Assembly: GCA_017304475.1 (NCBI GenBank)
Contig: JAFKKV010000009.1
Location: 124,001 to 188,000, forward strand
DNA from: Hyphomicrobiales bacterium
Lineage (GTDB): Bacteria; Pseudomonadota; Alphaproteobacteria; Rhizobiales; Phreatobacteraceae
Direction of reading: 5' to 3'
Length of the DNA stretch: 64,000 nucleotides
Part shown: positions 1 through 64,000 of the stretch, in pieces
Layout of the letters: every line of letters starts with the position of its first letter
Position numbering within the stretch: position 1 is the stretch's first letter
The notes under the pieces: generated by a model
Database searches by the model: none
Told to the model about the DNA's origin: nothing
The model's input: the letters and a program-made list of their open reading frames with translations, nothing else
Translations under genes and position numbers: made by a program

Positions 1-1
1 C

Positions 2-982
2 TTCAACTGGGACTTTTCGCCGAAAGGCCAGCATATCGAGCTGGGCATCGCCGAGATGAACCTGTTCATCATGCTCTCGGCGCTCGGCCTGTCGCATTCG
101 ATCCATGGCGAAAGGCTGCTGCCGGTCGGCACGCTCTATGACCCGTTCATCCAGCGCGGCCTCGATGCGCTCAACTATGCCTGCTACCAGGACGCCCGCT
201 TCATGCTGGTGGCGACCCCCTCGGGGGTGACGCTGGCGCCCGAAGGCGGCGCCCACCAGTCGATTGCCACGCCCCTGATCGGCATTGCCCAGGACGGCCT
301 TGCCGCCTTCGAGCCGGCCTTCGTCGACGAACTCGCCACCATCATGCGCTTCGGCTTCGACTATATGCAGCGCGACGGCGGCGACGACCCGGACGAGGCC
401 AACTGGCTGCGCGACGAGACCGGCGGCTCGCTTTATCTGAGGCTGTCGACCCGCACGATCGACCAGCCGCAGCGGGCGATGACGGCCGAATTGCAGCGCG
501 ACATCGTCAACGGCGCCTATTGGATGCGGCGGCCCGGGCCGAACTGCCAGGTGGTCATCGCCTATACCGGCACGGTGGCGCCCGAGGCGATCGCCGCCGC
601 CGGGCTGCTCGCCGAAAGCCACCGCGATGTCGGCGTGCTGGCGATCACCTCGGCCGACCGGTTGAATGCCGGCTGGACCGCCGCCGAACGCGCCCGCCAG
701 CGCGGCGTCGGCAATGCCATGAGCCATATCGAAAGGCTGATCGCGCCCCTGTCGCGCGAATGCGGTTTCGTCACCGTCATCGACGGCCATCCGGCGACAC
801 TCGCCTGGATCGGCTCGGTGCATGGCCACCGCTTGAAATCGCTCGGTGTCGAGCATTTCGGCCAGACTGGCACGATCGGCGACCTCTACCGGCATTTCGG
901 CATCGATACCAACGCCATCCTGCATGCCGCGCAGGCGGTGATTTCCGGCCGGCCGGTGCGCTATCTGGCGGCGCTGCCCTGA
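2..982 (+). CDS. Transketolase / pyruvate dehydrogenase E1-type protein, C-terminal part (5' truncated by window edge)
   Basis: The open frame runs in from the window edge, so only the last 326 residues are seen. The first residues carry the GQHIELGIAEMN motif of the pyrimidine-binding domain of ThDP-dependent E1 enzymes and transketolases. GTLYDPFI and TPSGVTLAPEGGAHQS follow, and then a C-terminal transketolase-like domain with YLRLSTR. Full-length Hyphomicrobiales relatives of about 800 residues are labelled either transketolase or homodimeric (AceE-like) pyruvate dehydrogenase E1. The ThDP-binding domain lies outside the window, so the substrate cannot be settled; a 2-oxoacid E1 component is the likeliest role. 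An internal ATG at 56 should not be taken as the start, because conserved sequence precedes it. Confidence 0.8.
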   Translation, partial: FNWDFSPKGQHIELGIAEMNLFIMLSALGLSHSIHGERLLPVGTLYDPFIQRGLDALNYACYQDARFMLVATPSGVTLAPEGGAHQSIATPLIGIAQDGLAAFEPAFVDELATIMRFGFDYMQRDGGDDPDEANWLRDETGGSLYLRLSTRTIDQPQRAMTAELQRDIVNGAYWMRRPGPNCQVVIAYTGTVAPEAIAAAGLLAESHRDVGVLAITSADRLNAGWTAAERARQRGVGNAMSHIERLIAPLSRECGFVTVIDGHPATLAWIGSVHGHRLKSLGVEHFGQTGTIGDLYRHFGIDTNAILHAAQAVISGRPVRYLAALP

Positions 983-1052
983 GCCGCCGCCAGACGCCCG
1001 CCGCAACGCCGCCGGCTGACCCCGGCGGCGCCCTATCTCAGGTTGGGCGGCT

Positions 1053-1748
1053 TCAGCTTCGTCCTGCCCGGACCGGCGGCAATGCCAGGCGATCACGCCG
1101 GCAGGCCCGCCGCTCGGCCTCCTCGCAAGCGGTGAAATTCATGTCGCGGCCAATGCAGATGCGCACCTCGCGCAGCCGCTGCGCGTCGCATTGCACGCTG
1201 ATCATGTCCCGGGCGAGACCGGGATTGACGCGGACGAAGGCATCCTCGACCTCGTCGGGGGAGACCATCTTGATCTCGCTGAGATTCTCGAATTCCTGGG
1301 GTATGCGGATCTTGGCCCGGGCCTGCCGCACGGTCTCGAAATAGGCGCCGGCCGAGCGTGCGCCCGAACAGGTGCCGTGCTTGGCCCATTGCTGCCGCAC
1401 CAGGCCCGGCGCCGGCATGATGTCGAGCATGCCGTTGACCACGCGCCGATCGAGTTCGGGCGCCGGAACCTGGCAATATTCCGGGAAGCCGCGGGTGAAT
1501 TGCGGCCAGAGCCCGTGCACGACGAAGCTGAACGGCCGGTCACCGGCGCATTGCATGGACCGGCTGGAGCGCTCGCCCTGGGCCTCGCAGAAGGAGGGCG
1601 ACCAGGACAGCGCCAGGACGTAGAAATCGAATTCGCCCGGCGTCGCGCCGTGGCGCGCCTGGCCCAGGGCGGCGCCGGCACCCGCCGTGACCAGCAAGGC
1701 ACTGCCCAGAACAAGCGCGCGCAAGCGCGCTGAAATCGCAAGCAACAT
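1053..1748 (-). CDS. Ribonuclease T2 family protein, secreted
   Basis: Periplasmic or secreted endoribonuclease of the T2/RNase I family, which cleaves single-stranded RNA through a 2',3'-cyclic phosphate. Residues 1-30 form a signal peptide (hydrophobic core about 10-27, ending GAALGQ). The first active-site motif is FVVHGLWPQ (His78) and the second is WAKHGTC (His124). The acidic catalytic residue usually found just before the Trp of the second motif is a Gln here (QQW), see findings. Several Cys could form the family's disulfides. ATG at 1748 is preferred over TTG at 1754, because a GGGAGG Shine-Dalgarno lies 7 nt from the ATG but only 1 nt from the TTG. Monocistronic in appearance. Confidence 0.88.
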   Translation of the reverse strand: MLLAISARLRALVLGSALLVTAGAGAALGQARHGATPGEFDFYVLALSWSPSFCEAQGERSSRSMQCAGDRPFSFVVHGLWPQFTRGFPEYCQVPAPELDRRVVNGMLDIMPAPGLVRQQWAKHGTCSGARSAGAYFETVRQARAKIRIPQEFENLSEIKMVSPDEVEDAFVRVNPGLARDMISVQCDAQRLREVRICIGRDMNFTACEEAERRACRRDRLALPPVRAGRS

Positions 1749-1841
1749 GATCAACCTCCCGTTGAACTGGCCGGAAGGCTAGTCAGCATACGAGAACAAA
1801 GAAAGAACGTATTTTAGCGGATGACCGCCGCCGGCGCGGCG

Positions 1842-1869
1842 ATCAGGGACGCGCCATCAGGGACGCGCC
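1842..1869. repeat. Exact 14-bp tandem duplication across a stop codon
   Basis: ATCAGGGACGCGCC occurs twice head to tail (1842-1855 and 1856-1869). On the minus strand the first unit met holds the last codons of the neighbouring gene and leads into its TGA. The second unit repeats the same codons and stop out of frame (14 is not a multiple of 3). Confidence 0.9.
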
Positions 1870-2393
1870 ATGCGGCAATTGGGAGCGAAGCTCCAGCCGC
1901 GGTCGAGGCCGCGCACGCACCATTCGACGCCCCAGGTGTAACCGATGATGCTCTGGTCTTCCATGATCGCGTAGTCGACGGTGCGGATATGGCCGTCCGA
2001 CATATGGGCGCGCGCCGAGCAATAGATCCGCGGAATATTGTTGCGGCCCCAGGGGTTGATCGACACCTGGCGGATGCGGTCGAAGCCGCCGATGGCGAGC
2101 GAGGAGTTCCAGAACTGGCCTTCCTTCTCGGCGAAACGCTGCCTGACCGTATCGAGCGCTTGCGGATCGTCGCAGGGCAGCAGCACGTTCTGGAAGCGCG
2201 GATCCTTGAAGATGGTCATGCGCCGCGGATCGCTGAAGCCCGGCGCGGCGGCGATCGGATTGGTCGACGGGTCGATGCGGCTGGTGGTCAGCGTCGAGCC
2301 GCCGAGCCCGCGCGGCCTGTCCTGTCCGAGGGCGGCGCCCTGGAGCGCGATCATCAGTCCGGTGGCGGAAGCGAGAAGAGCGGGAATCCGCAT
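1857..2393 (-). CDS. Secreted protein of unknown function
   Basis: A 178-residue protein with a clear signal peptide (MRIPALLASATGLMIALQ, cleavage probably near AALG-Q at 23-24). The mature part has three Cys (in LPCDD, IYCSA and EWCVR, plus one in PNCRM near the end) that could form disulfides in the periplasm. There are no motifs I can assign to an enzyme family. It resembles short secreted proteins annotated as hypothetical in Hyphomicrobiales. It lies downstream of smr in the same orientation but 95 bp away, so co-transcription is uncertain. The stop codon sits in a 14-bp tandem duplication. Function unknown. Confidence 0.75.
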   Translation of the reverse strand: MRIPALLASATGLMIALQGAALGQDRPRGLGGSTLTTSRIDPSTNPIAAAPGFSDPRRMTIFKDPRFQNVLLPCDDPQALDTVRQRFAEKEGQFWNSSLAIGGFDRIRQVSINPWGRNNIPRIYCSARAHMSDGHIRTVDYAIMEDQSIIGYTWGVEWCVRGLDRGWSFAPNCRMARP

Positions 2394-2488
2394 GGCTTGG
2401 CACTCCGAATAAGGTCGCTGGACGATTGATCGGCCGCCTCGTCAGGTCAAGAGCCGGGCGGCCACAGCGGAAACGAAATCGCCACCGG

Positions 2489-3076
2489 TCAGCCGGCCGG
2501 CCGGCGGATGCGGACATAGAGCGCGCCGGCACCGCCATGGCCGATCGCCGCCTCCTCGAAACCGATGACCAGCGGGCGCATCTCGGGCAGGGTGAGCCAT
2601 TGCGGCACCATGCGCCGCAGCACGCCGCGCCCGGCGAAGGGATCGGCGCTCCAGTGACCGTCGTCGAAGGCGGCCGCCTGTTTCGGCGCGCCCTTGCCGG
2701 TGATGACGATCACCACGCGCAGACCGTCGAACTGGGCCTGGCGGAGGAAGCCGAGCAGGCGCCGGTGCGCCGCGTCCTGGGTCAGGCCGTGCAGGTCGAG
2801 CCTGGCATCGACCTCGGCCTTGCCGCGGCTCAGCCGCTGGCGCAGCCGTTTCTCCAGCGGGGCAAGCGGCGGCGGCGGCGGGGCGACCGCCTTGGCCACC
2901 CCGGCGGCGGCGGCCGGCTTGCCCGCGGGTTTCGGCGCGGGCGGCGCGGGCTCTTCGGCCGGTTCGGCCAGGAGATCGACGGCGCGTGCCGGATCGAGCG
3001 GCGTGACGCTGCGCGCCACATGGGTCCACAGCGTCCGGTCCTCGGCCGAGAGTGTCTTGCGGCGCCGGCCGGTCAT
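2489..3076 (-). CDS. Smr/MutS2-type nuclease-domain protein
   Basis: A 195-residue protein made of a low-complexity Ala/Pro/Lys-rich N-terminal half (about residues 35-75) and a C-terminal Smr domain. The domain shows its usual signatures: LDLHGLT near residue 92, VVIVITGKG near 123, then GVLRRMVPQWL and a terminal HGGAGALYVRIRR. Smr domains bind or nick branched DNA or RNA; the physiological substrate of stand-alone alphaproteobacterial versions is not settled. Its ATG overlaps the stop of mltA by 4 nt (ATGA), which suggests translational coupling; the mltA-smr order is common in this order of bacteria. Confidence 0.88.
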   Translation of the reverse strand: MTGRRRKTLSAEDRTLWTHVARSVTPLDPARAVDLLAEPAEEPAPPAPKPAGKPAAAAGVAKAVAPPPPPLAPLEKRLRQRLSRGKAEVDARLDLHGLTQDAAHRRLLGFLRQAQFDGLRVVIVITGKGAPKQAAAFDDGHWSADPFAGRGVLRRMVPQWLTLPEMRPLVIGFEEAAIGHGGAGALYVRIRRPAG

Positions 3077-4497
3077 TGCGCCGGCCGCGGCAGCGGCACC
3101 GGGACGTTGGCCGCCTCGGGCGACAGCGGCGCCGGGAGGAGCACATACCAGTCGGCCCGGTGGCGGATACGGCCGGCGGTCGAGCCGGCTTCCGGCCCGG
3201 TGCCGAGGAACAGGTCGCCGCGGGCCGGGCCGACAATGGCCGAGCCGGTGTCCTGGGCGATCATCAGGCGGCGATAGGGCTCGCCCGATTCCGAGGGCCC
3301 GGTCGGCAGGTTGGAATCGATGAAGACCGGCGTGCCATAGGCATGGACGTTGCGGTCGACGGCGATCGAGCGCCAGGCGGTGATCGACACGCCCTGGCCG
3401 CCGATCGGGCCGTCCTCGGTGGCGAGCTCGGATTTGACGCGGAAGAACACATAGGACCGGTTCTGCCAGCGCACGTCGCGCGCGGCTTCCGGGTTCTGGC
3501 CCATCCAGGTTCTGATGAAATCCATCGACATCTGCTCGCGGGTGGCGATGCCGCGCTCGACCAGAACACGGCCGACCGGCACATAGCGGTGACCGTTATG
3601 CGCCGCGTAGCCGATACGCAATGTCGATCCGTCGGCAAAACGCAGGCGTGCCGACCCCTGGATCTGGGTGAACAGGACGTCGGTCGGGCTGCGCACCCAG
3701 GCGATTTCCAGCCCGCGGCCGTCGAGCGCGCCGGCCTCGATCTCGCCGCGGTCGAAATAGGGCAGGAGACGGCCGGCGACCCAGCGTCCGGCGCCGCCAC
3801 GGGCATCGAAACCACCCGAGGTCGCACCGCGGCCATTGGTGAGATCGTCGGGCCGCGACAGGAAAGCGACGCCGAATTCATCCGAACGCTCACGCGCGGC
3901 CTCGACCTCCGGCTCGTAATAGCCGGTGAGGAAACCCGCGGGATCGGTCATCTTGGCGATCCGGGCGGGCCGAAACTCGGTCTCGAAAAAGGCTTTCGCC
4001 GCGACCCGGCTGACCGGGCCCGGCAATTCGAGGGCGCGCGGGCAGATGTCGCGCAGCGCAAACCAGATCGGCTGGGCGACACGCGGGGCGCTGCGCGCCT
4101 GCATGATCTGCCGGCAGGAGATGACGAAGGTCTTGAAGGCGAGGTCCTGGCGATCCTCGTCCCAGCCGGGGATGTCGGCGAATTTCACCGCTTCCAGCCG
4201 GGCATCAGGAAACACGAAGGGAAAACCCGAGGCCTGGGTTTCAAGCGCCGGCGGCACCAGCGGCAGCTCGGCCGCGGTCGCGTCAGGCGGCGGTGCCGGC
4301 GTCTCGGCGGCAGGCGCCGGCGGTGCCGGCACGGCGGGCGTGGCGGGCAGGGCCGGCACGGCCTCGGCCGGCATGCGCGGCTGCAGCAGAAGCAGCAGTT
4401 CCGACGAGGCTCCGGCGGGCCTCGCCCATAAGAGGAGCCCAGCCATCGCCAGGACCGCGAGGCCTCCGGCGTGGACCCTGCGGCTCGTCATCGACAA
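3073..4497 (-). CDS. mltA: Membrane-bound lytic murein transglycosylase A (MltA)
   Basis: Cleaves the MurNAc-GlcNAc bond of peptidoglycan to give 1,6-anhydro ends, acting in the periplasm. The 474 residues begin with a signal sequence (hydrophobic about 10-28), then a long Pro/Ala linker rich in APPAPAAET-like runs. The MltA barrel follows (FLTGYYEPEVEA, FTQIQGSARLRFADG, GYAAHNGH), and last a 3D domain with IAQDTGSAIVGPARGDLF and GTGPEAG, where the Asp of AQDTG is the expected catalytic acid. No lipobox Cys is evident at the signal peptide end, so it may be soluble or anchored by the signal. Lies between timA and smr in one operon-like run. Confidence 0.93.
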   Translation of the reverse strand: MSMTSRRVHAGGLAVLAMAGLLLWARPAGASSELLLLLQPRMPAEAVPALPATPAVPAPPAPAAETPAPPPDATAAELPLVPPALETQASGFPFVFPDARLEAVKFADIPGWDEDRQDLAFKTFVISCRQIMQARSAPRVAQPIWFALRDICPRALELPGPVSRVAAKAFFETEFRPARIAKMTDPAGFLTGYYEPEVEAARERSDEFGVAFLSRPDDLTNGRGATSGGFDARGGAGRWVAGRLLPYFDRGEIEAGALDGRGLEIAWVRSPTDVLFTQIQGSARLRFADGSTLRIGYAAHNGHRYVPVGRVLVERGIATREQMSMDFIRTWMGQNPEAARDVRWQNRSYVFFRVKSELATEDGPIGGQGVSITAWRSIAVDRNVHAYGTPVFIDSNLPTGPSESGEPYRRLMIAQDTGSAIVGPARGDLFLGTGPEAGSTAGRIRHRADWYVLLPAPLSPEAANVPVPLPRPAQ

Positions 4498-4518
4498 CCT
4501 CCGTTCAGACGGGCGGGT

Positions 4519-5241
4519 TCAGCTGCCGGCTTCGGTGGCGATCAGGCGCCAGTTGGGATCGCGATCGGTGACATTGCGCGCGAAAGTCCAGATGTCGGTG
4601 ACATCGGTGACCCGGTCGGGCGAGCCATCGACCACGGCACCGGCGCGGTCGCGCGTCGCGGTGACCAGCTGCGAAACGAATTTCAGCGTCACCTGGGCCT
4701 GGTCGCCACGCATCTGGGCATCGGTGACGTCAGCCTTCTCGATGCCGACGAAACGGGTCTCGACGGTCTCGCCGCGGCTTTCGCGGTCCTTGATCGCCGC
4801 CTCGAAGCCTTCGAAGACGTCCTTGGCGAGCAGATCGCGCAAAGTGCGCCGGTCGCCGCCGGCAAAGGCCAGCACGATCATCTCATAGGCCGATTTGGCG
4901 CCGCCGACGAAACCGACCGCATCGAAGGAGGGATCGCGCGCGGCGATCGCGTCGAGCCCGCGGGCCACCGGCGAACCGACGCTGGCGACATTGCCCCAGC
5001 GCGGCTCGGAAGGATCGACCTGGGCCACCGGCGCCGGCGGCTGGCCGTTGCGATTCGGCAGGGGCACGACTTCCGCCGGCCCCTGGCCCGGGCCGCGCTG
5101 CGCCTCACGATTCTTGTCGCCGGGCTGGAACGGATCGCGTTCCTGGCCGGTCTTCGTCCCCAACACGCTGCGCAAGCGGAAGAAGATGAACACCGCCAGG
5201 GCGAGGAAGATGATCGTGTAAATGTCGAATGCGTTGTTCAT
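4519..5241 (-). CDS. TimA / Tim44-like domain protein
   Basis: A 240-residue inner-membrane protein. A single membrane segment (about residues 7-24, IYTIIFLALAVFIFFRL) is followed by a charged, Pro-rich linker (30-85) and a C-terminal Tim44-like domain (about 105-235, with AYEMIVLAFAGGDRRTL and a terminal NWRLIATE). Alphaproteobacterial TimA is related to the mitochondrial import factor Tim44, and in Caulobacter it is an inner-membrane protein. The usual neighbours secB and fxsA are not found upstream here; a peptide transporter lies there instead. It is followed by mltA after 21 bp, so the two are probably one transcript. Confidence 0.85.
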   Translation of the reverse strand: MNNAFDIYTIIFLALAVFIFFRLRSVLGTKTGQERDPFQPGDKNREAQRGPGQGPAEVVPLPNRNGQPPAPVAQVDPSEPRWGNVASVGSPVARGLDAIAARDPSFDAVGFVGGAKSAYEMIVLAFAGGDRRTLRDLLAKDVFEGFEAAIKDRESRGETVETRFVGIEKADVTDAQMRGDQAQVTLKFVSQLVTATRDRAGAVVDGSPDRVTDVTDIWTFARNVTDRDPNWRLIATEAGS

Positions 5242-5398
5242 GGTCGCCGACTTTCGGGGGCGGAAACGAGGCGCGACGCACCGGCCAGATCACCGACCAT
5301 CGCACAACTCGCACTCGACTGCACAAATAAGGCATTTTTCACGGATCGCCAGATGGCTCGCCGTGTTTCGCCGCCAAACCCCATAACGCAAGCGTGTT

Positions 5399-7452
<2,054 letters not shown>

Positions 7453-7458
7453 TGGCGA

Positions 7459-8373
7459 TCAGTCCCCCTTGGCCATGCGGGGATCGAGCGCGTCGCGCAG
7501 ACCATCGCCGAGAAGATTCACCGCCAGCACCGTCAGCGACAGGAAGATCGCCGGGAACAGGACGATGTAGAATTTGACCTGCCAGAGCGCCCGGCCCTCG
7601 GCCATGATATTGCCCCAGGACGGGGTGATCGGCGGGGTGCCGGCGCCGATGAACGACAGGATCGCCTCGGTGATCATGGCGCTGGCGCAGATATAGGTCG
7701 CCTGGACGATCAGGGGCGCCAGCGTATTGGGCAGGATGTGGCGCAGGATGATCATCGGCGCGCGGGTGCCGGCGGCGACCGCGGCGTCGACATAGGGCTG
7801 TTCGCGCAAGGATAGCACGACGCCGCGCACCAGCCGCGAGACGCGCGGGATCTCGGCGATGGTGATGGCGATGATGACATTGCCGACCGAGCCGCGGGTG
7901 AGCGCCATCAGCGCCACCGCCAGCAGGATCGGCGGGATCGACATGATGCCGTCCATCACCCGCATGAAGATGCTGTCGACGGTGCGCACGAAACCGGCGA
8001 CGAGGCCGATCATCAGGCCGCCGACGGAGGCGAGCAGGGCGACCGAGAAGCCGACGATCAGCGACACGCGGGCGCCGTAGAGCACGCGCGAATAGATGTC
8101 GCGGCCGAGCATGTCGGTGCCGAACCAGTAGAGCGCGGAGGGCTCACGGGTGCGCCTGGAGGTGGCGATCGCGGTCGGATCGACCGTGCCGAGATAGGGC
8201 GCGAAGACCGCCGCGATCAGCATGATGAGGAGCAGCGCTCCACCGAGCGCGATCGTCGGATAGCGCCTGAGGAAGCCGATGAAGCCGCGCCGCGGCTTGA
8301 CGTCGGGCAGCACGTCCGGGAGACGCGGCGCGACCGCGGTTCCGGCGGGAATATCGGGGCTCTGCATGGTCAA
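7459..8373 (-). CDS. dppC: Peptide ABC transporter permease (DppC type)
   Basis: Inner-membrane subunit of 304 residues. There is one membrane segment near the N-terminus (about 35-55, [20 protein letters not shown]), then a periplasmic loop with [23 protein letters not shown], the hallmark of DppC/OppC permeases. Five further membrane segments follow. The cytoplasmic coupling helix is the EAA-like stretch near [23 protein letters not shown]. It overlaps dppB by 4 nt (ATGA-type). It forms the translocation pore with DppB and is powered by DppD and DppF. Confidence 0.92.
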
Positions 8374-9311
8374 TAGCGGATCCTCGGATCGACAAGCGTG
8401 TAAACGAGGTCGATCGCGAGATTGACCAGCACGTAGACGAAGGAAAACAACAGGACGAGGCCCTGGATGACCGGATAGTCACGCCTGAGAATGGCGTCGA
8501 CGGTGAGCCGGCCGAGGCCTGGAATGGCGAAGACGCTCTCGGTGACCACCGCGCCGCCGATCAACAGCGCGATGCCGATGCCGATGACGGTGACGATCGG
8601 CACGGCGGCATTCTTCAGGGCGTGCAGGAACAGGATGCCGCCCTGGCTGACGCCCTTGGCGCGCGCCGTGCGGACATAATCCTGCTGCAGCACTTCCAGC
8701 ATGGTCGCCCGGGTGATGCGGGCGATCAGCGCGATATAGACGCAGCCGAGCGCGATCGAGGGCAGGATCAGGTTCTCAAACCAAGGCCACAGCCCCTGGG
8801 CGATCGGCGTATAGCCCTGGACGGGCAGCCATTCGAGCTCGAGCGCGAAGAAATAGGCCAGGAGATAACCGACCACGAAGACCGGCACCGAGAAACCGAA
8901 CACCGCAAAGGCCATGATCGCCCGGTCGACCAGCGTGCCGGACTTCCAGGCCGCGACCACGCCGAGCGGCACCGCGATCGACACCGCCAGGATCAGCGTG
9001 ACGATCATCAGGGACAAAGTCGGCTCGATCCGCTGGGCGATCAGCTGGGTCACCGGCAGGCCGGTGAAGATCGACGTGCCGAGATCGAAATGAACCAGCC
9101 GCCAGACCCATTCGCCGAACTGGACCAGGAACGGCCGGTCCAGCCCCAGGCTCTGGCGGATCTTCTCGACATCGGCGGGAGACGCCTGGTCGCCCGCGAT
9201 CACCGCAGCTGGATCTCCCGGCGCGATGTAAAGCAGCGAAAACACGAACAGGGCGACCACCGCCATCACGGGGATGGTCGCGAGGATGCGCCGGGTGACG
9301 TAGACAAACAT
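8370..9311 (-). CDS. dppB: Peptide ABC transporter permease (DppB type)
   Basis: Inner-membrane subunit of 313 residues starting MFVYVTRRILATIPVMAVVALFVF, the typical first helix of DppB/OppB. The ALFVFSLLYIAPGDPA region and the loop LGLDRPFLVQFGEWVWRLVHFDLGTS are family signatures. The coupling-helix motif appears as DYVRTARAKGVSQGGILFLHALKNA. It is the first of four tightly packed genes (dppB-C-D-F) and lies 85 bp downstream of the binding-protein gene. A short gap between binding protein and permease is usual in these operons and allows more binding protein to be made. Confidence 0.92.
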   Translation of the reverse strand: MFVYVTRRILATIPVMAVVALFVFSLLYIAPGDPAAVIAGDQASPADVEKIRQSLGLDRPFLVQFGEWVWRLVHFDLGTSIFTGLPVTQLIAQRIEPTLSLMIVTLILAVSIAVPLGVVAAWKSGTLVDRAIMAFAVFGFSVPVFVVGYLLAYFFALELEWLPVQGYTPIAQGLWPWFENLILPSIALGCVYIALIARITRATMLEVLQQDYVRTARAKGVSQGGILFLHALKNAAVPIVTVIGIGIALLIGGAVVTESVFAIPGLGRLTVDAILRRDYPVIQGLVLLFSFVYVLVNLAIDLVYTLVDPRIRY

Positions 9312-9396
9312 CAGGACCGTCTTTTCATGAAGCGCCCGGAGCGCGACGGATCAAAATCCGCCGCACCCGGGCTGATGGCGATCAACTCTATGCCGG

Positions 9397-10998
9397 TCAG
9401 CTTTTGGAAACACCCCAAAAGAACGGCAGCGGACCTTTGACGATGCCGCTGACATTGCTCCGCCAGGCGGTGTAGCCGAGAAAGAAGCCGGGCGGGACGA
9501 AAACGACGTTGTCCAGCGCGGCCTTGTTGAGGGCGCGCATGGCCACCTTTTCCTCGTCGAGATTCTTGGCGTCGAACCAGTTCGTCACCTGCTGCTCGAC
9601 CGCGGGTATGTTGGGCCAGCCGAACCAGGCGCCGTCGCCATTGGCGCGGATCGCGGTGTAGCTCGCCGGATTGATGCAATCGGCGCCGGCATGCCAGGAG
9701 AAGAAGATGTTCCAGCCGCCCTGGGCGGGCGGCGCCTTCACCGCGCGGCGCTGGCCGGTGGTGCCCCAGTCGGTCGCGACGAAGTCGACATTCATGCCGA
9801 GCTTCTTCAGGAGATCGGCGGCGACGTCGCCCAGCGCCTTGGTGATCGGCTGGTCCTGCGCCACCACCATGGTGACCGGCTGGCCCGCATAACCGCTCTC
9901 GGCCAGCAGCTTCTTGGCGCCCTCGATGTCGCGTGGACCTTTCAGGATCTCGCCGCCCTCTTCGTTGTAGAGCGGCGTGCCCGGGGTGAAGTAGCCGGGC
10001 AGCGCCTTCCACAGATTGTCGTCCGAGCCGACGATCGCCCGCATGAAATCTTCCTGGTTCAGCGCCATCAGCAGCGCGCGGCGCGCCCGGACATCGTTGA
10101 ACGGCGGATGCAGGTGGTTCAGGCGGAAGGCGCCGATATTGCCCAGGGGATCACCGATATCGACCCGGATATTGCGGTTGCGCTTGAGCACCGGCACGAG
10201 GTCGGCGATCGGGTTTTCCCACCAGTCGACCTCGCCGTTCTGCAGCGCGGCGGACGCGGTGGCCGGATCCGGCATGATCAGCCATTCGATGCGGTCGACC
10301 AGCATCTTCTTGCCGCCGGCGAGCCAGGAGGCCGGCTCGGCGCGCGGCACATAGTCGGCGAAGCGCTCGAACACCGCCTTGGCGCCGGGAACCCAGTCGC
10401 CGCGGACGAATTTCATCGGGCCGGAGCCGATATATTCGGTGATCTGGGTGAACGGATCGGTCTTGGCGATGCGCTCGGGCATGATGAAGGTGCAAGGCGC
10501 ATTGTTCTTGCCCAGCGCCAGCAGCATTTTCGGATAGGGTTTCTTCAGCTTCCAGCGGAACGTCGTGTCGTCGACCGCGACCAGCTCCTCCTGGATCGCC
10601 TTGATCATCAGGCCCATCGGGTCGCGCGCCGACCAGCGTGCGAGGCTCGCCACGCAGTCGCGGGCGAGCACCGGCGTGCCGTCATGGAATTTCAGTCCGG
10701 AGCGCAGCTTGAACGTCCAGGTCAGGCCGTCGGAGGACACCTCCTCGGACTCGGCCATCTGGCGTTGCGGCACGAGCTTGTCGTCGACGCCGTAAAGTGT
10801 GTCCCAGACCATGGCCGCGGCATTGCGGACCACATATTGGGTACCCCAGATCGGGTCGAAATTGGCGAGGTTCGCCTGCGGCACGAAACGGAGCGTCTTG
10901 GCGGCGGCGCCCTGGCCGAGCGCCGGCGCCGACAGGCCGCCGCTCGCGGCAAGCGCGCCCATGCCGGCACCGGCCTTGATGAAGTCTCTGCGATCCAT
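9397..10998 (-). CDS. dppA: Peptide/solute ABC transporter substrate-binding protein (family 5, Tat signal)
   Basis: Periplasmic receptor of the transporter, 533 residues from ATG at 10998. The frame is open 116 codons further upstream, but that extension is low-complexity, and GGAG sits 9 nt before this ATG. The N-terminus has a twin-arginine motif (MDRRDFIKAG) and a hydrophobic stretch, so export is probably by Tat in folded form. The body has family 5 features: VWDTLYGVDDKLVPQ, GLTWTFKLRSGLKFHDGTPV, NGEVDWWENP, and a C-terminal GYTAWRSNVSGI segment. The ligand (di- or oligopeptide, glutathione, nickel chelate, opine) cannot be told. A sigma-54 promoter lies about 120 bp upstream. Confidence 0.88.
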   Translation of the reverse strand: MDRRDFIKAGAGMGALAASGGLSAPALGQGAAAKTLRFVPQANLANFDPIWGTQYVVRNAAAMVWDTLYGVDDKLVPQRQMAESEEVSSDGLTWTFKLRSGLKFHDGTPVLARDCVASLARWSARDPMGLMIKAIQEELVAVDDTTFRWKLKKPYPKMLLALGKNNAPCTFIMPERIAKTDPFTQITEYIGSGPMKFVRGDWVPGAKAVFERFADYVPRAEPASWLAGGKKMLVDRIEWLIMPDPATASAALQNGEVDWWENPIADLVPVLKRNRNIRVDIGDPLGNIGAFRLNHLHPPFNDVRARRALLMALNQEDFMRAIVGSDDNLWKALPGYFTPGTPLYNEEGGEILKGPRDIEGAKKLLAESGYAGQPVTMVVAQDQPITKALGDVAADLLKKLGMNVDFVATDWGTTGQRRAVKAPPAQGGWNIFFSWHAGADCINPASYTAIRANGDGAWFGWPNIPAVEQQVTNWFDAKNLDEEKVAMRALNKAALDNVVFVPPGFFLGYTAWRSNVSGIVKGPLPFFWGVSKS

Positions 10999-11474
10999 AT
11001 TCAATTCTCCCCTGGAACTGCGCGCCGTCGACGTCCCACTCTGCCTAAAGCCTGGGCTGTTGCCGCCCTTTGAACAGGCCTTTCGGACCGATCCGGCCTT
11101 CGCCGGACGGCACACGGTAACGCTTGGCAAGGGCCGTGCCATAAGGGGTTTTCCGGATATGAGGGCAATGGCGAGGCCATTGGTCCTTCCGTGGCGCGAA
11201 AGGCAGCAACAAATGGCTGCGAAAGCCGCCGGCGGAAGAATGATCAACGGCGCGCCGTGCCTGCAATTTGGGCGGGGCTTCGCCTCGCCTGTCGCGCCGG
11301 CGTTCACAGCCGGCTCCGGCCGGCAAGCTGGTCGCGCCGGCGGCAAGGGAGCTATGTCATGGCATTTAGTGCGCTTATCGCCCTGATGTCAGAATATCGC
11401 CCTTGACAGGGTCGGCGGGTGGCGCGAGGAAAGTGGTCATACGGAAGCGCAAACTCCCCCGGGAAGGATCGACC
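10999..11474. other. Divergent intergenic region between peptide transporter and pca genes
   Basis: This 476-bp stretch holds the regulatory DNA of two divergent operons. On the minus strand it carries a near-consensus sigma-54 promoter (11126-11141). On the plus strand a TTGACA hexamer at 11403-11408 could be a -35 element for the CoA transferase operon, but no good -10 follows at normal spacing. I see no credible coding sequence; open frames here are extensions of frame noise. Confidence 0.6.
11126..11141 (-). promoter_or_regulatory. Sigma-54 (-24/-12) promoter for the peptide transporter operon
   Basis: The minus strand reads TGGCACG-GCCC-TTGC, matching the RpoN consensus TGGCACG-N4-TTGC exactly, with the diagnostic GG and GC separated by 10 nt. 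It points toward the binding-protein gene, with a predicted transcript start near 11115 and a leader of about 117 nt. An enhancer-binding activator would be needed; its gene is not adjacent. rpoN itself is in this window at 52876-54405. Confidence 0.72.
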
Positions 11475-12335
11475 ATGGCGACATTCATGTCCCTGTCCGA
11501 TGCCATCGCAGCCAATGTCCGCGACGGCGACACCATTGCCATGGAAGGCTTTACCCATCTCATCCCCTATGCCGCGGGCCATGAGGTGATCCGCCAGAAG
11601 CGCCAGGATCTCACCTTGATCCGCATGACGCCCGACATTCTCTACGATCAGCTGATCGGCATGGGCCAGGTGAAGAAGCTGATCTTTTCCTGGGCCGGCA
11701 ATCCGGGCGTCGGCTCGCTGCACCGGATGCGCGAGGCGGTCGAAAGCGGCTGGCCGCGCCGGCTCGAGATCGAGGAACATTCGCATGCCGCGATGGCCAA
11801 TGCCTTCGAGGCCGGGGCTGCCAACCTGCCCTTCGCGGTGTTTCGCGGCTATAAGGGCGTCGACCTGCCCAAGGTCAATCCGCGCATCAAATCGGTGACC
11901 TGCCCCTATACCGGCGAAGTGCTGGCGACCGTGCCGGCGGTCAGGCCCGACGTGTCGATCATTCACGCGCTCAGGGCCGATCGCGAGGGCAATGTGCTGC
12001 TGGAAGGCATTGTCGGCGTCCAGAAGGAGGCGGTGCTCGCCGCCAAACGCTCGGTGATCACGGTCGAAGAGATCGTCGACGATTTCGGGCCGCGCAACGC
12101 CAATGCGGTGATCCTGCCATCCTGGGCGGTCGGCGCCGTGGTCAAGGTGCCGGGTGGCGCTCATCCCTCCTATGCCCAGGGCTATTACAAGCGCGACAAC
12201 GCCTTCTACATCGCCTGGGACGCCATTGCCCGCGACCGCGCGACCTTCCTCAAATGGATGGAGGAGCACGTCCTGTCGAAAGGCCCGGAGGCCTTCGCCG
12301 CCCATGCCCAGCGTTTCGCGATCGCGGCCGAGTGA
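11475..12335 (+). CDS. pcaI: CoA transferase subunit A (3-oxoadipate CoA-transferase alpha, glutaconate-type)
   Basis: Alpha subunit of a class I CoA transferase. Next to pca genes the expected reaction is transfer of CoA from succinyl-CoA to 3-oxoadipate. At 286 residues it is larger than classic PcaI (about 230). Together with its 255-residue partner it looks like the glutaconate-CoA-transferase branch, to which CatI/CatJ of Pseudomonas sp. B13 belong. Visible features are DGDTIAMEGFTHLIPYAAGHE near the start, FSWAGNPGVGSLHR, and HALRADREGNV. ATG at 11475 is preceded by GGAAGGA; the frame opens earlier at 11403, but that leader is not conserved in character. Subunit B follows after 11 bp. 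Confidence 0.85.
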   Translation: MATFMSLSDAIAANVRDGDTIAMEGFTHLIPYAAGHEVIRQKRQDLTLIRMTPDILYDQLIGMGQVKKLIFSWAGNPGVGSLHRMREAVESGWPRRLEIEEHSHAAMANAFEAGAANLPFAVFRGYKGVDLPKVNPRIKSVTCPYTGEVLATVPAVRPDVSIIHALRADREGNVLLEGIVGVQKEAVLAAKRSVITVEEIVDDFGPRNANAVILPSWAVGAVVKVPGGAHPSYAQGYYKRDNAFYIAWDAIARDRATFLKWMEEHVLSKGPEAFAAHAQRFAIAAE

Positions 12336-12346
12336 AGGAGCCGATC

Positions 12347-13114
12347 ATGACCGACTATACCCCTTCCGAGATCATGACGATCGGCGCCGCGCGGCTGCTC
12401 GGCAATGACGATGTCTGCTTCGTCGGCATCGGCGCCCCGTCGGCCGCCTGCAATCTCGCCCGCCTCACCCATGCACCCAAGATCACCCTGATCTATGAAT
12501 CCGGCACGCTATCGACCCGGCCGACCGTGCTGCCTCTGTCGATCGGCGACGGCGAATTGTGCGACACGGCGCTGACCACGGTGCCGGTGCCGGAAATGTT
12601 CCGCTACTGGCTGCAGGGCGGCCGGATCACCGTCGGGTTTCTGGGCGGCGCGCAGATCGACCGCTTCGCCAATCTGAACACCACGGTGGTCGGCGCCTAT
12701 GACGATCCGAAGGTGCGCCTGCCGGGCGGCGGCGGCGCCCCGGAAATCGCCATTCATTGCGGCCAGATCTTCATCATCATGGCCATGGGCCAGCGCGCCT
12801 TCATGGACAAGCTGCCCTTCATCACCTCGTTCGGCCACGGCACCGGCAAGGGCTCGCGCGAGGCGCTCGGCGTCAAGACCCGCGGTCCGACCCAACTGAT
12901 CACCGATCTCTGCATCTTCGAACCCGATGAAGCGACCAGCGAGCTGACCGTCACCTCGATCCATCCGGGCGTCACCCGCGAGCAGATCCAGGCCAATTGT
13001 GGCTGGCCGGTGAAATATGCTGATAAAGTCGGCGAGACGCCGGCGCCGACGGCCACAGAGCTCGCAGTGCTGCGCGACCTGCATGCCCGCACCAAGGCGG
13101 CGCATGCGGCCTGA
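12347..13114 (+). CDS. pcaJ: CoA transferase subunit B (3-oxoadipate CoA-transferase beta, glutaconate-type)
   Basis: Beta subunit, 255 residues from ATG at 12347 (GAAGGAG Shine-Dalgarno at 12334-12340). The catalytic Glu of class I CoA transferases lies in the beta subunit in an E-S/N-G motif; here it is the Glu of IYESGTLSTRP, about residue 51. Also visible are FVGIGAPSAACNLARLTHAP, LGGAQIDRFANLNTT and LPGGGGAPEIA, all typical of GctB/CatJ-like proteins. It should form a heterotetramer with the upstream subunit. The thiolase gene follows 46 bp downstream, so the three genes form the last two steps of the beta-ketoadipate pathway. Confidence 0.87.
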   Translation: MTDYTPSEIMTIGAARLLGNDDVCFVGIGAPSAACNLARLTHAPKITLIYESGTLSTRPTVLPLSIGDGELCDTALTTVPVPEMFRYWLQGGRITVGFLGGAQIDRFANLNTTVVGAYDDPKVRLPGGGGAPEIAIHCGQIFIIMAMGQRAFMDKLPFITSFGHGTGKGSREALGVKTRGPTQLITDLCIFEPDEATSELTVTSIHPGVTREQIQANCGWPVKYADKVGETPAPTATELAVLRDLHARTKAAHAA

Positions 13115-13160
13115 GGCTGCGACCGGCCGACGACATCTGGTTTGTGACGAGGAAACGACC

Positions 13161-14366
<1,206 letters not shown>

Positions 14367-14462
14367 GCCGGCGGGACTTGATCGACATCAAACCGGCCGG
14401 GCCAAAAGCCCGGCACACCGACAAGAAGCCTCGAAGCTTCAGGGGACCAAGGGAGCGAGCCG

Positions 14463-15173
14463 ATGACGTTGGAGTTTCCGCGCAAGTCGACGCTGGCGCA
14501 TCCGCCGAGCCTGCATCCGGCCTATACCAGCACCGTGCTGCGCGCGCCGAAGAAGCCGCTGATCATCGTGCCGCATACGCTGTCCGAACTGACAGGGCCG
14601 GTCTATGGCCATGACAAGGTGTCGGAGGCCGACAGCGACCTGACCCGCCAGCATGACGGCGAGCCGCAGGGCGAACGCATCATCGTCACCGGCCGGGTGC
14701 TCGACGAGGACGGCCGGCCGGTGCCCAATGCCCTGGTCGAGCTCTGGCAGGCCAATGCCGCCGGCCGCTATGTCCATACCCGCGACCAGCATCCGGCACC
14801 GCTCGATCCGAACTTCACGGGCGCGGGCCGCTATGTCACCGGCGAGGACGGCCGCTACCGCTTCACCACCGTGAAGCCGGGCGCCTATCCCTGGCGCAAC
14901 CACCACAATGCCTGGCGGCCCGCGCATATCCATTTCTCGGTGTTCGGCCCGTCCTTCCTGTCGCGCCTGGTCACCCAGATGTATTTTCCGGGCGATCCGC
15001 TGTTCCCGTTCGACCCGATCTTCAACGGCATTCACGATGCCAAGGCGCGCGAGCGGCTGATCTCGCGCTTCGACCTCGACACGACGGTGCCCGAATGGGC
15101 GCTCGGTTATCAGTTCGACATCGTCCTGCGCGGCCGCGAGGCCACTCCCATGGAAGAGCCCCATGACCATTGA
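14463..15173 (+). CDS. pcaH: Protocatechuate 3,4-dioxygenase beta subunit
   Basis: Catalytic subunit of the intradiol dioxygenase that opens protocatechuate to 3-carboxy-cis,cis-muconate. The four non-haem iron ligands expected in the family are present: Tyr103 (GRYVH), Tyr142 (KPGAYPWRN), His155 and His157 (RPAHIHFS). At 236 residues it has the usual length. Conserved N-terminal LHPAYTSTVLRAPKKPL is typical of PcaH. Its stop overlaps the pcaG start by 11 nt. The intermediate genes pcaB, pcaC and pcaD and the regulator pcaQ or pcaR are not in this window, so they must lie elsewhere for the pathway to be complete. Confidence 0.94.
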   Translation: MTLEFPRKSTLAHPPSLHPAYTSTVLRAPKKPLIIVPHTLSELTGPVYGHDKVSEADSDLTRQHDGEPQGERIIVTGRVLDEDGRPVPNALVELWQANAAGRYVHTRDQHPAPLDPNFTGAGRYVTGEDGRYRFTTVKPGAYPWRNHHNAWRPAHIHFSVFGPSFLSRLVTQMYFPGDPLFPFDPIFNGIHDAKARERLISRFDLDTTVPEWALGYQFDIVLRGREATPMEEPHDH

Positions 15174-15774
15174 TCGTCTGACCACGGATCGTCCGGACGG
15201 CATTTCACCCTCGCAGACGGTCGGGCCGTTTTTCCATTACGGCCTGACGCCCGGCAGCGCCTATGCGCAGGTGCCCGTCACGGTCGACGGCCAGGTCGCC
15301 GCACCCGGCACGCCGGGCGAGCGCATCGTCGTCACCGGCCGGGTCTTCGACGGCGAGGGCGCGCCGGTGCCCGATGCCATGATCGAGATCTGGCAGGCCG
15401 ATGCCGAAGGCCGCTACGCCCATCCGGCCGATGGCCGGGCGCGCGCCAGCAACACCTTCATGGGTTTTGGCCGCTCCGACACGCTGGCCGACGGCACCTA
15501 CCGGTTCGAAACGGTCAAGCCGGGGCGCTCGCCGGGCCTGAACGGCGCCGAACAGGCACCACACCTGCTGGTCGCGGTGTTCGGGCGCGGCATGCTGAAG
15601 CACCTCTATACGCGGATCTATTTCGACGGCGAGGCGTCGAACGCGACCGACGCCATCCTCAACCTGGTGCCGGCGGAGCGCCGGCAAACCCTGATCGCCA
15701 GCCGGGACGGCGTGACCTATCGGCTCGACATCCGTCTGCAGGGCGACGACGAGACGGTGTTCTTCGAGATCTGA
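15163..15774 (+). CDS. pcaG: Protocatechuate 3,4-dioxygenase alpha subunit
   Basis: Structural partner of PcaH in the (alpha-beta-Fe) protomer. It shares the intradiol fold (GERIVVTGRVFDGEGAPVPDAMIEIWQADAEGRY), but in place of the iron-binding Tyr/His set it has KPGRSPGLNGAEQAPHLLVAVFG, as expected for the non-catalytic alpha chain. N-terminal SPSQTVGPFFHYGL is characteristic. It has 203 residues. The ATG lies inside the last codons of pcaH, so translation is probably coupled. No terminator with a T-run is seen before the convergent LysE-type gene 13 bp away. Confidence 0.94.
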   Translation: MTIDRLTTDRPDGISPSQTVGPFFHYGLTPGSAYAQVPVTVDGQVAAPGTPGERIVVTGRVFDGEGAPVPDAMIEIWQADAEGRYAHPADGRARASNTFMGFGRSDTLADGTYRFETVKPGRSPGLNGAEQAPHLLVAVFGRGMLKHLYTRIYFDGEASNATDAILNLVPAERRQTLIASRDGVTYRLDIRLQGDDETVFFEI

Positions 15775-15787
15775 CGCAGCCGTCCGA

Positions 15788-16402
15788 TCAGCCGCGCGCG
15801 GCGACCGCCAGCGCCGCGCCGGCCATCACCGCACCGGTGCCGCGATTGACCAGCTTCATGGCCCTGGGGCTGGTGATGAACCGGCGCGCCCGGGCGGCGG
15901 CGAGCGCATAGGTCCACATCGCCACCGACAGGATCGTCATCATCACCAGGCCGAGCTCGACCGCCATGACGGGGCCGAGGCTCGCCAGATCGACCACCAG
16001 CGGCAGGATGGAAACGAAGAAGACCATGACCTTGGCATTGCCCATGGTCAGCGCCAGGCCGCCGAGAAACAGCCGGAAGCCTTCGCCATTGGCCTGTTCG
16101 GCCGCCTGCGGCGCGTCCGCCGGAGCGGTCCACAGCTTGTAGGCGAGATAGAGTAGGTAGGCCGCGCCCGCATATTTGATGATCAGGAACAGCGTGTGGA
16201 AATTCTGCGCCAGCGCCGCAAGGCCGAGCGCCACCAGCGTGAACCAGACGAGATCGCCGGCGACGATGCCCCAGATGAACGGCGCCGTGCGCCTCAGGCC
16301 GCTGCCGAGCACGCGCGCGACGACGGCGGCGACCGCCGGACCCGGCGAAAACGTCGCCATGGCATAGACGCCGCAGAACAGCAGGAAGCCGGAGAGATCC
16401 AT
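15788..16402 (-). CDS. LysE/RhtB family amino-acid exporter
   Basis: Inner-membrane translocator of 204 residues with about six membrane segments. The start is ATG at 16402 (AAGGAT upstream), giving the typical beginning MDLSGFLLFCGVYAMATFSPGPA; the SPGPA motif is characteristic of the RhtB subgroup. The frame opens 25 codons earlier, without signal. NAKVMVFFVSILP in the fourth segment is also conserved. Substrates in this family include homoserine, threonine and leucine, and none can be assigned here. It lies 78 bp downstream of mutY on the same strand, probably unrelated in function. Confidence 0.88.
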   Translation of the reverse strand: MDLSGFLLFCGVYAMATFSPGPAVAAVVARVLGSGLRRTAPFIWGIVAGDLVWFTLVALGLAALAQNFHTLFLIIKYAGAAYLLYLAYKLWTAPADAPQAAEQANGEGFRLFLGGLALTMGNAKVMVFFVSILPLVVDLASLGPVMAVELGLVMMTILSVAMWTYALAAARARRFITSPRAMKLVNRGTGAVMAGAALAVAARG

Positions 16403-16480
16403 GGGCGTGATCCTTGCGCAAGGGGCCGGCCATGAAACATCCGGCCGCGGCCCATGTCGAGCCCGCGGCGCGACCATCCG

Positions 16481-17569
16481 TCACAAGGCGTGGTCGATCA
16501 CCTTGCGCATGACGGTTGGAAAGGCTTCCCCGGCGATTTCCTCGCTGCCGATCCAGCGCATGCCGGCGGGCGGCGGCGTACCGGCCGGCGCCGTCCCGCG
16601 AAAGACCGCGAGCTCCAGCGGGAAATGGGTGAAGACATGGGTCACCACCCCGGGCACGCGGGTGAAATCGAGCGCCATGGGAGCATCCGCCTTGGCCGTC
16701 GCGACGGCGAAATCGGCGCTCCAGGCCCCACCGGGAATCTCGGTCATGCCGCCGAGCAGGCCTCTGGGCGGCCGGGTTCTGACCAGGAGATGGCCGTCGG
16801 CCCTGACCACCACGAAGGCCGCGCCGCGGCGCAGCTTGCCGGTCGCCTTGGGGACCTTGCGCGGATAGCTCTCCTGCGTGCCGGCCTTGCGGGCGAGGCA
16901 GAACCGCTCCCACGGACAGAGCGAACAGGCCGGCCGCTTCGGCGTGCAGATGGTCGCGCCGAGATCCATCATAGCCTGGGCGAAATCGCCCGGCCGGTCC
17001 GGATCGAGCAGGGCGGCGACCCGCGCCTTGATCGCCGGCTTGGCGCCGGGAAGCGTGGCCTCCATGGCATCGAGCCGTGTCACCACCCGCTCGACATTGC
17101 CGTCAACCACGGCCGCCGGCTGGTCGAAGGCGATGGCGGCAATGGCCGCGGCGGTATAGTCGCCGATGCCGGGCAGGCCGCGCAGGCCCTCGAGGGTCGC
17201 CGGAAAGCGGCCGCCATGGCGTTCCGCGACCGCGAGCGCGCAGGCATGCAGGTTGCGCGCCCGGGAATAATAGCCGAGCCCCGCCCAGGCCTTCATCACC
17301 TCCTCGATCGGGCTCCTGGCCAAATCCTCGACGGTTGGCCAGCGCTCGATGAAGCGCGCGAAATAGGGGCCGACGGCCTTGACGGTCGTCTGCTGCAGCA
17401 TGATTTCCGACAGCCAGACCCGATAGGGGTCGACGGCCGCGCCGGGCAAGGCGCGCCAGGCCAGGCGCCGGCGATGCCGGTCGTACCAGGCGAGCAGTTC
17501 GACGGCCTGGCCGAGCGGCGGATCGGTCTCACGCCGGCGGGCAGGGCGTGCTAGAGTTCCTGATGTCAT
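16481..17569 (-). CDS. mutY: A/G-specific adenine glycosylase MutY
   Basis: Removes adenine mispaired with 8-oxoguanine or G. The 362 residues show the helix-hairpin-helix region (LRGLPGIGDYTAAAIAAIAF), the catalytic Glu in SEIMLQQTTV (about residue 55) and the catalytic Asp in AAVVDGNVERVV. The [4Fe-4S] ligands follow as C-x6-C-x2-C-x5-C (CTPKRPACSLCPWERFC). The C-terminal Nudix-like domain, which recognises 8-oxoG, is visible from about residue 235 (AAFVVVRADGHLL, GLLGGMTEIPGG). The gene is divergent from the DUF721 gene, a pairing common in Hyphomicrobiales. Confidence 0.95.
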   Translation of the reverse strand: MTSGTLARPARRRETDPPLGQAVELLAWYDRHRRRLAWRALPGAAVDPYRVWLSEIMLQQTTVKAVGPYFARFIERWPTVEDLARSPIEEVMKAWAGLGYYSRARNLHACALAVAERHGGRFPATLEGLRGLPGIGDYTAAAIAAIAFDQPAAVVDGNVERVVTRLDAMEATLPGAKPAIKARVAALLDPDRPGDFAQAMMDLGATICTPKRPACSLCPWERFCLARKAGTQESYPRKVPKATGKLRRGAAFVVVRADGHLLVRTRPPRGLLGGMTEIPGGAWSADFAVATAKADAPMALDFTRVPGVVTHVFTHFPLELAVFRGTAPAGTPPPAGMRWIGSEEIAGEAFPTVMRKVIDHAL

Positions 17570-17630
17570 GGTGCGACTCGCATGGATCGACCCTGACGCG
17601 AGGCGAGCGCGCTTTCAACGGTCAGCGATC

Positions 17631-18128
17631 ATGAACACACAGCCGGCCCGCCGCAGGGGGCCCCGCCCCCTGGCCGACCTGGTCTCCGCCCAGATCGCCG
17701 AAACCCTTCAGAAGGCGGGCTTTGCCGCGACCGAGGTGGTCACCCGCTGGGACGAGATCGTCGGCGAGGATCTGGCCAGGCGCTGTTCACCGATCAAGAT
17801 CGCCTGGCCGAAGCGAACCCAGGCCAGCGCCGAGCCCGAGCCGGGAACCCTGCATGTCCGGGTGGAAGCGCCGTTCGCGCTGGAAATTCAGCACATGGCC
17901 CCCGTCGTGATCGAGCGGGTCAATGCCTTTTTCGGCTGGCGATGCGTCGCGGCGATGCGGCTGACCCAGGTGCCCATGGCGCTGAAGAAGAAGCCGGCGG
18001 CACCGAAGCCCGCGCCCGCCGACGAGCGGCGGCTTGCCGCGGCGCTGGCCGGCTTCGAGGATGACAAGCTGCGCGAGGCGGTCGCCCGTTTCGGCCGGGC
18101 TGTCGGGCGCAAGACCGCCGCGCGATGA
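17631..18128 (+). CDS. DUF721 / DciA-like protein
   Basis: A 165-residue protein with an N-terminal DUF721 domain (about 10-115): PLADLVSAQIAETLQKAGFAA, VVTRWDEIVGEDLARRC, then LHVRVEAPFALEIQHMAPVVIERVNAFFG. A Lys/Pro/Ala linker and a short C-terminal helix follow. DUF721 includes DciA, the loader of the replicative helicase in bacteria without DnaC, so a role in replication initiation is plausible but unproven for this longer C-terminal type. The start is ATG at 17631; the frame extends upstream to 17568, where it would overlap mutY. In many relatives a dsbA-like gene and smc follow directly; here those lie 9 and 14 kb away. Confidence 0.82.
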   Translation: MNTQPARRRGPRPLADLVSAQIAETLQKAGFAATEVVTRWDEIVGEDLARRCSPIKIAWPKRTQASAEPEPGTLHVRVEAPFALEIQHMAPVVIERVNAFFGWRCVAAMRLTQVPMALKKKPAAPKPAPADERRLAAALAGFEDDKLREAVARFGRAVGRKTAAR

Positions 18129-18321
18129 GACGCTAGCGTCACGATAACCCTCTTCGCCGGCACGCGATGACGACAGCGGCGATTGCTGATAGTTTCACAT
18201 GAATCAAGCTCGGGCATATTTCCGCCTCACGTGGCGCGGAACATGGCTCGTCTCGCAGTTGCATTTCGCCCCGCGAACCGCTTTCCACGTCGCCTGGAAA
18301 TGCTGTCATTCAGGAAGTGCC

Positions 18322-18612
18322 ATGATCCGCTCGACCGTGATCCGCTCGACCGCCTTCGCCACCTTGCTCGCCTTGGCCGCGGCCATGCCGGCCCATGCGC
18401 AATCGGGCCTGGATGACGAAACCCGCGACCGCGTCCTGCTCATTCACCAGAGCCGCGGCACGCTGGCGCCCGGCACCCGGCCGAAATGCTTCCCGGCACG
18501 CATGGACGAGACCGTCGCCTCGGCGCAGTTCCAATGCCCCTGGGGCCGGCCGAACGGCCAGCCCAACCTGCCCACCGCCCGCAGCTTCTGGGGCCTGGTC
18601 GGCAATTACTGA
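18322..18612 (+). CDS. Small secreted protein of unknown function
   Basis: A 96-residue protein starting at ATG 18322 (AGGAAG 5-6 nt upstream). Residues 1-28 form a signal peptide ending PAHAQS. The mature part is about 68 residues with two Cys (PKCFP and FQCPW) that may pair. The first codons contain an in-frame 15-bp direct repeat giving IRSTV-IRSTA. I do not recognise the family. It stands alone between the DUF721 gene and a convergent phosphatase gene. Confidence 0.6.
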   Translation: MIRSTVIRSTAFATLLALAAAMPAHAQSGLDDETRDRVLLIHQSRGTLAPGTRPKCFPARMDETVASAQFQCPWGRPNGQPNLPTARSFWGLVGNY

Positions 18613-18633
18613 GACGGCCGGACGCGGCGTTTC

Positions 18634-19230
18634 CTACGGGGCTTCCAGCCGGAAGCCGCCGGCCTCGAAGACATAGATCACGCCCTGGCGGACGAAGGTC
18701 TCGGCCGCCTCGGGCTTGGCGAGACCGCCGGCAATGGCCATCAGGGCGCGCCCGACACCGCCATGGGCAACCACCACGCTGTCGCGCTCGATCAGTTGCA
18801 GAAACGCCTTCAGCCGGGCGGCGACCGCCTCGTAATTCTCGCCCGACGGCGGCGTCACATGCCATTTGTCGGCGACCCGCGCCGCGGCGAGCTCGGGGTT
18901 CGCCTGTTCCACATTGGACCAGGTCAGGCCTTCCCATTGGCCGAAGGCAATTTCCTTCAGCCGGTCGTCGGTGCGATAGGCGCCCGCGGCGAGGCCGAGC
19001 TTGATGCGCATCAGCTCCATGGTCTCACGCGCCCGTGACAGGGGGCTCGCCCAATAGGCCAGATCCTCGAAACGGGCGTCGAGCCTGGCCAGCACGCCGG
19101 CGACCTCCTCGGCCTGCACGCGGCCGAGATCGTTCAGCGGAATGTCGCGCTGGCCTTGCAGGCGACCCTCGGCGTTCCAATCGGTTTCGCCATGGCGAAT
19201 GAAGTAGATAACGGGTGTCATGTCGGGCAT
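18634..19230 (-). CDS. Histidine phosphatase (phosphoglycerate mutase-like) family protein
   Basis: Branch-1 histidine phosphatase of 198 residues. The phospho-accepting His is in IYFIRHGETDWN (about residue 13). The second conserved Arg and Glu are in ASPLSRARETMELM and EIAFGQWEG, and the second His is in SVVVAHGGVGRALM (about 155). Such proteins may be cofactor-dependent mutases or phosphatases acting on small phosphorylated metabolites; specificity is not visible. The start is ATG at 19230, and another ATG three codons later is possible. Convergent with the small secreted protein gene, 21 bp apart. Confidence 0.9.
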   Translation of the reverse strand: MPDMTPVIYFIRHGETDWNAEGRLQGQRDIPLNDLGRVQAEEVAGVLARLDARFEDLAYWASPLSRARETMELMRIKLGLAAGAYRTDDRLKEIAFGQWEGLTWSNVEQANPELAAARVADKWHVTPPSGENYEAVAARLKAFLQLIERDSVVVAHGGVGRALMAIAGGLAKPEAAETFVRQGVIYVFEAGGFRLEAP

Positions 19231-19372
19231 TTCGGCTGGCCTGTCGCCCGCGGATATGACGGGTCGCGCATGGCTTGTCGAGGCGAAATCCCGGCGGCCG
19301 CCGAAATGAAAAGGGCTTGACCCGGACGGCGCGGCACGCCAACTGCGCCTGAGCTGGACTGGAGCCTCGCCC

Positions 19373-19882
19373 GTGACCGCATCGCCCTACCTTCGGCTCG
19401 GCCTCATCGCCGTCGTCGCGACACTTGCCATCGACCAGGCCTTCAAGGTCTTCATGCTGCAGGTCGTCGATATCGAAGCCCGCCAGTCGATCACCATCGC
19501 GCCGGTGCTCGACCTGGTCATGGCCTGGAACTACGGCGTCTCGTTCGGGCTGTTCCAGCAGGAAAGCGCCTGGGGCCAATGGGCTCTCGTCGCGTTCAAG
19601 ATCGGTGCCGTCGCGCTGATCGGCTGGTGGCTCTACCGCGCCGAAAGCCGCATGACGGCGCTGTCTCTCGGCCTGATCGCCGGCGGCGCGCTCGGCAACG
19701 GCCTCGACCGCATTCTCTACGGCGCGGTCGCCGACTTCTTCGCCTTTCACATCATCACGCCGACCTGGCAGTTCCGCTGGTACATCTTCAACCTGGCCGA
19801 TGTCGCCATCGTTGCGGGGGTTGGCCTGCTTCTGTATGAGTCCCTCTTCGGCGGCCGGCCGCACGCCTCGAAATCGGCGTGA
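19373..19882 (+). CDS. lspA: Signal peptidase II (prolipoprotein signal peptidase)
   Basis: Inner-membrane aspartic protease that removes signal peptides from diacylglyceryl-modified prolipoproteins. The 169 residues have four membrane segments and the family blocks: DQAFKVFML near 21, AWNYGVSFGLF near 51, GGALGNGLDRILYGAVADFF (104-123) and FNLADVAIVAG. The catalytic dyad by comparison with the family is Asp121 and Asp143. The start is a GTG at 19373 with GGAG about 10 nt upstream. It probably serves the lipoproteins seen in this window, such as the L,D-transpeptidase. Confidence 0.93.
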   Translation: MTASPYLRLGLIAVVATLAIDQAFKVFMLQVVDIEARQSITIAPVLDLVMAWNYGVSFGLFQQESAWGQWALVAFKIGAVALIGWWLYRAESRMTALSLGLIAGGALGNGLDRILYGAVADFFAFHIITPTWQFRWYIFNLADVAIVAGVGLLLYESLFGGRPHASKSA

Positions 19883-19946
19883 TTGGGCTGAATATGGCCG
19901 CAACGACGATGCCCACGGGTGTCGCCGACAACACAAGGTGACGATC

Positions 19947-20651
19947 ATGACGCGCTTCCATGTCGCGCTCCTCGCCACGGCGTTCGGCCTCTCCGCTTCG
20001 GCCGCCCTGGCGCAACAGGCTCCGCCGCCCGCACAAGGCGAAGGCGCGCTCGAACGCAACATGTTCCAGGGGCTGCTGAGCGGCCTCGGCATTGTCGACG
20101 GCGAGCGCCCGGTCATCGATTATCGCGAGCGCGCGCCCCTGGTGCTGCCGCGCAACAGCGCCTTGCCGGCGCCGCAGGATTCGGCTGCCTCGCGCAATCC
20201 CGCCTGGCCGAACGACCCCGATGTCGCCCGCGCCCGGGCCCTCGGCCTGTCCGACAACACCCCGATCGTGCGCGACGACCTCGGCCGCACCCTGACCAAT
20301 GGCGAGCTCAGAGCGCGCCAGGGCGGCGGCTGGTTCGGCGGCGGTCCGGTGGACACCACGCGCCAGCAGTCGCAGCAGGAGATCTCCGGCCCCGCCGGCG
20401 CCGCCGCCATGGGCGTTCGGCCGATCTGGCAGCAGGTCGGCTCGCTGTTCGGGCCGTCCCAGCAGGACGCCGTCGTGCCGTTCCCCGGCGAACCGACCCG
20501 GCGCCGCCTGGTCGAGCCGCCGCCGGGCTATCGCACCGCCTCGCCGGACGCCCCCTATGGGCCGGTCGGACGGCGGCCGGAGGATCCGACCGCGGCTTAT
20601 AACCGCCAATCGAGCGGCCAGGACCCGGCCCGCACCGGCGGCTCGCAGTAA
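19947..20651 (+). CDS. Secreted Pro/Arg-rich protein of unknown function
   Basis: A 234-residue protein with a signal peptide (MTRFHVALLATAFGLSASAALAQQ). The mature part is low in hydrophobic residues and rich in Pro, Arg, Gly and Gln, with no Cys. It has an N-terminal helix-like stretch (GEGALERNMFQGLLSGLGIVDGE) and an acidic-basic middle, and is probably largely disordered. It resembles periplasmic proteins annotated as hypothetical in Hyphomicrobiales. The start is ATG at 19947; the frame opens earlier but overlaps the end of lspA. It lies 64 bp after lspA and 22 bp before a DUF2093 gene, so the three may form one transcript. Confidence 0.7.
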   Translation: MTRFHVALLATAFGLSASAALAQQAPPPAQGEGALERNMFQGLLSGLGIVDGERPVIDYRERAPLVLPRNSALPAPQDSAASRNPAWPNDPDVARARALGLSDNTPIVRDDLGRTLTNGELRARQGGGWFGGGPVDTTRQQSQQEISGPAGAAAMGVRPIWQQVGSLFGPSQQDAVVPFPGEPTRRRLVEPPPGYRTASPDAPYGPVGRRPEDPTAAYNRQSSGQDPARTGGSQ

Positions 20652-20673
20652 CCTTCCAAGGTGTGAACCGGCC

Positions 20674-20913
20674 ATGCTCAATCGCCTGACCCCGGGTCGT
20701 CCAGCCGATGGCGAAGCCGAGCTTCGCTATCTCGACGGCGATTATCGCATCGTCAGGCCCGGCGCCTTCGTGCGCTGTGCCGTGACCGGCCAGGCGATCG
20801 TGCTCGACGACCTGAAATATTGGAGCGTGCAGCTCCAGGAAGCCTATGCGAGCCCGGAAGCGGTGCTCGCGCGGCAGCATCCCGGCCGCTTCAAGATGCT
20901 GCAGGGCGGCTGA
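20674..20913 (+). CDS. DUF2093 domain protein
   Basis: A 79-residue protein matching the DUF2093 family of alphaproteobacteria, recognised by LDGDYRIVRPGAFVRCAVTG (36 residues from the start region) and the run DDLKYWSVQLQEAYASPEA. The single conserved Cys in RCAVTG suggests a small metal- or redox-linked fold, but no function is known. The start is ATG at 20674. The 3' end overlaps the convergent lpxK gene by 23 bp, a tail-to-tail overlap that leaves no room for a separate terminator. Confidence 0.88.
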   Translation: MLNRLTPGRPADGEAELRYLDGDYRIVRPGAFVRCAVTGQAIVLDDLKYWSVQLQEAYASPEAVLARQHPGRFKMLQGG

Positions 20914-21898
20914 ACGGCAGAAGCAACCGATCGAGCGCGGCCGGCTCGTCCGGCGTCAGCCGGACCGGAACGACGGTGGCCGCCGCGCCGAGCGCGGCAA
21001 GTGCCGTCGAACCATGCAACTTGACCGCATCCTTTTCGGTGGTGACCAGCGGCAAGCCGGTCAGCGCGGCTTCGTCCAACAGCCGCCGCGCGTCGGCATC
21101 GCCATAGGCGTGATGATCCGGAAAGGGCCGCAGCACGGCATTGCGCGCGCCCGCCTGGCCGAGCGTCTCGATGAATTTCGCCGGCCGCCCGATGCCGCAG
21201 AAGGCCAGGACGTCGCGCCCCGTGAGCCAGGCGGCGATGCCGGGCGATGGCACCAGCCGGGCCGTGACGACCGCGCGCGCCCGCCCGGCCGCGCGGGCCG
21301 CGAGGTCAGCGCCGGCCTGGCCTGAACCGACGACCAGCAGCGCCTGGGCACGGTCGAGCTGCGGGGCGAAGGGAGCCCTGAGCGGGCCCGCCGGGATGAT
21401 CCGGCCATTGCCGAGGCCGGCAGCGGCATCGACGACGAGGATGGCGAGATCCTTGATCAGGGACGGATTTTGAAAACCGTCATCCATGACCACGATGGTG
21501 GCGCCCTGGTTCGCCGCCAGGGCGGCGCCGGCGACCCGGTCGCGCGCGACAATGGTGATGAAGCTTCGGGCATGGACCAGCGCCTCGTCGCCGACCGCGC
21601 CGGCGTCGTGCCTGATGGGGTCGACGCTGAGCGGGCCGGCAAGCCTGCCGCCATAACCGCGGGTCAGGATCGCCGGCCGATGGCCGAGCGCGGCAAGCCG
21701 GCTCGCGACCATCAAGGTCGCCGGGCTCTTGCCCGAACCGCCGACGGTGGGATTGCCGATGCAGATGACCGGCAGGGCGGCGCGCGCCCCCGGCCTTGCC
21801 ATGCGCCTGAGCGTCACCGCTCCGACGATCGATCCCAGCGGCGAAAGAAGATAGCCGGCGATAGCGGCCGGATCGGACCAGAAGCCCGGGGCCTTCAC
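20891..21898 (-). CDS. lpxK: Tetraacyldisaccharide 4'-kinase LpxK
   Basis: Phosphorylates the 4' position of the lipid A disaccharide precursor at the inner membrane. The N-terminal membrane-associated helix (about 1-35) is followed by the unusual Walker A GNPTVGGSGKSPATL, then LTRGYGGRL, GDEALVHAR and VVMDDGFQNPSLIKDLAILVVDA, all signatures of LpxK. The 335-residue form from GTG at 21898 is preferred over TTG at 21904, because GAGGG lies 7 nt before the GTG. It follows waaA after 38 bp of 14-bp repeats. Neighbours waaA and the acyltransferase make this a lipid A/core group. Confidence 0.92.
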   Translation of the reverse strand: MKAPGFWSDPAAIAGYLLSPLGSIVGAVTLRRMARPGARAALPVICIGNPTVGGSGKSPATLMVASRLAALGHRPAILTRGYGGRLAGPLSVDPIRHDAGAVGDEALVHARSFITIVARDRVAGAALAANQGATIVVMDDGFQNPSLIKDLAILVVDAAAGLGNGRIIPAGPLRAPFAPQLDRAQALLVVGSGQAGADLAARAAGRARAVVTARLVPSPGIAAWLTGRDVLAFCGIGRPAKFIETLGQAGARNAVLRPFPDHHAYGDADARRLLDEAALTGLPLVTTEKDAVKLHGSTALAALGAAATVVPVRLTPDEPAALDRLLLPFSRPAAS

Positions 21899-21907
21899 AC
21901 GCAAGCC

Positions 21908-21949
21908 CTCATGACGCGCTGCTCATGACGCACTTCTCATGACGCACTT
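21908..21949. repeat. Three-copy 14-bp tandem repeat across the waaA stop codon
   Basis: Units CTCATGACGCGCTG (21908-21921), CTCATGACGCACTT (21922-21935) and CTCATGACGCACTT (21936-21949) follow one another, and a fourth partial unit CTCATG begins at 21950. The waaA stop (21937-21939) lies in the third unit. The array fills the waaA-lpxK junction. Confidence 0.92.
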
Positions 21950-23244
21950 CTCATGGCCAGCACCAGGAAATAGGGCTCGATCGCGGCCAGCGTCCGCTCC
22001 AGCGCGCCGCCGAGCGATGTCACGGTCTCGCTCGCGGCATCCCGCTGGGCCGTTCGCTGGGCCGGATCGGTTAGCAGCAGGGTCGCGGCCGCGGCCAGGC
22101 TCTCGGCGGTGTCGACCTGCCGCACGCCGTTCTTCTCGGTCAGCGCGGCATAGACCGCGGCGAAATTGTGCACATGCGGCCCGTGCAGGATGGCAGCGCC
22201 GAGCTTGGCCGGCTCGATCGGGTTCTGACCGCCGTGCCGGATCAACGAGCCGCCGAGCAGAGCCACCGGCGCCAGGCGGTAGAACAGCCCCATCTCGCCC
22301 AGCGTATCGGCGACATAGACGGCTGTGCGGGCATCGGGAAGCCCGCCGGCCGAACGCTGCACCGCGGCCAGCCCATTGCTCTCCGCGAGCCGGGTGATGG
22401 CGGCGCCGCGCTCGGGATGGCGCGGAGCGATGACGGTCAGGAGGTTGGGCAACTGCGGCGCCATCAGGCGGTGAGCCGCAAGCACGATCTCGTCCTCGCC
22501 GTCATGGGTGGAGGCCGCCAGGAAGACCGGCCGGCTGCCGATCGCCTGGGTCAGGGCGGCGGCCGCCGCCGGCTCGACGCCCGGCGCCGGCACGTCGAAT
22601 TTCAGATTGCCGGTGGTCGACACGCGCGGCGCGCCCAGCGCCTCGACGCGCCGGGCGTCGTCGACCGTCTGCATCAGGCACAGCTCGAACCGCGACAGCA
22701 GCGATCCGATCGAGCGCGGCACACGCATCCAGCCCTTGAACGACCGCTCGGACATGCGGCCATTGACCTGGATCAGCGGCGTGCCGCGCCCGGTCGTCCG
22801 CATGATCAGGTTCGGCCAGAGTTCGGATTCGGCGAAGATCGCGAGGTCCGGCTGCCAATGGTTGAGGAAGCGGTCGACGAAGGACGGCACGTCCCAGGGC
22901 ATGAACTGGTGAATGGCACCGGGCGGCAGGCGCTTGGCAGCCAGGGCTGCCGCGGTCCGTGTCACCGTGGTGACCAGCACCGTGACGCCGCGCGCCTGCA
23001 GGCGCTGAACCAAAGGCACGATCGACAGGAATTCGCCGACGCTTGCCCCGTGCAGCCAGACGAGCCGGCCGGCCGGCCGGGCCACGGTGGCCGTGCCGCG
23101 GCGTTCCTGGACCCGCGCGGGGTCCTCCTTGCCCTGGCTGAGACGCCGGCGCGCCAGGAGGTCCGCCGCCGGCGCCAGCAGCGCGGTGGCGCGTGCGTAG
23201 CTGCGCAGCAAGGCGGTCGTGCGATAGCGCTGCCACTCAGCCAT
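21937..23244 (-). CDS. waaA: 3-deoxy-D-manno-octulosonic acid (Kdo) transferase
   Basis: Adds Kdo from CMP-Kdo to lipid IVA. The 435 residues start at ATG 23244 (MAEWQRYRTTALLRSY), overlapping the upstream acyltransferase gene by 8 nt. The N-terminal domain has WLHGASVGEFLSIVPLV with the conserved Glu, and then AESELWPNLI. The C-terminal GT-B domain has FLAASTHDGEDEIVLAAH, VIAPRHPERG, LGGSLIRHGGQNPIEPA and the HGPHVHNF motif. Whether it adds one, two or more Kdo cannot be told. The frame opens 50 codons earlier, inside the neighbour. Confidence 0.94.
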   Translation of the reverse strand: MAEWQRYRTTALLRSYARATALLAPAADLLARRRLSQGKEDPARVQERRGTATVARPAGRLVWLHGASVGEFLSIVPLVQRLQARGVTVLVTTVTRTAAALAAKRLPPGAIHQFMPWDVPSFVDRFLNHWQPDLAIFAESELWPNLIMRTTGRGTPLIQVNGRMSERSFKGWMRVPRSIGSLLSRFELCLMQTVDDARRVEALGAPRVSTTGNLKFDVPAPGVEPAAAAALTQAIGSRPVFLAASTHDGEDEIVLAAHRLMAPQLPNLLTVIAPRHPERGAAITRLAESNGLAAVQRSAGGLPDARTAVYVADTLGEMGLFYRLAPVALLGGSLIRHGGQNPIEPAKLGAAILHGPHVHNFAAVYAALTEKNGVRQVDTAESLAAAATLLLTDPAQRTAQRDAASETVTSLGGALERTLAAIEPYFLVLAMRSAS

Positions 23245-24064
23245 GGCCGGCCCCGGCGCGGCTCTGTGGTCGGCCCGTCGACCCGGTTTCGGCGCCTTGC
23301 CGCGAGGCATCCGACCGGTCGCGGGCATCGACCAGGGCGGCGACATCGGCCTCGGACCAGAGCACCGGCGCGGCGCGCCCTTCGGCGATCTCATAGGCCC
23401 TGGCGGTTGCCCGGTTCATCTCGTCTTCCACCGCTTGCCGCCAGGTTTCGAGCGCCGCGTCGTCGACATCGGCGGGCACCCATATCGGTTTGCCGGCAAC
23501 CACTGCACCCCGGGACAATGGCAGATTGATGCTCGCCTTGTCCCAGGATTTCAAATCGATGCGCCGAGCCGTCGCAATGGCGATGGGCAGGATCGGCCGG
23601 CCCGAATGTTTGGCAAGCATGACGATGCCGAGCCCCGCCTTCCGGGCGACCTTCGGCACATCGGCGGTGACCGCGACCGTGGTGCCGGCCTTCAGCGTCT
23701 CGAGCATTTCGAAGAAGGCGCCGACACCACCCTTGCGGGCGAACTGGCCGCGATGGTCACCGGAGCCGCGGATCGTCCGGATGCCGAGTTTCTCGGCGGC
23801 GATGGCGTTCATTTCGCCGTCGGCCGAACGCGAGATCAGCACCGCCGCCTCGATCTCCGGCTTGCGCACGAAGGGCGTCAGGAAGTGCTGGCCGTGCCAC
23901 ATGGCGAAGATCACCGGCAGATTGGCGTCGGCATAGTCGTAGAGATTGGGCGGGTCGAAGGCGAACCGGCCGGTATTCCAGACCAGCTTGAGATAACCGG
24001 CCAGGAAGGAGCCTGCGGCCGAGCGTATACGCGCCGACCGGCCGAGGCGTTTCAGGAAGGACAT
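23237..24064 (-). CDS. Lysophospholipid acyltransferase family protein (DUF374)
   Basis: A 275-residue membrane-associated acyltransferase-like protein. The DUF374 core is visible: VIFAMWHGQHFLTPF (the His of WHGQ takes the place of the HX4D His), LISRSADGEMNAIAAEKLG, TIRGSGDHRGQFARKGGVGAFF, and VAVTADVPKVARKAGLGIVMLAKHSGRPILPIA. The C-terminal tail (about 240-275) is low-complexity. In Hyphomicrobiales this gene sits between DUF4170 and waaA, as here, and is presumed to act in lipid A or phospholipid acylation; the acyl donor and acceptor are unknown. The start is ATG at 24064. Confidence 0.88.
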   Translation of the reverse strand: MSFLKRLGRSARIRSAAGSFLAGYLKLVWNTGRFAFDPPNLYDYADANLPVIFAMWHGQHFLTPFVRKPEIEAAVLISRSADGEMNAIAAEKLGIRTIRGSGDHRGQFARKGGVGAFFEMLETLKAGTTVAVTADVPKVARKAGLGIVMLAKHSGRPILPIAIATARRIDLKSWDKASINLPLSRGAVVAGKPIWVPADVDDAALETWRQAVEDEMNRATARAYEIAEGRAAPVLWSEADVAALVDARDRSDASRQGAETGSTGRPQSRAGAGHG

Positions 24065-24083
24065 GGAGGGGCGCGCGCCGGCG

Positions 24084-24320
24084 TCAGGCCGCGTCCGGAT
24101 CGAGCAGGCGGTGCAGATGAACGATGAAGAAGCGCATATGCGCATTGTCCACGGTCTGCTGGGCCTTGCCCTTCCAGGCGGCATGCGCGGTGGCGTAATT
24201 CGGGTAGATGCCGACGACTTCGAGCTTGGACAGATCCTTGAACTCGGTGCCGTCGAGGCGCGTCAGTTCGCCGCCGAAGACGAGATGCAGAAGCTGCTTG
24301 GTTTCGCTGGTGCCGGACAT
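24084..24320 (-). CDS. DUF4170 domain protein
   Basis: A 78-residue soluble protein of the DUF4170 family, recognised by KQLLHLVFGGELTRLDGTEFKDL, VVGIYPNYATAHAAWKGKAQ and the end TVDNAHMRFFIVHLHRLLDP. Function unknown. It is consistently placed with a cysQ-like phosphatase and LPS genes in Hyphomicrobiales. The start is ATG at 24320 (the frame opens 34 codons earlier, overlapping cysQ). It lies 19 bp upstream of the acyltransferase gene and 53 bp after cysQ, consistent with one long envelope operon running from pmbA to lpxK. Confidence 0.9.
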   Translation of the reverse strand: MSGTSETKQLLHLVFGGELTRLDGTEFKDLSKLEVVGIYPNYATAHAAWKGKAQQTVDNAHMRFFIVHLHRLLDPDAA

Positions 24321-24373
24321 GGCGGCAGTCACTCCGTCAATTCCTGACCGTTCGCGGCGGCCGATCGAGCATG

Positions 24374-25147
24374 CTACCGGATCGTGCTGGTCAACAGCCC
24401 GTGCAGCGGAAAACCGGCGCAAACGAGCGGAACATGCACGGGAGCAGGCCTGTTGTAGATCGGCACGGCGCCATCGAAGCCGGTCAATGATGCGCCTGCT
24501 TCGTGCACCAAAAGATCGGCCGCCGCAAGGTCCCAGTCATGGCTGCGGCCGCCGGCGAAGCCGGCATCGATCTCGCCGGCGGCGACCTTGGCGAAGCGCA
24601 AGGCCAGCGAATGGATCTTCGGCAGCAGGATGGCGCCTTGCGTCTGAGCCTTCTCCAGCATCGGCTTCGGCCCGGCGAGGCGGGCGCCGCTAAGGCTTTC
24701 GCGTGCGCCGGCCGCGATCCGCCGGCCGCCGACGGTCGCACCATGGCCGAGAGCGGCGGCAAAGATGCGCTTGGCCTCGGGCTCGGCCAGGGCCGCGGCC
24801 ACCGGCCGGCCGTCGCGCACGACCGCCAGCGACACCGTCCAGTCCGGCAGGCCTCCGGCAAAGGCGCGGGTGCCGTCGATCGGGTCGACGATGAACACAT
24901 GCCGCTTGCCGAGCCGTGCCGGATCGTCTGCGGTCTCCTCCGACAGCCAGCCGAATTCGGGCCGGGCCGCTCCGAGCCGTTCCTTCAGGAAGGTGTCGAT
25001 GGCGATGTCGGCCTCGGTGACCGGCGAGGAATGCTCCTTGGTCCAGGTCTTCATGCCGCGCCGCGCGAAGTCGAGCGCGATCGCGCCCGCCTCGCCTGCG
25101 AGCGCGACGAGGAGATCGCGCAGCACCAGGTCGTCAGCGTCCTGCAA
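24374..25147 (-). CDS. cysQ: 3'(2'),5'-bisphosphate nucleotidase / inositol monophosphatase family (CysQ-like)
   Basis: Mg-dependent phosphatase of 257 residues. Metal-binding motifs of the IMPase superfamily are complete: the Glu pair in FGWLSEETADD (about 67-72), FIVDPIDGTRAF (Asp-Pro-Ile-Asp-Gly-Thr near 87) and HDWDLAAADLLVHEAGA near 203. CysQ hydrolyses the sulfate-assimilation by-product PAP; an inositol phosphatase activity cannot be excluded on sequence. It overlaps pmbA by 14 nt. The tail after GASLTGFDG is typical of the CysQ-like branch. Confidence 0.87.
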   Translation of the reverse strand: MQDADDLVLRDLLVALAGEAGAIALDFARRGMKTWTKEHSSPVTEADIAIDTFLKERLGAARPEFGWLSEETADDPARLGKRHVFIVDPIDGTRAFAGGLPDWTVSLAVVRDGRPVAAALAEPEAKRIFAAALGHGATVGGRRIAAGARESLSGARLAGPKPMLEKAQTQGAILLPKIHSLALRFAKVAAGEIDAGFAGGRSHDWDLAAADLLVHEAGASLTGFDGAVPIYNRPAPVHVPLVCAGFPLHGLLTSTIR

Positions 25148-26483
25148 TGGTCAGGCCTTCGACGAGCACGGTCGGCGCATTGGTGCCGTATTTGAAAGTG
25201 AGATCGTTGGCCGGCGTCAGGTTCAGGAACATGTCGACCAGGTTGCCGGCAATGGTGATCTCGGCCACCGGAAAGGCCAGCTCGCCATTCTCGATCCAGA
25301 AACCGGAACAGCCGCGCGAATAGTCGCCGGTGACCATGTTGACGCCGCTGCCGATCATGTCGGTGACATAGAGCCCGTCCTTGATCGCGCCGATCATCGC
25401 CTCCGGCGTCTCGGTGCCGGCGGCAAGGTGCAGATTGGTGCTGCCGGGAGCCGGCGGCCCGCCGACGCCGCGGCTGGCATGGCCGGTAGTCTTCAGGCCG
25501 AGTTCGCGCGCGGTCGTCGTATCGAGGAACCAACTGGTCAGGATGCCGTCCTCGATGACGGCCAGGCGGCGGCCGGCGACGCCCTCGCCGTCGAACGGCC
25601 GCGAGCCGAGGCCGCGCGGCCGCAAGGGATCGTCGATGATGGCAACGCCCGGCTTGAAGATGCGCTGGCCGAGCTTGTCGCGCAGGAACGAGGTCTTGCG
25701 CGCCACGGCCTGGCCATTGACGGCGCCGGCCAGATGACCCGGGAAGCTTGCCGCCGTGCGCGGATCGAAGATGACCGGCACCTTGCGCGTATCGACCTTG
25801 CGTGGGCTCAGCCGCCTGACTGCCCGCTCGCCGGCACTGATGCCGATGGCCTCGGGCGAGGCCAGGTCGGCGCGGTGGCGCACCGAGGAATAGTCGTAGT
25901 CACGTTCCATGCCGGTGCCCTCGCCGGCGATCGCGGTCACCTGCAACGAGGTCCAGGAGCCGAGCGAGGCGCCCTCGAAACCGGTCGAGGTGACCAATGC
26001 GAAGCCGCCGAGGCCGGCGCTGGCGCCAGCCCCGCCCGACTTGCTGACGCCGGCCACGGCCAGCGCCGAGGCCTCCGAGCGGCGGGCCAGGTCCTCGAGT
26101 TCGGCGACGCTTGCAAGTCCCGGATCGAGCAGGTCGAGATCGGGCCAGCTTGTGGCGAGCTCGGCGGGGTCGGCAAGGCCGGCGACCGGATCCTCCGGGG
26201 CGACGCGGGCGATCGCGATGGCGCGCTCGGCCAATGCCGCGACATCCTCGCGCGGGTCGTTGGAGGAGACCGAAGCGCTGCGTCGGCCGACGAAGACGCG
26301 CAGGCCGACATCGTCGCCCTCAGCCCGGTCGGTCGCTTCGACCTTGCCCTCGCGCAGCTGGATGCCGACCGACATGCCGCGCACCGCGACCACGTCGGCG
26401 GCATCGGCACCGGCCTTGCGCGCGGCCGCCATCAGGCGGCGGGCCCGGTCGATGAGAACCTCGGTGTCGAGAAGATCGGACAT
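25134..26483 (-). CDS. pmbA: TldD/PmbA family metallopeptidase (PmbA)
   Basis: Subunit of the TldD/TldE (PmbA) peptidase complex, which in Escherichia coli processes microcin B17 and degrades unfolded peptides. The 449 residues start at ATG 26483 (MSDLLDTEVLIDRARRL). Family blocks are visible: MSVGIQLREGKVEATDRAEGDDVGLRVFVGRRSASVSSND, DRYSSVRHRAD-like FDYSSVRH, and the C-terminal GDYSRGCSGFWIENGELAFPVAEITIAGN. PmbA subunits lack the zinc ligands of TldD, and I see no HExxxH here, which agrees. An in-frame ATG at 26501 is an alternative start. The tldD partner is not in the window. Confidence 0.92.
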   Translation of the reverse strand: MSDLLDTEVLIDRARRLMAAARKAGADAADVVAVRGMSVGIQLREGKVEATDRAEGDDVGLRVFVGRRSASVSSNDPREDVAALAERAIAIARVAPEDPVAGLADPAELATSWPDLDLLDPGLASVAELEDLARRSEASALAVAGVSKSGGAGASAGLGGFALVTSTGFEGASLGSWTSLQVTAIAGEGTGMERDYDYSSVRHRADLASPEAIGISAGERAVRRLSPRKVDTRKVPVIFDPRTAASFPGHLAGAVNGQAVARKTSFLRDKLGQRIFKPGVAIIDDPLRPRGLGSRPFDGEGVAGRRLAVIEDGILTSWFLDTTTARELGLKTTGHASRGVGGPPAPGSTNLHLAAGTETPEAMIGAIKDGLYVTDMIGSGVNMVTGDYSRGCSGFWIENGELAFPVAEITIAGNLVDMFLNLTPANDLTFKYGTNAPTVLVEGLTIAGR

Positions 26484-26827
26484 GAATATGCCTGTGGCCA
26501 TCGGAAGGGTCGACCCGGTGTAGGGGCCGGAACCGCCGGTTTCAAGGCGCGATGGCGGAATCGGCCGGCGCGCCGCCGCACGATCGCGCGAGCAGTGCTT
26601 CGTTCGAATTGCGGCGAGCTCCGTAATGATTGATTCATGCTGCCTCTGAAGCTTTGCGAAAGCACATCTCCCAAGCATTCCGAAAGCAAGTGCGCGAAGG
26701 CTTTCTCAAGCATAGGCAGACAAGCGCATATGTTCGGATTGGATTGAGTTCCGCTTAACCGTTCCGCTTAAGCTCGCAGACAAGAAATGCTGCGACAGTC
26801 GGGATAACGACGGGGCGAGAGCTGCTC
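26484..26827. other. Divergent intergenic region with short direct repeats
   Basis: This 344-bp region separates pmbA and the DUF6101 gene and is AT-richer than its surroundings. It holds an 11-bp direct repeat GTTCCGCTTAA at 26749 and 26762 (13-bp period), two copies of GCAGACAAG at 26707 and 26777, and several GCGAAAGC-like words around 26645-26710. It should contain both promoters, but no convincing -35/-10 pair stands out. No gene seen. Confidence 0.55.
26749..26772. repeat. Direct repeat of GTTCCGCTTAA with 13-bp period
   Basis: GTTCCGCTTAA is present at 26749-26759 and at 26762-26772. It lies 55-80 bp upstream of the DUF6101 start. The TTAA cores are 9 bp apart, not the 7 bp of a CtrA site, so a different dimeric regulator or chance duplication is more likely. 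Confidence 0.6.
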
Positions 26828-27439
26828 ATGAAGCGGCCGAAGACCCCAGGGAGCATGCAAGTGTCGCGTCAAACGGAATCCGGCGGAGCCACCGCCGGGA
26901 TCGAGGCTCTGCGCCTCGATCCCACCAGCCTTCCGGCCCGCTTCTCCGTCCCCGATGCCGGGGCGGATGGCGGTGCCCGGTCGATCGACCTCTTCGATGA
27001 TCGTCTGGTCATCCGCAGGACCGCCGGCGGCGCCCGGATGAAGCTGCAATTGCCGATCGCGGCCTATCGCGGTGTCGCAGTGCGGGTCGGCGACGGCGCC
27101 GTGCACGGCACCGACCGCGTCGAGGTCGTGCTCGTTCACGCCGATCCCGATCTCAACGTGCCGCTGTTCGTCGCCGCCGACGGCGACGAGGTGGTGGCGG
27201 AATGGCAGCTCTGGGCGCGCATCTTCGCCTTGCCGTTGCTGGTCATCGAGCAGGACGGCACGATGCGCGAGGCTTTCGACCGGCTGGGACAAGTCATCCT
27301 CGGCCGGCCCGGCCCGCGCCGGCGGCGTCATTCCGCCCTGCGCAGCCGCCGCCCGATGGCGCTGATGCGGCGCAAGGCCGGTGGCGCGGTGACCGGGCGG
27401 GCGGTTCATCGGGAACGGGAAATCATCGCGCGGTCGTGA
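26828..27439 (+). CDS. DUF6101 family protein
   Basis: A 203-residue protein that I match to the DUF6101 family of Hyphomicrobiales from the central block RLDPTSLPARFSVPDAGADG, IDLFDDRLVIRR and AAYRGVAVRVGDG. The WQLWARIFALPLLVIEQDG stretch follows. The C-terminus (about 160-203) is very basic (RRRRHSALRSRRPMALMRRK). No catalytic motif or membrane segment is seen. Function unknown. It is transcribed alone, divergent from pmbA and upstream of the dsbA-like pair. Confidence 0.75.
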   Translation: MKRPKTPGSMQVSRQTESGGATAGIEALRLDPTSLPARFSVPDAGADGGARSIDLFDDRLVIRRTAGGARMKLQLPIAAYRGVAVRVGDGAVHGTDRVEVVLVHADPDLNVPLFVAADGDEVVAEWQLWARIFALPLLVIEQDGTMREAFDRLGQVILGRPGPRRRRHSALRSRRPMALMRRKAGGAVTGRAVHREREIIARS

Positions 27440-27547
27440 CCGCCGCCGCACCCCATATGGCGGACTGACGCATTGCATCCACGGCAAGGCCTGGCGCAGG
27501 ATCCGGTCAGCCCCGCGGCACGGATCGCGGCCCTGGAGTGCAATGTC

Positions 27548-28225
27548 ATGCCGATATCGCGACGAGGCATCCTCGCGGGCGCGGTGCTGGCCGCATCGGC
27601 CGGCTTCGCGGATGCGCAGGCCCCGTTGCGGGCGCAAGCGCCCGAGACCGCTCCGTCGAGCGTCGACGTCGCCCAGCTGATGCTGCCCGGACCGCTCGGC
27701 GATTGCGCGCTCGGCGCCTCCGATGCCGCCGTGACCCTGGTGGAATATGCCTCCGCCACCTGCCCGCACTGCGCCCATTTCCACATCGAGACATTGCCGG
27801 GACTGAAGCAGAAATTCATCGACCGGGGCCATATGCGCCTGGTCTTCCGCGAATACCCGCTGAACCAGCTGGACCTCGCCGCCTATATCTTCGCCCGCTG
27901 CACGCTCGGTTCGCAGGGCCGGGCGCTCGGCGACCAGGATCGCTATTTCGTCTATCTGGACGCCCTGTTCCGGCGGCAGCGCGAATGGATGGGTGCCGAC
28001 AACCCGATCGTGGCGCTCGCCAGGATTGCCCAGGGCGTCGGTTATGCCCAGGAGGACCTCGAGCGCTGCCTGCGCGACCAGGCGATCCTCGACGCCGTGC
28101 TGCACAGCCGCGACCGGGCGGCGGGCCGGTTCGGCGTCAACTCGACGCCGACCTTCTTCGTCAACGGCCGCAGGGCGACCGGCAGCGACGCCGACCTGGA
28201 AGGGCTGATCGGGACCTTGCTGTGA
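27548..28225 (+). CDS. DsbA family thiol:disulfide oxidoreductase, copy 1
   Basis: Periplasmic thioredoxin-fold oxidase of 225 residues. The N-terminus MPISRRGILAGAVLAASAG looks like a twin-arginine signal. The active site is CPHC (Cys72, Cys75) in YASATCPHCAHFH. The cis-Pro loop is NSTPTFFVNG, and EYPLNQLD is shared with the DsbA-like branch found next to smc in Hyphomicrobiales. It probably introduces or exchanges disulfides in envelope proteins. The start is ATG at 27548; a frame extension to 27473 has no signal character. Copy 2 starts 136 bp downstream. Confidence 0.88.
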   Translation: MPISRRGILAGAVLAASAGFADAQAPLRAQAPETAPSSVDVAQLMLPGPLGDCALGASDAAVTLVEYASATCPHCAHFHIETLPGLKQKFIDRGHMRLVFREYPLNQLDLAAYIFARCTLGSQGRALGDQDRYFVYLDALFRRQREWMGADNPIVALARIAQGVGYAQEDLERCLRDQAILDAVLHSRDRAAGRFGVNSTPTFFVNGRRATGSDADLEGLIGTLL

Positions 28226-28361
28226 AGCCAGCCGGCGCACGGGTTTCTCGCGCAACCGTGACTATCGCGGCCGGCTCAAGTGATCGTCGCCATGTTGCCA
28301 TGCCGGAATGCGACGGGTATTGGCGTTGACATGCTTTGACTGGGCACAAGGAAAGATCGAC

Positions 28362-29063
28362 ATGTCATTGTCGCGTAGAGAACTTCTCGAGGGGTCGGCC
28401 GGCCTGGCACTGACCGGCGCGGCGGCGCTGGCTCTCTCCGGTCCCGCGCTCGCCCAGGGCCCGCGCCGCAGCGCGGCCGAAACGGTCGACGTCAAGGAGC
28501 TGATGACGCCCGGCCCGCTCGGCGATTGCGTGCTCGGCAATGCCGAGGCTCCGGTGACGCTGGTCGAATATGCTTCGCTCACCTGCGGCCACTGCGCGCA
28601 TTTCCACACCACCATCCTGCCGGGGCTGAAAGAGAAATATATCGACACCGGCAAGGTGAAGCTGGTGTTCCGCGAGTTCCCGCTCAACCAGCTCGACACC
28701 GCGGTCTATATGCTGACGCGCTGCACGCTCGGCGCCGACGGCCAAGCGAGCGGCGACCAGTCGCGTTATTTCGCGATGATCAACGTGTTCTTCAAGGAAC
28801 AGCGCAACTGGGCCTTCACCAATGATCCGCTGACCGCGGTGACCGGCATCACCCGCCAGGCCGGCATCACTCAGGCGGCCTTCGAGGCCTGCCTGAACAA
28901 CCAGGCGATCCTGGATGCGCTGAACGCGGTGCGCGATCGCGCCACCAGCGTGTTCGGCGTCGATTCGACCCCGACCTTCTTCGTCAACGGCCGCCGCGTG
29001 CTCGGCGCCCAGCCGCTGGAAGAGTTCGAGAAGGTGATCCTGCCGCTGCTGCCGCCGGCCTGA
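28362..29063 (+). CDS. DsbA family thiol:disulfide oxidoreductase, copy 2
   Basis: Paralogue of the upstream gene, 233 residues. It also begins with a twin-arginine-like signal (MSLSRRELLEGSAGLAL). The active site is CGHC (Cys75, Cys78), against CPHC in copy 1; residues between the two Cys set the redox potential, so the pair may differ in strength. Shared blocks include LMTPGPLGDCVLG, LVFREFPLNQLDTAVYMLTRCTLG and STPTFFVNGRRVLG. The extra Cys in GDC and in TRCTLG are conserved in both copies. ATG at 28362 follows AAGGAAAG. A strong bidirectional terminator follows 38 bp downstream. Confidence 0.9.
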   Translation: MSLSRRELLEGSAGLALTGAAALALSGPALAQGPRRSAAETVDVKELMTPGPLGDCVLGNAEAPVTLVEYASLTCGHCAHFHTTILPGLKEKYIDTGKVKLVFREFPLNQLDTAVYMLTRCTLGADGQASGDQSRYFAMINVFFKEQRNWAFTNDPLTAVTGITRQAGITQAAFEACLNNQAILDALNAVRDRATSVFGVDSTPTFFVNGRRVLGAQPLEEFEKVILPLLPPA

Positions 29064-29101
29064 GCCGACGGCGTCCTTCCACCAGGGCGACACACATCAA
29101 G

Positions 29102-29137
29102 AAAAAGGCCGCCGGGATCGCTCCCGGCGGCCTTTTT
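29102..29137. terminator. Bidirectional rho-independent terminator between dsbA copy 2 and the atp operon
   Basis: A 16-bp stem (AAAAAGGCCGCCGGGA with TCCCGGCGGCCTTTTT) closes a 4-nt loop TCGC. The stem ends in five A and five T, so it can stop transcription from both sides of this convergent junction. Confidence 0.93.
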
Positions 29138-29164
29138 CGATTGTCTTGAAAGGCTTTTCGCCGA

Positions 29165-29650
29165 TCAGTTCAGCTTCGCCTTGACCTCGGCGATGCCAGC
29201 CTGGATCAGGTCGTTGCCACCCGCGCCCCGGGCGATGTCGGCGAGCACGGCGCCGGCCGCGGCGGTCGCGACATCGGCCGCGGCAGCACGCACATCGGCA
29301 ACCGCCTGGGCCTCGGCCTGGGCGATCTTGGCTTCCGCCATCTTGGTGCGGCGGGCGACGAAGTCCTCGACCTTGGTCTTGGCTTCGGCGGCCAGCCGCT
29401 CGGCATCGGCCTTGGCGGCGGTGACGATGGCGACCGCTTCCTTCTCGGCCGCGACCTGCCTGGCCTTGTAGTCGGCGACGATGGCCTGGGCTTCCTCGCG
29501 CAGGCGCTTGGCCTCGGCGAGTTCGCCCTCGATCTTGCGACCGCGATCGTCAATGGCGTTCAGCACCAGCTTGTGGACGCCGAAATAGCCGAGAATTCCG
29601 ACAAAGATCAGGAAGGCGACGGCGACCCAGGTTTCAGCTTCGAAAAACAT
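29165..29650 (-). CDS. atpF: ATP synthase F0 subunit b
   Basis: Stator subunit of 161 residues. One membrane helix (about residues 8-27, WVAVAFLIFVGILGYFGV) is followed by a long charged coiled coil (KIEGELAEAKRLREEAQAIV onward) that reaches F1. It has the canonical MFFEAETWVAVAFLIF start seen in Hyphomicrobiales subunit b, and DRGRKIEGEL near 36. Last gene of the F0 operon, 10 bp after the b' gene. The F1 operon (atpHAGDC) is not in the window, as is usual in alphaproteobacteria, where F0 and F1 operons are separate. Confidence 0.94.
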   Translation of the reverse strand: MFFEAETWVAVAFLIFVGILGYFGVHKLVLNAIDDRGRKIEGELAEAKRLREEAQAIVADYKARQVAAEKEAVAIVTAAKADAERLAAEAKTKVEDFVARRTKMAEAKIAQAEAQAVADVRAAAADVATAAAGAVLADIARGAGGNDLIQAGIAEVKAKLN

Positions 29651-29660
29651 GGTGGTTTCC

Positions 29661-30221
29661 TCAGCTCTTCAGGGCCGCATCGACGGCCTTCTCGACATCC
29701 TCGGCAGCCGGGGCCTTGCCGGTCAGCTGCAGCACGATGCTCGGGGCCGTCTCGATGGCGATGCCGCGGACATTGGTCATCGCCTGGGTCTTGGCGGCGG
29801 TGATCTGCGCTTCGGCCTTCTGCAGCTTGGCGGTCAGATCGGCCTCCAGGGCCTTGCGGGTCGTCTCCGCCTCGGCCGCGACCTTGGCGTGGGTTTCGGC
29901 GGCGATCGCCTGGGCATTGCCGCGCGCATCGGCCAGGGACTTCTCGTAGGCCGCACCGGCGGCCTCCGACTCGGCCTTGAGCCGCTGGGCTTCCTCGAGA
30001 TCGCGGGCGATCTTCTGGCCGCGGACCTCCAGGATTCCGGCGATGCGCGGCAGGGCCACCTTGGACAGCAGCCAGTAGAGCAGGCCGAACGCGATCACCA
30101 GCCACAGGATCTGCGACAGGAAGGTATCGCCCTGGAAGGGCGGGAACCCTCCGCTACCGTGTGCGTCGTGCGGCACGGAGGTTCCGGCGGAATGTGCGCC
30201 GGTTGTCGTGGGAGAAGCCAT
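29661..30221 (-). CDS. atpG: ATP synthase F0 subunit b'
   Basis: Second, diverged b-type stator subunit (b'), 186 residues, found in photosynthetic and many other alphaproteobacteria. The N-terminal 45 residues are hydrophilic; the membrane helix is at about 52-72 (ILWLVIAFGLLYWLLSKVALPRI), and a coiled coil follows (GILEVRGQKIARDLEEAQRL). b and b' form a heterodimer. It lies downstream of atpE after 105 bp that contain two GC-rich hairpins. Confidence 0.93.
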   Translation of the reverse strand: MASPTTTGAHSAGTSVPHDAHGSGGFPPFQGDTFLSQILWLVIAFGLLYWLLSKVALPRIAGILEVRGQKIARDLEEAQRLKAESEAAGAAYEKSLADARGNAQAIAAETHAKVAAEAETTRKALEADLTAKLQKAEAQITAAKTQAMTNVRGIAIETAPSIVLQLTGKAPAAEDVEKAVDAALKS

Positions 30222-30326
30222 GACCGATCCTCAGGATCCTTAAGCAAGCCGAGAAGGGCCCGGCGCCATTGGCGCCGAAGCCCCGGGATATCGGGGGCGG
30301 CGCAATGGCCGCCCGGCCGGCTCGTA

Positions 30327-30554
30327 TCAGACCGCGAAGAGCAGCAGGAGCGCGATCAGGAGCGAGAAGATCCCGAGCGCTTCGGTCACGGCGAAGCCGA
30401 AAATCAGACGCGGGAACTGGCCGTCAGCGGCGCTCGGATTGCGCAGGGCGCCCGAGAGGAACTGACCGAAGATGTTGCCCACGCCAATGGCGGCGCCGGC
30501 CATGCCGATGCAGGCCAGGCCCGCGCCGAGATACTTCGCTGCAACCGGATCCAT
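30327..30554 (-). CDS. atpE: ATP synthase F0 subunit c
   Basis: Proteolipid of the rotor ring, 75 residues with two membrane helices. The glycine-rich first helix ([20 protein letters not shown]) and the polar loop RNPSA are family hallmarks. The proton-binding carboxylate is the Glu in [10 protein letters not shown], about residue 58. A near-perfect Shine-Dalgarno AAGGAG lies 6 nt before the ATG, fitting the need for many copies of c per complex. Confidence 0.96.
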
Positions 30555-30620
30555 GATGAACTCCTTGGAGGTGTCGTGTGATGAGGGAGGATGGTTTGGA
30601 AGGGGGACGCGCCGGCCGGA

Positions 30621-31367
30621 TCAGTGACCCGGGTGCAGCGCGTCGTTGAGGTAGATGCAGGTCAGGATGGTGAAGACATAGGCCTGCAGGAAAGCGACCA
30701 GCAGCTCCAGCGCGGTCAGGCCGACGGCCAGCGCCAGCGGCAGCGGCGCGAAGATCGCCCAGATGCCGGCACCCAGCATGGAGGCGACGAAGCCGGCGAA
30801 GATCTTCAGCGCGATGTGTCCGGCCAGCATGTTGGCGAACAGACGCACCGAGAGCGAAATCGGCCGCGACAGGAACGAGATGACCTCGATGACGACGACC
30901 AGCGGCAGCACGTAGCCCGGCACGCCCGACGGCACGAAGAGGCGGAAGAAATGCATGCCGTGGGCGGCGAAGCCGTAGACCACCACGGTGAGGAACACCA
31001 GCATCGCCAGCAGGAAGGTGACGATGATGTGGCTGGTGACGGTGAACGTGTAGGGAATCAAGCCAACCAGGTTGGCGATCAGCACGAACATGAACAGCGA
31101 GAACACCAGCGGGAAGAACTTCATGCCTTCGTGGCCGGCCGATTGTCGCACCGTATTGGCGACAAATTCGTAGGACATCTCCGCCAGCGACTGCCACCTG
31201 GACGGCACCAGCGCGCGACCGCGCGTCGACAGCAGCAGGAAGCCGATGATGATCGCCACCGCGACGAACATGAAGGCGGCAGAATTGGTGAATGCGATCG
31301 GCGACTGACCGATCTTGCCGAGTGCAATGAGCGGCTTGATCTCGAATTGTGCGATCGGGCTCGCCAT
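30621..31367 (-). CDS. atpB: ATP synthase F0 subunit a
   Basis: Stator proton-channel subunit of 248 residues with about six membrane helices. The essential Arg facing the c-ring is in [15 protein letters not shown], and the following Asn-Met-Leu-Ala-Gly-His run is invariant in the family. The C-terminal helix [22 protein letters not shown] is also typical. It lies 73 bp after atpI and 66 bp before atpE. Confidence 0.95.
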
Positions 31368-31440
31368 CGGACGGCTGCTCCAGTTCTCTTTATGCCACAG
31401 TCGCGAGGCCTAAGGCCTCGCGGCGAACCGCCATCGCGTC

Positions 31441-31797
31441 CTATTGGTCGCGCTGCCGGCGTTCGCGTTCGGCGAGCCTGAGGAGATTGAAAACCCCCGC
31501 GACGAAGCCGAGCACGACGAAAATCATCAGACCCCAGGGCCGCGTGCCGAGCAGGCGATCGAACAACCATCCGATGCCGCAACCGACAAGAACCGCCGAG
31601 ACGAAATCGGCCGAGTAGCGGAAGCCGCTCCCCATGCCCGACTTGTCGCCCGACTGATTGGCAGAACCGCGCGTCTCGGTTCGTTTTTGCTCGAGAGCCT
31701 CGAGCTTCGATCCGAGAGCGCGACGACGCGCGTCGAGGTCGGCTTCTTCGGACGACCGCCCGCCTTCCGTCCCGTCGTTCCGCTTGTCTTTCGCCAT
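31441..31797 (-). CDS. atpI: ATP synthase subunit I (AtpI)
   Basis: First gene of the F0 operon. The 118 residues have a highly charged N-terminal third (KDKRNDGTEGGRSSEEADLDARRRAL) and two membrane segments of the AtpI/AtpQ domain (SADFVSAVLVGCGIGWLFDRLLG and GLMIFVVLGFVAGVFNLLRL). AtpI helps c-ring assembly in other bacteria and is not part of the finished enzyme. A strong sigma-70-type promoter is found 84-112 bp upstream. Confidence 0.9.
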   Translation of the reverse strand: MAKDKRNDGTEGGRSSEEADLDARRRALGSKLEALEQKRTETRGSANQSGDKSGMGSGFRYSADFVSAVLVGCGIGWLFDRLLGTRPWGLMIFVVLGFVAGVFNLLRLAERERRQRDQ

Positions 31798-32177
31798 GAC
31801 CAGCCTCTTCGGCCGGCCCGGTCAGATCTTGCGAAACCACGGAAGGACGCCGGTCTGCCACCCCCCGTAAGCCGGGCACACCTATAGTGACGGGGCGAAA
31901 CTGTGTCAAGGACGCCCGATTTTAGTTTAACTTGCTGATTTTCTGGGGGATTTTCAAAAGATAATCCGATTGTCCTATCACCCCTGCGCGGTCGAGCGAC
32001 AGTCGGCCGCATGGCTTCGGCCACGGATCGGCCGCCCGGCGGCAACGGCTGGAGCACCACGGAGGCCAGGGGCGCCTCCGCGACGCAGGCAACGCACCTA
32101 TTCGGCCGCGGATTTCGGCACGGATTTCCGCCGCGCCGGACGGGTCTTGGCGGAAGCCTTGGCGCTTCGTGCGCGGC
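31798..32177. other. Intergenic region upstream of the atp operon and downstream of smc
   Basis: The 380 bp contain the atp promoter (31881-31909) and an AT-rich block at 31919-31975 that could act as an UP-like or regulator-binding region. The part next to smc (32098-32181) has a 27-codon frame with a GTGA overlap to the smc stop, described under findings. No other gene is seen. Confidence 0.6.
31881..31909 (-). promoter_or_regulatory. Sigma-70 type promoter of the atpIBEFF operon
   Basis: The minus strand shows TTGACA (31904-31909), a spacer of exactly 17 nt, and TATAGG (31881-31886). The -35 is a perfect consensus and the -10 matches four of six. Transcription would start near 31874, giving a leader of about 77 nt before atpI. 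Confidence 0.8.
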
Positions 32178-35100
32178 TCACTCCGCCGCGATCAGGTGCT
32201 CGGCGCGGTCGAGATCAACGCTGACCAAAGTCGAGATGCCGCGCTCGGCCATGGTGACGCCGAACAGCCGGTTCATCCGGCTCATGGTGATCGGATTGTG
32301 GGTGATCACCACGAAGCGGGTCTGGGTGGTGCGCGTCATATCCTGGAGCAGGTCGCAATAGCGCTCGACATTGGCGTCGTCGAGCGGCGCGTCGACCTCG
32401 TCGAGCACGCAGATCGGCGCCGGATTGGTCAGGAACACGGCGAAGATCAGCGCGATCGCGGTCAGCGCCTGCTCGCCGCCCGACAGGAGCGACAGGGTCT
32501 GCGGCTTCTTGCCCGGGGGCTTGGCCAGGATATCGAGGCCGGCTTCCAGCGGATCGTCCGATTCGACCAGCTGCAGCTCGGCGGTGCCGCCACCGAACAG
32601 GGTGGAGAACAGCCGCTGGAAATTGTCGTTGACGATGGCGAAGGAGGCGAGCAGGCGCTCGCGGCCCTCGCGGTTGAGCGAGCCGATGCCGGCGCGCAGC
32701 TTCTTGATCGCTTCGACCAGGTCGTCGCGCTCGGCGATCATGCCGTCGAACTGGGCCTGGACCTCGGTCAGTTCGTCGTCGGCGCGCAGATTGACGCCGC
32801 CGAGCTTTTCGCGCTCACGCTTCAGCCGGTCCAGCGCCTCTTCGAGGTCGCGGGCGGCCGGCATTTCGGCATCCGGCGCGATCCCGGCGATCTTGAGCAG
32901 CGCCAGCGGCTGCACCTCGAATTTCTCGGTGATCTCCTGCTCGATCTCGCGCTTGCGCCCCTGGGTCGCCTCGAGCTTCGCCTCGGCCCGGACCAGGGCT
33001 TCGCGCGCACCCGACATGGCCTCGAGCGCAGAACGGGCCGAGCGGTCGGCATCGGCCAGCGCCGTCTCGCCGACCGACAGCATATCGGCGGCTTCTTTCT
33101 GGGCGATCTCCGCGTCGTGGATCCGGCTGATCAGCGCGCGGCGCTGCTCGATGAGGGTGTCCGGCGCGTCGGCCAGGCCCTGGGCTTCGGTCCGCGCTTC
33201 CGCCAGGCGCCGCTCGAGGTCGGCGATCTGCCGACCGGCATTGGCCTGGCGGGTCAGCCAGGCCCGGCGGTCATTGCCGATCTCGGCGACCCGGCGGCCG
33301 CGCATCTCGGCCTCGCGGGCGAGCCCCTGGGCATTGGCGCGCGCCTCGGCCAGCACCGCACGATGCTGGGCGACCTCCATGCGGCTTTCGGCCAGAACCG
33401 CCTCGAGCTGGGCCGTCTTGCCCATATTGTCCAGCGCGCGCAGGGCGTCGGCCTTGACCCCGGCGGCTTCCTCGATGCTGGCGGTCAGGCGCGAGCGCGC
33501 CTCGACCAGCGCGGCGAGCCGGGTGATGACGCTGGCCGCGGCCCGTTCGGCGTTCGCCAGCTGGTCGCGCAGGCCGTCGCCGGCACGCTGGGCGGCGCGC
33601 CAGCCGTCACGGGCAGTCTGCTCCCGGGCCGCCGCCAGGCGAACCGCGGCGGTCGCCGCCTCCGCCGCGGTCTTCAGCGCGACGACCTTGGCCTGAGCGA
33701 CGACCAGATCCTTTTCGATGTCGCCGAGCCGGTTGCGCTCGGCCAGCCGGCGGGCGGCGGCGGTCGGTGCATTGGCGGCCACCACGAAGCCGTCCCAGCG
33801 CCACAGGTCGCCCTGCTTGGACACCAGCCGCTGGCCCGGCTTCAGGCCGGCGGCCAGGCGTGCGCCATCGCCGCGCGCCACGATGCCGATCTGGGCGAGG
33901 CGCCGGCTGAGTTCGGCCGGCGCCGTCACATGCTCCGACAGCGGCTCGGCGCCGTCAGGCAGAGCCGCGTCGCCGCTGGCGTCGGCGCCGCCCCAATGCT
34001 GCGGCGAGGCGGTGGCGGTCGGGACGTCGAGATCGTCGCCCAGGGCCGCCCCGAGCGCGGTCTCGTAACCCTTGCCGACCCGGATCGCCTCGACCACCGG
34101 CGGCCATGCCGATTTGTGCGAGACGTTGAGCACCTTGGCCAAGGTGCGTGCTTCGGTGTCGAGATGCTGCACCTGGCGTTCGGCATCGGCGAGCGGCCGG
34201 CGCGCTTCCGCCTCCTGGTCGCGGGCATTGGCATGGGCCTCTTCGGCGGTGACCGCTTCGATCTCCGCCTCTTCGAGAGCCGCGGATGCCTCTTCCAGCT
34301 GCTGCTTCAGGCTTTCGAGACGGGCGGCGTGATCGGAGCTTGCCTCCAGCTTCGCCGTCTCGGCGACGATTTCGGCCAATTGGCCTTCGAGCCGGACCAG
34401 CCGCTCGGAGACGTCGCGGATCGCACGATCGAGCTGATTGCGCCGGGCGACCGCTTCGGCCAGCGCCGAGGTCGCCTCCGAAAAGGCTTTTTCGCTGCCG
34501 GCCAGCGTCGCCTCCGCCGCTGTCACCTTGGCGCCGGCCTCGACTTCGGTACCCTTGGCGCCGTCGATGGCCTCGCGCAGCTCATACTCCTCGGCGCCGA
34601 GACGCTCGAGCACGCCCTCGGCATCGGCGCCGAGCGCCTTTTCGCGCGCGACGTCGCCGTCGAGCTGGGCGACCCGCCGGGTGAGCTCAGCGATCCGCTC
34701 GCGGGCGCGCCGCTCCTCGCCGTCGAGCTGCTCGCGGGCGACCACCAGGCGCTGCAGCACGGCGCCGGCCTTGGCCGCCGCGTCGCGCAGCGCCGGCAGG
34801 TGATGCGCGGCGATCGCCTGGTTCTTGGCGGCTTCGGCCTGGCCGGTCGTGCGCTCGGCGACCACCCGGGTTTCCAGCTCGACCTGCCGTTCGGCCTCGC
34901 GCACGGCCTCGCCGGCCTCGCGGAACTTCAGGTAGACCAGCGTCGCCTCGGCCTTGCGGATATCCGCGGAGAGGCCGCGATAACGCACCGCCTGGCGCGC
35001 CTGGCGCTTCAGGTTGTCGAGCTGGCCCTCGATCTGGGCGAGCACCACTTCGAGCCGTTCGAGATTGGTCTCGGCCGCCCTGAGCCGCGTCTCGGCTTCG

Positions 35101-35633
35101 TGCCGGCGCGCGTACAGGCCGGCAATGCCGGCCGCCTCTTCCAGGATGCGGCGGCGGGCCTGCGGCTTGGCGTTGATGATCTCGCTGATCTGGCCCTGGC
35201 GCACCAGCGCCGGCGAACGGGCGCCGGTGGAGGCGTCGGCGAACAGGATCTGCACGTCGCGGGCGCGCACCTCCCGGCCGTTGATCTTGTAGACCGAGCC
35301 GGCCTCGCGCTCGATCCGGCGCGAAACCTCGAGCACGTCGTGATCGTTGAACTGGGCCGGCGCCAGGCGCTGGCTGTTGTCGACGGTGAGCGTCACCTCG
35401 GCGGTGTTGCGCGCCGGCCGGCCGCCCGAGCCGGAAAAGATGACGTCGTCCATGCCCGAGGCGCGCATGTTCTTGAACGAGTTCTCGCCCATCACCCAGC
35501 GCAGCGCTTCGACGAGGTTCGATTTGCCGCAGCCATTCGGCCCGACCACGCCGGTCAGGCCCGGCTCGATCAGGAACTCCATCGGCTCCACGAAGGTCTT
35601 GAAGCCGAGAATGCGCAGGCGGGAGAACTTCAT
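32178..35633 (-). CDS. smc: Chromosome segregation protein SMC
   Basis: ATPase of the SMC-ScpAB condensin, 1151 residues. The N-terminal head has MKFSRLRILGFKTFVEPMEF and Walker A GPNGCGKSN at residues 31-39. Two long coiled coils (about 170-490 and 660-990, with dense Glu/Ala/Arg heptads) flank a hinge near 500-640 (PPVVEAIRVGKGYETALGAALGDDLD). The C-terminal head has the signature LSGGEQALTAIALIF near residue 1050, Walker B PICVLDEVDAPLDDAN and the His of VVITHNPITM. In many relatives a dsbA-like gene is directly upstream; here the start faces a non-coding stretch holding an imperfect palindrome around CAACATGTTG (35733-35742). Confidence 0.96.
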   Translation of the reverse strand: MKFSRLRILGFKTFVEPMEFLIEPGLTGVVGPNGCGKSNLVEALRWVMGENSFKNMRASGMDDVIFSGSGGRPARNTAEVTLTVDNSQRLAPAQFNDHDVLEVSRRIEREAGSVYKINGREVRARDVQILFADASTGARSPALVRQGQISEIINAKPQARRRILEEAAGIAGLYARRHEAETRLRAAETNLERLEVVLAQIEGQLDNLKRQARQAVRYRGLSADIRKAEATLVYLKFREAGEAVREAERQVELETRVVAERTTGQAEAAKNQAIAAHHLPALRDAAAKAGAVLQRLVVAREQLDGEERRARERIAELTRRVAQLDGDVAREKALGADAEGVLERLGAEEYELREAIDGAKGTEVEAGAKVTAAEATLAGSEKAFSEATSALAEAVARRNQLDRAIRDVSERLVRLEGQLAEIVAETAKLEASSDHAARLESLKQQLEEASAALEEAEIEAVTAEEAHANARDQEAEARRPLADAERQVQHLDTEARTLAKVLNVSHKSAWPPVVEAIRVGKGYETALGAALGDDLDVPTATASPQHWGGADASGDAALPDGAEPLSEHVTAPAELSRRLAQIGIVARGDGARLAAGLKPGQRLVSKQGDLWRWDGFVVAANAPTAAARRLAERNRLGDIEKDLVVAQAKVVALKTAAEAATAAVRLAAAREQTARDGWRAAQRAGDGLRDQLANAERAAASVITRLAALVEARSRLTASIEEAAGVKADALRALDNMGKTAQLEAVLAESRMEVAQHRAVLAEARANAQGLAREAEMRGRRVAEIGNDRRAWLTRQANAGRQIADLERRLAEARTEAQGLADAPDTLIEQRRALISRIHDAEIAQKEAADMLSVGETALADADRSARSALEAMSGAREALVRAEAKLEATQGRKREIEQEITEKFEVQPLALLKIAGIAPDAEMPAARDLEEALDRLKREREKLGGVNLRADDELTEVQAQFDGMIAERDDLVEAIKKLRAGIGSLNREGRERLLASFAIVNDNFQRLFSTLFGGGTAELQLVESDDPLEAGLDILAKPPGKKPQTLSLLSGGEQALTAIALIFAVFLTNPAPICVLDEVDAPLDDANVERYCDLLQDMTRTTQTRFVVITHNPITMSRMNRLFGVTMAERGISTLVSVDLDRAEHLIAAE

Positions 35634-35903
35634 GGCCCCAGGGCTTCGCTTCAGTCGGGTTTTGCGAGGACTTCAAACTGCCACGAATTGCCGGCCAAGG
35701 CCATATCTAGCGTGACAATCCTGTGGACCCCTCAACATGTTGGAGCGCCCGAAGGCCTGACGCTTGGCTGACGGCGCTCTCCGCCATCGCGCCGCACGCG
35801 TCGAATGTTGCGTCGCACGACTGCCCCCTTCGGCTCGGCGGCACGAACGTGTTACATTGGCCGCACAAACACGAGGACGGGAAAACCCGTTCAGGAGGAA
35901 GCG

Positions 35904-36032
35904 ATGGTTTCGAAGACCCCGCGGGCACAGCCGAATGGCAGCGTCCGACTGGAAGACCGATACGGCAAGGTTGCCATCAAGGCGGTGGCCGGCGCGCTCG
36001 GCACGCCGAAAGCGCCCAAAACCGGCAAGTAG
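35904..36032 (+). CDS. Small basic protein of 42 residues, unknown function
   Basis: The short frame from ATG 35904 is preceded by CAGGAGGAAGCG, the best Shine-Dalgarno in the neighbourhood, 5-7 nt upstream. The product (MVSKTPRAQPNGSVRLEDRY at the start) is basic, pI clearly above 9 by eye, with a helix-like middle (YGKVAIKAVAGALG) and a Lys/Pro tail. No membrane segment or Cys. It is divergent from smc. Coding use looks like that of its neighbours. The stop lies in a 14-bp tandem duplication. I do not recognise the family with certainty. Confidence 0.62.
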   Translation: MVSKTPRAQPNGSVRLEDRYGKVAIKAVAGALGTPKAPKTGK

Positions 36033-36054
36033 AGCCCGGCAAGTAGAGCCCGGC
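36027..36054. repeat. Exact 14-bp tandem duplication across a stop codon
   Basis: AAGTAGAGCCCGGC is repeated head to tail at 36027-36040 and 36041-36054, followed by a degenerate third copy ending AAAGCCCGGC. The first unit contains the last codon and TAG stop of the 42-residue protein. Confidence 0.92.
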
Positions 36055-36087
36055 AAACAAGCAAAGCCCGGCAGGCGGACAAAGAAA

Positions 36088-36108
36088 AAGGCGGCCCAAG
36101 GCCGCCTT
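36088..36108 (-). terminator. Rho-independent terminator of the L,D-transpeptidase gene
   Basis: A 9-bp stem AAGGCGGCC / GGCCGCCTT with a 3-nt loop is followed on the minus strand by TTTTTCTTT. It lies 53 bp downstream of the transpeptidase stop. It may also slow transcription from the small basic gene on the other strand, though without a T-run on that side. Confidence 0.85.
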
Positions 36109-36160
36109 CGTCATGTCAGGCCGTTCGCGATCCTTCGATCACGCCGGCCTGGGCTTCGTG

Positions 36161-36745
36161 TCAGCGCACGATCACCTTGGTTCCCACCGGCACGCGGTTG
36201 AACAGGTCGACCGCATGTTCGTTGTGCATGCGGATGCAGCCCGACGACACGGCCTCGCCGATCTGCAGCGGCGAATTGGTGCCGTGAATGCGATAAAGCG
36301 TGTCGCGGCCGTTCTGGTAGAGGTAGAGCGCGCGCGAACCCATCGGGTTCTGCGGGCCACCTTCCATGAAGGCCGGCAGTTGCGGCCAGCGGCGGCGCAT
36401 CTCGGCCGGCGGCGTCCAGCTCGGCCACTCGGCCTTGCGCTGAATGGTCGCCGTGCCTGTCCAGCCGAAGGCCTCGTTGCCGACCGCGACCTGATAACGA
36501 ATGGCGGAACCGCCTTCTTCGACCAGGAAAAGATGCTTGGACGCGGTCTCGACGATGATCGTGCCCGGCGCTTCCGTGGTGCGATAGGGCACCCGGAGCG
36601 GCATGCGCCAGTAGTCCATCTCGACCTGAGGCCCTTGCGCCATCAAGGTGGCGTCGCGCTCGGAGATCGGACGAACGGAATTGACCGTCTGGTTGTTGCA
36701 GCCCGCCAACGCCAACGCAGCCAATGCGAGGAAGCCCCAGCGCAT
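36161..36745 (-). CDS. L,D-transpeptidase lipoprotein (ErfK/YbiS/YcfS/YnhG family)
   Basis: Periplasmic transpeptidase that makes 3-3 cross-links in peptidoglycan or links proteins to it. The 194 residues begin with a lipoprotein signal (MRWGFLALAALALAGC, lipidated Cys16), so it is processed by LspA. The YkuD catalytic domain spans about 60-194, with the His in YRIHGTNSPLQIG and the catalytic Cys in VSSGCIRMHNEHAVDLF. GTIIVETASKHLFLVEEGG at the domain start is typical. Transcribed alone, with its own terminator. Confidence 0.93.
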   Translation of the reverse strand: MRWGFLALAALALAGCNNQTVNSVRPISERDATLMAQGPQVEMDYWRMPLRVPYRTTEAPGTIIVETASKHLFLVEEGGSAIRYQVAVGNEAFGWTGTATIQRKAEWPSWTPPAEMRRRWPQLPAFMEGGPQNPMGSRALYLYQNGRDTLYRIHGTNSPLQIGEAVSSGCIRMHNEHAVDLFNRVPVGTKVIVR

Positions 36746-37071
36746 GCCGATGTCCTTTCCAATGCCACAGGACGCGAGGCGGCACCCGTGCCAGCGCGCG
36801 AATTCATGGTGTGCAGTCTGTAATTCTTGTGGCGAAGGCGTGACTTTTGGTCAATGCGCCAGATGGCGAAAGGCCGGCTAATGCCCGGCTCTGTTGCATT
36901 TCTGCCATGCCGCGCCACGTCAAGCACGCTTCGGTTGCCGCGAAGAGAGCCTTGCCCCGCCACGATCCCTCCACGATCGGAACCAATGGCCGCCTCATCG
37001 CCCGCCTAGAACTCGACCCGTCGGCACTGCCCCATGCAAGCACGTGCCGCGCAACTGGAGATTGGAACCCC
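36746..37071. other. Divergent intergenic region, no gene identified
   Basis: The 326 bp separate the L,D-transpeptidase and a small plus-strand gene. Both promoters should be here, but I cannot identify either with confidence; a TTGACC on the minus strand near 36850 lacks a good -10. CACGTG occurs at 37041. Open frames crossing the region show no coding character. Confidence 0.5.
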
Positions 37072-37251
37072 ATGACTTCCGCCCCGACGGCCATTGCCGC
37101 CGCTGCCGAGGCCTCTGGCGACAAGCTCGCCGCGCACTACCGTCGGATCGGCATATCAGCCGTTTCCGCCGCCACTTCTTCGGCGAAATCTTCGAAACCT
37201 GCCGCGCCGGCGACACCGGCCCGGCGCACATTCGAGGACTTCGTCGACTGA
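37072..37251 (+). CDS. Small protein of 59 residues, unknown function
   Basis: The frame from ATG 37072 gives an Ala/Ser-rich protein with an amphipathic middle (EASGDKLAAHYRRIGISAVS), a Ser/Lys/Pro/Ala linker and an acidic aromatic end (RRTFEDFVD). It has no signal peptide. Support for a real gene comes from the strong plus-strand terminator 74 bp downstream, which has no other plus-strand gene to serve. The Shine-Dalgarno is weak (GGAG at 37058, 10 nt away). Small proteins of this style occur in Hyphomicrobiales without known function. Confidence 0.58.
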   Translation: MTSAPTAIAAAAEASGDKLAAHYRRIGISAVSAATSSAKSSKPAAPATPARRTFEDFVD

Positions 37252-37324
37252 TTGGGACCGATCTTCGAAGACCCGGTTTCGGCCGGCCGCAGTGCCTACC
37301 TCCCATATCTCTCCTGAACCACTC

Positions 37325-37354
37325 AAGGCCGGTCGCAAGACCGGCCTTTTTTTT
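37325..37354 (+). terminator. Strong rho-independent terminator
   Basis: A perfect 10-bp stem (AAGGCCGGTC / GACCGGCCTT) with the stable tetraloop GCAA is followed by a run of eight T (37347-37354). It points along the plus strand and so serves the 59-residue gene; no T-run exists for the minus strand. Confidence 0.93.
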
Positions 37355-37357
37355 CGC

Positions 37358-37990
37358 TCAAGCCCGGAGCCAGCTCGCGACCAGGCTCGCGGCAATGGCC
37401 CACATCACCAGCGCGATCAGTCCGTCCAGCACCCGCCAGGCGGCGGGCCGGGCGAAGACCGGCGCGAGCAGGCGGGCGCCGAAGCCGAGGCCGTAGAACC
37501 ACAGCGCCGATGCCGTCATGGCGCCCGCGGCAAAGACCCATTTCGCCGCGCCGGAAAACTGGCCGGACAGGCTGCCGACCAGCACCACCGTGTCGAGATA
37601 GACATGCGGATTGAGGAAGGTGAAGGCGAGCGCCGCGGCCAGCGTCGCCTTCAAGCCCCTGGCCGATCCGTCGCCGGCGGCGACCAGGACGCCCGGATGC
37701 AGCGCCCGGCGCGCGGCCAGCAGGCCATAGGCGGCGAGGAAGGCGGCGCCACCGAGCGTCGCGACCGTCAGGAGCCGCGGCGAGGATTGCACCAGCGTGC
37801 CGAGGCCGGCGACGCCCGCCAGGATCAACAGCGCATCCGACAGCGCGCAGACCGTCGTCGCCGCCAGGACATGCCGGCGCAACAGCCCCTGGCGCAGGAC
37901 GAAGGCGTTCTGGGCGCCGATGGCGACGATCAGGCCGAAGCCGATCAGGAAGCCGGTCAGGGCTGCTTCGAAAAGAGGATAGGCCTGCAT
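37358..37990 (-). CDS. LysE/ArgO family amino-acid exporter
   Basis: Inner-membrane exporter of 210 residues with six membrane segments. The start MQAYPLFEAALTGFLIGFGLIVAIGAQNAFVLRQGL matches the LysE/ArgO branch (GAQNAF motif), distinct from the RhtB-type gene at 15.8 kb. LTFLNPHVYLDTVVLVGSL is a second signature. Lysine and arginine are the known substrates of this branch. The usual LysR-type activator (LysG/ArgP) is not adjacent. Confidence 0.9.
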   Translation of the reverse strand: MQAYPLFEAALTGFLIGFGLIVAIGAQNAFVLRQGLLRRHVLAATTVCALSDALLILAGVAGLGTLVQSSPRLLTVATLGGAAFLAAYGLLAARRALHPGVLVAAGDGSARGLKATLAAALAFTFLNPHVYLDTVVLVGSLSGQFSGAAKWVFAAGAMTASALWFYGLGFGARLLAPVFARPAAWRVLDGLIALVMWAIAASLVASWLRA

Positions 37991-38165
37991 GATGCGCCCC
38001 GATTACGGGCGGCGGGCCCCGCTTGCAACCCGGCGCGCGCCGGATCGATTTGCCGGCGCGATTGTCATGGTGGCGTCATCGTCACGCTTTCTTGTCCGGC
38101 GCGGGTTCCCAGGCCGGCGCGAAGTGCGCTAGGCAGGCCCAGCCGACGCCTTCGGAGCTTGAGCC

Positions 38166-39143
38166 ATGTTGAATGCCTACGGAGTGGAGAACGAGGCTCT
38201 CGTCCGGATCGAGACGACCGCCGACGCGGTGCCCGCCAACGTCAAATGGGTCGACCTGCTGCAGCCGGTCCAGGGCGAAGACAAGCTCCTGGAAAAGTGC
38301 CTGGGCATCGAAATCCCGACCCGCGAGGAAATGCTCGAGATCGAGCCGTCGAGCCGGCTCTATGTCGACCACGGCGTGCGCTACATGACCGCGACGCTGT
38401 TGTGCAACACCGAGCTCGGCGCGCCCAAGCTGACCCAGATCTCGTTCGTGCTGTCGCCGACGCGGCTGATCACGGTGCGCTACGACACGCCCAAGCCGAT
38501 CAACCTGTTCCTCAACCGGGCGCAGAAACAGGGCGCGGTGCAGGCCAGCCCCGAAGCGATCATGACCGGCCTGCTCGACACCATCGTCGACCGCATCGCC
38601 GATATCCTGGAGCGGGTCGGCGAGGAGATCGAACAGGCCTCTGGGCGGATCTTCACCGGCCGCCAGGCCGGCACGCGCGCGGCTTCCGAAACCTTTCAGG
38701 ACGTGCTGCAGACATTGGGCACCAAGGGAGAACTGGTCTCGAAGGCCCGTGAAAGCCTGGTCTCGATCAACCGGCTGCTGCTGTTCCTGGCGACCGAGAT
38801 CGAAGGCAACAAGGTCTCGAAGGATGTGCGGGCGCTGTTGAAGAGCCAGAGCCGCGACGTCGAATCGCTGACCCAGCATTGCGATTCGCTGGCCAACAAG
38901 ATCACCTTCCTGCTCGACGCGGTGCTCGGCCTGATCGGCATCGAGCAGAACAATATCGTCAAGATCTTCGCCGTATTGTCGGTGGTGTTCATGCCGCCGA
39001 CGCTGGTCGGCACGATCTACGGCATGAACTTCAAGCAGATGCCCGAACTCGGCTGGGACCTGGGCTATCCCATGGCCATGGTGCTGATGGTGGTCTCGGG
39101 CGTGCTGCCCTATATGTGGTTCCGCAAGAAGGGCTGGCTCTGA
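38166..39143 (+). CDS. corA: CorA family magnesium transporter
   Basis: Homopentameric divalent-cation channel, 325 residues. There is a large cytoplasmic N-terminal domain with a long helix (about 150-260), then two C-terminal membrane helices. The selectivity signature YGMNFKQMPEL is at about residue 283-293, between the helices, and the protein ends with a basic tail (WFRKKGWL). A frame-internal MPEL loop is typical of Mg/Co CorA. The start is ATG at 38166, with GGAGCTTGAGCC just upstream. Followed by a GC-rich palindrome at 39159-39181. Confidence 0.93.
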   Translation: MLNAYGVENEALVRIETTADAVPANVKWVDLLQPVQGEDKLLEKCLGIEIPTREEMLEIEPSSRLYVDHGVRYMTATLLCNTELGAPKLTQISFVLSPTRLITVRYDTPKPINLFLNRAQKQGAVQASPEAIMTGLLDTIVDRIADILERVGEEIEQASGRIFTGRQAGTRAASETFQDVLQTLGTKGELVSKARESLVSINRLLLFLATEIEGNKVSKDVRALLKSQSRDVESLTQHCDSLANKITFLLDAVLGLIGIEQNNIVKIFAVLSVVFMPPTLVGTIYGMNFKQMPELGWDLGYPMAMVLMVVSGVLPYMWFRKKGWL

Positions 39144-39158
39144 ACCGGGCGCCATCCT

Positions 39159-39181
39159 GGAGCCGGCGCGGCGCCGGCTCC
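39159..39181. repeat. 23-bp perfect palindrome downstream of corA
   Basis: GGAGCCGGCGC-G-GCGCCGGCTCC is a perfect inverted repeat in the 54-bp gap between the convergent corA and the small membrane protein gene. It can form a very stable hairpin for either transcript but has no T-run, so it may be a stability or weak termination element. Confidence 0.75.
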
Positions 39182-39197
39182 GGACTATCGGCCCGCA

Positions 39198-39632
39198 TCA
39201 GCCCCGGGCCTGCAGCTTCAGGCCCATGACCTGCAGCTCCGCCATGACGGCGACGAACACCGCCTGGGCCGCGACGAAAGCCATGCCCAGGAGATTCGGG
39301 CTGATGGCGCCGGCAAACATCAGCGCGAAGCTCTCGATCACCCACAAGGCATTGATCGCGACGATCGCCCAGACCGCCTTGCGGCTGAGTTCGGCACGCG
39401 CCGCGACGAAACCGACACCCAGCGCGAAGGGCACCAGGATCGCGCCCGCCACCATCAGGTGCAGCTTCGGAATGGCCAGCAAGGGCTCGAGCAGGCCGGC
39501 ACCGGCGATCAGCAGGAGGCCCATGGCGCCGCTGCTGACGGCGTCGACCGCGAGCACCCGGCGCAGCAGGGTCACCGGATTGCTGGTGCGGAAGAGCGAA
39601 TTGAGGACCGAGGCATTGGCGATGGACGACAT
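39198..39632 (-). CDS. Small integral membrane protein of unknown function
   Basis: A 144-residue protein with four hydrophobic segments (roughly 27-48, 55-76, 84-105, 112-134) in the manner of DoxX-like or SPW-type membrane proteins. RRVLAVDAVSSGAMGLLLIAGAG near the start is the best conserved-looking block. ATG at 39632 is chosen over the open frame to 39698, because CAGGAG lies 6 nt upstream. It is divergent from an XRE-type regulator 144 bp away, so the regulator may control it. Function unknown. Confidence 0.75.
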   Translation of the reverse strand: MSSIANASVLNSLFRTSNPVTLLRRVLAVDAVSSGAMGLLLIAGAGLLEPLLAIPKLHLMVAGAILVPFALGVGFVAARAELSRKAVWAIVAINALWVIESFALMFAGAISPNLLGMAFVAAQAVFVAVMAELQVMGLKLQARG

Positions 39633-39776
39633 GATGGTCTCCTGAAGGCTTCGTGTTCCGGGTTGCGGACCGGCCTGCCGATCCGTTGACCAGGCCATCC
39701 TCGCGACAAAGCCGCGGCGGGTCGATTACCTCCAAGGTCATTGGTTCGGCCGGACCGGCGTGGCTATGGTGGCGCC

Positions 39777-40589
39777 ATGAACATGCAAAGCTCCGCCGCC
39801 CGCCCCATCGGTGACCACCTGCGCGAATGGCGCCAGCGTCGTCGCCTGAGCCAGCTCGATCTCGCCTCGGAGGCCGATATTTCCACCCGCCACCTCAGTT
39901 TCGTCGAAACCGGCCGCGCCGCGCCGAGCCGCGAGATGATCCTGCATCTCGCCGAGCAGCTGGAGATCCCCTTGCGCGAGCGCAACGTGCTGCTGGTCGC
40001 GGCGGGCTTCGCGCCGATCTTCCCGGAGCGCAAGCTCGACGATCCCGCCATCGCCACGGCGCGCCGCGCGATCGATATCGTGCTGGCCGGCCATGAGCCC
40101 TATCCGGCGGTCGCCATCGACCGGCACTGGACCCTGGTGGCCAGCAACAATGCCATCGGGCCCTTTCTCGAAGGCTGCGACGAGGCCCTGATCAAGCCGC
40201 CGATCAACGTCCTGCGGCTCGGCCTGCATCCAGGCGGGCTGGCGCCCCGCATCGAGAATTTCGCGGAATGGCGGGCCCATCTCCTGGCGCGCCTCAGGCG
40301 CCAGATCGAGATCACCGCCGATCCGGTGCTGGAGGAGCTGAACCGCGAGGCCTCGGCCTATCCGGTGCCGCTCGCGCCGCCGCGGCCGGGCCGCGGCCAG
40401 GAGGCGCACGAGCTGTTCGTGCCGCTCCGGCTGAAGACCTCGGCCGGCACGCTCAGCTTCGTCAGCACCACAACGGTGTTCGGCACGCCGATCGACGTGA
40501 CGCTGGCGGAACTGGCGATCGAGGCCTTCCTGCCGGCCGATGCCGCCACCGGCGAGGCCTTGCGCCGGCTCGCCGAGGAGGCCGCCTAG
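39777..40589 (+). CDS. XRE family transcriptional regulator with MmyB-like ligand domain
   Basis: A 270-residue regulator. The N-terminal HTH (about 7-62) reads HLREWRQRRRLSQLDLASEADISTRHLSFVETGRAAPSREMI, typical of the MmyB-type family. The rest (about 100-265) is the MmyB-like ligand-binding domain, with AVAIDRHWTLVASNNAIGPFL, NVLRLGLHPGGLAPRIENFAEW and a C-terminal STTTVFGTPIDVTLAELAIEAFLPAD. Such regulators often act on a divergent oxidoreductase or membrane gene; here that is the membrane protein at 39198-39632. The start is ATG at 39777 (the frame opens 12 codons earlier). Confidence 0.88.
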   Translation: MNMQSSAARPIGDHLREWRQRRRLSQLDLASEADISTRHLSFVETGRAAPSREMILHLAEQLEIPLRERNVLLVAAGFAPIFPERKLDDPAIATARRAIDIVLAGHEPYPAVAIDRHWTLVASNNAIGPFLEGCDEALIKPPINVLRLGLHPGGLAPRIENFAEWRAHLLARLRRQIEITADPVLEELNREASAYPVPLAPPRPGRGQEAHELFVPLRLKTSAGTLSFVSTTTVFGTPIDVTLAELAIEAFLPADAATGEALRRLAEEAA

Positions 40590-40604
40590 ACCGCGCCGCC
40601 CCGG

Positions 40605-41342
40605 TCAGACGTGCTGGCCGCCATTGATGTGGATCTCGGCGCCGTTGAGATAGCTCGAGGTCTCGGTGCACAGGACATAGATGATCTTGGCCACCTCGTC
40701 GGGCGTGCCGAGCCGGCGCATCGGGATCTGCTCGACGATCTTGTCGGTGCCCGGCGACAGGATGGAGGTGTCGATCTCGCCCGGCGCGATGGCATTGACC
40801 CGGATGCCGTGCGGCGCGAAATCGGCCGCCATTTCACGGGTCAGGCCGGCCAGGGCCGCTTTCGAGGTGGCATAGGCCGCACCGGCGAAGGGATGCACCC
40901 TGGAACCGGCGATCGAGGTGACGTTGACGATCGAGCCCTTGGCTTCCTTCAGCTCGGCCAGCAGGCCGCGCGCCAGAAGGATCGACGAGAAGAAATTGAC
41001 CTGGAACACCTGCTGCCAGACGGTCAGCGGCGTGTGCAGCGAATCGAGCCGGCCGCCGGCCTCGCCCTTCGGCGAAATGCCGGCATTGTTGACCAGCGCC
41101 TCCAGCCGGCCGCCGGTGAGGCGCGCCCTGATGTCGTCGATGGCCCGCTCGGTATCGGCGGGATCGGCGAGATCGACCTGGATGTGATCCTCCGGGCCCA
41201 TTTCCCAGGGACAGTTTTCCGGGAAAGGCTGGCGCGAGCAGGTGATCACCCGCCATCCCGCCGAGGAAAAGCGCTTGACGGTGGCGTGGCCGATGCCGCG
41301 GCTGGCGCCGGTCAGGAGAAGGGTTCGACGAGGCTGGTTCAA
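40605..41342 (-). CDS. SDR family NAD(P)-dependent oxidoreductase
   Basis: Classical short-chain dehydrogenase of 245 residues. The cofactor motif is TGASRGIGHATV (about residue 12-23), NNAG follows at LVNNAGISP, and the catalytic Ser-Tyr-Lys set is in VNVTSIAGSRVHPFAGAAYATSKAAL. The C-terminus INGGQHV is typical. Unusual is the insert ITCSRQPFPENCPWEMGPEDHIQVDL after the second strand. It lies 100 bp from eutB on the opposite strand. The substrate is unknown; a link to ethanolamine-derived acetaldehyde is only a guess. Confidence 0.9.
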   Translation of the reverse strand: MNQPRRTLLLTGASRGIGHATVKRFSSAGWRVITCSRQPFPENCPWEMGPEDHIQVDLADPADTERAIDDIRARLTGGRLEALVNNAGISPKGEAGGRLDSLHTPLTVWQQVFQVNFFSSILLARGLLAELKEAKGSIVNVTSIAGSRVHPFAGAAYATSKAALAGLTREMAADFAPHGIRVNAIAPGEIDTSILSPGTDKIVEQIPMRRLGTPDEVAKIIYVLCTETSSYLNGAEIHINGGQHV

Positions 41343-41442
41343 GGTCGCTTACCCCAAGCATTCTGGAATGGACCGAGGCGATCGGTCGGCTACACTCCAT
41401 AGAGCATATTCGCGGCCGGTGGATACACGATCAGGAGATGCA

Positions 41443-42816
41443 ATGGCGTTTCGCGCGACCATCGGCGGCACCAGCCATGTCTTCGCCGACCTCCGGGATC
41501 TCATGGCCAAGGCGACGCCGATCCGCTCCGGCGACCAGCTCGCCGGGATCGCCGCGGCGAGCCAGGAAGAATGCGTCGCGGCCAAGCTCGCGCTCGCCGA
41601 CCTGCCGCTGAAGGCGATCCTGGCTGAACCGCTGATCCCCTATGACGACGACGAGGTGACGCGGCTGATCCTCGACGGCCATGACGGCCGCGCTTTCGCA
41701 GCCGTCGCCAGCCTGACCGTCGGCGCCTTCCGCGACTGGCTCCTGTCCGAACAGGCGACGCCCGCGGCGCTGGCGGCACTTGCCCCCGGCATCACGCCGG
41801 AGGTGGCCGCGGCCGTATCCAAGCTGATGCGCAACCAGGACCTGATCCTGGCGGCGCGGAAATGCCGGGTGGTGACCCGCTTCCGCAACACGATCGGGCT
41901 TGCCGGCACCATGGCGGTGCGCCTGCAGCCGAACCATCCCTCAGACGATGCCGGCGGCATCGCCGCCTCGATCGTCGACGGCCTGATGTATGGCGCGGGG
42001 GACGCGACGATCGGCATCAATCCGGCCTCCGATTCGCTGCCGGTCATCGGGGATCTCCTGAAGCTCCTCGACGAGATCATCCAGCGCCACGCCATCCCGA
42101 CCCAGGGCTGCGTCCTGACCCATGTCACCTCGTCGATCGAATTGATCAATCGCGGCGTGCCCGTCGACCTGGTGTTCCAGTCGGTCGCCGGCACCGAGCG
42201 CGCCAACACGACCTTCGGCGTCGGCCTCGCCATGCTGAAGGAGGGACTGGATGCGGCGCGTTCGCTGAAGCGCGGCACGATCGGCGACAATGTCATGTAT
42301 TTCGAGACCGGCCAGGGCAGCGCCCTGTCGGCGGGCGCCCATCACGGCGTCGACCAGCAGACCCTGGAGGCCCGGGCGCAGGCGGTGGCGCGGGCTTTCT
42401 CGCCCCTGCTGGTCAATACCGTGGTCGGCTTCATCGGCCCGGAATATCTCTATGACGGCAAGCAGATCCTGCGGGCCGGGCTCGAAGACCATTTCTGCGG
42501 CAAGCTGATGGGCGTGCCGACCGGCTGCGACATTTGCTACACCAACCATGCCGAGGCCGACCAGGACGACATGGACACGCTCTTGACCTGTCTCGCGGCC
42601 GCCGGCGTCTCCTATATCATGGGCGTTCCGGGCGCCGACGACGTGATGCTGAACTACCAGTCGACCTCGTTCCACGACGCGCTCTATGTCCGCGAGGTGT
42701 TCGGCCTGAAACGCGCGCCCGAATTCGAGGCCTGGCTGCAATCGCTCGAACTGACCGACGCGGCCGGCCATCTGCTGCCGGCGCGGGCAGGCCACCGGCT
42801 GATCGCGGCGGAGTAA
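41443..42816 (+). CDS. eutB: Ethanolamine ammonia-lyase large subunit
   Basis: Adenosylcobalamin-dependent enzyme that splits ethanolamine into acetaldehyde and ammonia. The 457-residue large chain starts at ATG 41443 (CAGGAG upstream). Family signatures are [87 protein letters not shown] and the C-terminal [19 protein letters not shown]. eutC follows after 5 bp. No reactivase eutA, no microcompartment genes and no eutR regulator are seen nearby, so this is the minimal non-compartment type. Confidence 0.95.
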
Positions 42817-42821
42817 CCGGC

Positions 42822-43592
42822 ATGACACGCGATCCCTGGTCGCATCTGTCCGCACGCACGCCGGCCCGCATCGCCATCGGCCGCGCCGGCGGTTCGCTGC
42901 CGACGAGCGAGGTGCTGGCCTTCGCGCTCGCCCATGCCAAGGCGCGCGATGCCGTGCACGCGCCGTTCGACGCGCAGCGAATGGCGGCCGGGCTTGGCGA
43001 TCTCGGCCTGGCGGTCGTCGCGGTGGAGAGCCTGGCGCGCGACCGCGCGGCCTATCTGCGGCGCCCGGATTGGGGCCGGCAGCTTGCCGGGGCATCGGAG
43101 CTCGCACTCGATGCCGCGCGCGCGGCACCCGCCGATCTCGCCGTCGTCATCGCCGACGGGCTGTCGGCGACCGCGGTCGACACGAATGCGCTGGCGCTGG
43201 TCAAGGCGCTCATGCCGCGCCTGGCAGCGACCGGCATCGGCCTGGCGCCGGTGGTGGTCGCGACCGGCGCGCGGGTGGCGCTCGGCGACGTCATCGCCGC
43301 CCGGCTGCACGCGCGCGCCGTGCTCGTGCTGATCGGCGAACGGCCGGGATTGTCGGCGCCGGACAGTCTCGGGGCCTATCTGACCTTCGACGGCAAGGCC
43401 GGCCGCCACGATGCCGAGCGCAATTGCGTGTCCAACATCCGCGCCGGCGGATTGCCGGTGGAGAACGCCGCCTTCAAGCTCGCCTGGCTGGTCACCGAGG
43501 CGTTCCGGCGGAAACTCACCGGCATCGGCCTGAAGGACGAGAGCGACCTCCTGCTCTCGCCCGGCGGCACCCCGCCGGCGCTCGTCGGCTGA
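42822..43592 (+). CDS. eutC: Ethanolamine ammonia-lyase small subunit
   Basis: Partner of EutB, 256 residues; the B12 cofactor binds at the interface of the two chains. Visible signatures are [68 protein letters not shown] and [15 protein letters not shown] slightly upstream could serve as start, but ATG at 42822 fits the family. It is convergent with pdxH, only 9 bp apart. Confidence 0.94.
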
Positions 43593-43601
43593 ACCGCCTC
43601 G

Positions 43602-44219
43602 TCAGGGATAGAGCCGTTCCTTGGTCGTCCAGGGACCGGCCGGCTGGGCGCGGCGGAACACCACGCGGTCGTGCAGGCGGAACGGCCGGTCGTGCCAGAA
43701 TTCCAGATAGGTCGGCAGGATGCGGAAGCCGGTCCAGTGCGGCGGGCGCGGCACTTCGCCAATGGCATATTTGGCGGTGTAGAGCGCCACCGCCTTTTCC
43801 AGGGCGAAGCGGGTTTCCAGCGGCCGCGACTGCTGGCTCGCCCAGGCGCCGATCCGGCTGGCACGCGCCCGCGAGGCGAAATAGGCGTCGGCCTCGGCAT
43901 CGCTCACCCGTTCGACCGGGCCGCGCACCCTGACCTGGCGGTGCAGCGACTTCCAGTGGAACACCGCCGCCGCCTTGCCGGCGCCGAGCAGCTCGACGCC
44001 CTTCTGGCTTTCCGTATTGGTGTAGAAGACGAAGCCGCTGGCATCGACGCCCTTCAGCAACACCATGCGAACATTGGGCAGGCCGTCGGCATCGACGGTC
44101 GACAAGGCCATGGCATTGGGATCGTTGGGCTCGGACCTGACAGCGTCGGCCATCCATCGGGCGAACAGGTCGAAGGGTTCATCGGCCTCGCTGAATTCCG
44201 CTTGATCCGAACCTGACAT
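43602..44219 (-). CDS. pdxH: Pyridoxamine 5'-phosphate oxidase
   Basis: FMN enzyme that makes pyridoxal 5'-phosphate from pyridoxine or pyridoxamine phosphate. The 205 residues from ATG 44219 show [53 protein letters not shown] and the C-terminal [27 protein letters not shown], all of the PNPOx family. The frame opens 30 codons earlier, without coding character. Divergent from the RT0821-type surface protein gene. The end WTTKERLYP is typical of full-length PdxH. Confidence 0.95.
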
Positions 44220-44254
44220 TAACCAACTCCGTTGTTCACTCCGCCCAGAGCGGT

Positions 44255-44977
44255 ATGGGGCTCCGGAGTCGAAAGCGTATGGGCGAGACGTTTGGCGTTC
44301 GCCAAGCATATAGCGTCAGGGAAGGGGCTTGCCCAAGCCCCGGCACGCGCTTCCTCCTATGCGAAAGCCGCCGTGCGCGCCTCGCCGCGATCGCCGTTGC
44401 GCTGATGACCTTGCCCGGCTGCGCGATGACCTTGCCCTCGCTGTGGGAGCGCACGCAGACCCCGCCGCCGGCAGCCGCCCAGGCGCCCGAACCGAATCAG
44501 GCCGCCGGCGCCCATGCCACGGCGCAAGGCGCCGCGCCGATCCAAGTTTCCGCTGCCCAAGGTTCCGCGACCCCATCCACGCAGAGCCAGGCCACGGCGG
44601 CCCAGACCGCGGCCGCCCAGGCGAGCGACCCGCTCACCACCGGCTCGATCCGCCGCGCTACCGAACCCGCACCGGCGAGTGCCGCCGCGGGCGCGCTGCC
44701 GATCCCCGAGGCCGACTGGCAGGCCGCCAAGCGCGTGCTGCTGGAGGCCCTCGCCGACCGCGCCGACACCCCGAGCATTCCCTGGGAAAACGGCCAGAGC
44801 GGCATGCGCGGCACGGTCACGGCGCTGCAGCGCGCGACCGGAACCTCGGGCCAGACCTGCCGCGACTTCCTCGGCAGCGCCATCAAGGACGGCAAGGAAG
44901 TCTGGTTCGACGGGCGCGCCTGCCGCACGACGGGAGCCTGGGCCGTGCTCGAACTCCGGCCCTGGCGGCGAAGCTGA
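44255..44977 (+). CDS. RT0821/Lpp0805-type surface lipoprotein
   Basis: A 240-residue envelope protein whose C-terminal domain (about 145-235) matches the RT0821/Lpp0805 family: [44 protein letters not shown] and [10 protein letters not shown] signal of lipoprotein type ends LMTLPGC (Cys56 of the longest form), followed by a long Ala/Gln/Thr/Pro linker (about 70-140). The leader before the hydrophobic core is unusually long and charged, and no start codon lies between 44279 and the core, so the true start (44255 or 44279) is uncertain. The gene is placed between pdxH and a dnaJ-like gene, as in relatives. Confidence 0.78.
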
Positions 44978-45093
44978 GCCGGCATGGCCCCGGCGCACAT
45001 TGTCATTATCCGCCACAATCCCCACATTGAAGCCAACTGAAACCATCGACGGATCGCATCGCCTGACCGGCATGGCGATCTTCAAGGACCATC

Positions 45094-46071
45094 ATGGCAC
45101 GCGATCCCTATGACGTGATCGGCGTCGCGCGCACCGCGGGCGCCGACGACATCAAGAAAGCCTTCCGCAAGAAGGCCAAGGCCCTGCATCCGGACGCCAA
45201 TCCCAACGACCCCAAGGCGCAGGACCGCTTCGCCGAGCTGAACAATGCCTATGAGCTGCTGTCGGACGACGCCAAGCGCAAATCCTTCGACCGCGGCGAA
45301 ATCGACGCCGAAGGCAAGCAGCGCTTCACCGGTTTCGAGGGCTTCGGCGGCCGGCCCGGCGGCGGTGCGCCCGGCGGCGACACGATCTTCGAGACCTTCA
45401 GCTTCGGCCAGGAGGGTTTCCGGCGCTCCGGCGGCCGCAAGGCCGGCGGCGGACCGAGCTCGGACGATTTCTTCGACATTCTCTCCGGCATGACCGGCCG
45501 CGGCCGCCAGCAGCGCGGCGCCGACCCCTTCGGTTCGGAACCGCAGCCGGCCGGCGAGGACCTGACATTGACCGTGCGCGTGCCGTTCCTGGACGCCGCG
45601 CGCGGCGCGACCCAGCGCGTGCTGCTGCCTTCGGGCGAGGCGGTCGACGTCAAGATCCCGCCCGGGACGCGTGAAGGCCACCGCATGCGGCTGCGCGGCA
45701 AGGGCAAGCCGGGCGGTGCCGGCCGGCCCGCCGGCGATGCCTATGTGGTGGTGACGGTGGAGCCGCATCCGGCCTTCCGCGCCGAGGGCAAGGATGTTCG
45801 CCTGGAGCTGCCGATCGCGCTCGACGAGGCGATCCTGGGCGGCAAGGTGCGCGCGCCGACGCTCGACGGCGAAGTCGAGCTGACGCTGCCGGCCATGACC
45901 GCGTCGGGCAAGAGCTTCCGGCTGCGCGGCAAGGGCTTGGCCAGCACCGACGGGCCGGGCGATCTCTATGTCACCACACGCATCGTGCTGCCGGAACCGA
46001 GCGCCGATCTCGAGGGCTTCGCGCGCATCCTGAAGGAACGGCGCAAGGCCGACCCCCGCGAGGGACTGTAA
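45094..46071 (+). CDS. DnaJ/CbpA-like co-chaperone
   Basis: Type II J-protein of 325 residues. The J domain is at 1-65 (DPYDVIGVARTAGADDIKKAFRKKAKALHPDANP, with the HPD triad). A Gly/Phe-rich linker runs to about 150 (GFGGRPGGGAPGG). Two beta-sandwich client-binding domains run from 155 to 310 (LTLTVRVPFLDAARGATQRVLLPSGEAVDVKIPPGTREGHRMRLRGKG and a second copy ending FRLRGKGLASTDGPGDLYV). There is no zinc-finger domain, so it is CbpA-type rather than DnaJ proper. It stimulates DnaK ATPase. The start is ATG at 45094. Confidence 0.92.
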   Translation: MARDPYDVIGVARTAGADDIKKAFRKKAKALHPDANPNDPKAQDRFAELNNAYELLSDDAKRKSFDRGEIDAEGKQRFTGFEGFGGRPGGGAPGGDTIFETFSFGQEGFRRSGGRKAGGGPSSDDFFDILSGMTGRGRQQRGADPFGSEPQPAGEDLTLTVRVPFLDAARGATQRVLLPSGEAVDVKIPPGTREGHRMRLRGKGKPGGAGRPAGDAYVVVTVEPHPAFRAEGKDVRLELPIALDEAILGGKVRAPTLDGEVELTLPAMTASGKSFRLRGKGLASTDGPGDLYVTTRIVLPEPSADLEGFARILKERRKADPREGL

Positions 46072-46079
46072 GCACGGGC

Positions 46080-46102
46080 ACCCGCCGGTAACGCCGGCGG
46101 GT
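46080..46102. terminator. GC-rich hairpin between convergent dnaJ-like gene and unknown gene
   Basis: A 9-bp stem ACCCGCCGG / CCGGCGGGT encloses the loop TAACG. It lies 9 bp after the dnaJ-like stop. The T-run is minimal (GTT), so it is at best a weak intrinsic terminator. Confidence 0.4.
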
Positions 46103-46125
46103 TCGCCAGACGGCGCGCCCTGACA

Positions 46126-47361
46126 TCACCAGGTCAGGTAGAAGGCCCCGCGGTCGCCGCCGCCGAAGACGAGGGCATTGCCGCTGTCGAGGGCGGCCTT
46201 GACCGCACCGGTCGGCCGCATGTCCCACGAGCCGGTCGTGCCGCCGCCGCCGGCATCGGCGAAATGGACGGTCTGGTAGTTCAGGTTGAGATCGGCGACT
46301 TCGGTGGACTTGCGGAGATTGATGGTGCCGCCATTGAAGGCCGCGCGCAGCGCCTGCGCGTCCGCGGTCCGGCCGCTGTCCTCGAGGCTGATGACCTGGC
46401 CGGCGATCTGCAGGTTCACCGCCTGCTGAAAGCTTTCGTCGTCGCTCGGCACCCGGCCCGGTGTCAGATAGACCTCCTGGCCGGCTTTCATCTCCCGGGC
46501 GAAACCGACCCATTTGTCGATGTCGCCGAAGCCCGATTGCAGCAGCCCGATATTGTCGGCGCGCGCCTGAGCGGCCCAAGTCTCGGCCAGAGGCAGGTTG
46601 CCATATTTGCGCATGATCTCCGCGCCCGGATCGGCGGCGGCCTTGCCGGCAGCGGCCGGCGGAACCGCCCGATTGGCCTGGGCCTTGACGGCTTCCGCCT
46701 GCGCGGCGCGATCGCTGCGCGGATCGGAGGCAATCACATAGTCCATCGCGGCGGAGGACAGCTTGCCCTGTTTCAGGCTGAAGCTGCCCGACAGTTTCTG
46801 GATCGCCATCGAGCGTGTCGCGTAGCGGTCCCAGGCCGCACCTTGCTCATCCTTGTTGCGCGCCGCCTTCTGCTCCTCGTTATAGAGTTCCAGCGCCTTC
46901 TGCGTCGCGCGCAGGGCGTTCAGCGATGCGATCGCCTTGAACTCCTTGGCGGCCTCCGGATTGGCCTCGAAATATTTGGCGATCGCCTTCTTGTAGGGAC
47001 TGTCCGTGGTGATTTGGCCTGACTTGTCGACCTGCAGCGAGATGGCGTCGTCGAGCGGGATCTGCAGGGCGGCGAAGGCCTTGCTCAGCGTGGCCGCGAA
47101 GGCCTCGGTGCGCTTCTGCACCATCGCGTCGAGCGAGGCGGACTGGTCCTGCGTCATCGGCAGGCCGGCTTGCAGCTGCTTGAGCCGCGCCTTCGCCTGA
47201 TCGGACAGAACCACGCTGACGGCGGGTTCGCCGGCGCTTCCGCCGGCCGTGGACGGGTTCGCGCCGGACTTGCCGGCCGGGGCCGCGGGATTGGCGGCCG
47301 AACCGGAGCGTAGCCAGGCCGGAGTGTCACCCGTCGTCGTATTCGCCGCGATCGTACCCAT
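46126..47361 (-). CDS. Large soluble protein of unknown function (411 residues)
   Basis: No family recognised. The N-terminal 50 residues are low-complexity (MGTIAANTTTGDTPAWLRSG, then Ala/Gly/Pro/Ser). A helical region follows (about 52-210, SDQAKARLKQLQ, SLDAMVQKRTEAFAATLSKAFAAL, ALRATQKALELYNEEQKAARNKDEQ), then an Ala-rich linker. The C-terminal third (about 330-411) is rich in Gly and beta-like stretches and ends GGGDRGAFYLTW. No signal peptide, no membrane segment, no Cys. A leader of this kind resembles substrates of flagellar or other signal-less export, which is speculation. A TTAA-N7-TTAA box lies about 100 bp upstream. It and the LuxR gene upstream appear to be inserted between the dnaJ-like gene and fabI. 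Confidence 0.72.
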   Translation of the reverse strand: MGTIAANTTTGDTPAWLRSGSAANPAAPAGKSGANPSTAGGSAGEPAVSVVLSDQAKARLKQLQAGLPMTQDQSASLDAMVQKRTEAFAATLSKAFAALQIPLDDAISLQVDKSGQITTDSPYKKAIAKYFEANPEAAKEFKAIASLNALRATQKALELYNEEQKAARNKDEQGAAWDRYATRSMAIQKLSGSFSLKQGKLSSAAMDYVIASDPRSDRAAQAEAVKAQANRAVPPAAAGKAAADPGAEIMRKYGNLPLAETWAAQARADNIGLLQSGFGDIDKWVGFAREMKAGQEVYLTPGRVPSDDESFQQAVNLQIAGQVISLEDSGRTADAQALRAAFNGGTINLRKSTEVADLNLNYQTVHFADAGGGGTTGSWDMRPTGAVKAALDSGNALVFGGGDRGAFYLTW

Positions 47362-47459
47362 GAGCTGCCCGCTCCTTGCCGAAAACGCCAGCCGCGATCA
47401 TGCCGGACCGCCCGCGATTCCGGCAATCTGGCGAAACGAAATGTTACGGAGGATTTTCC

Positions 47460-47474
47460 TTAACGCTCAGTTAA
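47460..47474 (-). promoter_or_regulatory. CtrA-type binding box TTAA-N7-TTAA
   Basis: TTAACGCTCAGTTAA has two TTAA half-sites exactly 7 bp apart, the arrangement of full CtrA sites in alphaproteobacteria. It overlaps the luxR stop codon and is 99-113 bp upstream of the start of the unknown 411-residue protein on the same strand, a normal place for activation. Confidence 0.5.
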
Positions 47475-48198
47475 TCGCGTCAGGCCCGATCAACTCGAGC
47501 ACCGTGGCCGTGACGGCGCCTTGCTCGACGGTAGCGCAACCCAATTTGCGGCAGGCCGACCTCAGATAGAGCCGGATGGCGCTCGCCGACAGCTTCAGAT
47601 CATGGGCGATTTCGCCCGGCGTCCGGCCCAGCGCGACCTGGCGCAGGCATTGGCGCTCGCGGCGCGACAGCGGACGCATCGCCGGGTCGGCGCGCAGGCC
47701 GGCGATCTCCATGGCCCGGTCGTGCAGATAATGCGCGATGAGATGGAAATCGCTGAGATAGCTGTGCCGCCACCGGTGCCAATGACGATCCGTCTCGTTC
47801 GACGTGACGGTGAACAGCGCGCGCTCGCCGCGCGGCCCGCGGATCGGCGAGGTGAAACCGTGCCGGCCGACGCCATGGCTCTCCGCCTCGGCGAAGAAAT
47901 GCCGCGCGGCCGGCGTCTGGTGATCGACGTTCAGCCAGTCGATCGGCAGGAAACCGGCGCGGCCGGCAATGACCACCGGATCGATCAGGAAATAGTCCTG
48001 CGCGATGTAGCGTTTGACCCAGGCCTCGTCATAGGTGAGCAGCAGCACCGGGTTGGGCCGGTCGACGGCCGGGACATGGGTGGCGTGATAGACGATATGC
48101 GCCAGCCCGCTCGCGTCGCGCCATTCGGCGAGGATCGCCGACAGCTGCGCAAACGTCCTGGCGCGTTCGATTGCGACGATCGCCGGCTCGAACTCCAT
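47467..48198 (-). CDS. LuxR family regulator with autoinducer-binding domain (LuxR solo)
   Basis: A 243-residue quorum-sensing-type regulator. The N-terminal autoinducer-binding domain carries Trp60, Tyr64, Asp73, Pro74 and Trp88, each at a constant +3 offset from TraR Trp57, Tyr61, Asp70, Pro71 and Trp85; Gly114 and Pro118 also fit. The C-terminal GerE-type HTH reads LSRRERQCLRQVALGRTPGE and on to SACRKLGC. The pocket residues argue for binding an acyl-homoserine lactone or close relative. No luxI is within 15 kb on either side, so it is a solo here. The start is ATG at 48198; a much longer open frame upstream is not coding. Confidence 0.88.
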   Translation of the reverse strand: MEFEPAIVAIERARTFAQLSAILAEWRDASGLAHIVYHATHVPAVDRPNPVLLLTYDEAWVKRYIAQDYFLIDPVVIAGRAGFLPIDWLNVDHQTPAARHFFAEAESHGVGRHGFTSPIRGPRGERALFTVTSNETDRHWHRWRHSYLSDFHLIAHYLHDRAMEIAGLRADPAMRPLSRRERQCLRQVALGRTPGEIAHDLKLSASAIRLYLRSACRKLGCATVEQGAVTATVLELIGPDAIN

Positions 48199-48390
48199 GC
48201 GGGCCCCCGCACCGGACTCTATCCGACGAAACGGCGGCCGCAAGCGGTCCGGCGCGGGTCGCGGCTCATGGCCCACCGGCTGCGCTAATTTCAAGCCGAT
48301 GCGCTGGCGCAAAGGGCCGCGCCTTGCACCGCCCCGCTGGCAATGGCATAGCTCCCGGCTCATTTTCTGGAAATGCCGGGCGAGGATCAC

Positions 48391-49200
48391 ATGGCGGGCA
48401 TCATGCAGGGCAAGCGCGGCCTCATTCTCGGGGTGGCGAACAACCGATCTATTGCCTGGGGCATCGCCAAGGCCTGCCGCGCCCAGGGCGCCGAGCTCGC
48501 CTTCACCTATCAGGGCGAAGCGCTGGAGAAGCGGGTCAGGCCGCTGGCGGCCGAACTGGGCGGCCATGTGGTCGGTCATTGCGACGTCACCGACACGGCG
48601 ACGGTGGACGCGGTCTTCGCGGAAACCGAGAGAGTGCTCGGCGGCCTCGACTTCGTGCTGCACGCCATCGCCTTTTCCGACAAGGACGAGCTCACCGGCC
48701 GCTATGTCGACACGACCGAAGGCAATTTCACCAAGTCGCTGCTGATCTCCTGCTATTCGTTCACGGCGATCGCCCAGCGCGCCGAGAAGCTGATGACCAA
48801 TGGCGGCTCGCTGCTGACGCTGACCTATTACGGCGCCGAGAAATGGATGCCGCATTACAATGTCATGGGCGTCGCCAAGGCGGCGCTGGAGGCGAGCGTG
48901 CGCTATCTGGCCGCCGATCTCGGCGAGAAGAACATCCGCGTCAACGCCATCTCGGCCGGCCCGATCAAGACCCTGGCCGCCTCCGGCATCGGCGACTTCC
49001 GCTACATCCTGAAGTGGAACGAGTACAATTCGCCGCTGCGCCGCACCGTCACCATCGACGAGGTCGGCGATGCCGGCATGTATTTCCTGTCGAACCTGTC
49101 GCGCGGCGTCACCGGCGAGATCCACCATGTCGATGCCGGCTATCACGTGGTCGGCATGAAGAATCCGAGCGCGCCCGATATCAGCGTCGCCAAGGACTGA
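48391..49200 (+). CDS. fabI: Enoyl-[acyl-carrier-protein] reductase FabI
   Basis: NADH-dependent last step of each fatty acid elongation cycle. The 269 residues from ATG 48391 (GAGGA 5 nt upstream) show the FabI cofactor motif GLILGVANNRSIAWGIAKA, the Tyr-x6-Lys catalytic pair in HYNVMGVAKAALEAS, and ISAGPIKTLAASGI at the substrate lid. An ATG six codons earlier is possible. It is divergent from the luxR gene. In many Hyphomicrobiales a phosphoglycerate mutase-like gene and aroC follow fabI; here a BMP-type binding protein does. Confidence 0.94.
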   Translation: MAGIMQGKRGLILGVANNRSIAWGIAKACRAQGAELAFTYQGEALEKRVRPLAAELGGHVVGHCDVTDTATVDAVFAETERVLGGLDFVLHAIAFSDKDELTGRYVDTTEGNFTKSLLISCYSFTAIAQRAEKLMTNGGSLLTLTYYGAEKWMPHYNVMGVAKAALEASVRYLAADLGEKNIRVNAISAGPIKTLAASGIGDFRYILKWNEYNSPLRRTVTIDEVGDAGMYFLSNLSRGVTGEIHHVDAGYHVVGMKNPSAPDISVAKD

Positions 49201-49315
49201 CGCCGGCCCCGCGACACCTGATGCGGCCGATGGCGCTTGATCATCCGGCCCGGCCGCGCCACGATCCCGGCCGACGGCCGGGCCGCAACCGGCCGCACCA
49301 GACGGGACAGGACCC

Positions 49316-50401
49316 ATGAAGCTCAGGACACTTCTCGCAGCCGCCGTCGCCGCGGTCGGCGTCACCGTCGGCCTTGCCGCGGCTTACGCCCAGGACAAGC
49401 TCAAGATCGGCTTCGTCTATGTCGGTCCGGTCGGCGACCATGGCTGGACCTACCAGCACGACGTCGCCCGCCGCCAGCTCGAACAGACCTATGGCAACCG
49501 GATCGAGACGACTTTCGTCGAAAAGGTTGCCGAGGGACCGGATGCCGAGCGGGTCATCGAACAGCTCGCCCGCACCGGCCACCGGCTCATCTTCACCACG
49601 TCCTTCGGCTTCATGGACCCGACCGCCCGGGTCGCCCAGCGCCATCCCAATGTGCGGTTCGAGCATGCCACCGGCTTCAAGCGCTCGGCCAATCTCGCCA
49701 CCTATGCCGGCCGGTTCTACGAGGGCCGCTACATTCTCGGCCAGATCGCCGCGCGCATGTCGAAGACCGGCACGGTCGGCTATATCGGCTCCTTCGCCAT
49801 TCCCGAAGTGGTCTCCGGCATCAATGCCTTCATGCTCGGCGCCCAGTCGGTGCGGCCCGACCTGAAGATCAAGATCGTCTGGGTCAATTCCTGGTACGAT
49901 CCGGGCAAGGAAGCCGATGCCGCCAAGGCGCTGGCCGACCAGGGCGCCGACATCATTTCGCAGCACACCGATTCGCCCGCCGCGATCCAGATCGCCGAGC
50001 AGCGCGGCATCTTCGCCTTCGGCCAGGATTCCGACATGATCCGCTTCGGCCCCAAGGCGCAGCTGACCTCGATCGTCAATGACTGGGTGCCCTATTACAC
50101 CGCCCGCGTGAAGGCGATGCTCGACGGCACCTGGACCTCGGGCGACGTCTGGGGCGGACTGAATACCGGCCTCGTGCACATGGCGCCCTATACCAACATG
50201 CCGGCCGAGGTGAAGGCGCAGGCGGAAGCCACCGAAGCCGCGATCAAGGCCGGCACGCTGCATCCGTTCCGCTGCCCGGTGGTCCGGGCCGACGGCCAGA
50301 CGGTCGAATGCAAGGGCAATGGCGTGCTGTCGGACGAACAGATCCTCGGCATGAATTTCTACGTCCGCGGCATCGACGAGCGGATGCCCGCCGCCAACTG
50401 A
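49316..50401 (+). CDS. BMP family (Med/PnrA-like) substrate-binding protein, no partner genes
   Basis: Periplasmic binding protein of 361 residues with a signal peptide (1-26, ending AAAYAQ). The BMP/PnrA fold is recognised from LKIGFVYVGPVGDHGWTYQHDVARRQLEQTYG, FTTSFGFMDP, GYIGSFAIPEVVSGINAF, WVNSWYDPGKEADAAKAL and QHTDSPAAIQIAEQRG. Most relatives feed nucleosides or other purine derivatives to a bmpA-nupABC-type ABC importer. Neither permeases nor ATPases are adjacent, so it is either an orphan receptor or uses a transporter encoded elsewhere. The start is ATG at 49316. Confidence 0.88.
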   Translation: MKLRTLLAAAVAAVGVTVGLAAAYAQDKLKIGFVYVGPVGDHGWTYQHDVARRQLEQTYGNRIETTFVEKVAEGPDAERVIEQLARTGHRLIFTTSFGFMDPTARVAQRHPNVRFEHATGFKRSANLATYAGRFYEGRYILGQIAARMSKTGTVGYIGSFAIPEVVSGINAFMLGAQSVRPDLKIKIVWVNSWYDPGKEADAAKALADQGADIISQHTDSPAAIQIAEQRGIFAFGQDSDMIRFGPKAQLTSIVNDWVPYYTARVKAMLDGTWTSGDVWGGLNTGLVHMAPYTNMPAEVKAQAEATEAAIKAGTLHPFRCPVVRADGQTVECKGNGVLSDEQILGMNFYVRGIDERMPAAN

Positions 50402-50558
50402 GCCGGGCGCGCCGATACGGGGTCGCGGCGGCGGACCGCCGCGACCGCGCATGGCCATGGCCGCTTCGAGAAATCCGGGCTAAGACCACCGGGCCGCGTT
50501 GGCGGCATCCCTTGTTCCGCCGCCGCGCCACCGCGCCGCGGATGTCGTGATTCAGGCC

Positions 50559-51686
50559 GTGACCGCAACGCCCATCCTTTCCGGCTTTCGCCGCATCGTC
50601 GTGAAGATCGGCTCATCGCTCCTGGTCGACGGGGCGAGGGGCGAGTTGAAGCGCGCCTGGCTGGAGACGCTCGCCGCCGACGTCGCCCGCCATGCCGCGC
50701 GCGGCGCCGACATGCTGATCGTCTCGTCGGGCTCGATCGCGCTCGGACGCACCATCCTGAAACTGCCGAAAGGGCCGCTCGAGCTGGAGCAGAGCCAGGC
50801 GGCCGCTTCCGTCGGCCAGATCGCGCTGGCGCGGGCCTGGTCGGAGGTGCTCGGCGCCCATGCGATCATCGCCGGCCAGATCCTGCTGACCCTGCACGAT
50901 ACCGAGGAGCGCCGCCGCTACCTCAACGCCCGCAATACCATTCAGACCCTGCTCGGCTTCAAGGCCGTGCCGGTGGTCAACGAAAACGACACGGTGGCAA
51001 CCGACGAGATCCGCTACGGCGACAATGACCGGCTCGCCGCCCGCGTCGCCACCATGATCGGCGCCGATTGCCTGGTGCTGCTCTCCGATATCGACGGGCT
51101 CTACACCGCCCCGCCGCATCTCGACCCCAAGGCGACCCTGATCCCGGTCGTGCCGCGCATCACGCCCGAGATCGAAAGCGTGGCGGGGGGAGCGGCCTCG
51201 GAGCTGTCGCGCGGCGGCATGACGACCAAGGTCGAGGCCGGCAAGATCGCCACCACCGCCGGCACGACCATGGTGATCGCCTCTGGCAAACACGACAATC
51301 CGCTCGGGCGGATCGAAGCCGGCGGCCCCTGCACCTGGTTCCTGACGCCGACCCAGCCGATCACCAGCCGCAAGAAATGGATCGCCGGCTCGCTCGAGCC
51401 GCGCGGCGTGCTGTGGCTCGATGCCGGCGCGGTGGAGGCGCTGCGGGCGGGAAAAAGCCTGTTGCCGGCCGGCGTGCGCAAGGTCGAGGGGACTTTCGAG
51501 CGCGGCGACGCGGTGGTCATCCGCGGCGCCGACGGGGTCGAGATCGGCCGCGGCCTGGTCGCCTTCGACGGCATCGAGGCGGCCCAGATCATCGGCCGCA
51601 ACTCGCAGGCGATCGAGGCGATCCTCGGCTATAAGGGCCGTGCCGCCATGGTGCACCGGGACGACCTGGTGCTCGGTGCCGAATAG
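50559..51686 (+). CDS. proB: Glutamate 5-kinase
   Basis: First step of proline synthesis, phosphorylating glutamate at the gamma carboxyl. The amino-acid kinase domain (about 1-255) shows [49 protein letters not shown] and [20 protein letters not shown] domain fills the C-terminus (about 275-365, [27 protein letters not shown]), as in Escherichia coli ProB. The start is uncertain: GTG at 50559 gives 375 residues, close to family length, while GTG at 50547 and TTG at 50499 are in frame. proA and obgE, frequent neighbours, are absent. Confidence 0.92.
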
Positions 51687-51833
51687 GCGGAGCCCGGAGC
51701 CACGGCCATCCGCCGCTCGGTGGGATTGACCACCGGCCCGGACGACAGGCACCCTACCCGGCGGTAGACTTTTTCAGGAATGGTTTTGTCGTCGTCCCTC
51801 TCGATGCGGCCGGCGCATGCGAGGACAGGAACG

Positions 51834-52595
51834 ATGGACGCAAAAGGTATGGCCGCGATCGTTACGGGCGGCGCTTCGGGCCTGGGCGGCGCCACCGCCG
51901 CGCGGCTGGCCAAGGCCGGCGCCAAGGTAACGATCTTCGACCTGAACGAGGCCCTCGGCCTCGACAAGGCACGCGAGATCGGCGGCCATTTCGTCAAGGT
52001 CAACGTGGTCGACGAGGCCGCCGTCGAGGCAGGCCTCGCCGAGGCCGAGGGGCTGCACGGCAAGGCGCGCATCCTGGTCAATTGCGCCGGCATCGGGCCG
52101 CCGGCCAAGGTCATCAACCGCGACGGCTCGGCGCTGCCGCTCGGCGATTTCACCAAGATCGTCACGATCAACCTGTCCGGCACGTTCAACGTGCTGTCCA
52201 AGTTCGCCGCGCGCCTGGCGACCGCCGAGCCGGTGGGCGAGGAACGCGGCGTGATCGTCAACACAGCGAGCGTGGCGGCCTTCGACGGCCAGATCGGCCA
52301 GGCCGCCTATGCCGCCTCCAAGGGCGGGATCGTCGGCATGACGCTGCCGATCGCACGGGAACTGGCCCGCTACGGCATTCGCGTGGTCACCATCGCCCCC
52401 GGCCTGTTCCTCACGCCGCTGCTGGCGTCCCTGCCGCCGGAGGCGCAGGATTCGCTCGGCCGGCAGGTGCCGTTCCCGGCACGCCTCGGCCATCCCGACG
52501 AATATGCCCAGATGGTCGAATCGATCGTTACCAATCCGATGCTGAACGGCGAGACCATCCGCCTCGACGGCGCCATCCGCATGGCGCCGAAATAA
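51834..52595 (+). CDS. SDR family dehydrogenase, 3-hydroxyacyl-CoA dehydrogenase type II-like
   Basis: Short-chain dehydrogenase of 253 residues that resembles the HSD17B10/3-hydroxy-2-methylbutyryl-CoA dehydrogenase branch. Features are MAAIVTGGASGLGGATAARLA, LVNCAGIGPPAKVINRDGSALPLGDF (the long insert typical of this branch), NTASVAAFDGQIGQAAYAASKGGI with the catalytic Ser, Tyr and Lys, and TIAPGLFLTPLL. Such enzymes oxidise branched or short 3-hydroxyacyl-CoA in isoleucine or fatty acid breakdown. The start is ATG at 51834 with AGGACAGGAACG upstream. Stands alone. Confidence 0.9.
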   Translation: MDAKGMAAIVTGGASGLGGATAARLAKAGAKVTIFDLNEALGLDKAREIGGHFVKVNVVDEAAVEAGLAEAEGLHGKARILVNCAGIGPPAKVINRDGSALPLGDFTKIVTINLSGTFNVLSKFAARLATAEPVGEERGVIVNTASVAAFDGQIGQAAYAASKGGIVGMTLPIARELARYGIRVVTIAPGLFLTPLLASLPPEAQDSLGRQVPFPARLGHPDEYAQMVESIVTNPMLNGETIRLDGAIRMAPK

Positions 52596-52680
52596 GCGCT
52601 GTCGGGAGGGCTGACGCAAGGCGACGCGGCGGGAGGGAGTCCAGCGCCGCGGCTCGGAGGTTCTGACATTGGTGCGCGGA

Positions 52681-52832
52681 AGTCGTGGATATCAGGGCCA
52701 AGCCCGGGCAAGACGATGTGTGAGCCTCTCGCCGTCCTGAGCCACGACGCGCGTTGTGCGACAGTCGATCCGGCGCCACCCTTCGAAGGCACTCCTCGTC
52801 TTGCCCGGGCTTGCCCCTGATATCCACGACTT
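52681..52832. repeat. 152-bp inverted-repeat element with 36-bp arms
   Basis: The left arm (52681-52716) and right arm (52797-52832) are inverted copies differing at one of 36 positions; both contain AAGCCCGGGCAAGACGA on one strand. An 80-bp spacer lies between. The element fills the gap between an SDR gene and the 3' end of rpoN. It resembles palindromic intergenic repeats (REP/BIME- or MITE-like) with CCCGGGC cores that are widespread in Hyphomicrobiales. No transposase frame is present inside. Confidence 0.85.
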
Positions 52833-52875
52833 GCCCCCACCCAATATCAGCTGGTCACAATCCCTAACCGCGGCG

Positions 52876-54405
52876 CTAGCTCGCCATGGCCTGTTTCTCG
52901 CGGCGGCGCTGCACCGAGGATGGGATGCGCAGGGCCTCGCGGTATTTGGCGACGGTGCGGCGGGCGATGTCGATGCCGGATTCGCGCAGCTTGTCCATGA
53001 TGGCGTCGTCGGACAGCACGTCGGCAACGTCTTCCTGGTCGATCATCTGCTTGATGCGGAAGCGCACGGCCTCGGCCGAATGGCTCTCGCCGCCCTCGGA
53101 GCTGGCGATTGCCGAGGTGAAGAAATATTTCATCTCGAAAATGCCGCGGCTGGTGGCGATCGACTTGTTCGAGGTGACGCGCGACACGGTCGATTCGTGC
53201 ATGCTGATGGCGTCGGCAATGGTCTTCAGGTTCAGCGGCCGGAGATATTGCACGCCGAGCGCGAAGAAGGCGTCCTGCTGGCGGACGATTTCGGTCGCGA
53301 CCTTCAGGATGGTGCGGGCGCGCTGGTCGAGCGCGCGGGTCAGCCAGGTCGCCGTCTGCATGGCATCGGCCAGGAAGGTCTTGTCGGTGTCCGACTTCGC
53401 GGTCTTCGAGATGCGCGCGTAATAGGTCTGGTTGACCAGCACCTTGGGCAGCGTCTCGGTGTTGAGCTCGACCAGCCAGCCGCCATCCGGGCCGGCGCGC
53501 ACCATGACATCGGGAACCAGCGCCTGGACCGGCGCGAAACCGAAGGCGAGGCCCGGCTTCGGATTGAGCCGGCGGATCTCGGCGACCATGTCGGCGAGAT
53601 CCTCGTCGTCGATCGCGCAAAGCCGTTTCAGCGCCTGGAAGTCGCGCTTGGCGAGCAGGTCGAGATGGGCGACCAGGACCTGCATCGCCGGGTCGTAGCG
53701 GTTCTTGTCTGTGAGCTGGATCGCCAGGCATTCGGCGAGATTGCGCGCCGCCACCCCTGACGGTTCGAAGCCCTGGATCAGGCCGAGGATCCGCTCCACC
53801 TCGGCAAGCTCGGCGTCCAGGCGGTCGGCGACCTCCTCGGCGGAAATCGTCAGGTAGCCGGCATCATCGACCGAATCGATCAGCATCTGGCCGATCAGCC
53901 GCTCCTGCGGCGTTTCGACCGCCAGCGCCAGCTGGTTCGACAGGTGGTCGGCGAGCGACAGGTCGGCCGAAACGAAGGCCTCGAGATTGTAATCGTCCTC
54001 GTCGCGCCCGCCGGAGCCGACATTCGACCAGGACGAGGTCATCGGGTCGGAGGCCGCGTCGGCGTGTTTGATCTCCGGACCCTTGTCGTCCGGAAAGACA
54101 TTTTCCATGTCGGTGCCGAGCCGCTCCTCGATGGCGGTGCGGCTGCTGTCGAGATTGTCGCCGAGCCAGTCGCCGGCCTGGGCATCGCCGTCGGTCGGCG
54201 CCGCCTGGGGCGGCGCTTCGCCATCGGAGACCGATTCCGCCGCCGGCTCGGCCCGCTCCAGCAGCGGATTCTTCTCAAGTTCGGCCTCGACATAGGCGAC
54301 CAGGTCGAGATTGGACAATTGCAGGAGCTTGATGGCCTGCATGAGCTGGGGCGTCATGACCAGCGACTGGCCGACGCGAAGCTCTAATCGTGCAGACAGG
54401 GCCAT
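52876..54405 (-). CDS. rpoN: RNA polymerase sigma-54 factor
   Basis: Alternative sigma factor for nitrogen and other regulons, needing ATP-dependent activators. The 509 residues show region I (LELRVGQSLVMTPQLMQAIKLLQLSNLDL), an acidic region II (about 60-150), the core-binding domain (DDAGYLTISAEEVADRL, QGFEPSGVAARNLAECL), the HTH (LKTIADAISMHESTVSRVTSNKSI) and the RpoN box ARRTVAKYRE near residue 482. Gene order lptA-lptB-rpoN is typical, but the usual downstream hpf and ptsN are missing; the inverted-repeat element stands there. Confidence 0.96.
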   Translation of the reverse strand: MALSARLELRVGQSLVMTPQLMQAIKLLQLSNLDLVAYVEAELEKNPLLERAEPAAESVSDGEAPPQAAPTDGDAQAGDWLGDNLDSSRTAIEERLGTDMENVFPDDKGPEIKHADAASDPMTSSWSNVGSGGRDEDDYNLEAFVSADLSLADHLSNQLALAVETPQERLIGQMLIDSVDDAGYLTISAEEVADRLDAELAEVERILGLIQGFEPSGVAARNLAECLAIQLTDKNRYDPAMQVLVAHLDLLAKRDFQALKRLCAIDDEDLADMVAEIRRLNPKPGLAFGFAPVQALVPDVMVRAGPDGGWLVELNTETLPKVLVNQTYYARISKTAKSDTDKTFLADAMQTATWLTRALDQRARTILKVATEIVRQQDAFFALGVQYLRPLNLKTIADAISMHESTVSRVTSNKSIATSRGIFEMKYFFTSAIASSEGGESHSAEAVRFRIKQMIDQEDVADVLSDDAIMDKLRESGIDIARRTVAKYREALRIPSSVQRRREKQAMAS

Positions 54406-54441
54406 CGGGATCCTTGGCGCCGCAGGGTTGAACCACCCTGT

Positions 54442-54470
54442 TCAATAGAGCGGGGTGCGGCGGTTAGCAA
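54442..54470 (-). promoter_or_regulatory. Possible sigma-70 promoter for rpoN
   Basis: On the minus strand TTGCTA (54465-54470) and TATTGA (54442-54447) are separated by exactly 17 nt in the 126-bp gap between lptB and rpoN. Matches to consensus are partial, so rpoN may have its own promoter in addition to read-through from lptB. Confidence 0.35.
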
Positions 54471-54531
54471 GGTTCATGCCATGACTTGGATGACCGATCC
54501 GTTAAAGCCATTCCGCAGCGTCAGGCGACGA

Positions 54532-55425
54532 TCAGAGCCGGAACTCCTCGCCGAGATAGAGCCGGCGGACATCCGGATTGGACACGATCTCGTCCGGCGT
54601 GCCCTCCATCAGGACCTGGCCGGAATGGATGATATAGGCGCGGTCGATCAGGCCGAGCGTCTCGCGCACGTTGTGATCGGTGATCAGCACGCCGATGCCG
54701 CGTTCCTTCAGATGGCGCACGAGATTCTGGATATCGCCGACCGCGATCGGATCGATGCCGGCAAAGGGTTCGTCCAGCAGCATGAAGGAGGGCCGGGTCG
54801 CCAGCGCGCGGGCGATTTCGAGGCGGCGGCGCTCGCCGCCCGACAACGCGATCGCCGGGCTCTTGCGCAGCCGGGTGATGTTGAACTCGTCGAGCAGCTC
54901 GTCGAGTTCGTATTCGCGCTTCTTCTTGTCGCGCTCGGTCACTTCGAGCACGGCGCGGATATTGTCCTCGACATTGAGGCCGCGAAAGATCGACGCCTCC
55001 TGCGGCAGATAGCCGATGCCCAGGCGCGCGCGGCGATACATCGGCAGCGAGGTGATGTCGTGGCCGTCCAGCTCGGTGCGGCCCTTGTCGGCCTCCACCA
55101 GGCCGGTGATCATATAGAAGACCGTGGTCTTGCCCGCGCCGTTCGGGCCGAGCAGGCCGACGGCCTCGCCGCGGCGTACGTCGAGGCTGACGCCGCGCAC
55201 CACGGCGCGGCCCTTATAGCTCTTCCAGACGCCATGGACGCCGAGAACGCCGTCGCCGGAGCGCGGCTCGTGCTGGTCCTGCACCACCGGCTCGGGCGGC
55301 GGCGGCTCGAGCGCCGCCACCTCGTCGGCCATCTGCCGCACCAGCCAATCGGTGTCGATCACCGGCGCCGGCTGAGCCGGGGCGCGGCGCCCGAAAAGTC
55401 CTGCCATGCGATCGAGCACCGTCAT
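54532..55425 (-). CDS. lptB: LPS export ABC transporter ATP-binding protein LptB
   Basis: ATPase that drives LPS extraction by LptFG. The core (about 65-297) has Walker A GLLGPNGAGKTTVFYMITG, the Q-loop YLPQEASIFRGLNVEDNI, the signature LSGGERRRLEIARALA, Walker B FMLLDEPFAGIDPIAV and the switch His in ITDHNVRETL. The N-terminal 60 residues are an extra segment (GLFGRRAPAQPAPVIDTDWL) absent in Escherichia coli LptB (241 residues) but common in this order. The start is ATG at 55425 with AGGA upstream; ATG at 55407 is an alternative. Confidence 0.94.
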   Translation of the reverse strand: MTVLDRMAGLFGRRAPAQPAPVIDTDWLVRQMADEVAALEPPPPEPVVQDQHEPRSGDGVLGVHGVWKSYKGRAVVRGVSLDVRRGEAVGLLGPNGAGKTTVFYMITGLVEADKGRTELDGHDITSLPMYRRARLGIGYLPQEASIFRGLNVEDNIRAVLEVTERDKKKREYELDELLDEFNITRLRKSPAIALSGGERRRLEIARALATRPSFMLLDEPFAGIDPIAVGDIQNLVRHLKERGIGVLITDHNVRETLGLIDRAYIIHSGQVLMEGTPDEIVSNPDVRRLYLGEEFRL

Positions 55426-55447
55426 GCCTCGTCCTGCGGCCAGCGCG

Positions 55448-56140
55448 TCAGCCACGCGGCGCGCGCGGCGGAGCGGCGCGCGCCGGGGTCGCCGGCGCGC
55501 AGTCGGGATTGCTGACGCCGCTGCCGCCCTGGGCGCCGCCGCTGGAACTGGACAAGACGCCGGAAACCCGGCCGGCCGTCGAAGGACCGCCGTCGAGGCG
55601 CACGCGATTGGCGGTCAGGTCGGCCTGCAGCCGGCTGCCGCGCAGCACGTTGTCGCACTGGGTGAGCACGACATTGCCCTCCAGGATCGCCTCGTTGCGA
55701 CGGGCGTCGAAGGAGCCGCGCTCGGCGGTGGCGTTCTGGTTCTTGGACTGAACCGTGACGCCGCCCTGCATCTCGAACCGGCGGACATTCTGCTGGCCGG
55801 GCTGGCCCGAGGCCCCGGGCACCGAGGCGGGGCGCCCCTGCGCCGGCCGGCCGGCGGCCGAATTGTCCTCATACAGGATGACCAGGCGGCCGGTGGCGAG
55901 CCGCGACTCGCCCTGGCGAATGCGCACATTGCCGGTCAGCACGGCCTTCTTCTCGTTGTCGAAGACCTCCGCCCGATCCGCCTCGAAATTGATCGGCTGG
56001 TCGCGGTTCTGCGAAAAGCCGACAAAGGGGCTGCCGGCCTGCTGGGCCAGTGCGGGAACGCCCGTGAGGCTGACGACGAACGCAGCCTGGAGAAGCACCG
56101 CCAGGCGGCGCGGGGGCAGGACAAGGCCGGCCAGCGTCAT
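55448..56140 (-). CDS. lptA: LPS transport periplasmic protein LptA (OstA-like)
   Basis: Periplasmic bridge protein of 230 residues that carries LPS between LptC and LptD. The signal peptide ends near PALAQQ (about 32). The OstA-like beta-jellyroll follows: PINFEADRAEVFDNEKKAVLTGNVRIRQGESRLATGRLVILYED and GSFDARRNEAILEGNVVLTQCDNVLRGSRLQADL. Between them is an inserted Gly/Pro/Gln-rich linker (about 92-118), and the C-terminal 40 residues are Ala/Pro/Ser-rich. It sits between lptC and lptB, so the complex is encoded in order. Confidence 0.93.
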   Translation of the reverse strand: MTLAGLVLPPRRLAVLLQAAFVVSLTGVPALAQQAGSPFVGFSQNRDQPINFEADRAEVFDNEKKAVLTGNVRIRQGESRLATGRLVILYEDNSAAGRPAQGRPASVPGASGQPGQQNVRRFEMQGGVTVQSKNQNATAERGSFDARRNEAILEGNVVLTQCDNVLRGSRLQADLTANRVRLDGGPSTAGRVSGVLSSSSGGAQGGSGVSNPDCAPATPARAAPPRAPRG

Positions 56141-56157
56141 GAAAGTCGATCTCCGGA

Positions 56158-56904
56158 TCAGCGTGGTGTGGGGTCGGTGCGGGGGGCCGCGGGCGGGGAT
56201 GAGGCGTCTGGGGTCGAGCCGGTCGCCGAGGGATCGGGCGGCTCGGGCATGAAATTACCACGAACCGAGCCTTCGAGCAGGATGACTTTGCCGTTGTCCT
56301 GGATTTCCATCCGGTCGCCGGCGATCTGACCGCGCGGCGACGACAGCTCGACCGGGCCCTGGGCGGTGATCTTGCCCGTGCGGGTGTCGACCACGGCGCT
56401 GCCGAGCCGGCCAGCCTGGCCGTTGGAGGTCGTGATCGAGACCGCGGAGGTCAATTGGACCACGCCGCTCTTGGTATCGAGGACGCCGCTCGACGAGATC
56501 ACCCGGGCGGTGCCGCCGCCTTCCAGCTCCATCTCCGCATCGATGGCGGACAGGCCGACGACATTGGAATGGGCGATGTCATGTTCGGCGCGCGTCGCGG
56601 CGACACGGTAGAACCGGTTGTCATTGGTATAGCCGGTGAGGCGCGGCGCCTCCATGGTGACCTTCGAGCCGGACAGCGAGAGGGCGCCGATGGAGACCGG
56701 CAGATTGAGCACTTTCAGCGGGTCCCACCAGCTGATGAAGCCGACCGCGGCGACCAGCAGGCCGGCGGCGAGCGGCACGGCGACGCGCAGGCGACGCACC
56801 CGCCGGGAATGCCGGAAGGCCGCCTTGAACGCCTCGTCGCGCGCGACGACGCCGAATGCGCCGCCGGCGGCGCTTCCGAAATCGTCGAGGGGACGTGCGG
56901 CCAT
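56158..56904 (-). CDS. lptC: LPS export system protein LptC
   Basis: Bitopic inner-membrane protein of 248 residues that passes LPS from LptBFG to LptA. One membrane segment (about 40-60, RVAVPLAAGLLVAAVGFISWW) is followed by the periplasmic LptC domain: MEAPRLTGYTNDNRFYRVAATRAEHDI, LELEGGGTARVISSSG-like MELEGGGTARVISSSGVLD and AQGPVELSSPRGQIAGDRMEI. The C-terminal 25 residues are Pro/Ser-rich. It lies 17 bp before lptA and 148 bp after the exonuclease gene. Confidence 0.9.
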   Translation of the reverse strand: MAARPLDDFGSAAGGAFGVVARDEAFKAAFRHSRRVRRLRVAVPLAAGLLVAAVGFISWWDPLKVLNLPVSIGALSLSGSKVTMEAPRLTGYTNDNRFYRVAATRAEHDIAHSNVVGLSAIDAEMELEGGGTARVISSSGVLDTKSGVVQLTSAVSITTSNGQAGRLGSAVVDTRTGKITAQGPVELSSPRGQIAGDRMEIQDNGKVILLEGSVRGNFMPEPPDPSATGSTPDASSPPAAPRTDPTPR

Positions 56905-57052
56905 TGTCGTTCCTTCACGGGAGAGCGGCGCCGACCGGACGGGTCGACCATCGATGCGGGCGCACTCTACCTTATTCTATGGCCCCAGCATGGCGCGGAC
57001 CGGAGGACCAGCCCACCCGCATGTATGAACCCCACCTATTTCCTGCCAGGGT

Positions 57053-57670
57053 TTATGAATGCGCAAAAATATCGGTTTCCGGCCAGCCGGCAAGGTCGAG
57101 ATCGGCACGAACGGGAAGAAACTGGAAACAGGCTTCGGCCAGCGCGGTGCGGCCTTCCCGGGCCAACATCACATCCAGCCGCTCCTTGAGGGCGTGCAGA
57201 TGCAGCACGTCGGAAGCGGCATATTCGAGTTGCGCCGGGCTCAGCGTCTCGGCCGCCCAGTCGGAACTCTGCTGGGCCTTGGACATATCCAGGCCGAGGA
57301 GATCCTTGGACAGGTCCTTCAGGCCATGCCGGTCGGTATAGGTTCGCACCAGCTTGGAGGCGATCTTGGTGCAATAGACCGGCGCCGTCGTCACGCCGAA
57401 GGCATGTTTCATCACGGCGATGTCGAAGCGGGCGAAGTGGAACAGCTTGACGATGCCGGGATCGGTGAGCAGCGCCATGAGATTGGCCGGCTTCGGCTGG
57501 CCGGGCCGGATCTGCACGACATCGGCGCTGCCGTCGCCCGGCGACAGCTGCACCACGCAGAGCCGGTCACGCTGCGGAATCAGCCCGAGCGTCTCGGTGT
57601 CGATCGCCACCACACCGACGCGATAGCGGTCGAGATCGGGCAGGTCGCCCACATGCGAACGGATGGTCAT
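57053..57670 (-). CDS. RNase D-like 3'-5' exonuclease (DEDDy)
   Basis: Exonuclease of 205 residues with only the DnaQ-like domain; the HRDC domains of full RNase D are missing, which is usual for the short alphaproteobacterial form. Exo I is VAIDTETLG (about 23), Exo II is LFHFARFDIAVMKHAF, and Exo III is LEYAASDVLHLHAL with the Tyr of the DEDDy class. It acts on structured RNA 3' ends such as tRNA precursors in other bacteria. Upstream of lptC in the same direction, as in many relatives. Confidence 0.92.
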   Translation of the reverse strand: MTIRSHVGDLPDLDRYRVGVVAIDTETLGLIPQRDRLCVVQLSPGDGSADVVQIRPGQPKPANLMALLTDPGIVKLFHFARFDIAVMKHAFGVTTAPVYCTKIASKLVRTYTDRHGLKDLSKDLLGLDMSKAQQSSDWAAETLSPAQLEYAASDVLHLHALKERLDVMLAREGRTALAEACFQFLPVRADLDLAGWPETDIFAHS

Positions 57671-57754
57671 CGGCTTCGGATCTCGAAATCTGGACGGGTG
57701 CCCCGACGCAGATATGGACGACGCGGCGGTTCTCCCGTCCTATAGGACCAACGC

Positions 57755-58192
57755 ATGAGAAATCCAATGACCGCGACACCGCTCAAACTCTTCGCCTTCG
57801 ATGCCGACGATCTCGGCATCGTCTCCGCCCATCTGCAGGATGCCGTCGTCAAGGCCTCGGATCTGGCCTTCATCGCCAGGACCCGGCAATTCGCCTTCAT
57901 CTGCAACCGCTTCGACTGGTCGGCCGCGGAAGACGGCGCGCGCCAGCGGCGGCGCACCGGCGTCCGATTCGAGCGGGTCAGCGCGGTCAGCGCCAAGGGC
58001 GTGCCGAAGGGCGCCGATACGGTGCTGAACCTGCTGGCGCTGCGCTTCCAGCCGAGCGACGAGCCGGCCGGCACCATCGAGCTGGTCTTTGCCGGCGGCG
58101 CCGGCATGAAGCTGACGGTGGAATGCATCGAAGCCGCCATGGACGATCTCGGACCGATGTGGGCGACCGAGCAGAAGCCTGATCACGGCTGA
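57755..58192 (+). CDS. DUF2948 family protein
   Basis: A 145-residue soluble protein of the DUF2948 family, recognised by LKLFAFDADDLGIVSAHLQDAV, FAFICNRFDWSAAED, RTGVRFERVSAVSAKGV and LNLLALRFQPSDEPAGTIELVFAGG. Function unknown. In many alphaproteobacteria it lies just before hisD; here the next gene is an opposed LysR regulator, so that linkage is broken. An in-frame ATG five codons later (MTATPLK) could also be the start. Confidence 0.9.
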   Translation: MRNPMTATPLKLFAFDADDLGIVSAHLQDAVVKASDLAFIARTRQFAFICNRFDWSAAEDGARQRRRTGVRFERVSAVSAKGVPKGADTVLNLLALRFQPSDEPAGTIELVFAGGAGMKLTVECIEAAMDDLGPMWATEQKPDHG

Positions 58193-58202
58193 GCTTCCCG
58201 CC

Positions 58203-59087
58203 TCAGCAGCCGGCCGCGACCGTGCCGGCGAGATCGGCGACCGCCTCGATGGTGGCGGTGTCGGGCGTCGACCGCCAGGCCGCGACGAAGTCGAGATCGG
58301 GCAGGGACACCATGGTGTCGACGCGCTTGAGCTGGCCGGCGGTGAGCCGGTCGGCGGCGATCGGGCTCGGAATGGCAGCAACCCCCAATCCGTCCTCCGC
58401 CATGCGCAGAATGGTGGCGAGCGAGGCCGAGGCGTGAATATGGATCGGCGGCAGGCCCGGCCGCGAAAACAATTCGCGAATCGCCAGATAGGGCCGGGTA
58501 TCGCGGGAAAAGGTGACCACCGGATGGGCGGCGAGCGCCTCGAGCGTCACGCCCGCCGCCGGCAGGCCGAGGGCATCGCTGGCGAAGAACCCGAGTGGAT
58601 AGGTGCAGAGCGGCCGGCTCTTCAGGCCCGGCGCGGCCAGCGGGCCGAGCATGAAGGCCAGGTCGATCTCCTGGGCCACCAGCCGGTCGCGCAGGCTCGG
58701 TGAAATGTCGACCTCGATCTCCAGGGCGAGCCTCGGATAGGCCTTGGCCATGCGCTCGACGAAGCGCGACAGCCAAGTGTGGACGATGGTCTCGGCCACA
58801 CCCAGCCGCAGCGTGCCGCGAATGGCCGAGCGATCGGCAATGCCGTGCAGCATCTCGGCGCGCAGCCGGAGCAGGCGATCGGCATAGTCGAGCACGTGAC
58901 GGCCGGCCTCGGTGGGAATGACGTTGCGCTTCTCGCGTTCGAGCAGGCGCGCGCCGATTTCGGTCTCGAGCTGGGCAATGCGCTGCGACACCGCCGGCTG
59001 GGTGGTGTTCAGTTTCACCGCGGCCCGGTGGAAGCTCCGGAGCGTCGCCACCCAGACCAGGGTTTCGAGCGCTTTGAAATCAATCAT
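58203..59087 (-). CDS. LysR family transcriptional regulator
   Basis: A 294-residue LTTR. The winged HTH is at 1-60 (DFKALETLVWVATLRSFHRAAVKLNTTQPAVSQRIAQLE). The effector domain (about 90-290) has GTLRLGVAETIVHTWLSRFVE, LALEIEVDISPSLRDRLVAQEIDLAFM and DGLGVAAIPSPIA. It is divergent from the DUF1445 hydro-lyase/cupin/TRAP operon, with a dyad site in the 119-bp gap, so it is the likely regulator of that operon. The inducer is presumably the transported acid. Confidence 0.93.
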   Translation of the reverse strand: MIDFKALETLVWVATLRSFHRAAVKLNTTQPAVSQRIAQLETEIGARLLEREKRNVIPTEAGRHVLDYADRLLRLRAEMLHGIADRSAIRGTLRLGVAETIVHTWLSRFVERMAKAYPRLALEIEVDISPSLRDRLVAQEIDLAFMLGPLAAPGLKSRPLCTYPLGFFASDALGLPAAGVTLEALAAHPVVTFSRDTRPYLAIRELFSRPGLPPIHIHASASLATILRMAEDGLGVAAIPSPIAADRLTAGQLKRVDTMVSLPDLDFVAAWRSTPDTATIEAVADLAGTVAAGC

Positions 59088-59102
59088 TCTCCCATCGCTT
59101 CA

Positions 59103-59117
59103 ATAAGTAGAATTTAT
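59103..59117. promoter_or_regulatory. LysR-type (T-N11-A) operator in the divergent gap
   Basis: ATAA-N7-TTAT forms a 15-bp dyad that contains the T-N11-A pattern of LTTR binding sites (T59104 and A59116). It lies 16-30 bp upstream of the lysR start and about 90 bp upstream of the hydro-lyase start, a position suited to autoregulation and divergent activation. Confidence 0.55.
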
Positions 59118-59206
59118 CACTCCCGATCCAAACTTCGTATTGGACCCAATGCAAGAGGAATGTTGCACTTGGCTGACTTTCGGGAATTCGTGCTTGGGGG
59201 AGCTCG

Positions 59207-60022
59207 ATGGCTGTCGCTGCGATGAAGGCGTTCGATGCCGCTGGTCCGGCCGATCCGGTGGCGGTGAGGCACGCCGCCAGGGACGGCCGCCTGACCGGCC
59301 AGACTGCGGGGCTGGCGCGCGGCCATGTCCAGGGCAATCTGGCCATCCTGCCGCGCGATCTCGCCGCCGACTTCCTGCGCTTCTGCACGCTCAATCCGAA
59401 GCCCTGCCCGGTCATCGGCATGTCCGAGCCGGGCAATCCTGCCATTCCGGCGCTCGGTGCCGATCTCGACATCCGCACCGATCTTCCACGCTACCGGGTC
59501 TGGCGCCGGGGCGAACTCATCGACGAGCCGACCGACATCCGCTCGATCTGGCGCGACGATCTCGTCGCCTTCGTGCTCGGCTGCTCGTTCTCCTTCGAGG
59601 AGGCCCTGCTCGACGACGGCCTGCCGCTGCGCCACATCAGCTGCAATCTCGGCGTGCCGGTCTACCGCACCTCGATCGCCTGCGCCCCGGCCGGGCCCTT
59701 CGCCGGGCCGCTAGTCGTCTCGATGCGGTCGTTCAAGCCGGCCGACGCGATCCGCGCCGTGCAGATCACCTCGCGCTTTCCCTCCGTGCATGGCGCGCCG
59801 GTTCATATCGGGCTGCCCGAGGCGATCGGCATCCGGGATATCGGCCGGCCGGATTATGGCGACGCCGTCGAGGTCAAGGCCGACGAATTGCCGGTGTTCT
59901 GGGCCTGCGGCGTCACCCCCCAGGCGGTGATCGCCGCCAGCCGGCCGGAATTCGCCATCACCCACGCGCCCGGCGCCATGCTGGTGACCGATCTCAGGAA
60001 CAGCCGGCTCGCCGCGCTGTGA
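59207..60022 (+). CDS. Putative hydro-lyase, DUF1445 / D-glutamate cyclase family
   Basis: A 271-residue protein of the DUF1445 family (pyroglutamate or D-glutamate cyclase-related putative hydro-lyases). Visible blocks are [38 protein letters not shown] (with two Cys), [54 protein letters not shown] and [32 protein letters not shown]. These conserved Cys and His residues are typical of the family. The start is ATG at 59207 behind GGGGGAG. It overlaps the cupin gene by 4 nt. The substrate is presumably what the TRAP system imports. Confidence 0.88.
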
Positions 60023-60435
60023 CCGGGACAGAGCGTGTTGCCGATCCGGGTTTCGGCGCTTTCGCCAAGCGGCACCGGGAATTCTTCGACGCACTGGACG
60101 AGACGGGCTGGACCGCGGTCGCCGGTTATGCCGGGGTCGAGGAGAAGATCCTGTCCGGCCGGCTCGACCAGGCCGCGGGGACCGGCGCGGTCACCCGGCT
60201 CGCCCGCTGGGCCGCCGGTGCGACCGTCGCCCATCCCGTCAGGCATGACTGGTGCGAAGAGGTGTTCATCATCTCGGGCTCGCTGTCGATTGGCACGCCG
60301 GATGCAAAGCAGAACGCCGTCGTGCTGCCGGCGGGCACCTATGCCTGCCGGCCAGCCGATGTCGTGCACGGCCCGTTCTTCAGCGAGGCGGGCTGCCTCC
60401 TGATCGAGTTCATGTATTACCCGCCACCGCTTTGA
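60019..60435 (+). CDS. Cupin domain protein
   Basis: A 138-residue single-domain cupin starting at a GTG that overlaps the hydro-lyase stop (GTGA). The cupin core is at about 60-130: [25 protein letters not shown] and [29 protein letters not shown]. Metal ligands could be His (HPVRH), Glu (EEVF) and His (VVHGPF), matching the H-x-H-x-E ... H cupin pattern loosely. It may act as an isomerase, hydrolase or sensor on the pathway intermediate. Translational coupling with the hydro-lyase argues for a joint role. No exact family assignment. Confidence 0.82.
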
Positions 60436-60454
60436 CCGCCCAAGGAGGGCCCGC

Positions 60455-61534
60455 ATGACCCTGTTCCGATCCGCCGCCGCGACGGTCATCGCGCTTTGCC
60501 TCGGTGGTGCCGCGCCGGCCCTTGCCCAGGCCCTGCCGCCGGGACCGCCGGTGACCGTCCAGATGGTGACCCAGCCGGGCCCTGCTCTGCCGCAATATTC
60601 GCGCGTCGACATCCCCATGCTGCGCGACGGCCTGCCGCAACGCTCGGGCGGCCGCATTTCGGTGACCCTGGCGAGCTGGCCGGAGCGCAATCTCAACGGG
60701 CCGGAAATCCTGCGGCTGGTCCGCTCCGGACAGGTCGATATCGGCGCCGTGCCGCTCAACACCGCCTCAGGCGACGTGCCGCTCGCTGATGTCGTCGATC
60801 TCGCCGGCCTCAATCCGACGCTGCGCCAGTCGCGCCGGGTCGCCCAGGCCATGCTGCCCGAGCTGAACAAGGAGCTCGAGCGTTTCGGCGTCAAGATCGT
60901 GGCGATGTATCCGTTCCCGGCGCAGGTCTTCTTCTGCCGCGACCGCATCACCAGCCTCGCCGACCTGCGCGGCAAGCGCATCCGCACCGGCGGCGGCTCG
61001 TCCAACGACTTCGTCTCGACCATTGGCGGCCAGCCTACGGCCATCGGCTTTCCCGAGGTCTATGCGGCGCTCGAGCGCGGCGTGGTCGATTGCGCCATTA
61101 CCGGCACGGCTTCGGGCAATGGCGCGCGCTGGTTCGAAGTGACGCAAAGCCTCTACACGCTGCCGCTTTTCTGGTCGATCTCGGCCTATGTGGTGAACAT
61201 CGCCTGGTGGAACCGGCTCGATCCGGCGGTTCGCACCATGCTCGAAACCACCTTGACCGAGGTCGAAGAGGCGCAATGGCAGCTCGGCCGCGTGGCGACC
61301 GAGGACGGCATCGCCTGCAATACCGGCAAGCGCGAGGGCTGCAATCTCGGCCGGCTGGTCGACAACAAGCCGATGACCGCCTTCGAGCCGACGCCCGCCG
61401 ATAGCGAGGCCTTGCGCACCGTGCTGACCTCGACGGTCCTGCCGGCCTGGGTCAAGCGCTGCGGCGCGCGTTGCGGCGAGATCTACAACCGCGTGGTCGC
61501 GCCGATCACCGGCGTGCAGCTCGCCACCAACTGA
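60455..61534 (+). CDS. TRAP transporter substrate-binding protein (DctP family)
   Basis: Periplasmic receptor of 359 residues with a signal peptide (1-25, ending PALAQA). DctP-fold features are RLVRSGQVDIGAVPLNTASGDVPLADVVDLAGL, RDRITSLADLRGKRIRTGGGSSNDF, GGQPTAIGFPEVYAALERGVVDCAITG and SLYTLPLFWSISAYVVNIAWWNRL. The conserved Arg that binds the carboxylate of the ligand in most DctP proteins is probably the Arg of GKRIRTGG. Several Cys (FFCRD, VDCAI, CNTGKREGC) are unusual. The ligand is likely an organic acid; TRAP genes follow. Confidence 0.9.
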   Translation: MTLFRSAAATVIALCLGGAAPALAQALPPGPPVTVQMVTQPGPALPQYSRVDIPMLRDGLPQRSGGRISVTLASWPERNLNGPEILRLVRSGQVDIGAVPLNTASGDVPLADVVDLAGLNPTLRQSRRVAQAMLPELNKELERFGVKIVAMYPFPAQVFFCRDRITSLADLRGKRIRTGGGSSNDFVSTIGGQPTAIGFPEVYAALERGVVDCAITGTASGNGARWFEVTQSLYTLPLFWSISAYVVNIAWWNRLDPAVRTMLETTLTEVEEAQWQLGRVATEDGIACNTGKREGCNLGRLVDNKPMTAFEPTPADSEALRTVLTSTVLPAWVKRCGARCGEIYNRVVAPITGVQLATN

Positions 61535-61566
61535 CCGCCGCCGCCATTTCGGATCGAGGACCGGCC

Positions 61567-62187
61567 ATGCTCAACGGGATCATCTTGGCGGCGGCGACCT
61601 GCCGCCGCAGCCTGGCCGCGATCGGCCGGTGGATGGGTTATATCGCCGGCTGGGGCTTCATCGCGATTTCGGCGCTGATCACCTTCGACGTGCTGGCCCG
61701 GCGCTTTCTCGGCTTCTCGTCCCAGGCGACCACCGAATTGTCGGGTTATGCCCTGGCCTTCGGCATTGCCTGGGGTCTGGCCCATACCCTGTCGATGCGC
61801 GCCCATGTGCGCATCGACCTCTTGGTCAACCGGTTTCCCGACGCCATCCGCTACTGGCTGCACGTGGCGAGCCTCGCTTTTCTCTGCGTGTTCGTCGGCT
61901 ACATGTTCTACGGCGCCTGGCTGCTGGTCGACGAATCCGTGCTGTTCGGCGCGACCGACATCTCGATCCTGCGCACGCCGCTGGCCATTCCCCAGGGGCT
62001 CTGGGCCTTCGGCATCGGCGTCATGCTGCTCTTGATCGTCGCCATGCTCCTGGAAACGACCTGCCTGGTGCTGGCCGGCCGCGGCGCCGAGGCCGAGGCC
62101 ATGCTGCACACCCGCACCTATGAAGAAGAAGCGGCCGAGGCGCTCGAGGCCGTCGGCGACACGCCCGCCACGGAGTCCCGGCCATGA
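61567..62187 (+). CDS. TRAP transporter small permease (DctQ family)
   Basis: Inner-membrane subunit of 206 residues with four membrane helices (about 21-42, 58-78, 97-118, 143-165). The start is ATG at 61567 (frame opens 32 codons earlier within the end of the binding-protein gene). GYALAFGIAWGLAHTLSMRAHVRIDLLVNRFP is a DctQ signature. The last 35 residues form a charged cytoplasmic tail (TYEEEAAEALEAVGD). It overlaps dctM by 4 nt (ATGA). Confidence 0.9.
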   Translation: MLNGIILAAATCRRSLAAIGRWMGYIAGWGFIAISALITFDVLARRFLGFSSQATTELSGYALAFGIAWGLAHTLSMRAHVRIDLLVNRFPDAIRYWLHVASLAFLCVFVGYMFYGAWLLVDESVLFGATDISILRTPLAIPQGLWAFGIGVMLLLIVAMLLETTCLVLAGRGAEAEAMLHTRTYEEEAAEALEAVGDTPATESRP

Positions 62188-63560
62188 TCGCGATCGTCTT
62201 CCTGCTGATCCTCGCCGGCACCATGCTCGGCCTCAGCTTCACCGGATCCGGGCCGGCCAGCGGCCTGGTCGGCGAGATCCTGCTGCTGGTCGGCCTGTTC
62301 GCGGTGTTTTTCGGCATGGGCATCTATGTCGGCGCGGCGCTGGGCGTCCTCGGCCTGATCGTCGGTTATGCCTTTTCCGACAGGCCGTTCTGGCTGTTCC
62401 TCGGCCAGACGATCTGGAACCCGTCCTCCAGCTTCGTGCTGGTCGCGGTGCCCTTGTTCCTGCTGATGGGCGAGATCCTGTTGCGCGCCGGCCTGTCCGA
62501 CCGGCTCTACCGCACCTTGAACATCTGGCTGAATCGCATGCCCGGTGGGCTCCTGCATACCAATATCGCGTCCTCGGCGATCTTCTCGGCGATCTCGGGC
62601 TCGTCGGTCGCCACCGCTGCCACCATGGGCTCGGTGGCCCTGCCCTTCTTCAAGGGCCGGCCCTATGACCCGCGCATGGTGCTCGGCTCGCTCGCCGCCG
62701 GCGGCGCGCTCGGCAATCTCATCCCGCCGGGCATCACCTTCATCATCTACGGGCTGATCACCGAAACCTCGGTCGGCGCGCTCTATATCGCCGCGGTCGG
62801 CCCGAGCATCCTGGTGGTCGTGCTGTTCACCCTGGTGATCCTCTTGAGCGCCAAGAAGGCCGCGCCGCGCGACCCCAACGCGCCGCGCATCCCGATGCGC
62901 GAGAAGCTGGCGAGCCTCGTCGACCTGACGCCGACCGCGGCGCTGATTCTGATCGTGCTCGGCACCATCTATGGCGGGCTGGCGACGCCGACGGAATCGG
63001 CGGCGCTCGGCGTGATCGCCGCCATCGTCTTCGCGGCGATCGGCGGCAAGCTCAGCTGGAAAATGCTCAACGACTCGGCGGAAGCGACCGCCCGCAACAC
63101 CGCGATGATCGGCCTCATCCTGTTCGGCGCCTATGTCCTGAACTTCGTGTTCACCGCGCTCGGCGTGCCCCAGGCGCTGGCCAAGCTCGTTTCCGAAATG
63201 CCGCTGCCGCCCTGGGCGATCATGATGATGATCATCGGCTTCTACCTGGCGCTGGGGACCTTCATGGAAGGCTTCTCGATGATCGTCACCACGATTCCCG
63301 TGATCTTTCCCGTCGTCACCGCCCTCGGCTACGACCCGATCTGGTTCGGCGTGATCGTGGTCATGCTGGTCGAGATCGCGCTGATCTCGCCGCCCGACGG
63401 CACCGTGCTCTATGTGCTGCAGGGCATGCGCAGGGATGGCGGCCCGATATCGGATGTTTTCTCCGGGGTGATGCCGTTCATGGGGGTCTATATCCTGGCC
63501 ATCGCCATCCTGATGGCATGGCCCGGCATCGCGCTCTGGCTGCCGGGCGTGATGAAGTAA
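62184..63560 (+). CDS. TRAP transporter large permease (DctM family)
   Basis: Sodium-coupled transport subunit of 458 residues with about 12 membrane segments. The DctM signatures are MGEILLRAGLSDRLYRTLNIWLNRMPGGLLHTNIASSAIFSAISGSSVATAATMGSVALP, NLIPPGITFIIYGLITETSVG and a C-terminal half repeat with ALGYDPIWFGVIVVMLVEIALISPPDGTVLYVLQG. The N-terminal 45 residues hold an extra hydrophobic segment before the core, as in many single large permeases. Last gene of the operon; a GC-rich hairpin follows at 63591-63629. Confidence 0.93.
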   Translation: MIAIVFLLILAGTMLGLSFTGSGPASGLVGEILLLVGLFAVFFGMGIYVGAALGVLGLIVGYAFSDRPFWLFLGQTIWNPSSSFVLVAVPLFLLMGEILLRAGLSDRLYRTLNIWLNRMPGGLLHTNIASSAIFSAISGSSVATAATMGSVALPFFKGRPYDPRMVLGSLAAGGALGNLIPPGITFIIYGLITETSVGALYIAAVGPSILVVVLFTLVILLSAKKAAPRDPNAPRIPMREKLASLVDLTPTAALILIVLGTIYGGLATPTESAALGVIAAIVFAAIGGKLSWKMLNDSAEATARNTAMIGLILFGAYVLNFVFTALGVPQALAKLVSEMPLPPWAIMMMIIGFYLALGTFMEGFSMIVTTIPVIFPVVTALGYDPIWFGVIVVMLVEIALISPPDGTVLYVLQGMRRDGGPISDVFSGVMPFMGVYILAIAILMAWPGIALWLPGVMK

Positions 63561-63873
63561 GCCGGCTCGCAATCATCGCTCACCGCCGCATCGCCCGGGC
63601 TGACGCTCCGCGTCAGCTCGCCGGGGCGAAAAGCCGAGCGTGGCCAAGCGGTTCACATTGCGTTCAGATGATGCCATTCATGGAGGAAGCTACACTCCCT
63701 TCGGGGTGGTGCGAGCGGGGCCGCGGGGCAATTGTTTCGCCAGTTTTCCGGCGGGTGTGTCTTTATTAACCGCCGTGGCCTCGCTATAGCACCAACCCAA
63801 AGCTCACCCGATGATTGCCGGGGATCGCGGCGCCTGTCGCCGATGGTTCCGGCCTAGAGACGAAAGCTCGGAT
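63561..63873. other. Intergenic region after the TRAP operon
   Basis: The 313 bp hold a hairpin (63591-63629) next to the dctM stop and, near the downstream gene, an AT-rich block with TTTATTAACCG (63761-63771) and TATAGC (63785-63790). The latter, with TTTATT 17 nt upstream, is a weak candidate promoter for the next gene. No coding sequence or RNA gene is recognised. Confidence 0.5.
63591..63629 (+). terminator. Hairpin downstream of the TRAP operon
   Basis: A perfect inner stem GCTGACGC / GCGTCAGC with loop TCC is extended by an outer TCGCCCGG / CCGGGGCGA stem with one bulge. AAAA and no T-run follow, so termination would depend on Rho or the hairpin protects the transcript end. Confidence 0.4.
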
Positions 63874-64000
63874 ATGACGCGTGTCGCGATCGTGGGTGGC
63901 GGGCCGGGCGGCCTGTTCACCAATTATCTCCTCGACCGGTTCTGCGATGGCCTGTTCACCGCGACGCTGTTCGAAGCATCCGACCGCCTCGGCGGCAAGA
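63874..64000 (+). CDS. FAD-dependent oxidoreductase, N-terminal fragment (truncated by window edge)
   Basis: Only the first 42 codons are seen. The N-terminus MTRVAIVGGGPGGLFTNYLL is a Rossmann dinucleotide-binding motif (GxGxxG), and LFEASDRLGGK about residues 34-42 is the typical second-strand acidic residue and Gly-Gly of flavin monooxygenases, amine oxidases and FAD-dependent dehydrogenases. Family and substrate cannot be told from this part. The start is ATG at 63874. Confidence 0.75.
   Translation, partial: MTRVAIVGGGPGGLFTNYLLDRFCDGLFTATLFEASDRLGGK

Follow-up and report, generated by a model that had tools for sequence, protein, structure and literature searches.

A conserved LysR-linked operon of DUF1445, cupin and TRAP transporter genes probably imports a ring-shaped acid related to pyroglutamate

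The 64,000-nucleotide stretch of DNA analysed here (the window) carries a real, conserved operon on a mostly known theme. Its probable role is to take up a small ring-shaped acid akin to pyroglutamate and to open or close that ring. ORF calling, translation and HMM searches placed the genes DUF1445-cupin_7-DctP-DctQ-DctM at 59207-63560, with a LysR gene diverging from them:

58203-59087, minus strand: LysR-family regulator (PF00126, E 7.6e-21; PF03466, E 1.4e-37)
59207-60022, plus strand: member of the DUF1445 / D-glutamate cyclase family, annotated 'putative hydro-lyase' and proposed to act on a lactam ring (PF07286, E 5.5e-64; NF003969, E 3.9e-125)
60019-60435, plus strand: cupin_7 (ChrR-like) protein, GTG start (PF12973, Cupin_7, E 4e-10)
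60455-61534, plus strand: DctP, substrate-binding protein of the TRAP transporter, six of its Cys being conserved (PF03480, E 1.6e-24)
61567-62187, plus strand: DctQ, small TRAP membrane subunit (PF04290, E 2.3e-20)
62184-63560, plus strand: DctM, large TRAP membrane subunit (PF06808, E 1.3e-80; TIGR00786 over cut-off)

The tight five-gene arrangement opposite a LysR gene that the original prediction described was thus confirmed. The GTG start of the cupin gene overlaps the DUF1445 stop by 4 nt and DctQ overlaps DctM by the same length, whilst gaps of 19 nt and 32 nt separate cupin from DctP and DctP from DctQ. The three TRAP Pfam families all score above cut-off, giving a complete DctPQM transporter in one operon.

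Two features were marked in the 119-nt gap between the LysR and DUF1445 genes:

59104-59116, no strand: T-N11-A site, candidate LysR box; kept in 13/13 genus rows (11 distinct), the bare pattern being at chance level
59127-59144, no strand: dyad TCCAA-N8-TTGGA with perfect 5-nt arms, kept in 13/13 genus rows (11 distinct)

A T-N11-A dyad had been predicted here, and the site at 59104-59116 both fits and is conserved across the genus. However, the gap holds nine matches to the bare pattern, which alone is no better than chance and was dropped as evidence. Judged from the alignment of 13 genus rows, 11 of them distinct (some genus loci are one genome twice, L001/L212 and L003/L211), it is the intergenic conservation and not the T-N11-A pattern itself that exceeds chance. 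The dyad at 59127-59144 is the best conserved intergenic block and could be an operator or promoter; a sigma-70 promoter scan found zero promoters (shuffle mean 0.6). LysR was labelled in 31/83 surveyed DUF1445 loci.

The DUF1445 protein matches PF07286 with 214.8 bits against a cut-off of 25, covering positions 1-143 of the 143 in the profile, and NF003969 with 416.1 against 324. Its PDB relatives are 3db9 and 2pif, and its AlphaFold model (pLDDT 88.7) shares the family fold with both (2pif, Z 32.2, rmsd 2.6 over 250 residues; 3db9, Z 31.7, rmsd 1.8 over 233 residues). The family is widespread in bacteria, and two of its structures have been solved; it also accounts for one domain of a two-domain human mitochondrial enzyme. 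The sole notable fold match outside the family is NrpR-like 3nek (Z 10.0, rmsd 3.6, 168 aligned; next Z 5.3), and the VIA-align rows held no enzyme above background. NrpR is described as binding 2-oxoglutarate (PMC11957540). DUF1445 might accordingly be pictured as a protein that senses or regulates the supply of C5-dicarboxylates, binding 2-oxoglutarate or glutamate through this fold, rather than as an enzyme of uptake and catabolism; in the literature searched we found no enzymatic activity or function for the DUF1445 domain alone, as such a role would have it. A fold in common is no demonstration of function, however, and we regard a sensor as very unlikely, given that an alignment of 34 sequences shows many invariant residues, charged and polar, as an active site would, that DUF1445 is often paired with catabolic enzymes and transporters, and that the operon already has a LysR regulator.

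The proposed chemistry is that suggested by mammalian D-glutamate cyclase, in which DUF1445 and DUF4392 are fused (PMC5132392, PMC5339696). As these papers describe it, conversion of D-glutamate to 5-oxo-D-proline was assayed only with the complete mouse protein, both domains included, and it was in DUF4392 rather than DUF1445 that the authors saw homology to a racemase. Bacterial gene pairs of the two families exist, adjoining in 6/80 nearest loci (the best 80 of 406 DUF1445 relatives), whereas the window operon has no DUF4392. Catalysis by DUF1445 is offered as a proposal only, because the mammalian enzyme carries the second domain.

To place the operon among its relatives, two sets of loci were surveyed: the nearest 80 of those 406 relatives, many on cut contigs, and an even sample of 80, comprising all 62 non-own class-search matches plus 18 phylum-search matches outside the class and omitting in-class matches of the phylum sample absent from the class sample. 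Counts out of 83 add the own-genus paralogs L106, L107 and L110. Loci were 13 to 21 kb long, with genes farther off out of view, and neighbours were labelled by BLAST to cluster members, which misses distant ones. A TRAP transporter (counted wherever DctM was labelled in the retrieved sequence, whichever its strand; a few are of other TRAP kinds) was present in 42/80 evenly sampled loci, and PxpA, PxpC or HyuAB in 35/80, a count repeated by tblastn (35/80). The order LysR-DUF1445-DctPQM-PxpBCA occurs with a window-type DctP in L136 and L138; in L197 and L199 a pyroglutamate-type DctP fills the same slot beside PxpA and PxpC. Three Ferrovibrio loci have DadA close to the operon.

5-oxoprolinase operons are among the nearest described counterparts. 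YcsI of B. subtilis is, we presume, a DUF1445 member. The 5-oxoprolinase operon of that organism is given as ycsF, ycsG, ycsI, kipI and kipA (PMC10448178), and that of C. glutamicum as pxpTABC (PMC13274462). The window differs from PxpABC and HyuAB operons in that neither its operon nor the whole 64 kb has a 5-oxoprolinase gene. Elsewhere in the genus, PxpA-family genes occur in 11/12 genomes and Hydantoinase_B genes in 12/12, both families being broader than 5-oxoprolinase. Pyroglutamate-binding TRAP receptors are also on record, with reported neighbourhoods that include 5-oxoprolinase (PMC13274462, PMC12344293). We found no report of DUF1445 joined to a TRAP transporter in the literature searched, which was mainly open-access papers, with bioRxiv preprints outside its scope. 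The prediction of compact uptake and conversion of one carboxylated compound is well supported by the co-location of DUF1445 with TRAP genes and the adjacency of cupin and DUF1445 in two classes. Its description as undescribed is only partly right, since receptors of this kind with 5-oxoprolinase neighbours were known and DUF1445 lies beside both that receptor type and PxpABC.

The receptor itself points to the same class of ligand. DctP6 and DctP7 of Bordetella pertussis (2pfz and 2pfy) are reportedly pyroglutamate-binding TRAP receptors. They are the best PDB sequence matches of the window DctP and head the VIA-align ranking of 1000 chains against its model (2pfy, Z 34.4; 2pfz, 33.9), followed by 6wgm (32.9), which is tied with 4ovq (32.8); by their PDB titles 2pfy, 2pfz and 6wgm are all pyroglutamate receptors. 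Foldseek placed 2pfy first, 2pfz sixth and 6wgm eighth, with sialic-acid and other receptors in between. The fold is common to all TRAP receptors, and those for other ligands reach similar Z values. In a profile-profile comparison, the window DctP matched the DctP of pyroglutamate type found at neighbouring DUF1445 loci with 99.9% (E 5.8e-31). Separately, a profile search of A1 against the PDB at E 1e-30 gave no match. Close relatives of the Bordetella receptors lie near DUF1445 and HyuAB: a pyroglutamate-type DctP, 2pfy-like in L008 (E 3e-97), is near DUF1445 in 12/80 nearest loci, again the best 80 of 406, and HyuAB in 10/80.

However, identity between the window DctP and the pyroglutamate receptors is only ~22%, and in a tree of 67 sequences rooted on four pyroglutamate-type members the window DctP falls in its own 11-member clade (support 1.0), apart from the 2pfy/2pfz subfamily. 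Its six Cys (161, 213, 288, 296, 336 and 340) are invariant in 20 aligned sequences, whereas 11/12 ORFs of the pyroglutamate type have none. The Cys residues remarked on in the original prediction are therefore present but mark a subfamily and are not specific to the window. Partners in the clade are cupin (7), DUF2848 (5) and amidase (2), labels for L191 and L206-L208 having been assigned by hand with the PxpA of L191 omitted. Within the stretches covered, PxpA, PxpB, PxpC and HyuAB gave no match in 10/11 clade loci, the whole 64-kb window included; in the eleventh, L191, PxpA and PxpB lie ~6 kb away on the opposite strand. A tie between this clade and 5-oxoprolinase was thus not borne out, which counts against pyroglutamate itself as the exact substrate.

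A second partner set emerges from these loci. Four loci of a second family, which belongs to another class (L191, L206, L207 and L208), carry the full set LysR-cupin-DUF1445-DctPQM-DUF2848-amidase in one regulated unit. The gene families are those of the window operon, but with the cupin before DUF1445 and with DUF2848 and an amidase after, both missing from the window operon. We take DUF2848 to be fumarylacetoacetase-like. NCBIfam has no family for DUF2848, the window cupin or the L208 cupin, and gives the amidase no exact substrate (best, NF005460 'amidase'). Cupin paralogs of 41-47% identity at DUF1445-less loci (12 of 33 listed places examined) have DUF2848 near in 10/12 and an amidase in 6/12. 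The importer may thus carry a different carboxylated amide or imide, with cupin, DUF1445, TRAP, DUF2848 and a signature amidase as the ancestral set, the window genus having retained uptake, DUF1445 and cupin and doing the rest elsewhere. This is possible, if rather doubtful: the full second-family set, the partners of the DctP clade and those of the cupin paralogs speak for it, whilst the nearest solved receptors bind pyroglutamate and the two partner sets overlap in the even-sample TRAP loci L127, L191, L198, L200 and L201, where DUF2848 or amidase occurs together with PxpA or PxpC. A bolder and unlikely version is a branch of lactam-acid catabolism not yet described, in which an ATP-free, ring-opening DUF1445 with the fold of the NrpR 2-oxoglutarate sensor, a metal cupin, DUF2848 and the amidase would replace 5-oxoprolinase, the substrate being some carboxylated lactam or imide, distinct from L-pyroglutamate, taken up via the Cys-rich TRAP receptor subfamily.

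The cupin was examined for its own ties to DUF1445. His76, Glu80, Glu81 and His117 are invariant in 16/16 aligned sequences, a His/Glu pattern of the metal-ligand type. The gene adjoins DUF1445 in 12/12 genus genomes and in 5/6 cupin-bearing genomes of the second family (one of the five by a partial match), so that the adjacency recurs in two classes; co-occurrence by genome gave p 0.004. In the second family it stands on the opposite side of DUF1445, suggesting more than one joining. A cupin private to the genus is ruled out by the second family, and the TRAP importer, predicted to be private to this system, belongs to a gene set that recurs there too. Co-conservation of cupin, DUF1445 and TRAP holds within the genus and the second family; elsewhere DUF1445 loci usually have no cupin, which was labelled in 1/80 of the even sample and in 5/80 nearest loci (best 80 of 406), four of these being the window genus itself. 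Nor is the cupin always with DUF1445, as a 65-72% identical cupin occurs with no DUF1445 nearby in L111 and L112, from two genomes of a further family. These last observations would suit a passenger, a small stand-alone cupin that landed between DUF1445 and DctP by chance and plays no part in the pathway; the recurrent adjacency, the switch of side and the co-occurrence make this very unlikely. DctM was labelled in 0/14 cupin loci without DUF1445, against 42/83 DUF1445 loci (Fisher p 0.0002), and PxpA, PxpB, PxpC and HyuAB were likewise found in 0/14. PxpA stood outside the label set for the nearest-80 and 14-locus counts and was searched separately afterwards in all these loci.

Our favoured reading, held tentatively as a possibility that falls somewhat short of probable, is LysR-controlled scavenging of pyroglutamate (5-oxoproline), perhaps in its D form, or of a closely related carboxylated lactam, with the ring as the target of DUF1445. 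TRAP transporters are usually driven by a sodium gradient. Periplasmic DctP would capture the acid via the conserved Arg177 and DctQM would import it using that gradient. DUF1445 would then open or close the lactam ring without ATP, in chemistry of the D-glutamate / 5-oxo-D-proline type, whilst 5-oxoprolinases from other parts of the genome would handle the L form. Least certain is the role of the cupin, a putative metal cupin that may act on a product or side product, or tune DUF1445.

Taken together, the survey links DUF1445 to 5-oxoproline receptors and enzymes, and to a second partner set of cupin, DUF2848 and amidase. Each set suggests a short list of ligands, and the survey also offers a direct way to test which of the D-glutamate cyclase domains is catalytic.

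The LysR gene and the operon divergent from it are laid out as follows:

58203-63560, LysR gene (minus strand); DUF1445, cupin_7, DctP, DctQ and DctM (plus strand)

Gene coordinates confirm the tight spacing of the original prediction, with 4-nt overlaps at DUF1445/cupin (cupin GTG start at 60019) and DctQ/DctM and remaining gaps of 19 and 32 nt. A DUF2948 gene (57755-58192) adjoins the LysR gene; the same neighbour is kept in genus loci L001-L004, indicating that the operon lies at a stable chromosomal place. A T-N11-A dyad had also been proposed between LysR and DUF1445. It is present at 59104-59116 and conserved in genus rows, but nine such matches occur in the 119-nt gap and the bare pattern therefore proves nothing. 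A stronger conserved block, approximately TCCAA-N8-TTGGA, lies at 59127-59144 (13 genus rows, 11 distinct). Judged from the alignment, both blocks are candidates for a LysR or promoter site.

DUF1445 was found in all 12 genus genomes, the window's own counted, and the cupin immediately adjoins it in each (ten from match coordinates, G249 and G250 from labelled loci). LysR, DctP, DctQ and DctM were all in position in 9/9 labelled genus loci (L001-L004, L109, L121, L122, L211 and L212, two being repeat genomes). Among the best 80 of 406 DUF1445 relatives, Phreatobacter genomes are the closest named ones. The window's assembly (G000; 8.38 Mb, contamination 5.44%) carries three DUF1445 copies. Both of the others, L106 (G000:C77:134000-150000) and L107 (G000:C76:75000-92000), belong to Liv-type ABC operons that also hold a DUF4392-like gene; PxpB and PxpC are present in one of them, and the second has DUF2891 and a DHDPS-like gene.

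Neighbours within 7 kb were labelled for the best 80 of 406 DUF1445 relatives. These nearest loci contained DUF2848 (33), LysR (32), DctM (30), window-type DctP (27), LivK-like (18), amidase (14), pyroglutamate-type DctP (12), HyuAB (10) and cupin (5) genes; DUF4392 accompanied DUF1445 in 6/80, and tblastn with PxpA, PxpB, PxpC and HyuAB queries found 5-oxoprolinase genes in 20/80. An even sample of class and phylum loci plus three own-genus paralogs (n = 83) gave DctM 42, any 5-oxoprolinase gene 36, window-type DctP 32, LysR 31, DUF2848 11, amidase 10 and pyroglutamate-type DctP 7. Without the paralogs the counts were 42/80 for DctM and 35/80 for 5-oxoprolinase, and direct tblastn with the same four queries likewise found 35/80. 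The 42 TRAP loci of this sample divide into 14 with oxoprolinase alone, 7 with DUF2848 or amidase alone, 5 with both and 16 with neither. A third context of the family is seen in Reyranella-type loci (L023, L025, L029, L033, L044, L045 and others), where DUF1445 lies among SDR, DUF2848 and CoA-transferase III genes, with amidohydrolase or Asp/Glu-racemase genes and no labelled TRAP transporter.

The predicted co-conservation of cupin, DUF1445 and TRAP genes holds in the genus and in operons of a second family, but the cupin occurs in just 1 of the 83 even-sample loci. In that second family, from another class, 6/200 genomes carry the cupin and 51/200 DUF1445 (co-occurrence by genome, p 0.004). 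The two are adjacent in five of the six, the G925 cupin match being partial; the sixth, G793, has a weak cupin match and no DUF1445 match. Loci L191, L206, L207 and L208 share the order LysR-cupin-DUF1445-DctPQM-DUF2848-amidase, while L209 (G925) runs into a contig end and has no cupin label. Two loci hold cupins 65-72% identical to the window's without DUF1445, which counts against a tight link; in one (L111:7845-8563, 65%) the cupin overlaps a small antibiotic-biosynthesis-monooxygenase-like gene. Fourteen cupin loci without DUF1445 contained no labelled DctM and no match to a PxpA, PxpB, PxpC or HyuAB query. Cupin paralogs elsewhere in the order (41-47% identity; 12 of 33 listed places) have DUF2848 (10/12) or amidase (6/12) partners. 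All 16 aligned cupin sequences keep His76, Glu80, Glu81 and His117, consistent with a metal cupin.

The receptor's family and operon slot point towards pyroglutamate. The gene order in L136 and in L138 is LysR-DUF1445-DctP(window type)-DctQ-DctM-PxpB-PxpC-PxpA (Pxp identities in L136 verified by Pfam and NCBIfam), whereas in L197 and L199 a pyroglutamate-type DctP occupies the same slot, with PxpA and PxpC adjoining. The slot is interchangeable between the two types. The L008 protein links the pyroglutamate type to 2pfy (E 3e-97), 2pfz and 6wgm, whose PDB titles all name pyroglutamate; for DctP7, PMC13274462 gives a K_D of 0.3 uM and mentions that a 5-oxoprolinase gene lies nearby. For the AlphaFold model of the window DctP (pLDDT 86.8), VIA-align ranked 2pfy (Z 34.4), 2pfz (33.9) and 6wgm (32.9) first to third among 1000 chains, 4ovq (32.8) tying with 6wgm; in Foldseek 2pfy came first, ahead of 4n4u in second place, with 2pfz in sixth and 6wgm in eighth.

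The unusual Cys noted in the binding protein are real, all six being invariant, yet they run through the subfamily (20 aligned sequences) and are not window-specific. Window-type ORFs have six Cys in 18/36 and four in 14/36, and 11/12 pyroglutamate-type ORFs have none; the conserved Cys probably form disulfides of a DctP subfamily. A 67-sequence tree groups the window DctP with those of L001-L004, L006, L012, L016, L020, L191 and L207 at support 1.0; the partners within this clade of 11 are cupin (7), DUF2848 (5) and amidase (2). PxpA, PxpB, PxpC and HyuAB matches were absent from 10/11 clade loci (64 kb for the window, 13-21 kb for others), which counts against exact pyroglutamate; pyroglutamate is therefore inferred more from family and operon slot than from the clade itself, and the window's ligand may have changed. 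In the exception, L191, PxpA and PxpB lie on the opposite strand at a distance of about 6 kb, and the same holds for L209, from a genome of the same genus.

The DUF1445 model (pLDDT 88.7) matches 2pif and 3db9. Its sole other clear fold match is NrpR-like 3nek (Z 10.0 over 168 residues; next 5.3), with low Foldseek TM-scores of 0.38 and 0.45. The NrpR ligand is 2-oxoglutarate (PMC11957540), and this fold is at most suggestive of a link between DUF1445 and C5 dicarboxylates. The name D-glutamate cyclase fits a mouse protein that joins DUF1445 to DUF4392 (PMC5339696 and PMC5132392); PMC5339696 reports activity for the whole two-domain protein and draws the racemase homology in DUF4392. A DadA-like FAD oxidoreductase gene lies upstream of LysR-DUF1445-TRAP in L035, L047, L080 and L127, followed by Pxp genes in L035, L047 and L127 (L080 ends early), an arrangement that hints at oxidation of D-glutamate.

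What is directly observed for the operon is which genes it holds, their order, how far they are conserved and how often each partner occurs. LysR would control the operon in response to an inducer, the TRAP transporter would take up pyroglutamate or a related lactam acid, and DUF1445 would open or close the ring. Final steps may fall to enzymes encoded elsewhere, PxpA-family genes being present in 11/12 and Hydantoinase_B genes in 12/12 genus genomes. As a guess, the cupin acts on a product or helps DUF1445. The system had been called possibly undescribed; every gene family in it is already known, as is the tie of TRAP 5-oxoproline uptake to 5-oxoprolinase in Bordetella, but no description of a branch that carries the cupin together with DUF2848 and amidase was found in the open-licence papers searched. 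In five loci (L005, L007, L008, L010 and L015) DUF1445 stands with a TRAP operon of the 2pfy-like pyroglutamate type, and HyuAB, a hydantoinase/5-oxoprolinase gene that is fused in L007, runs in the divergent direction; these loci would make a convenient system in which to test DUF1445 in the use of pyroglutamate.
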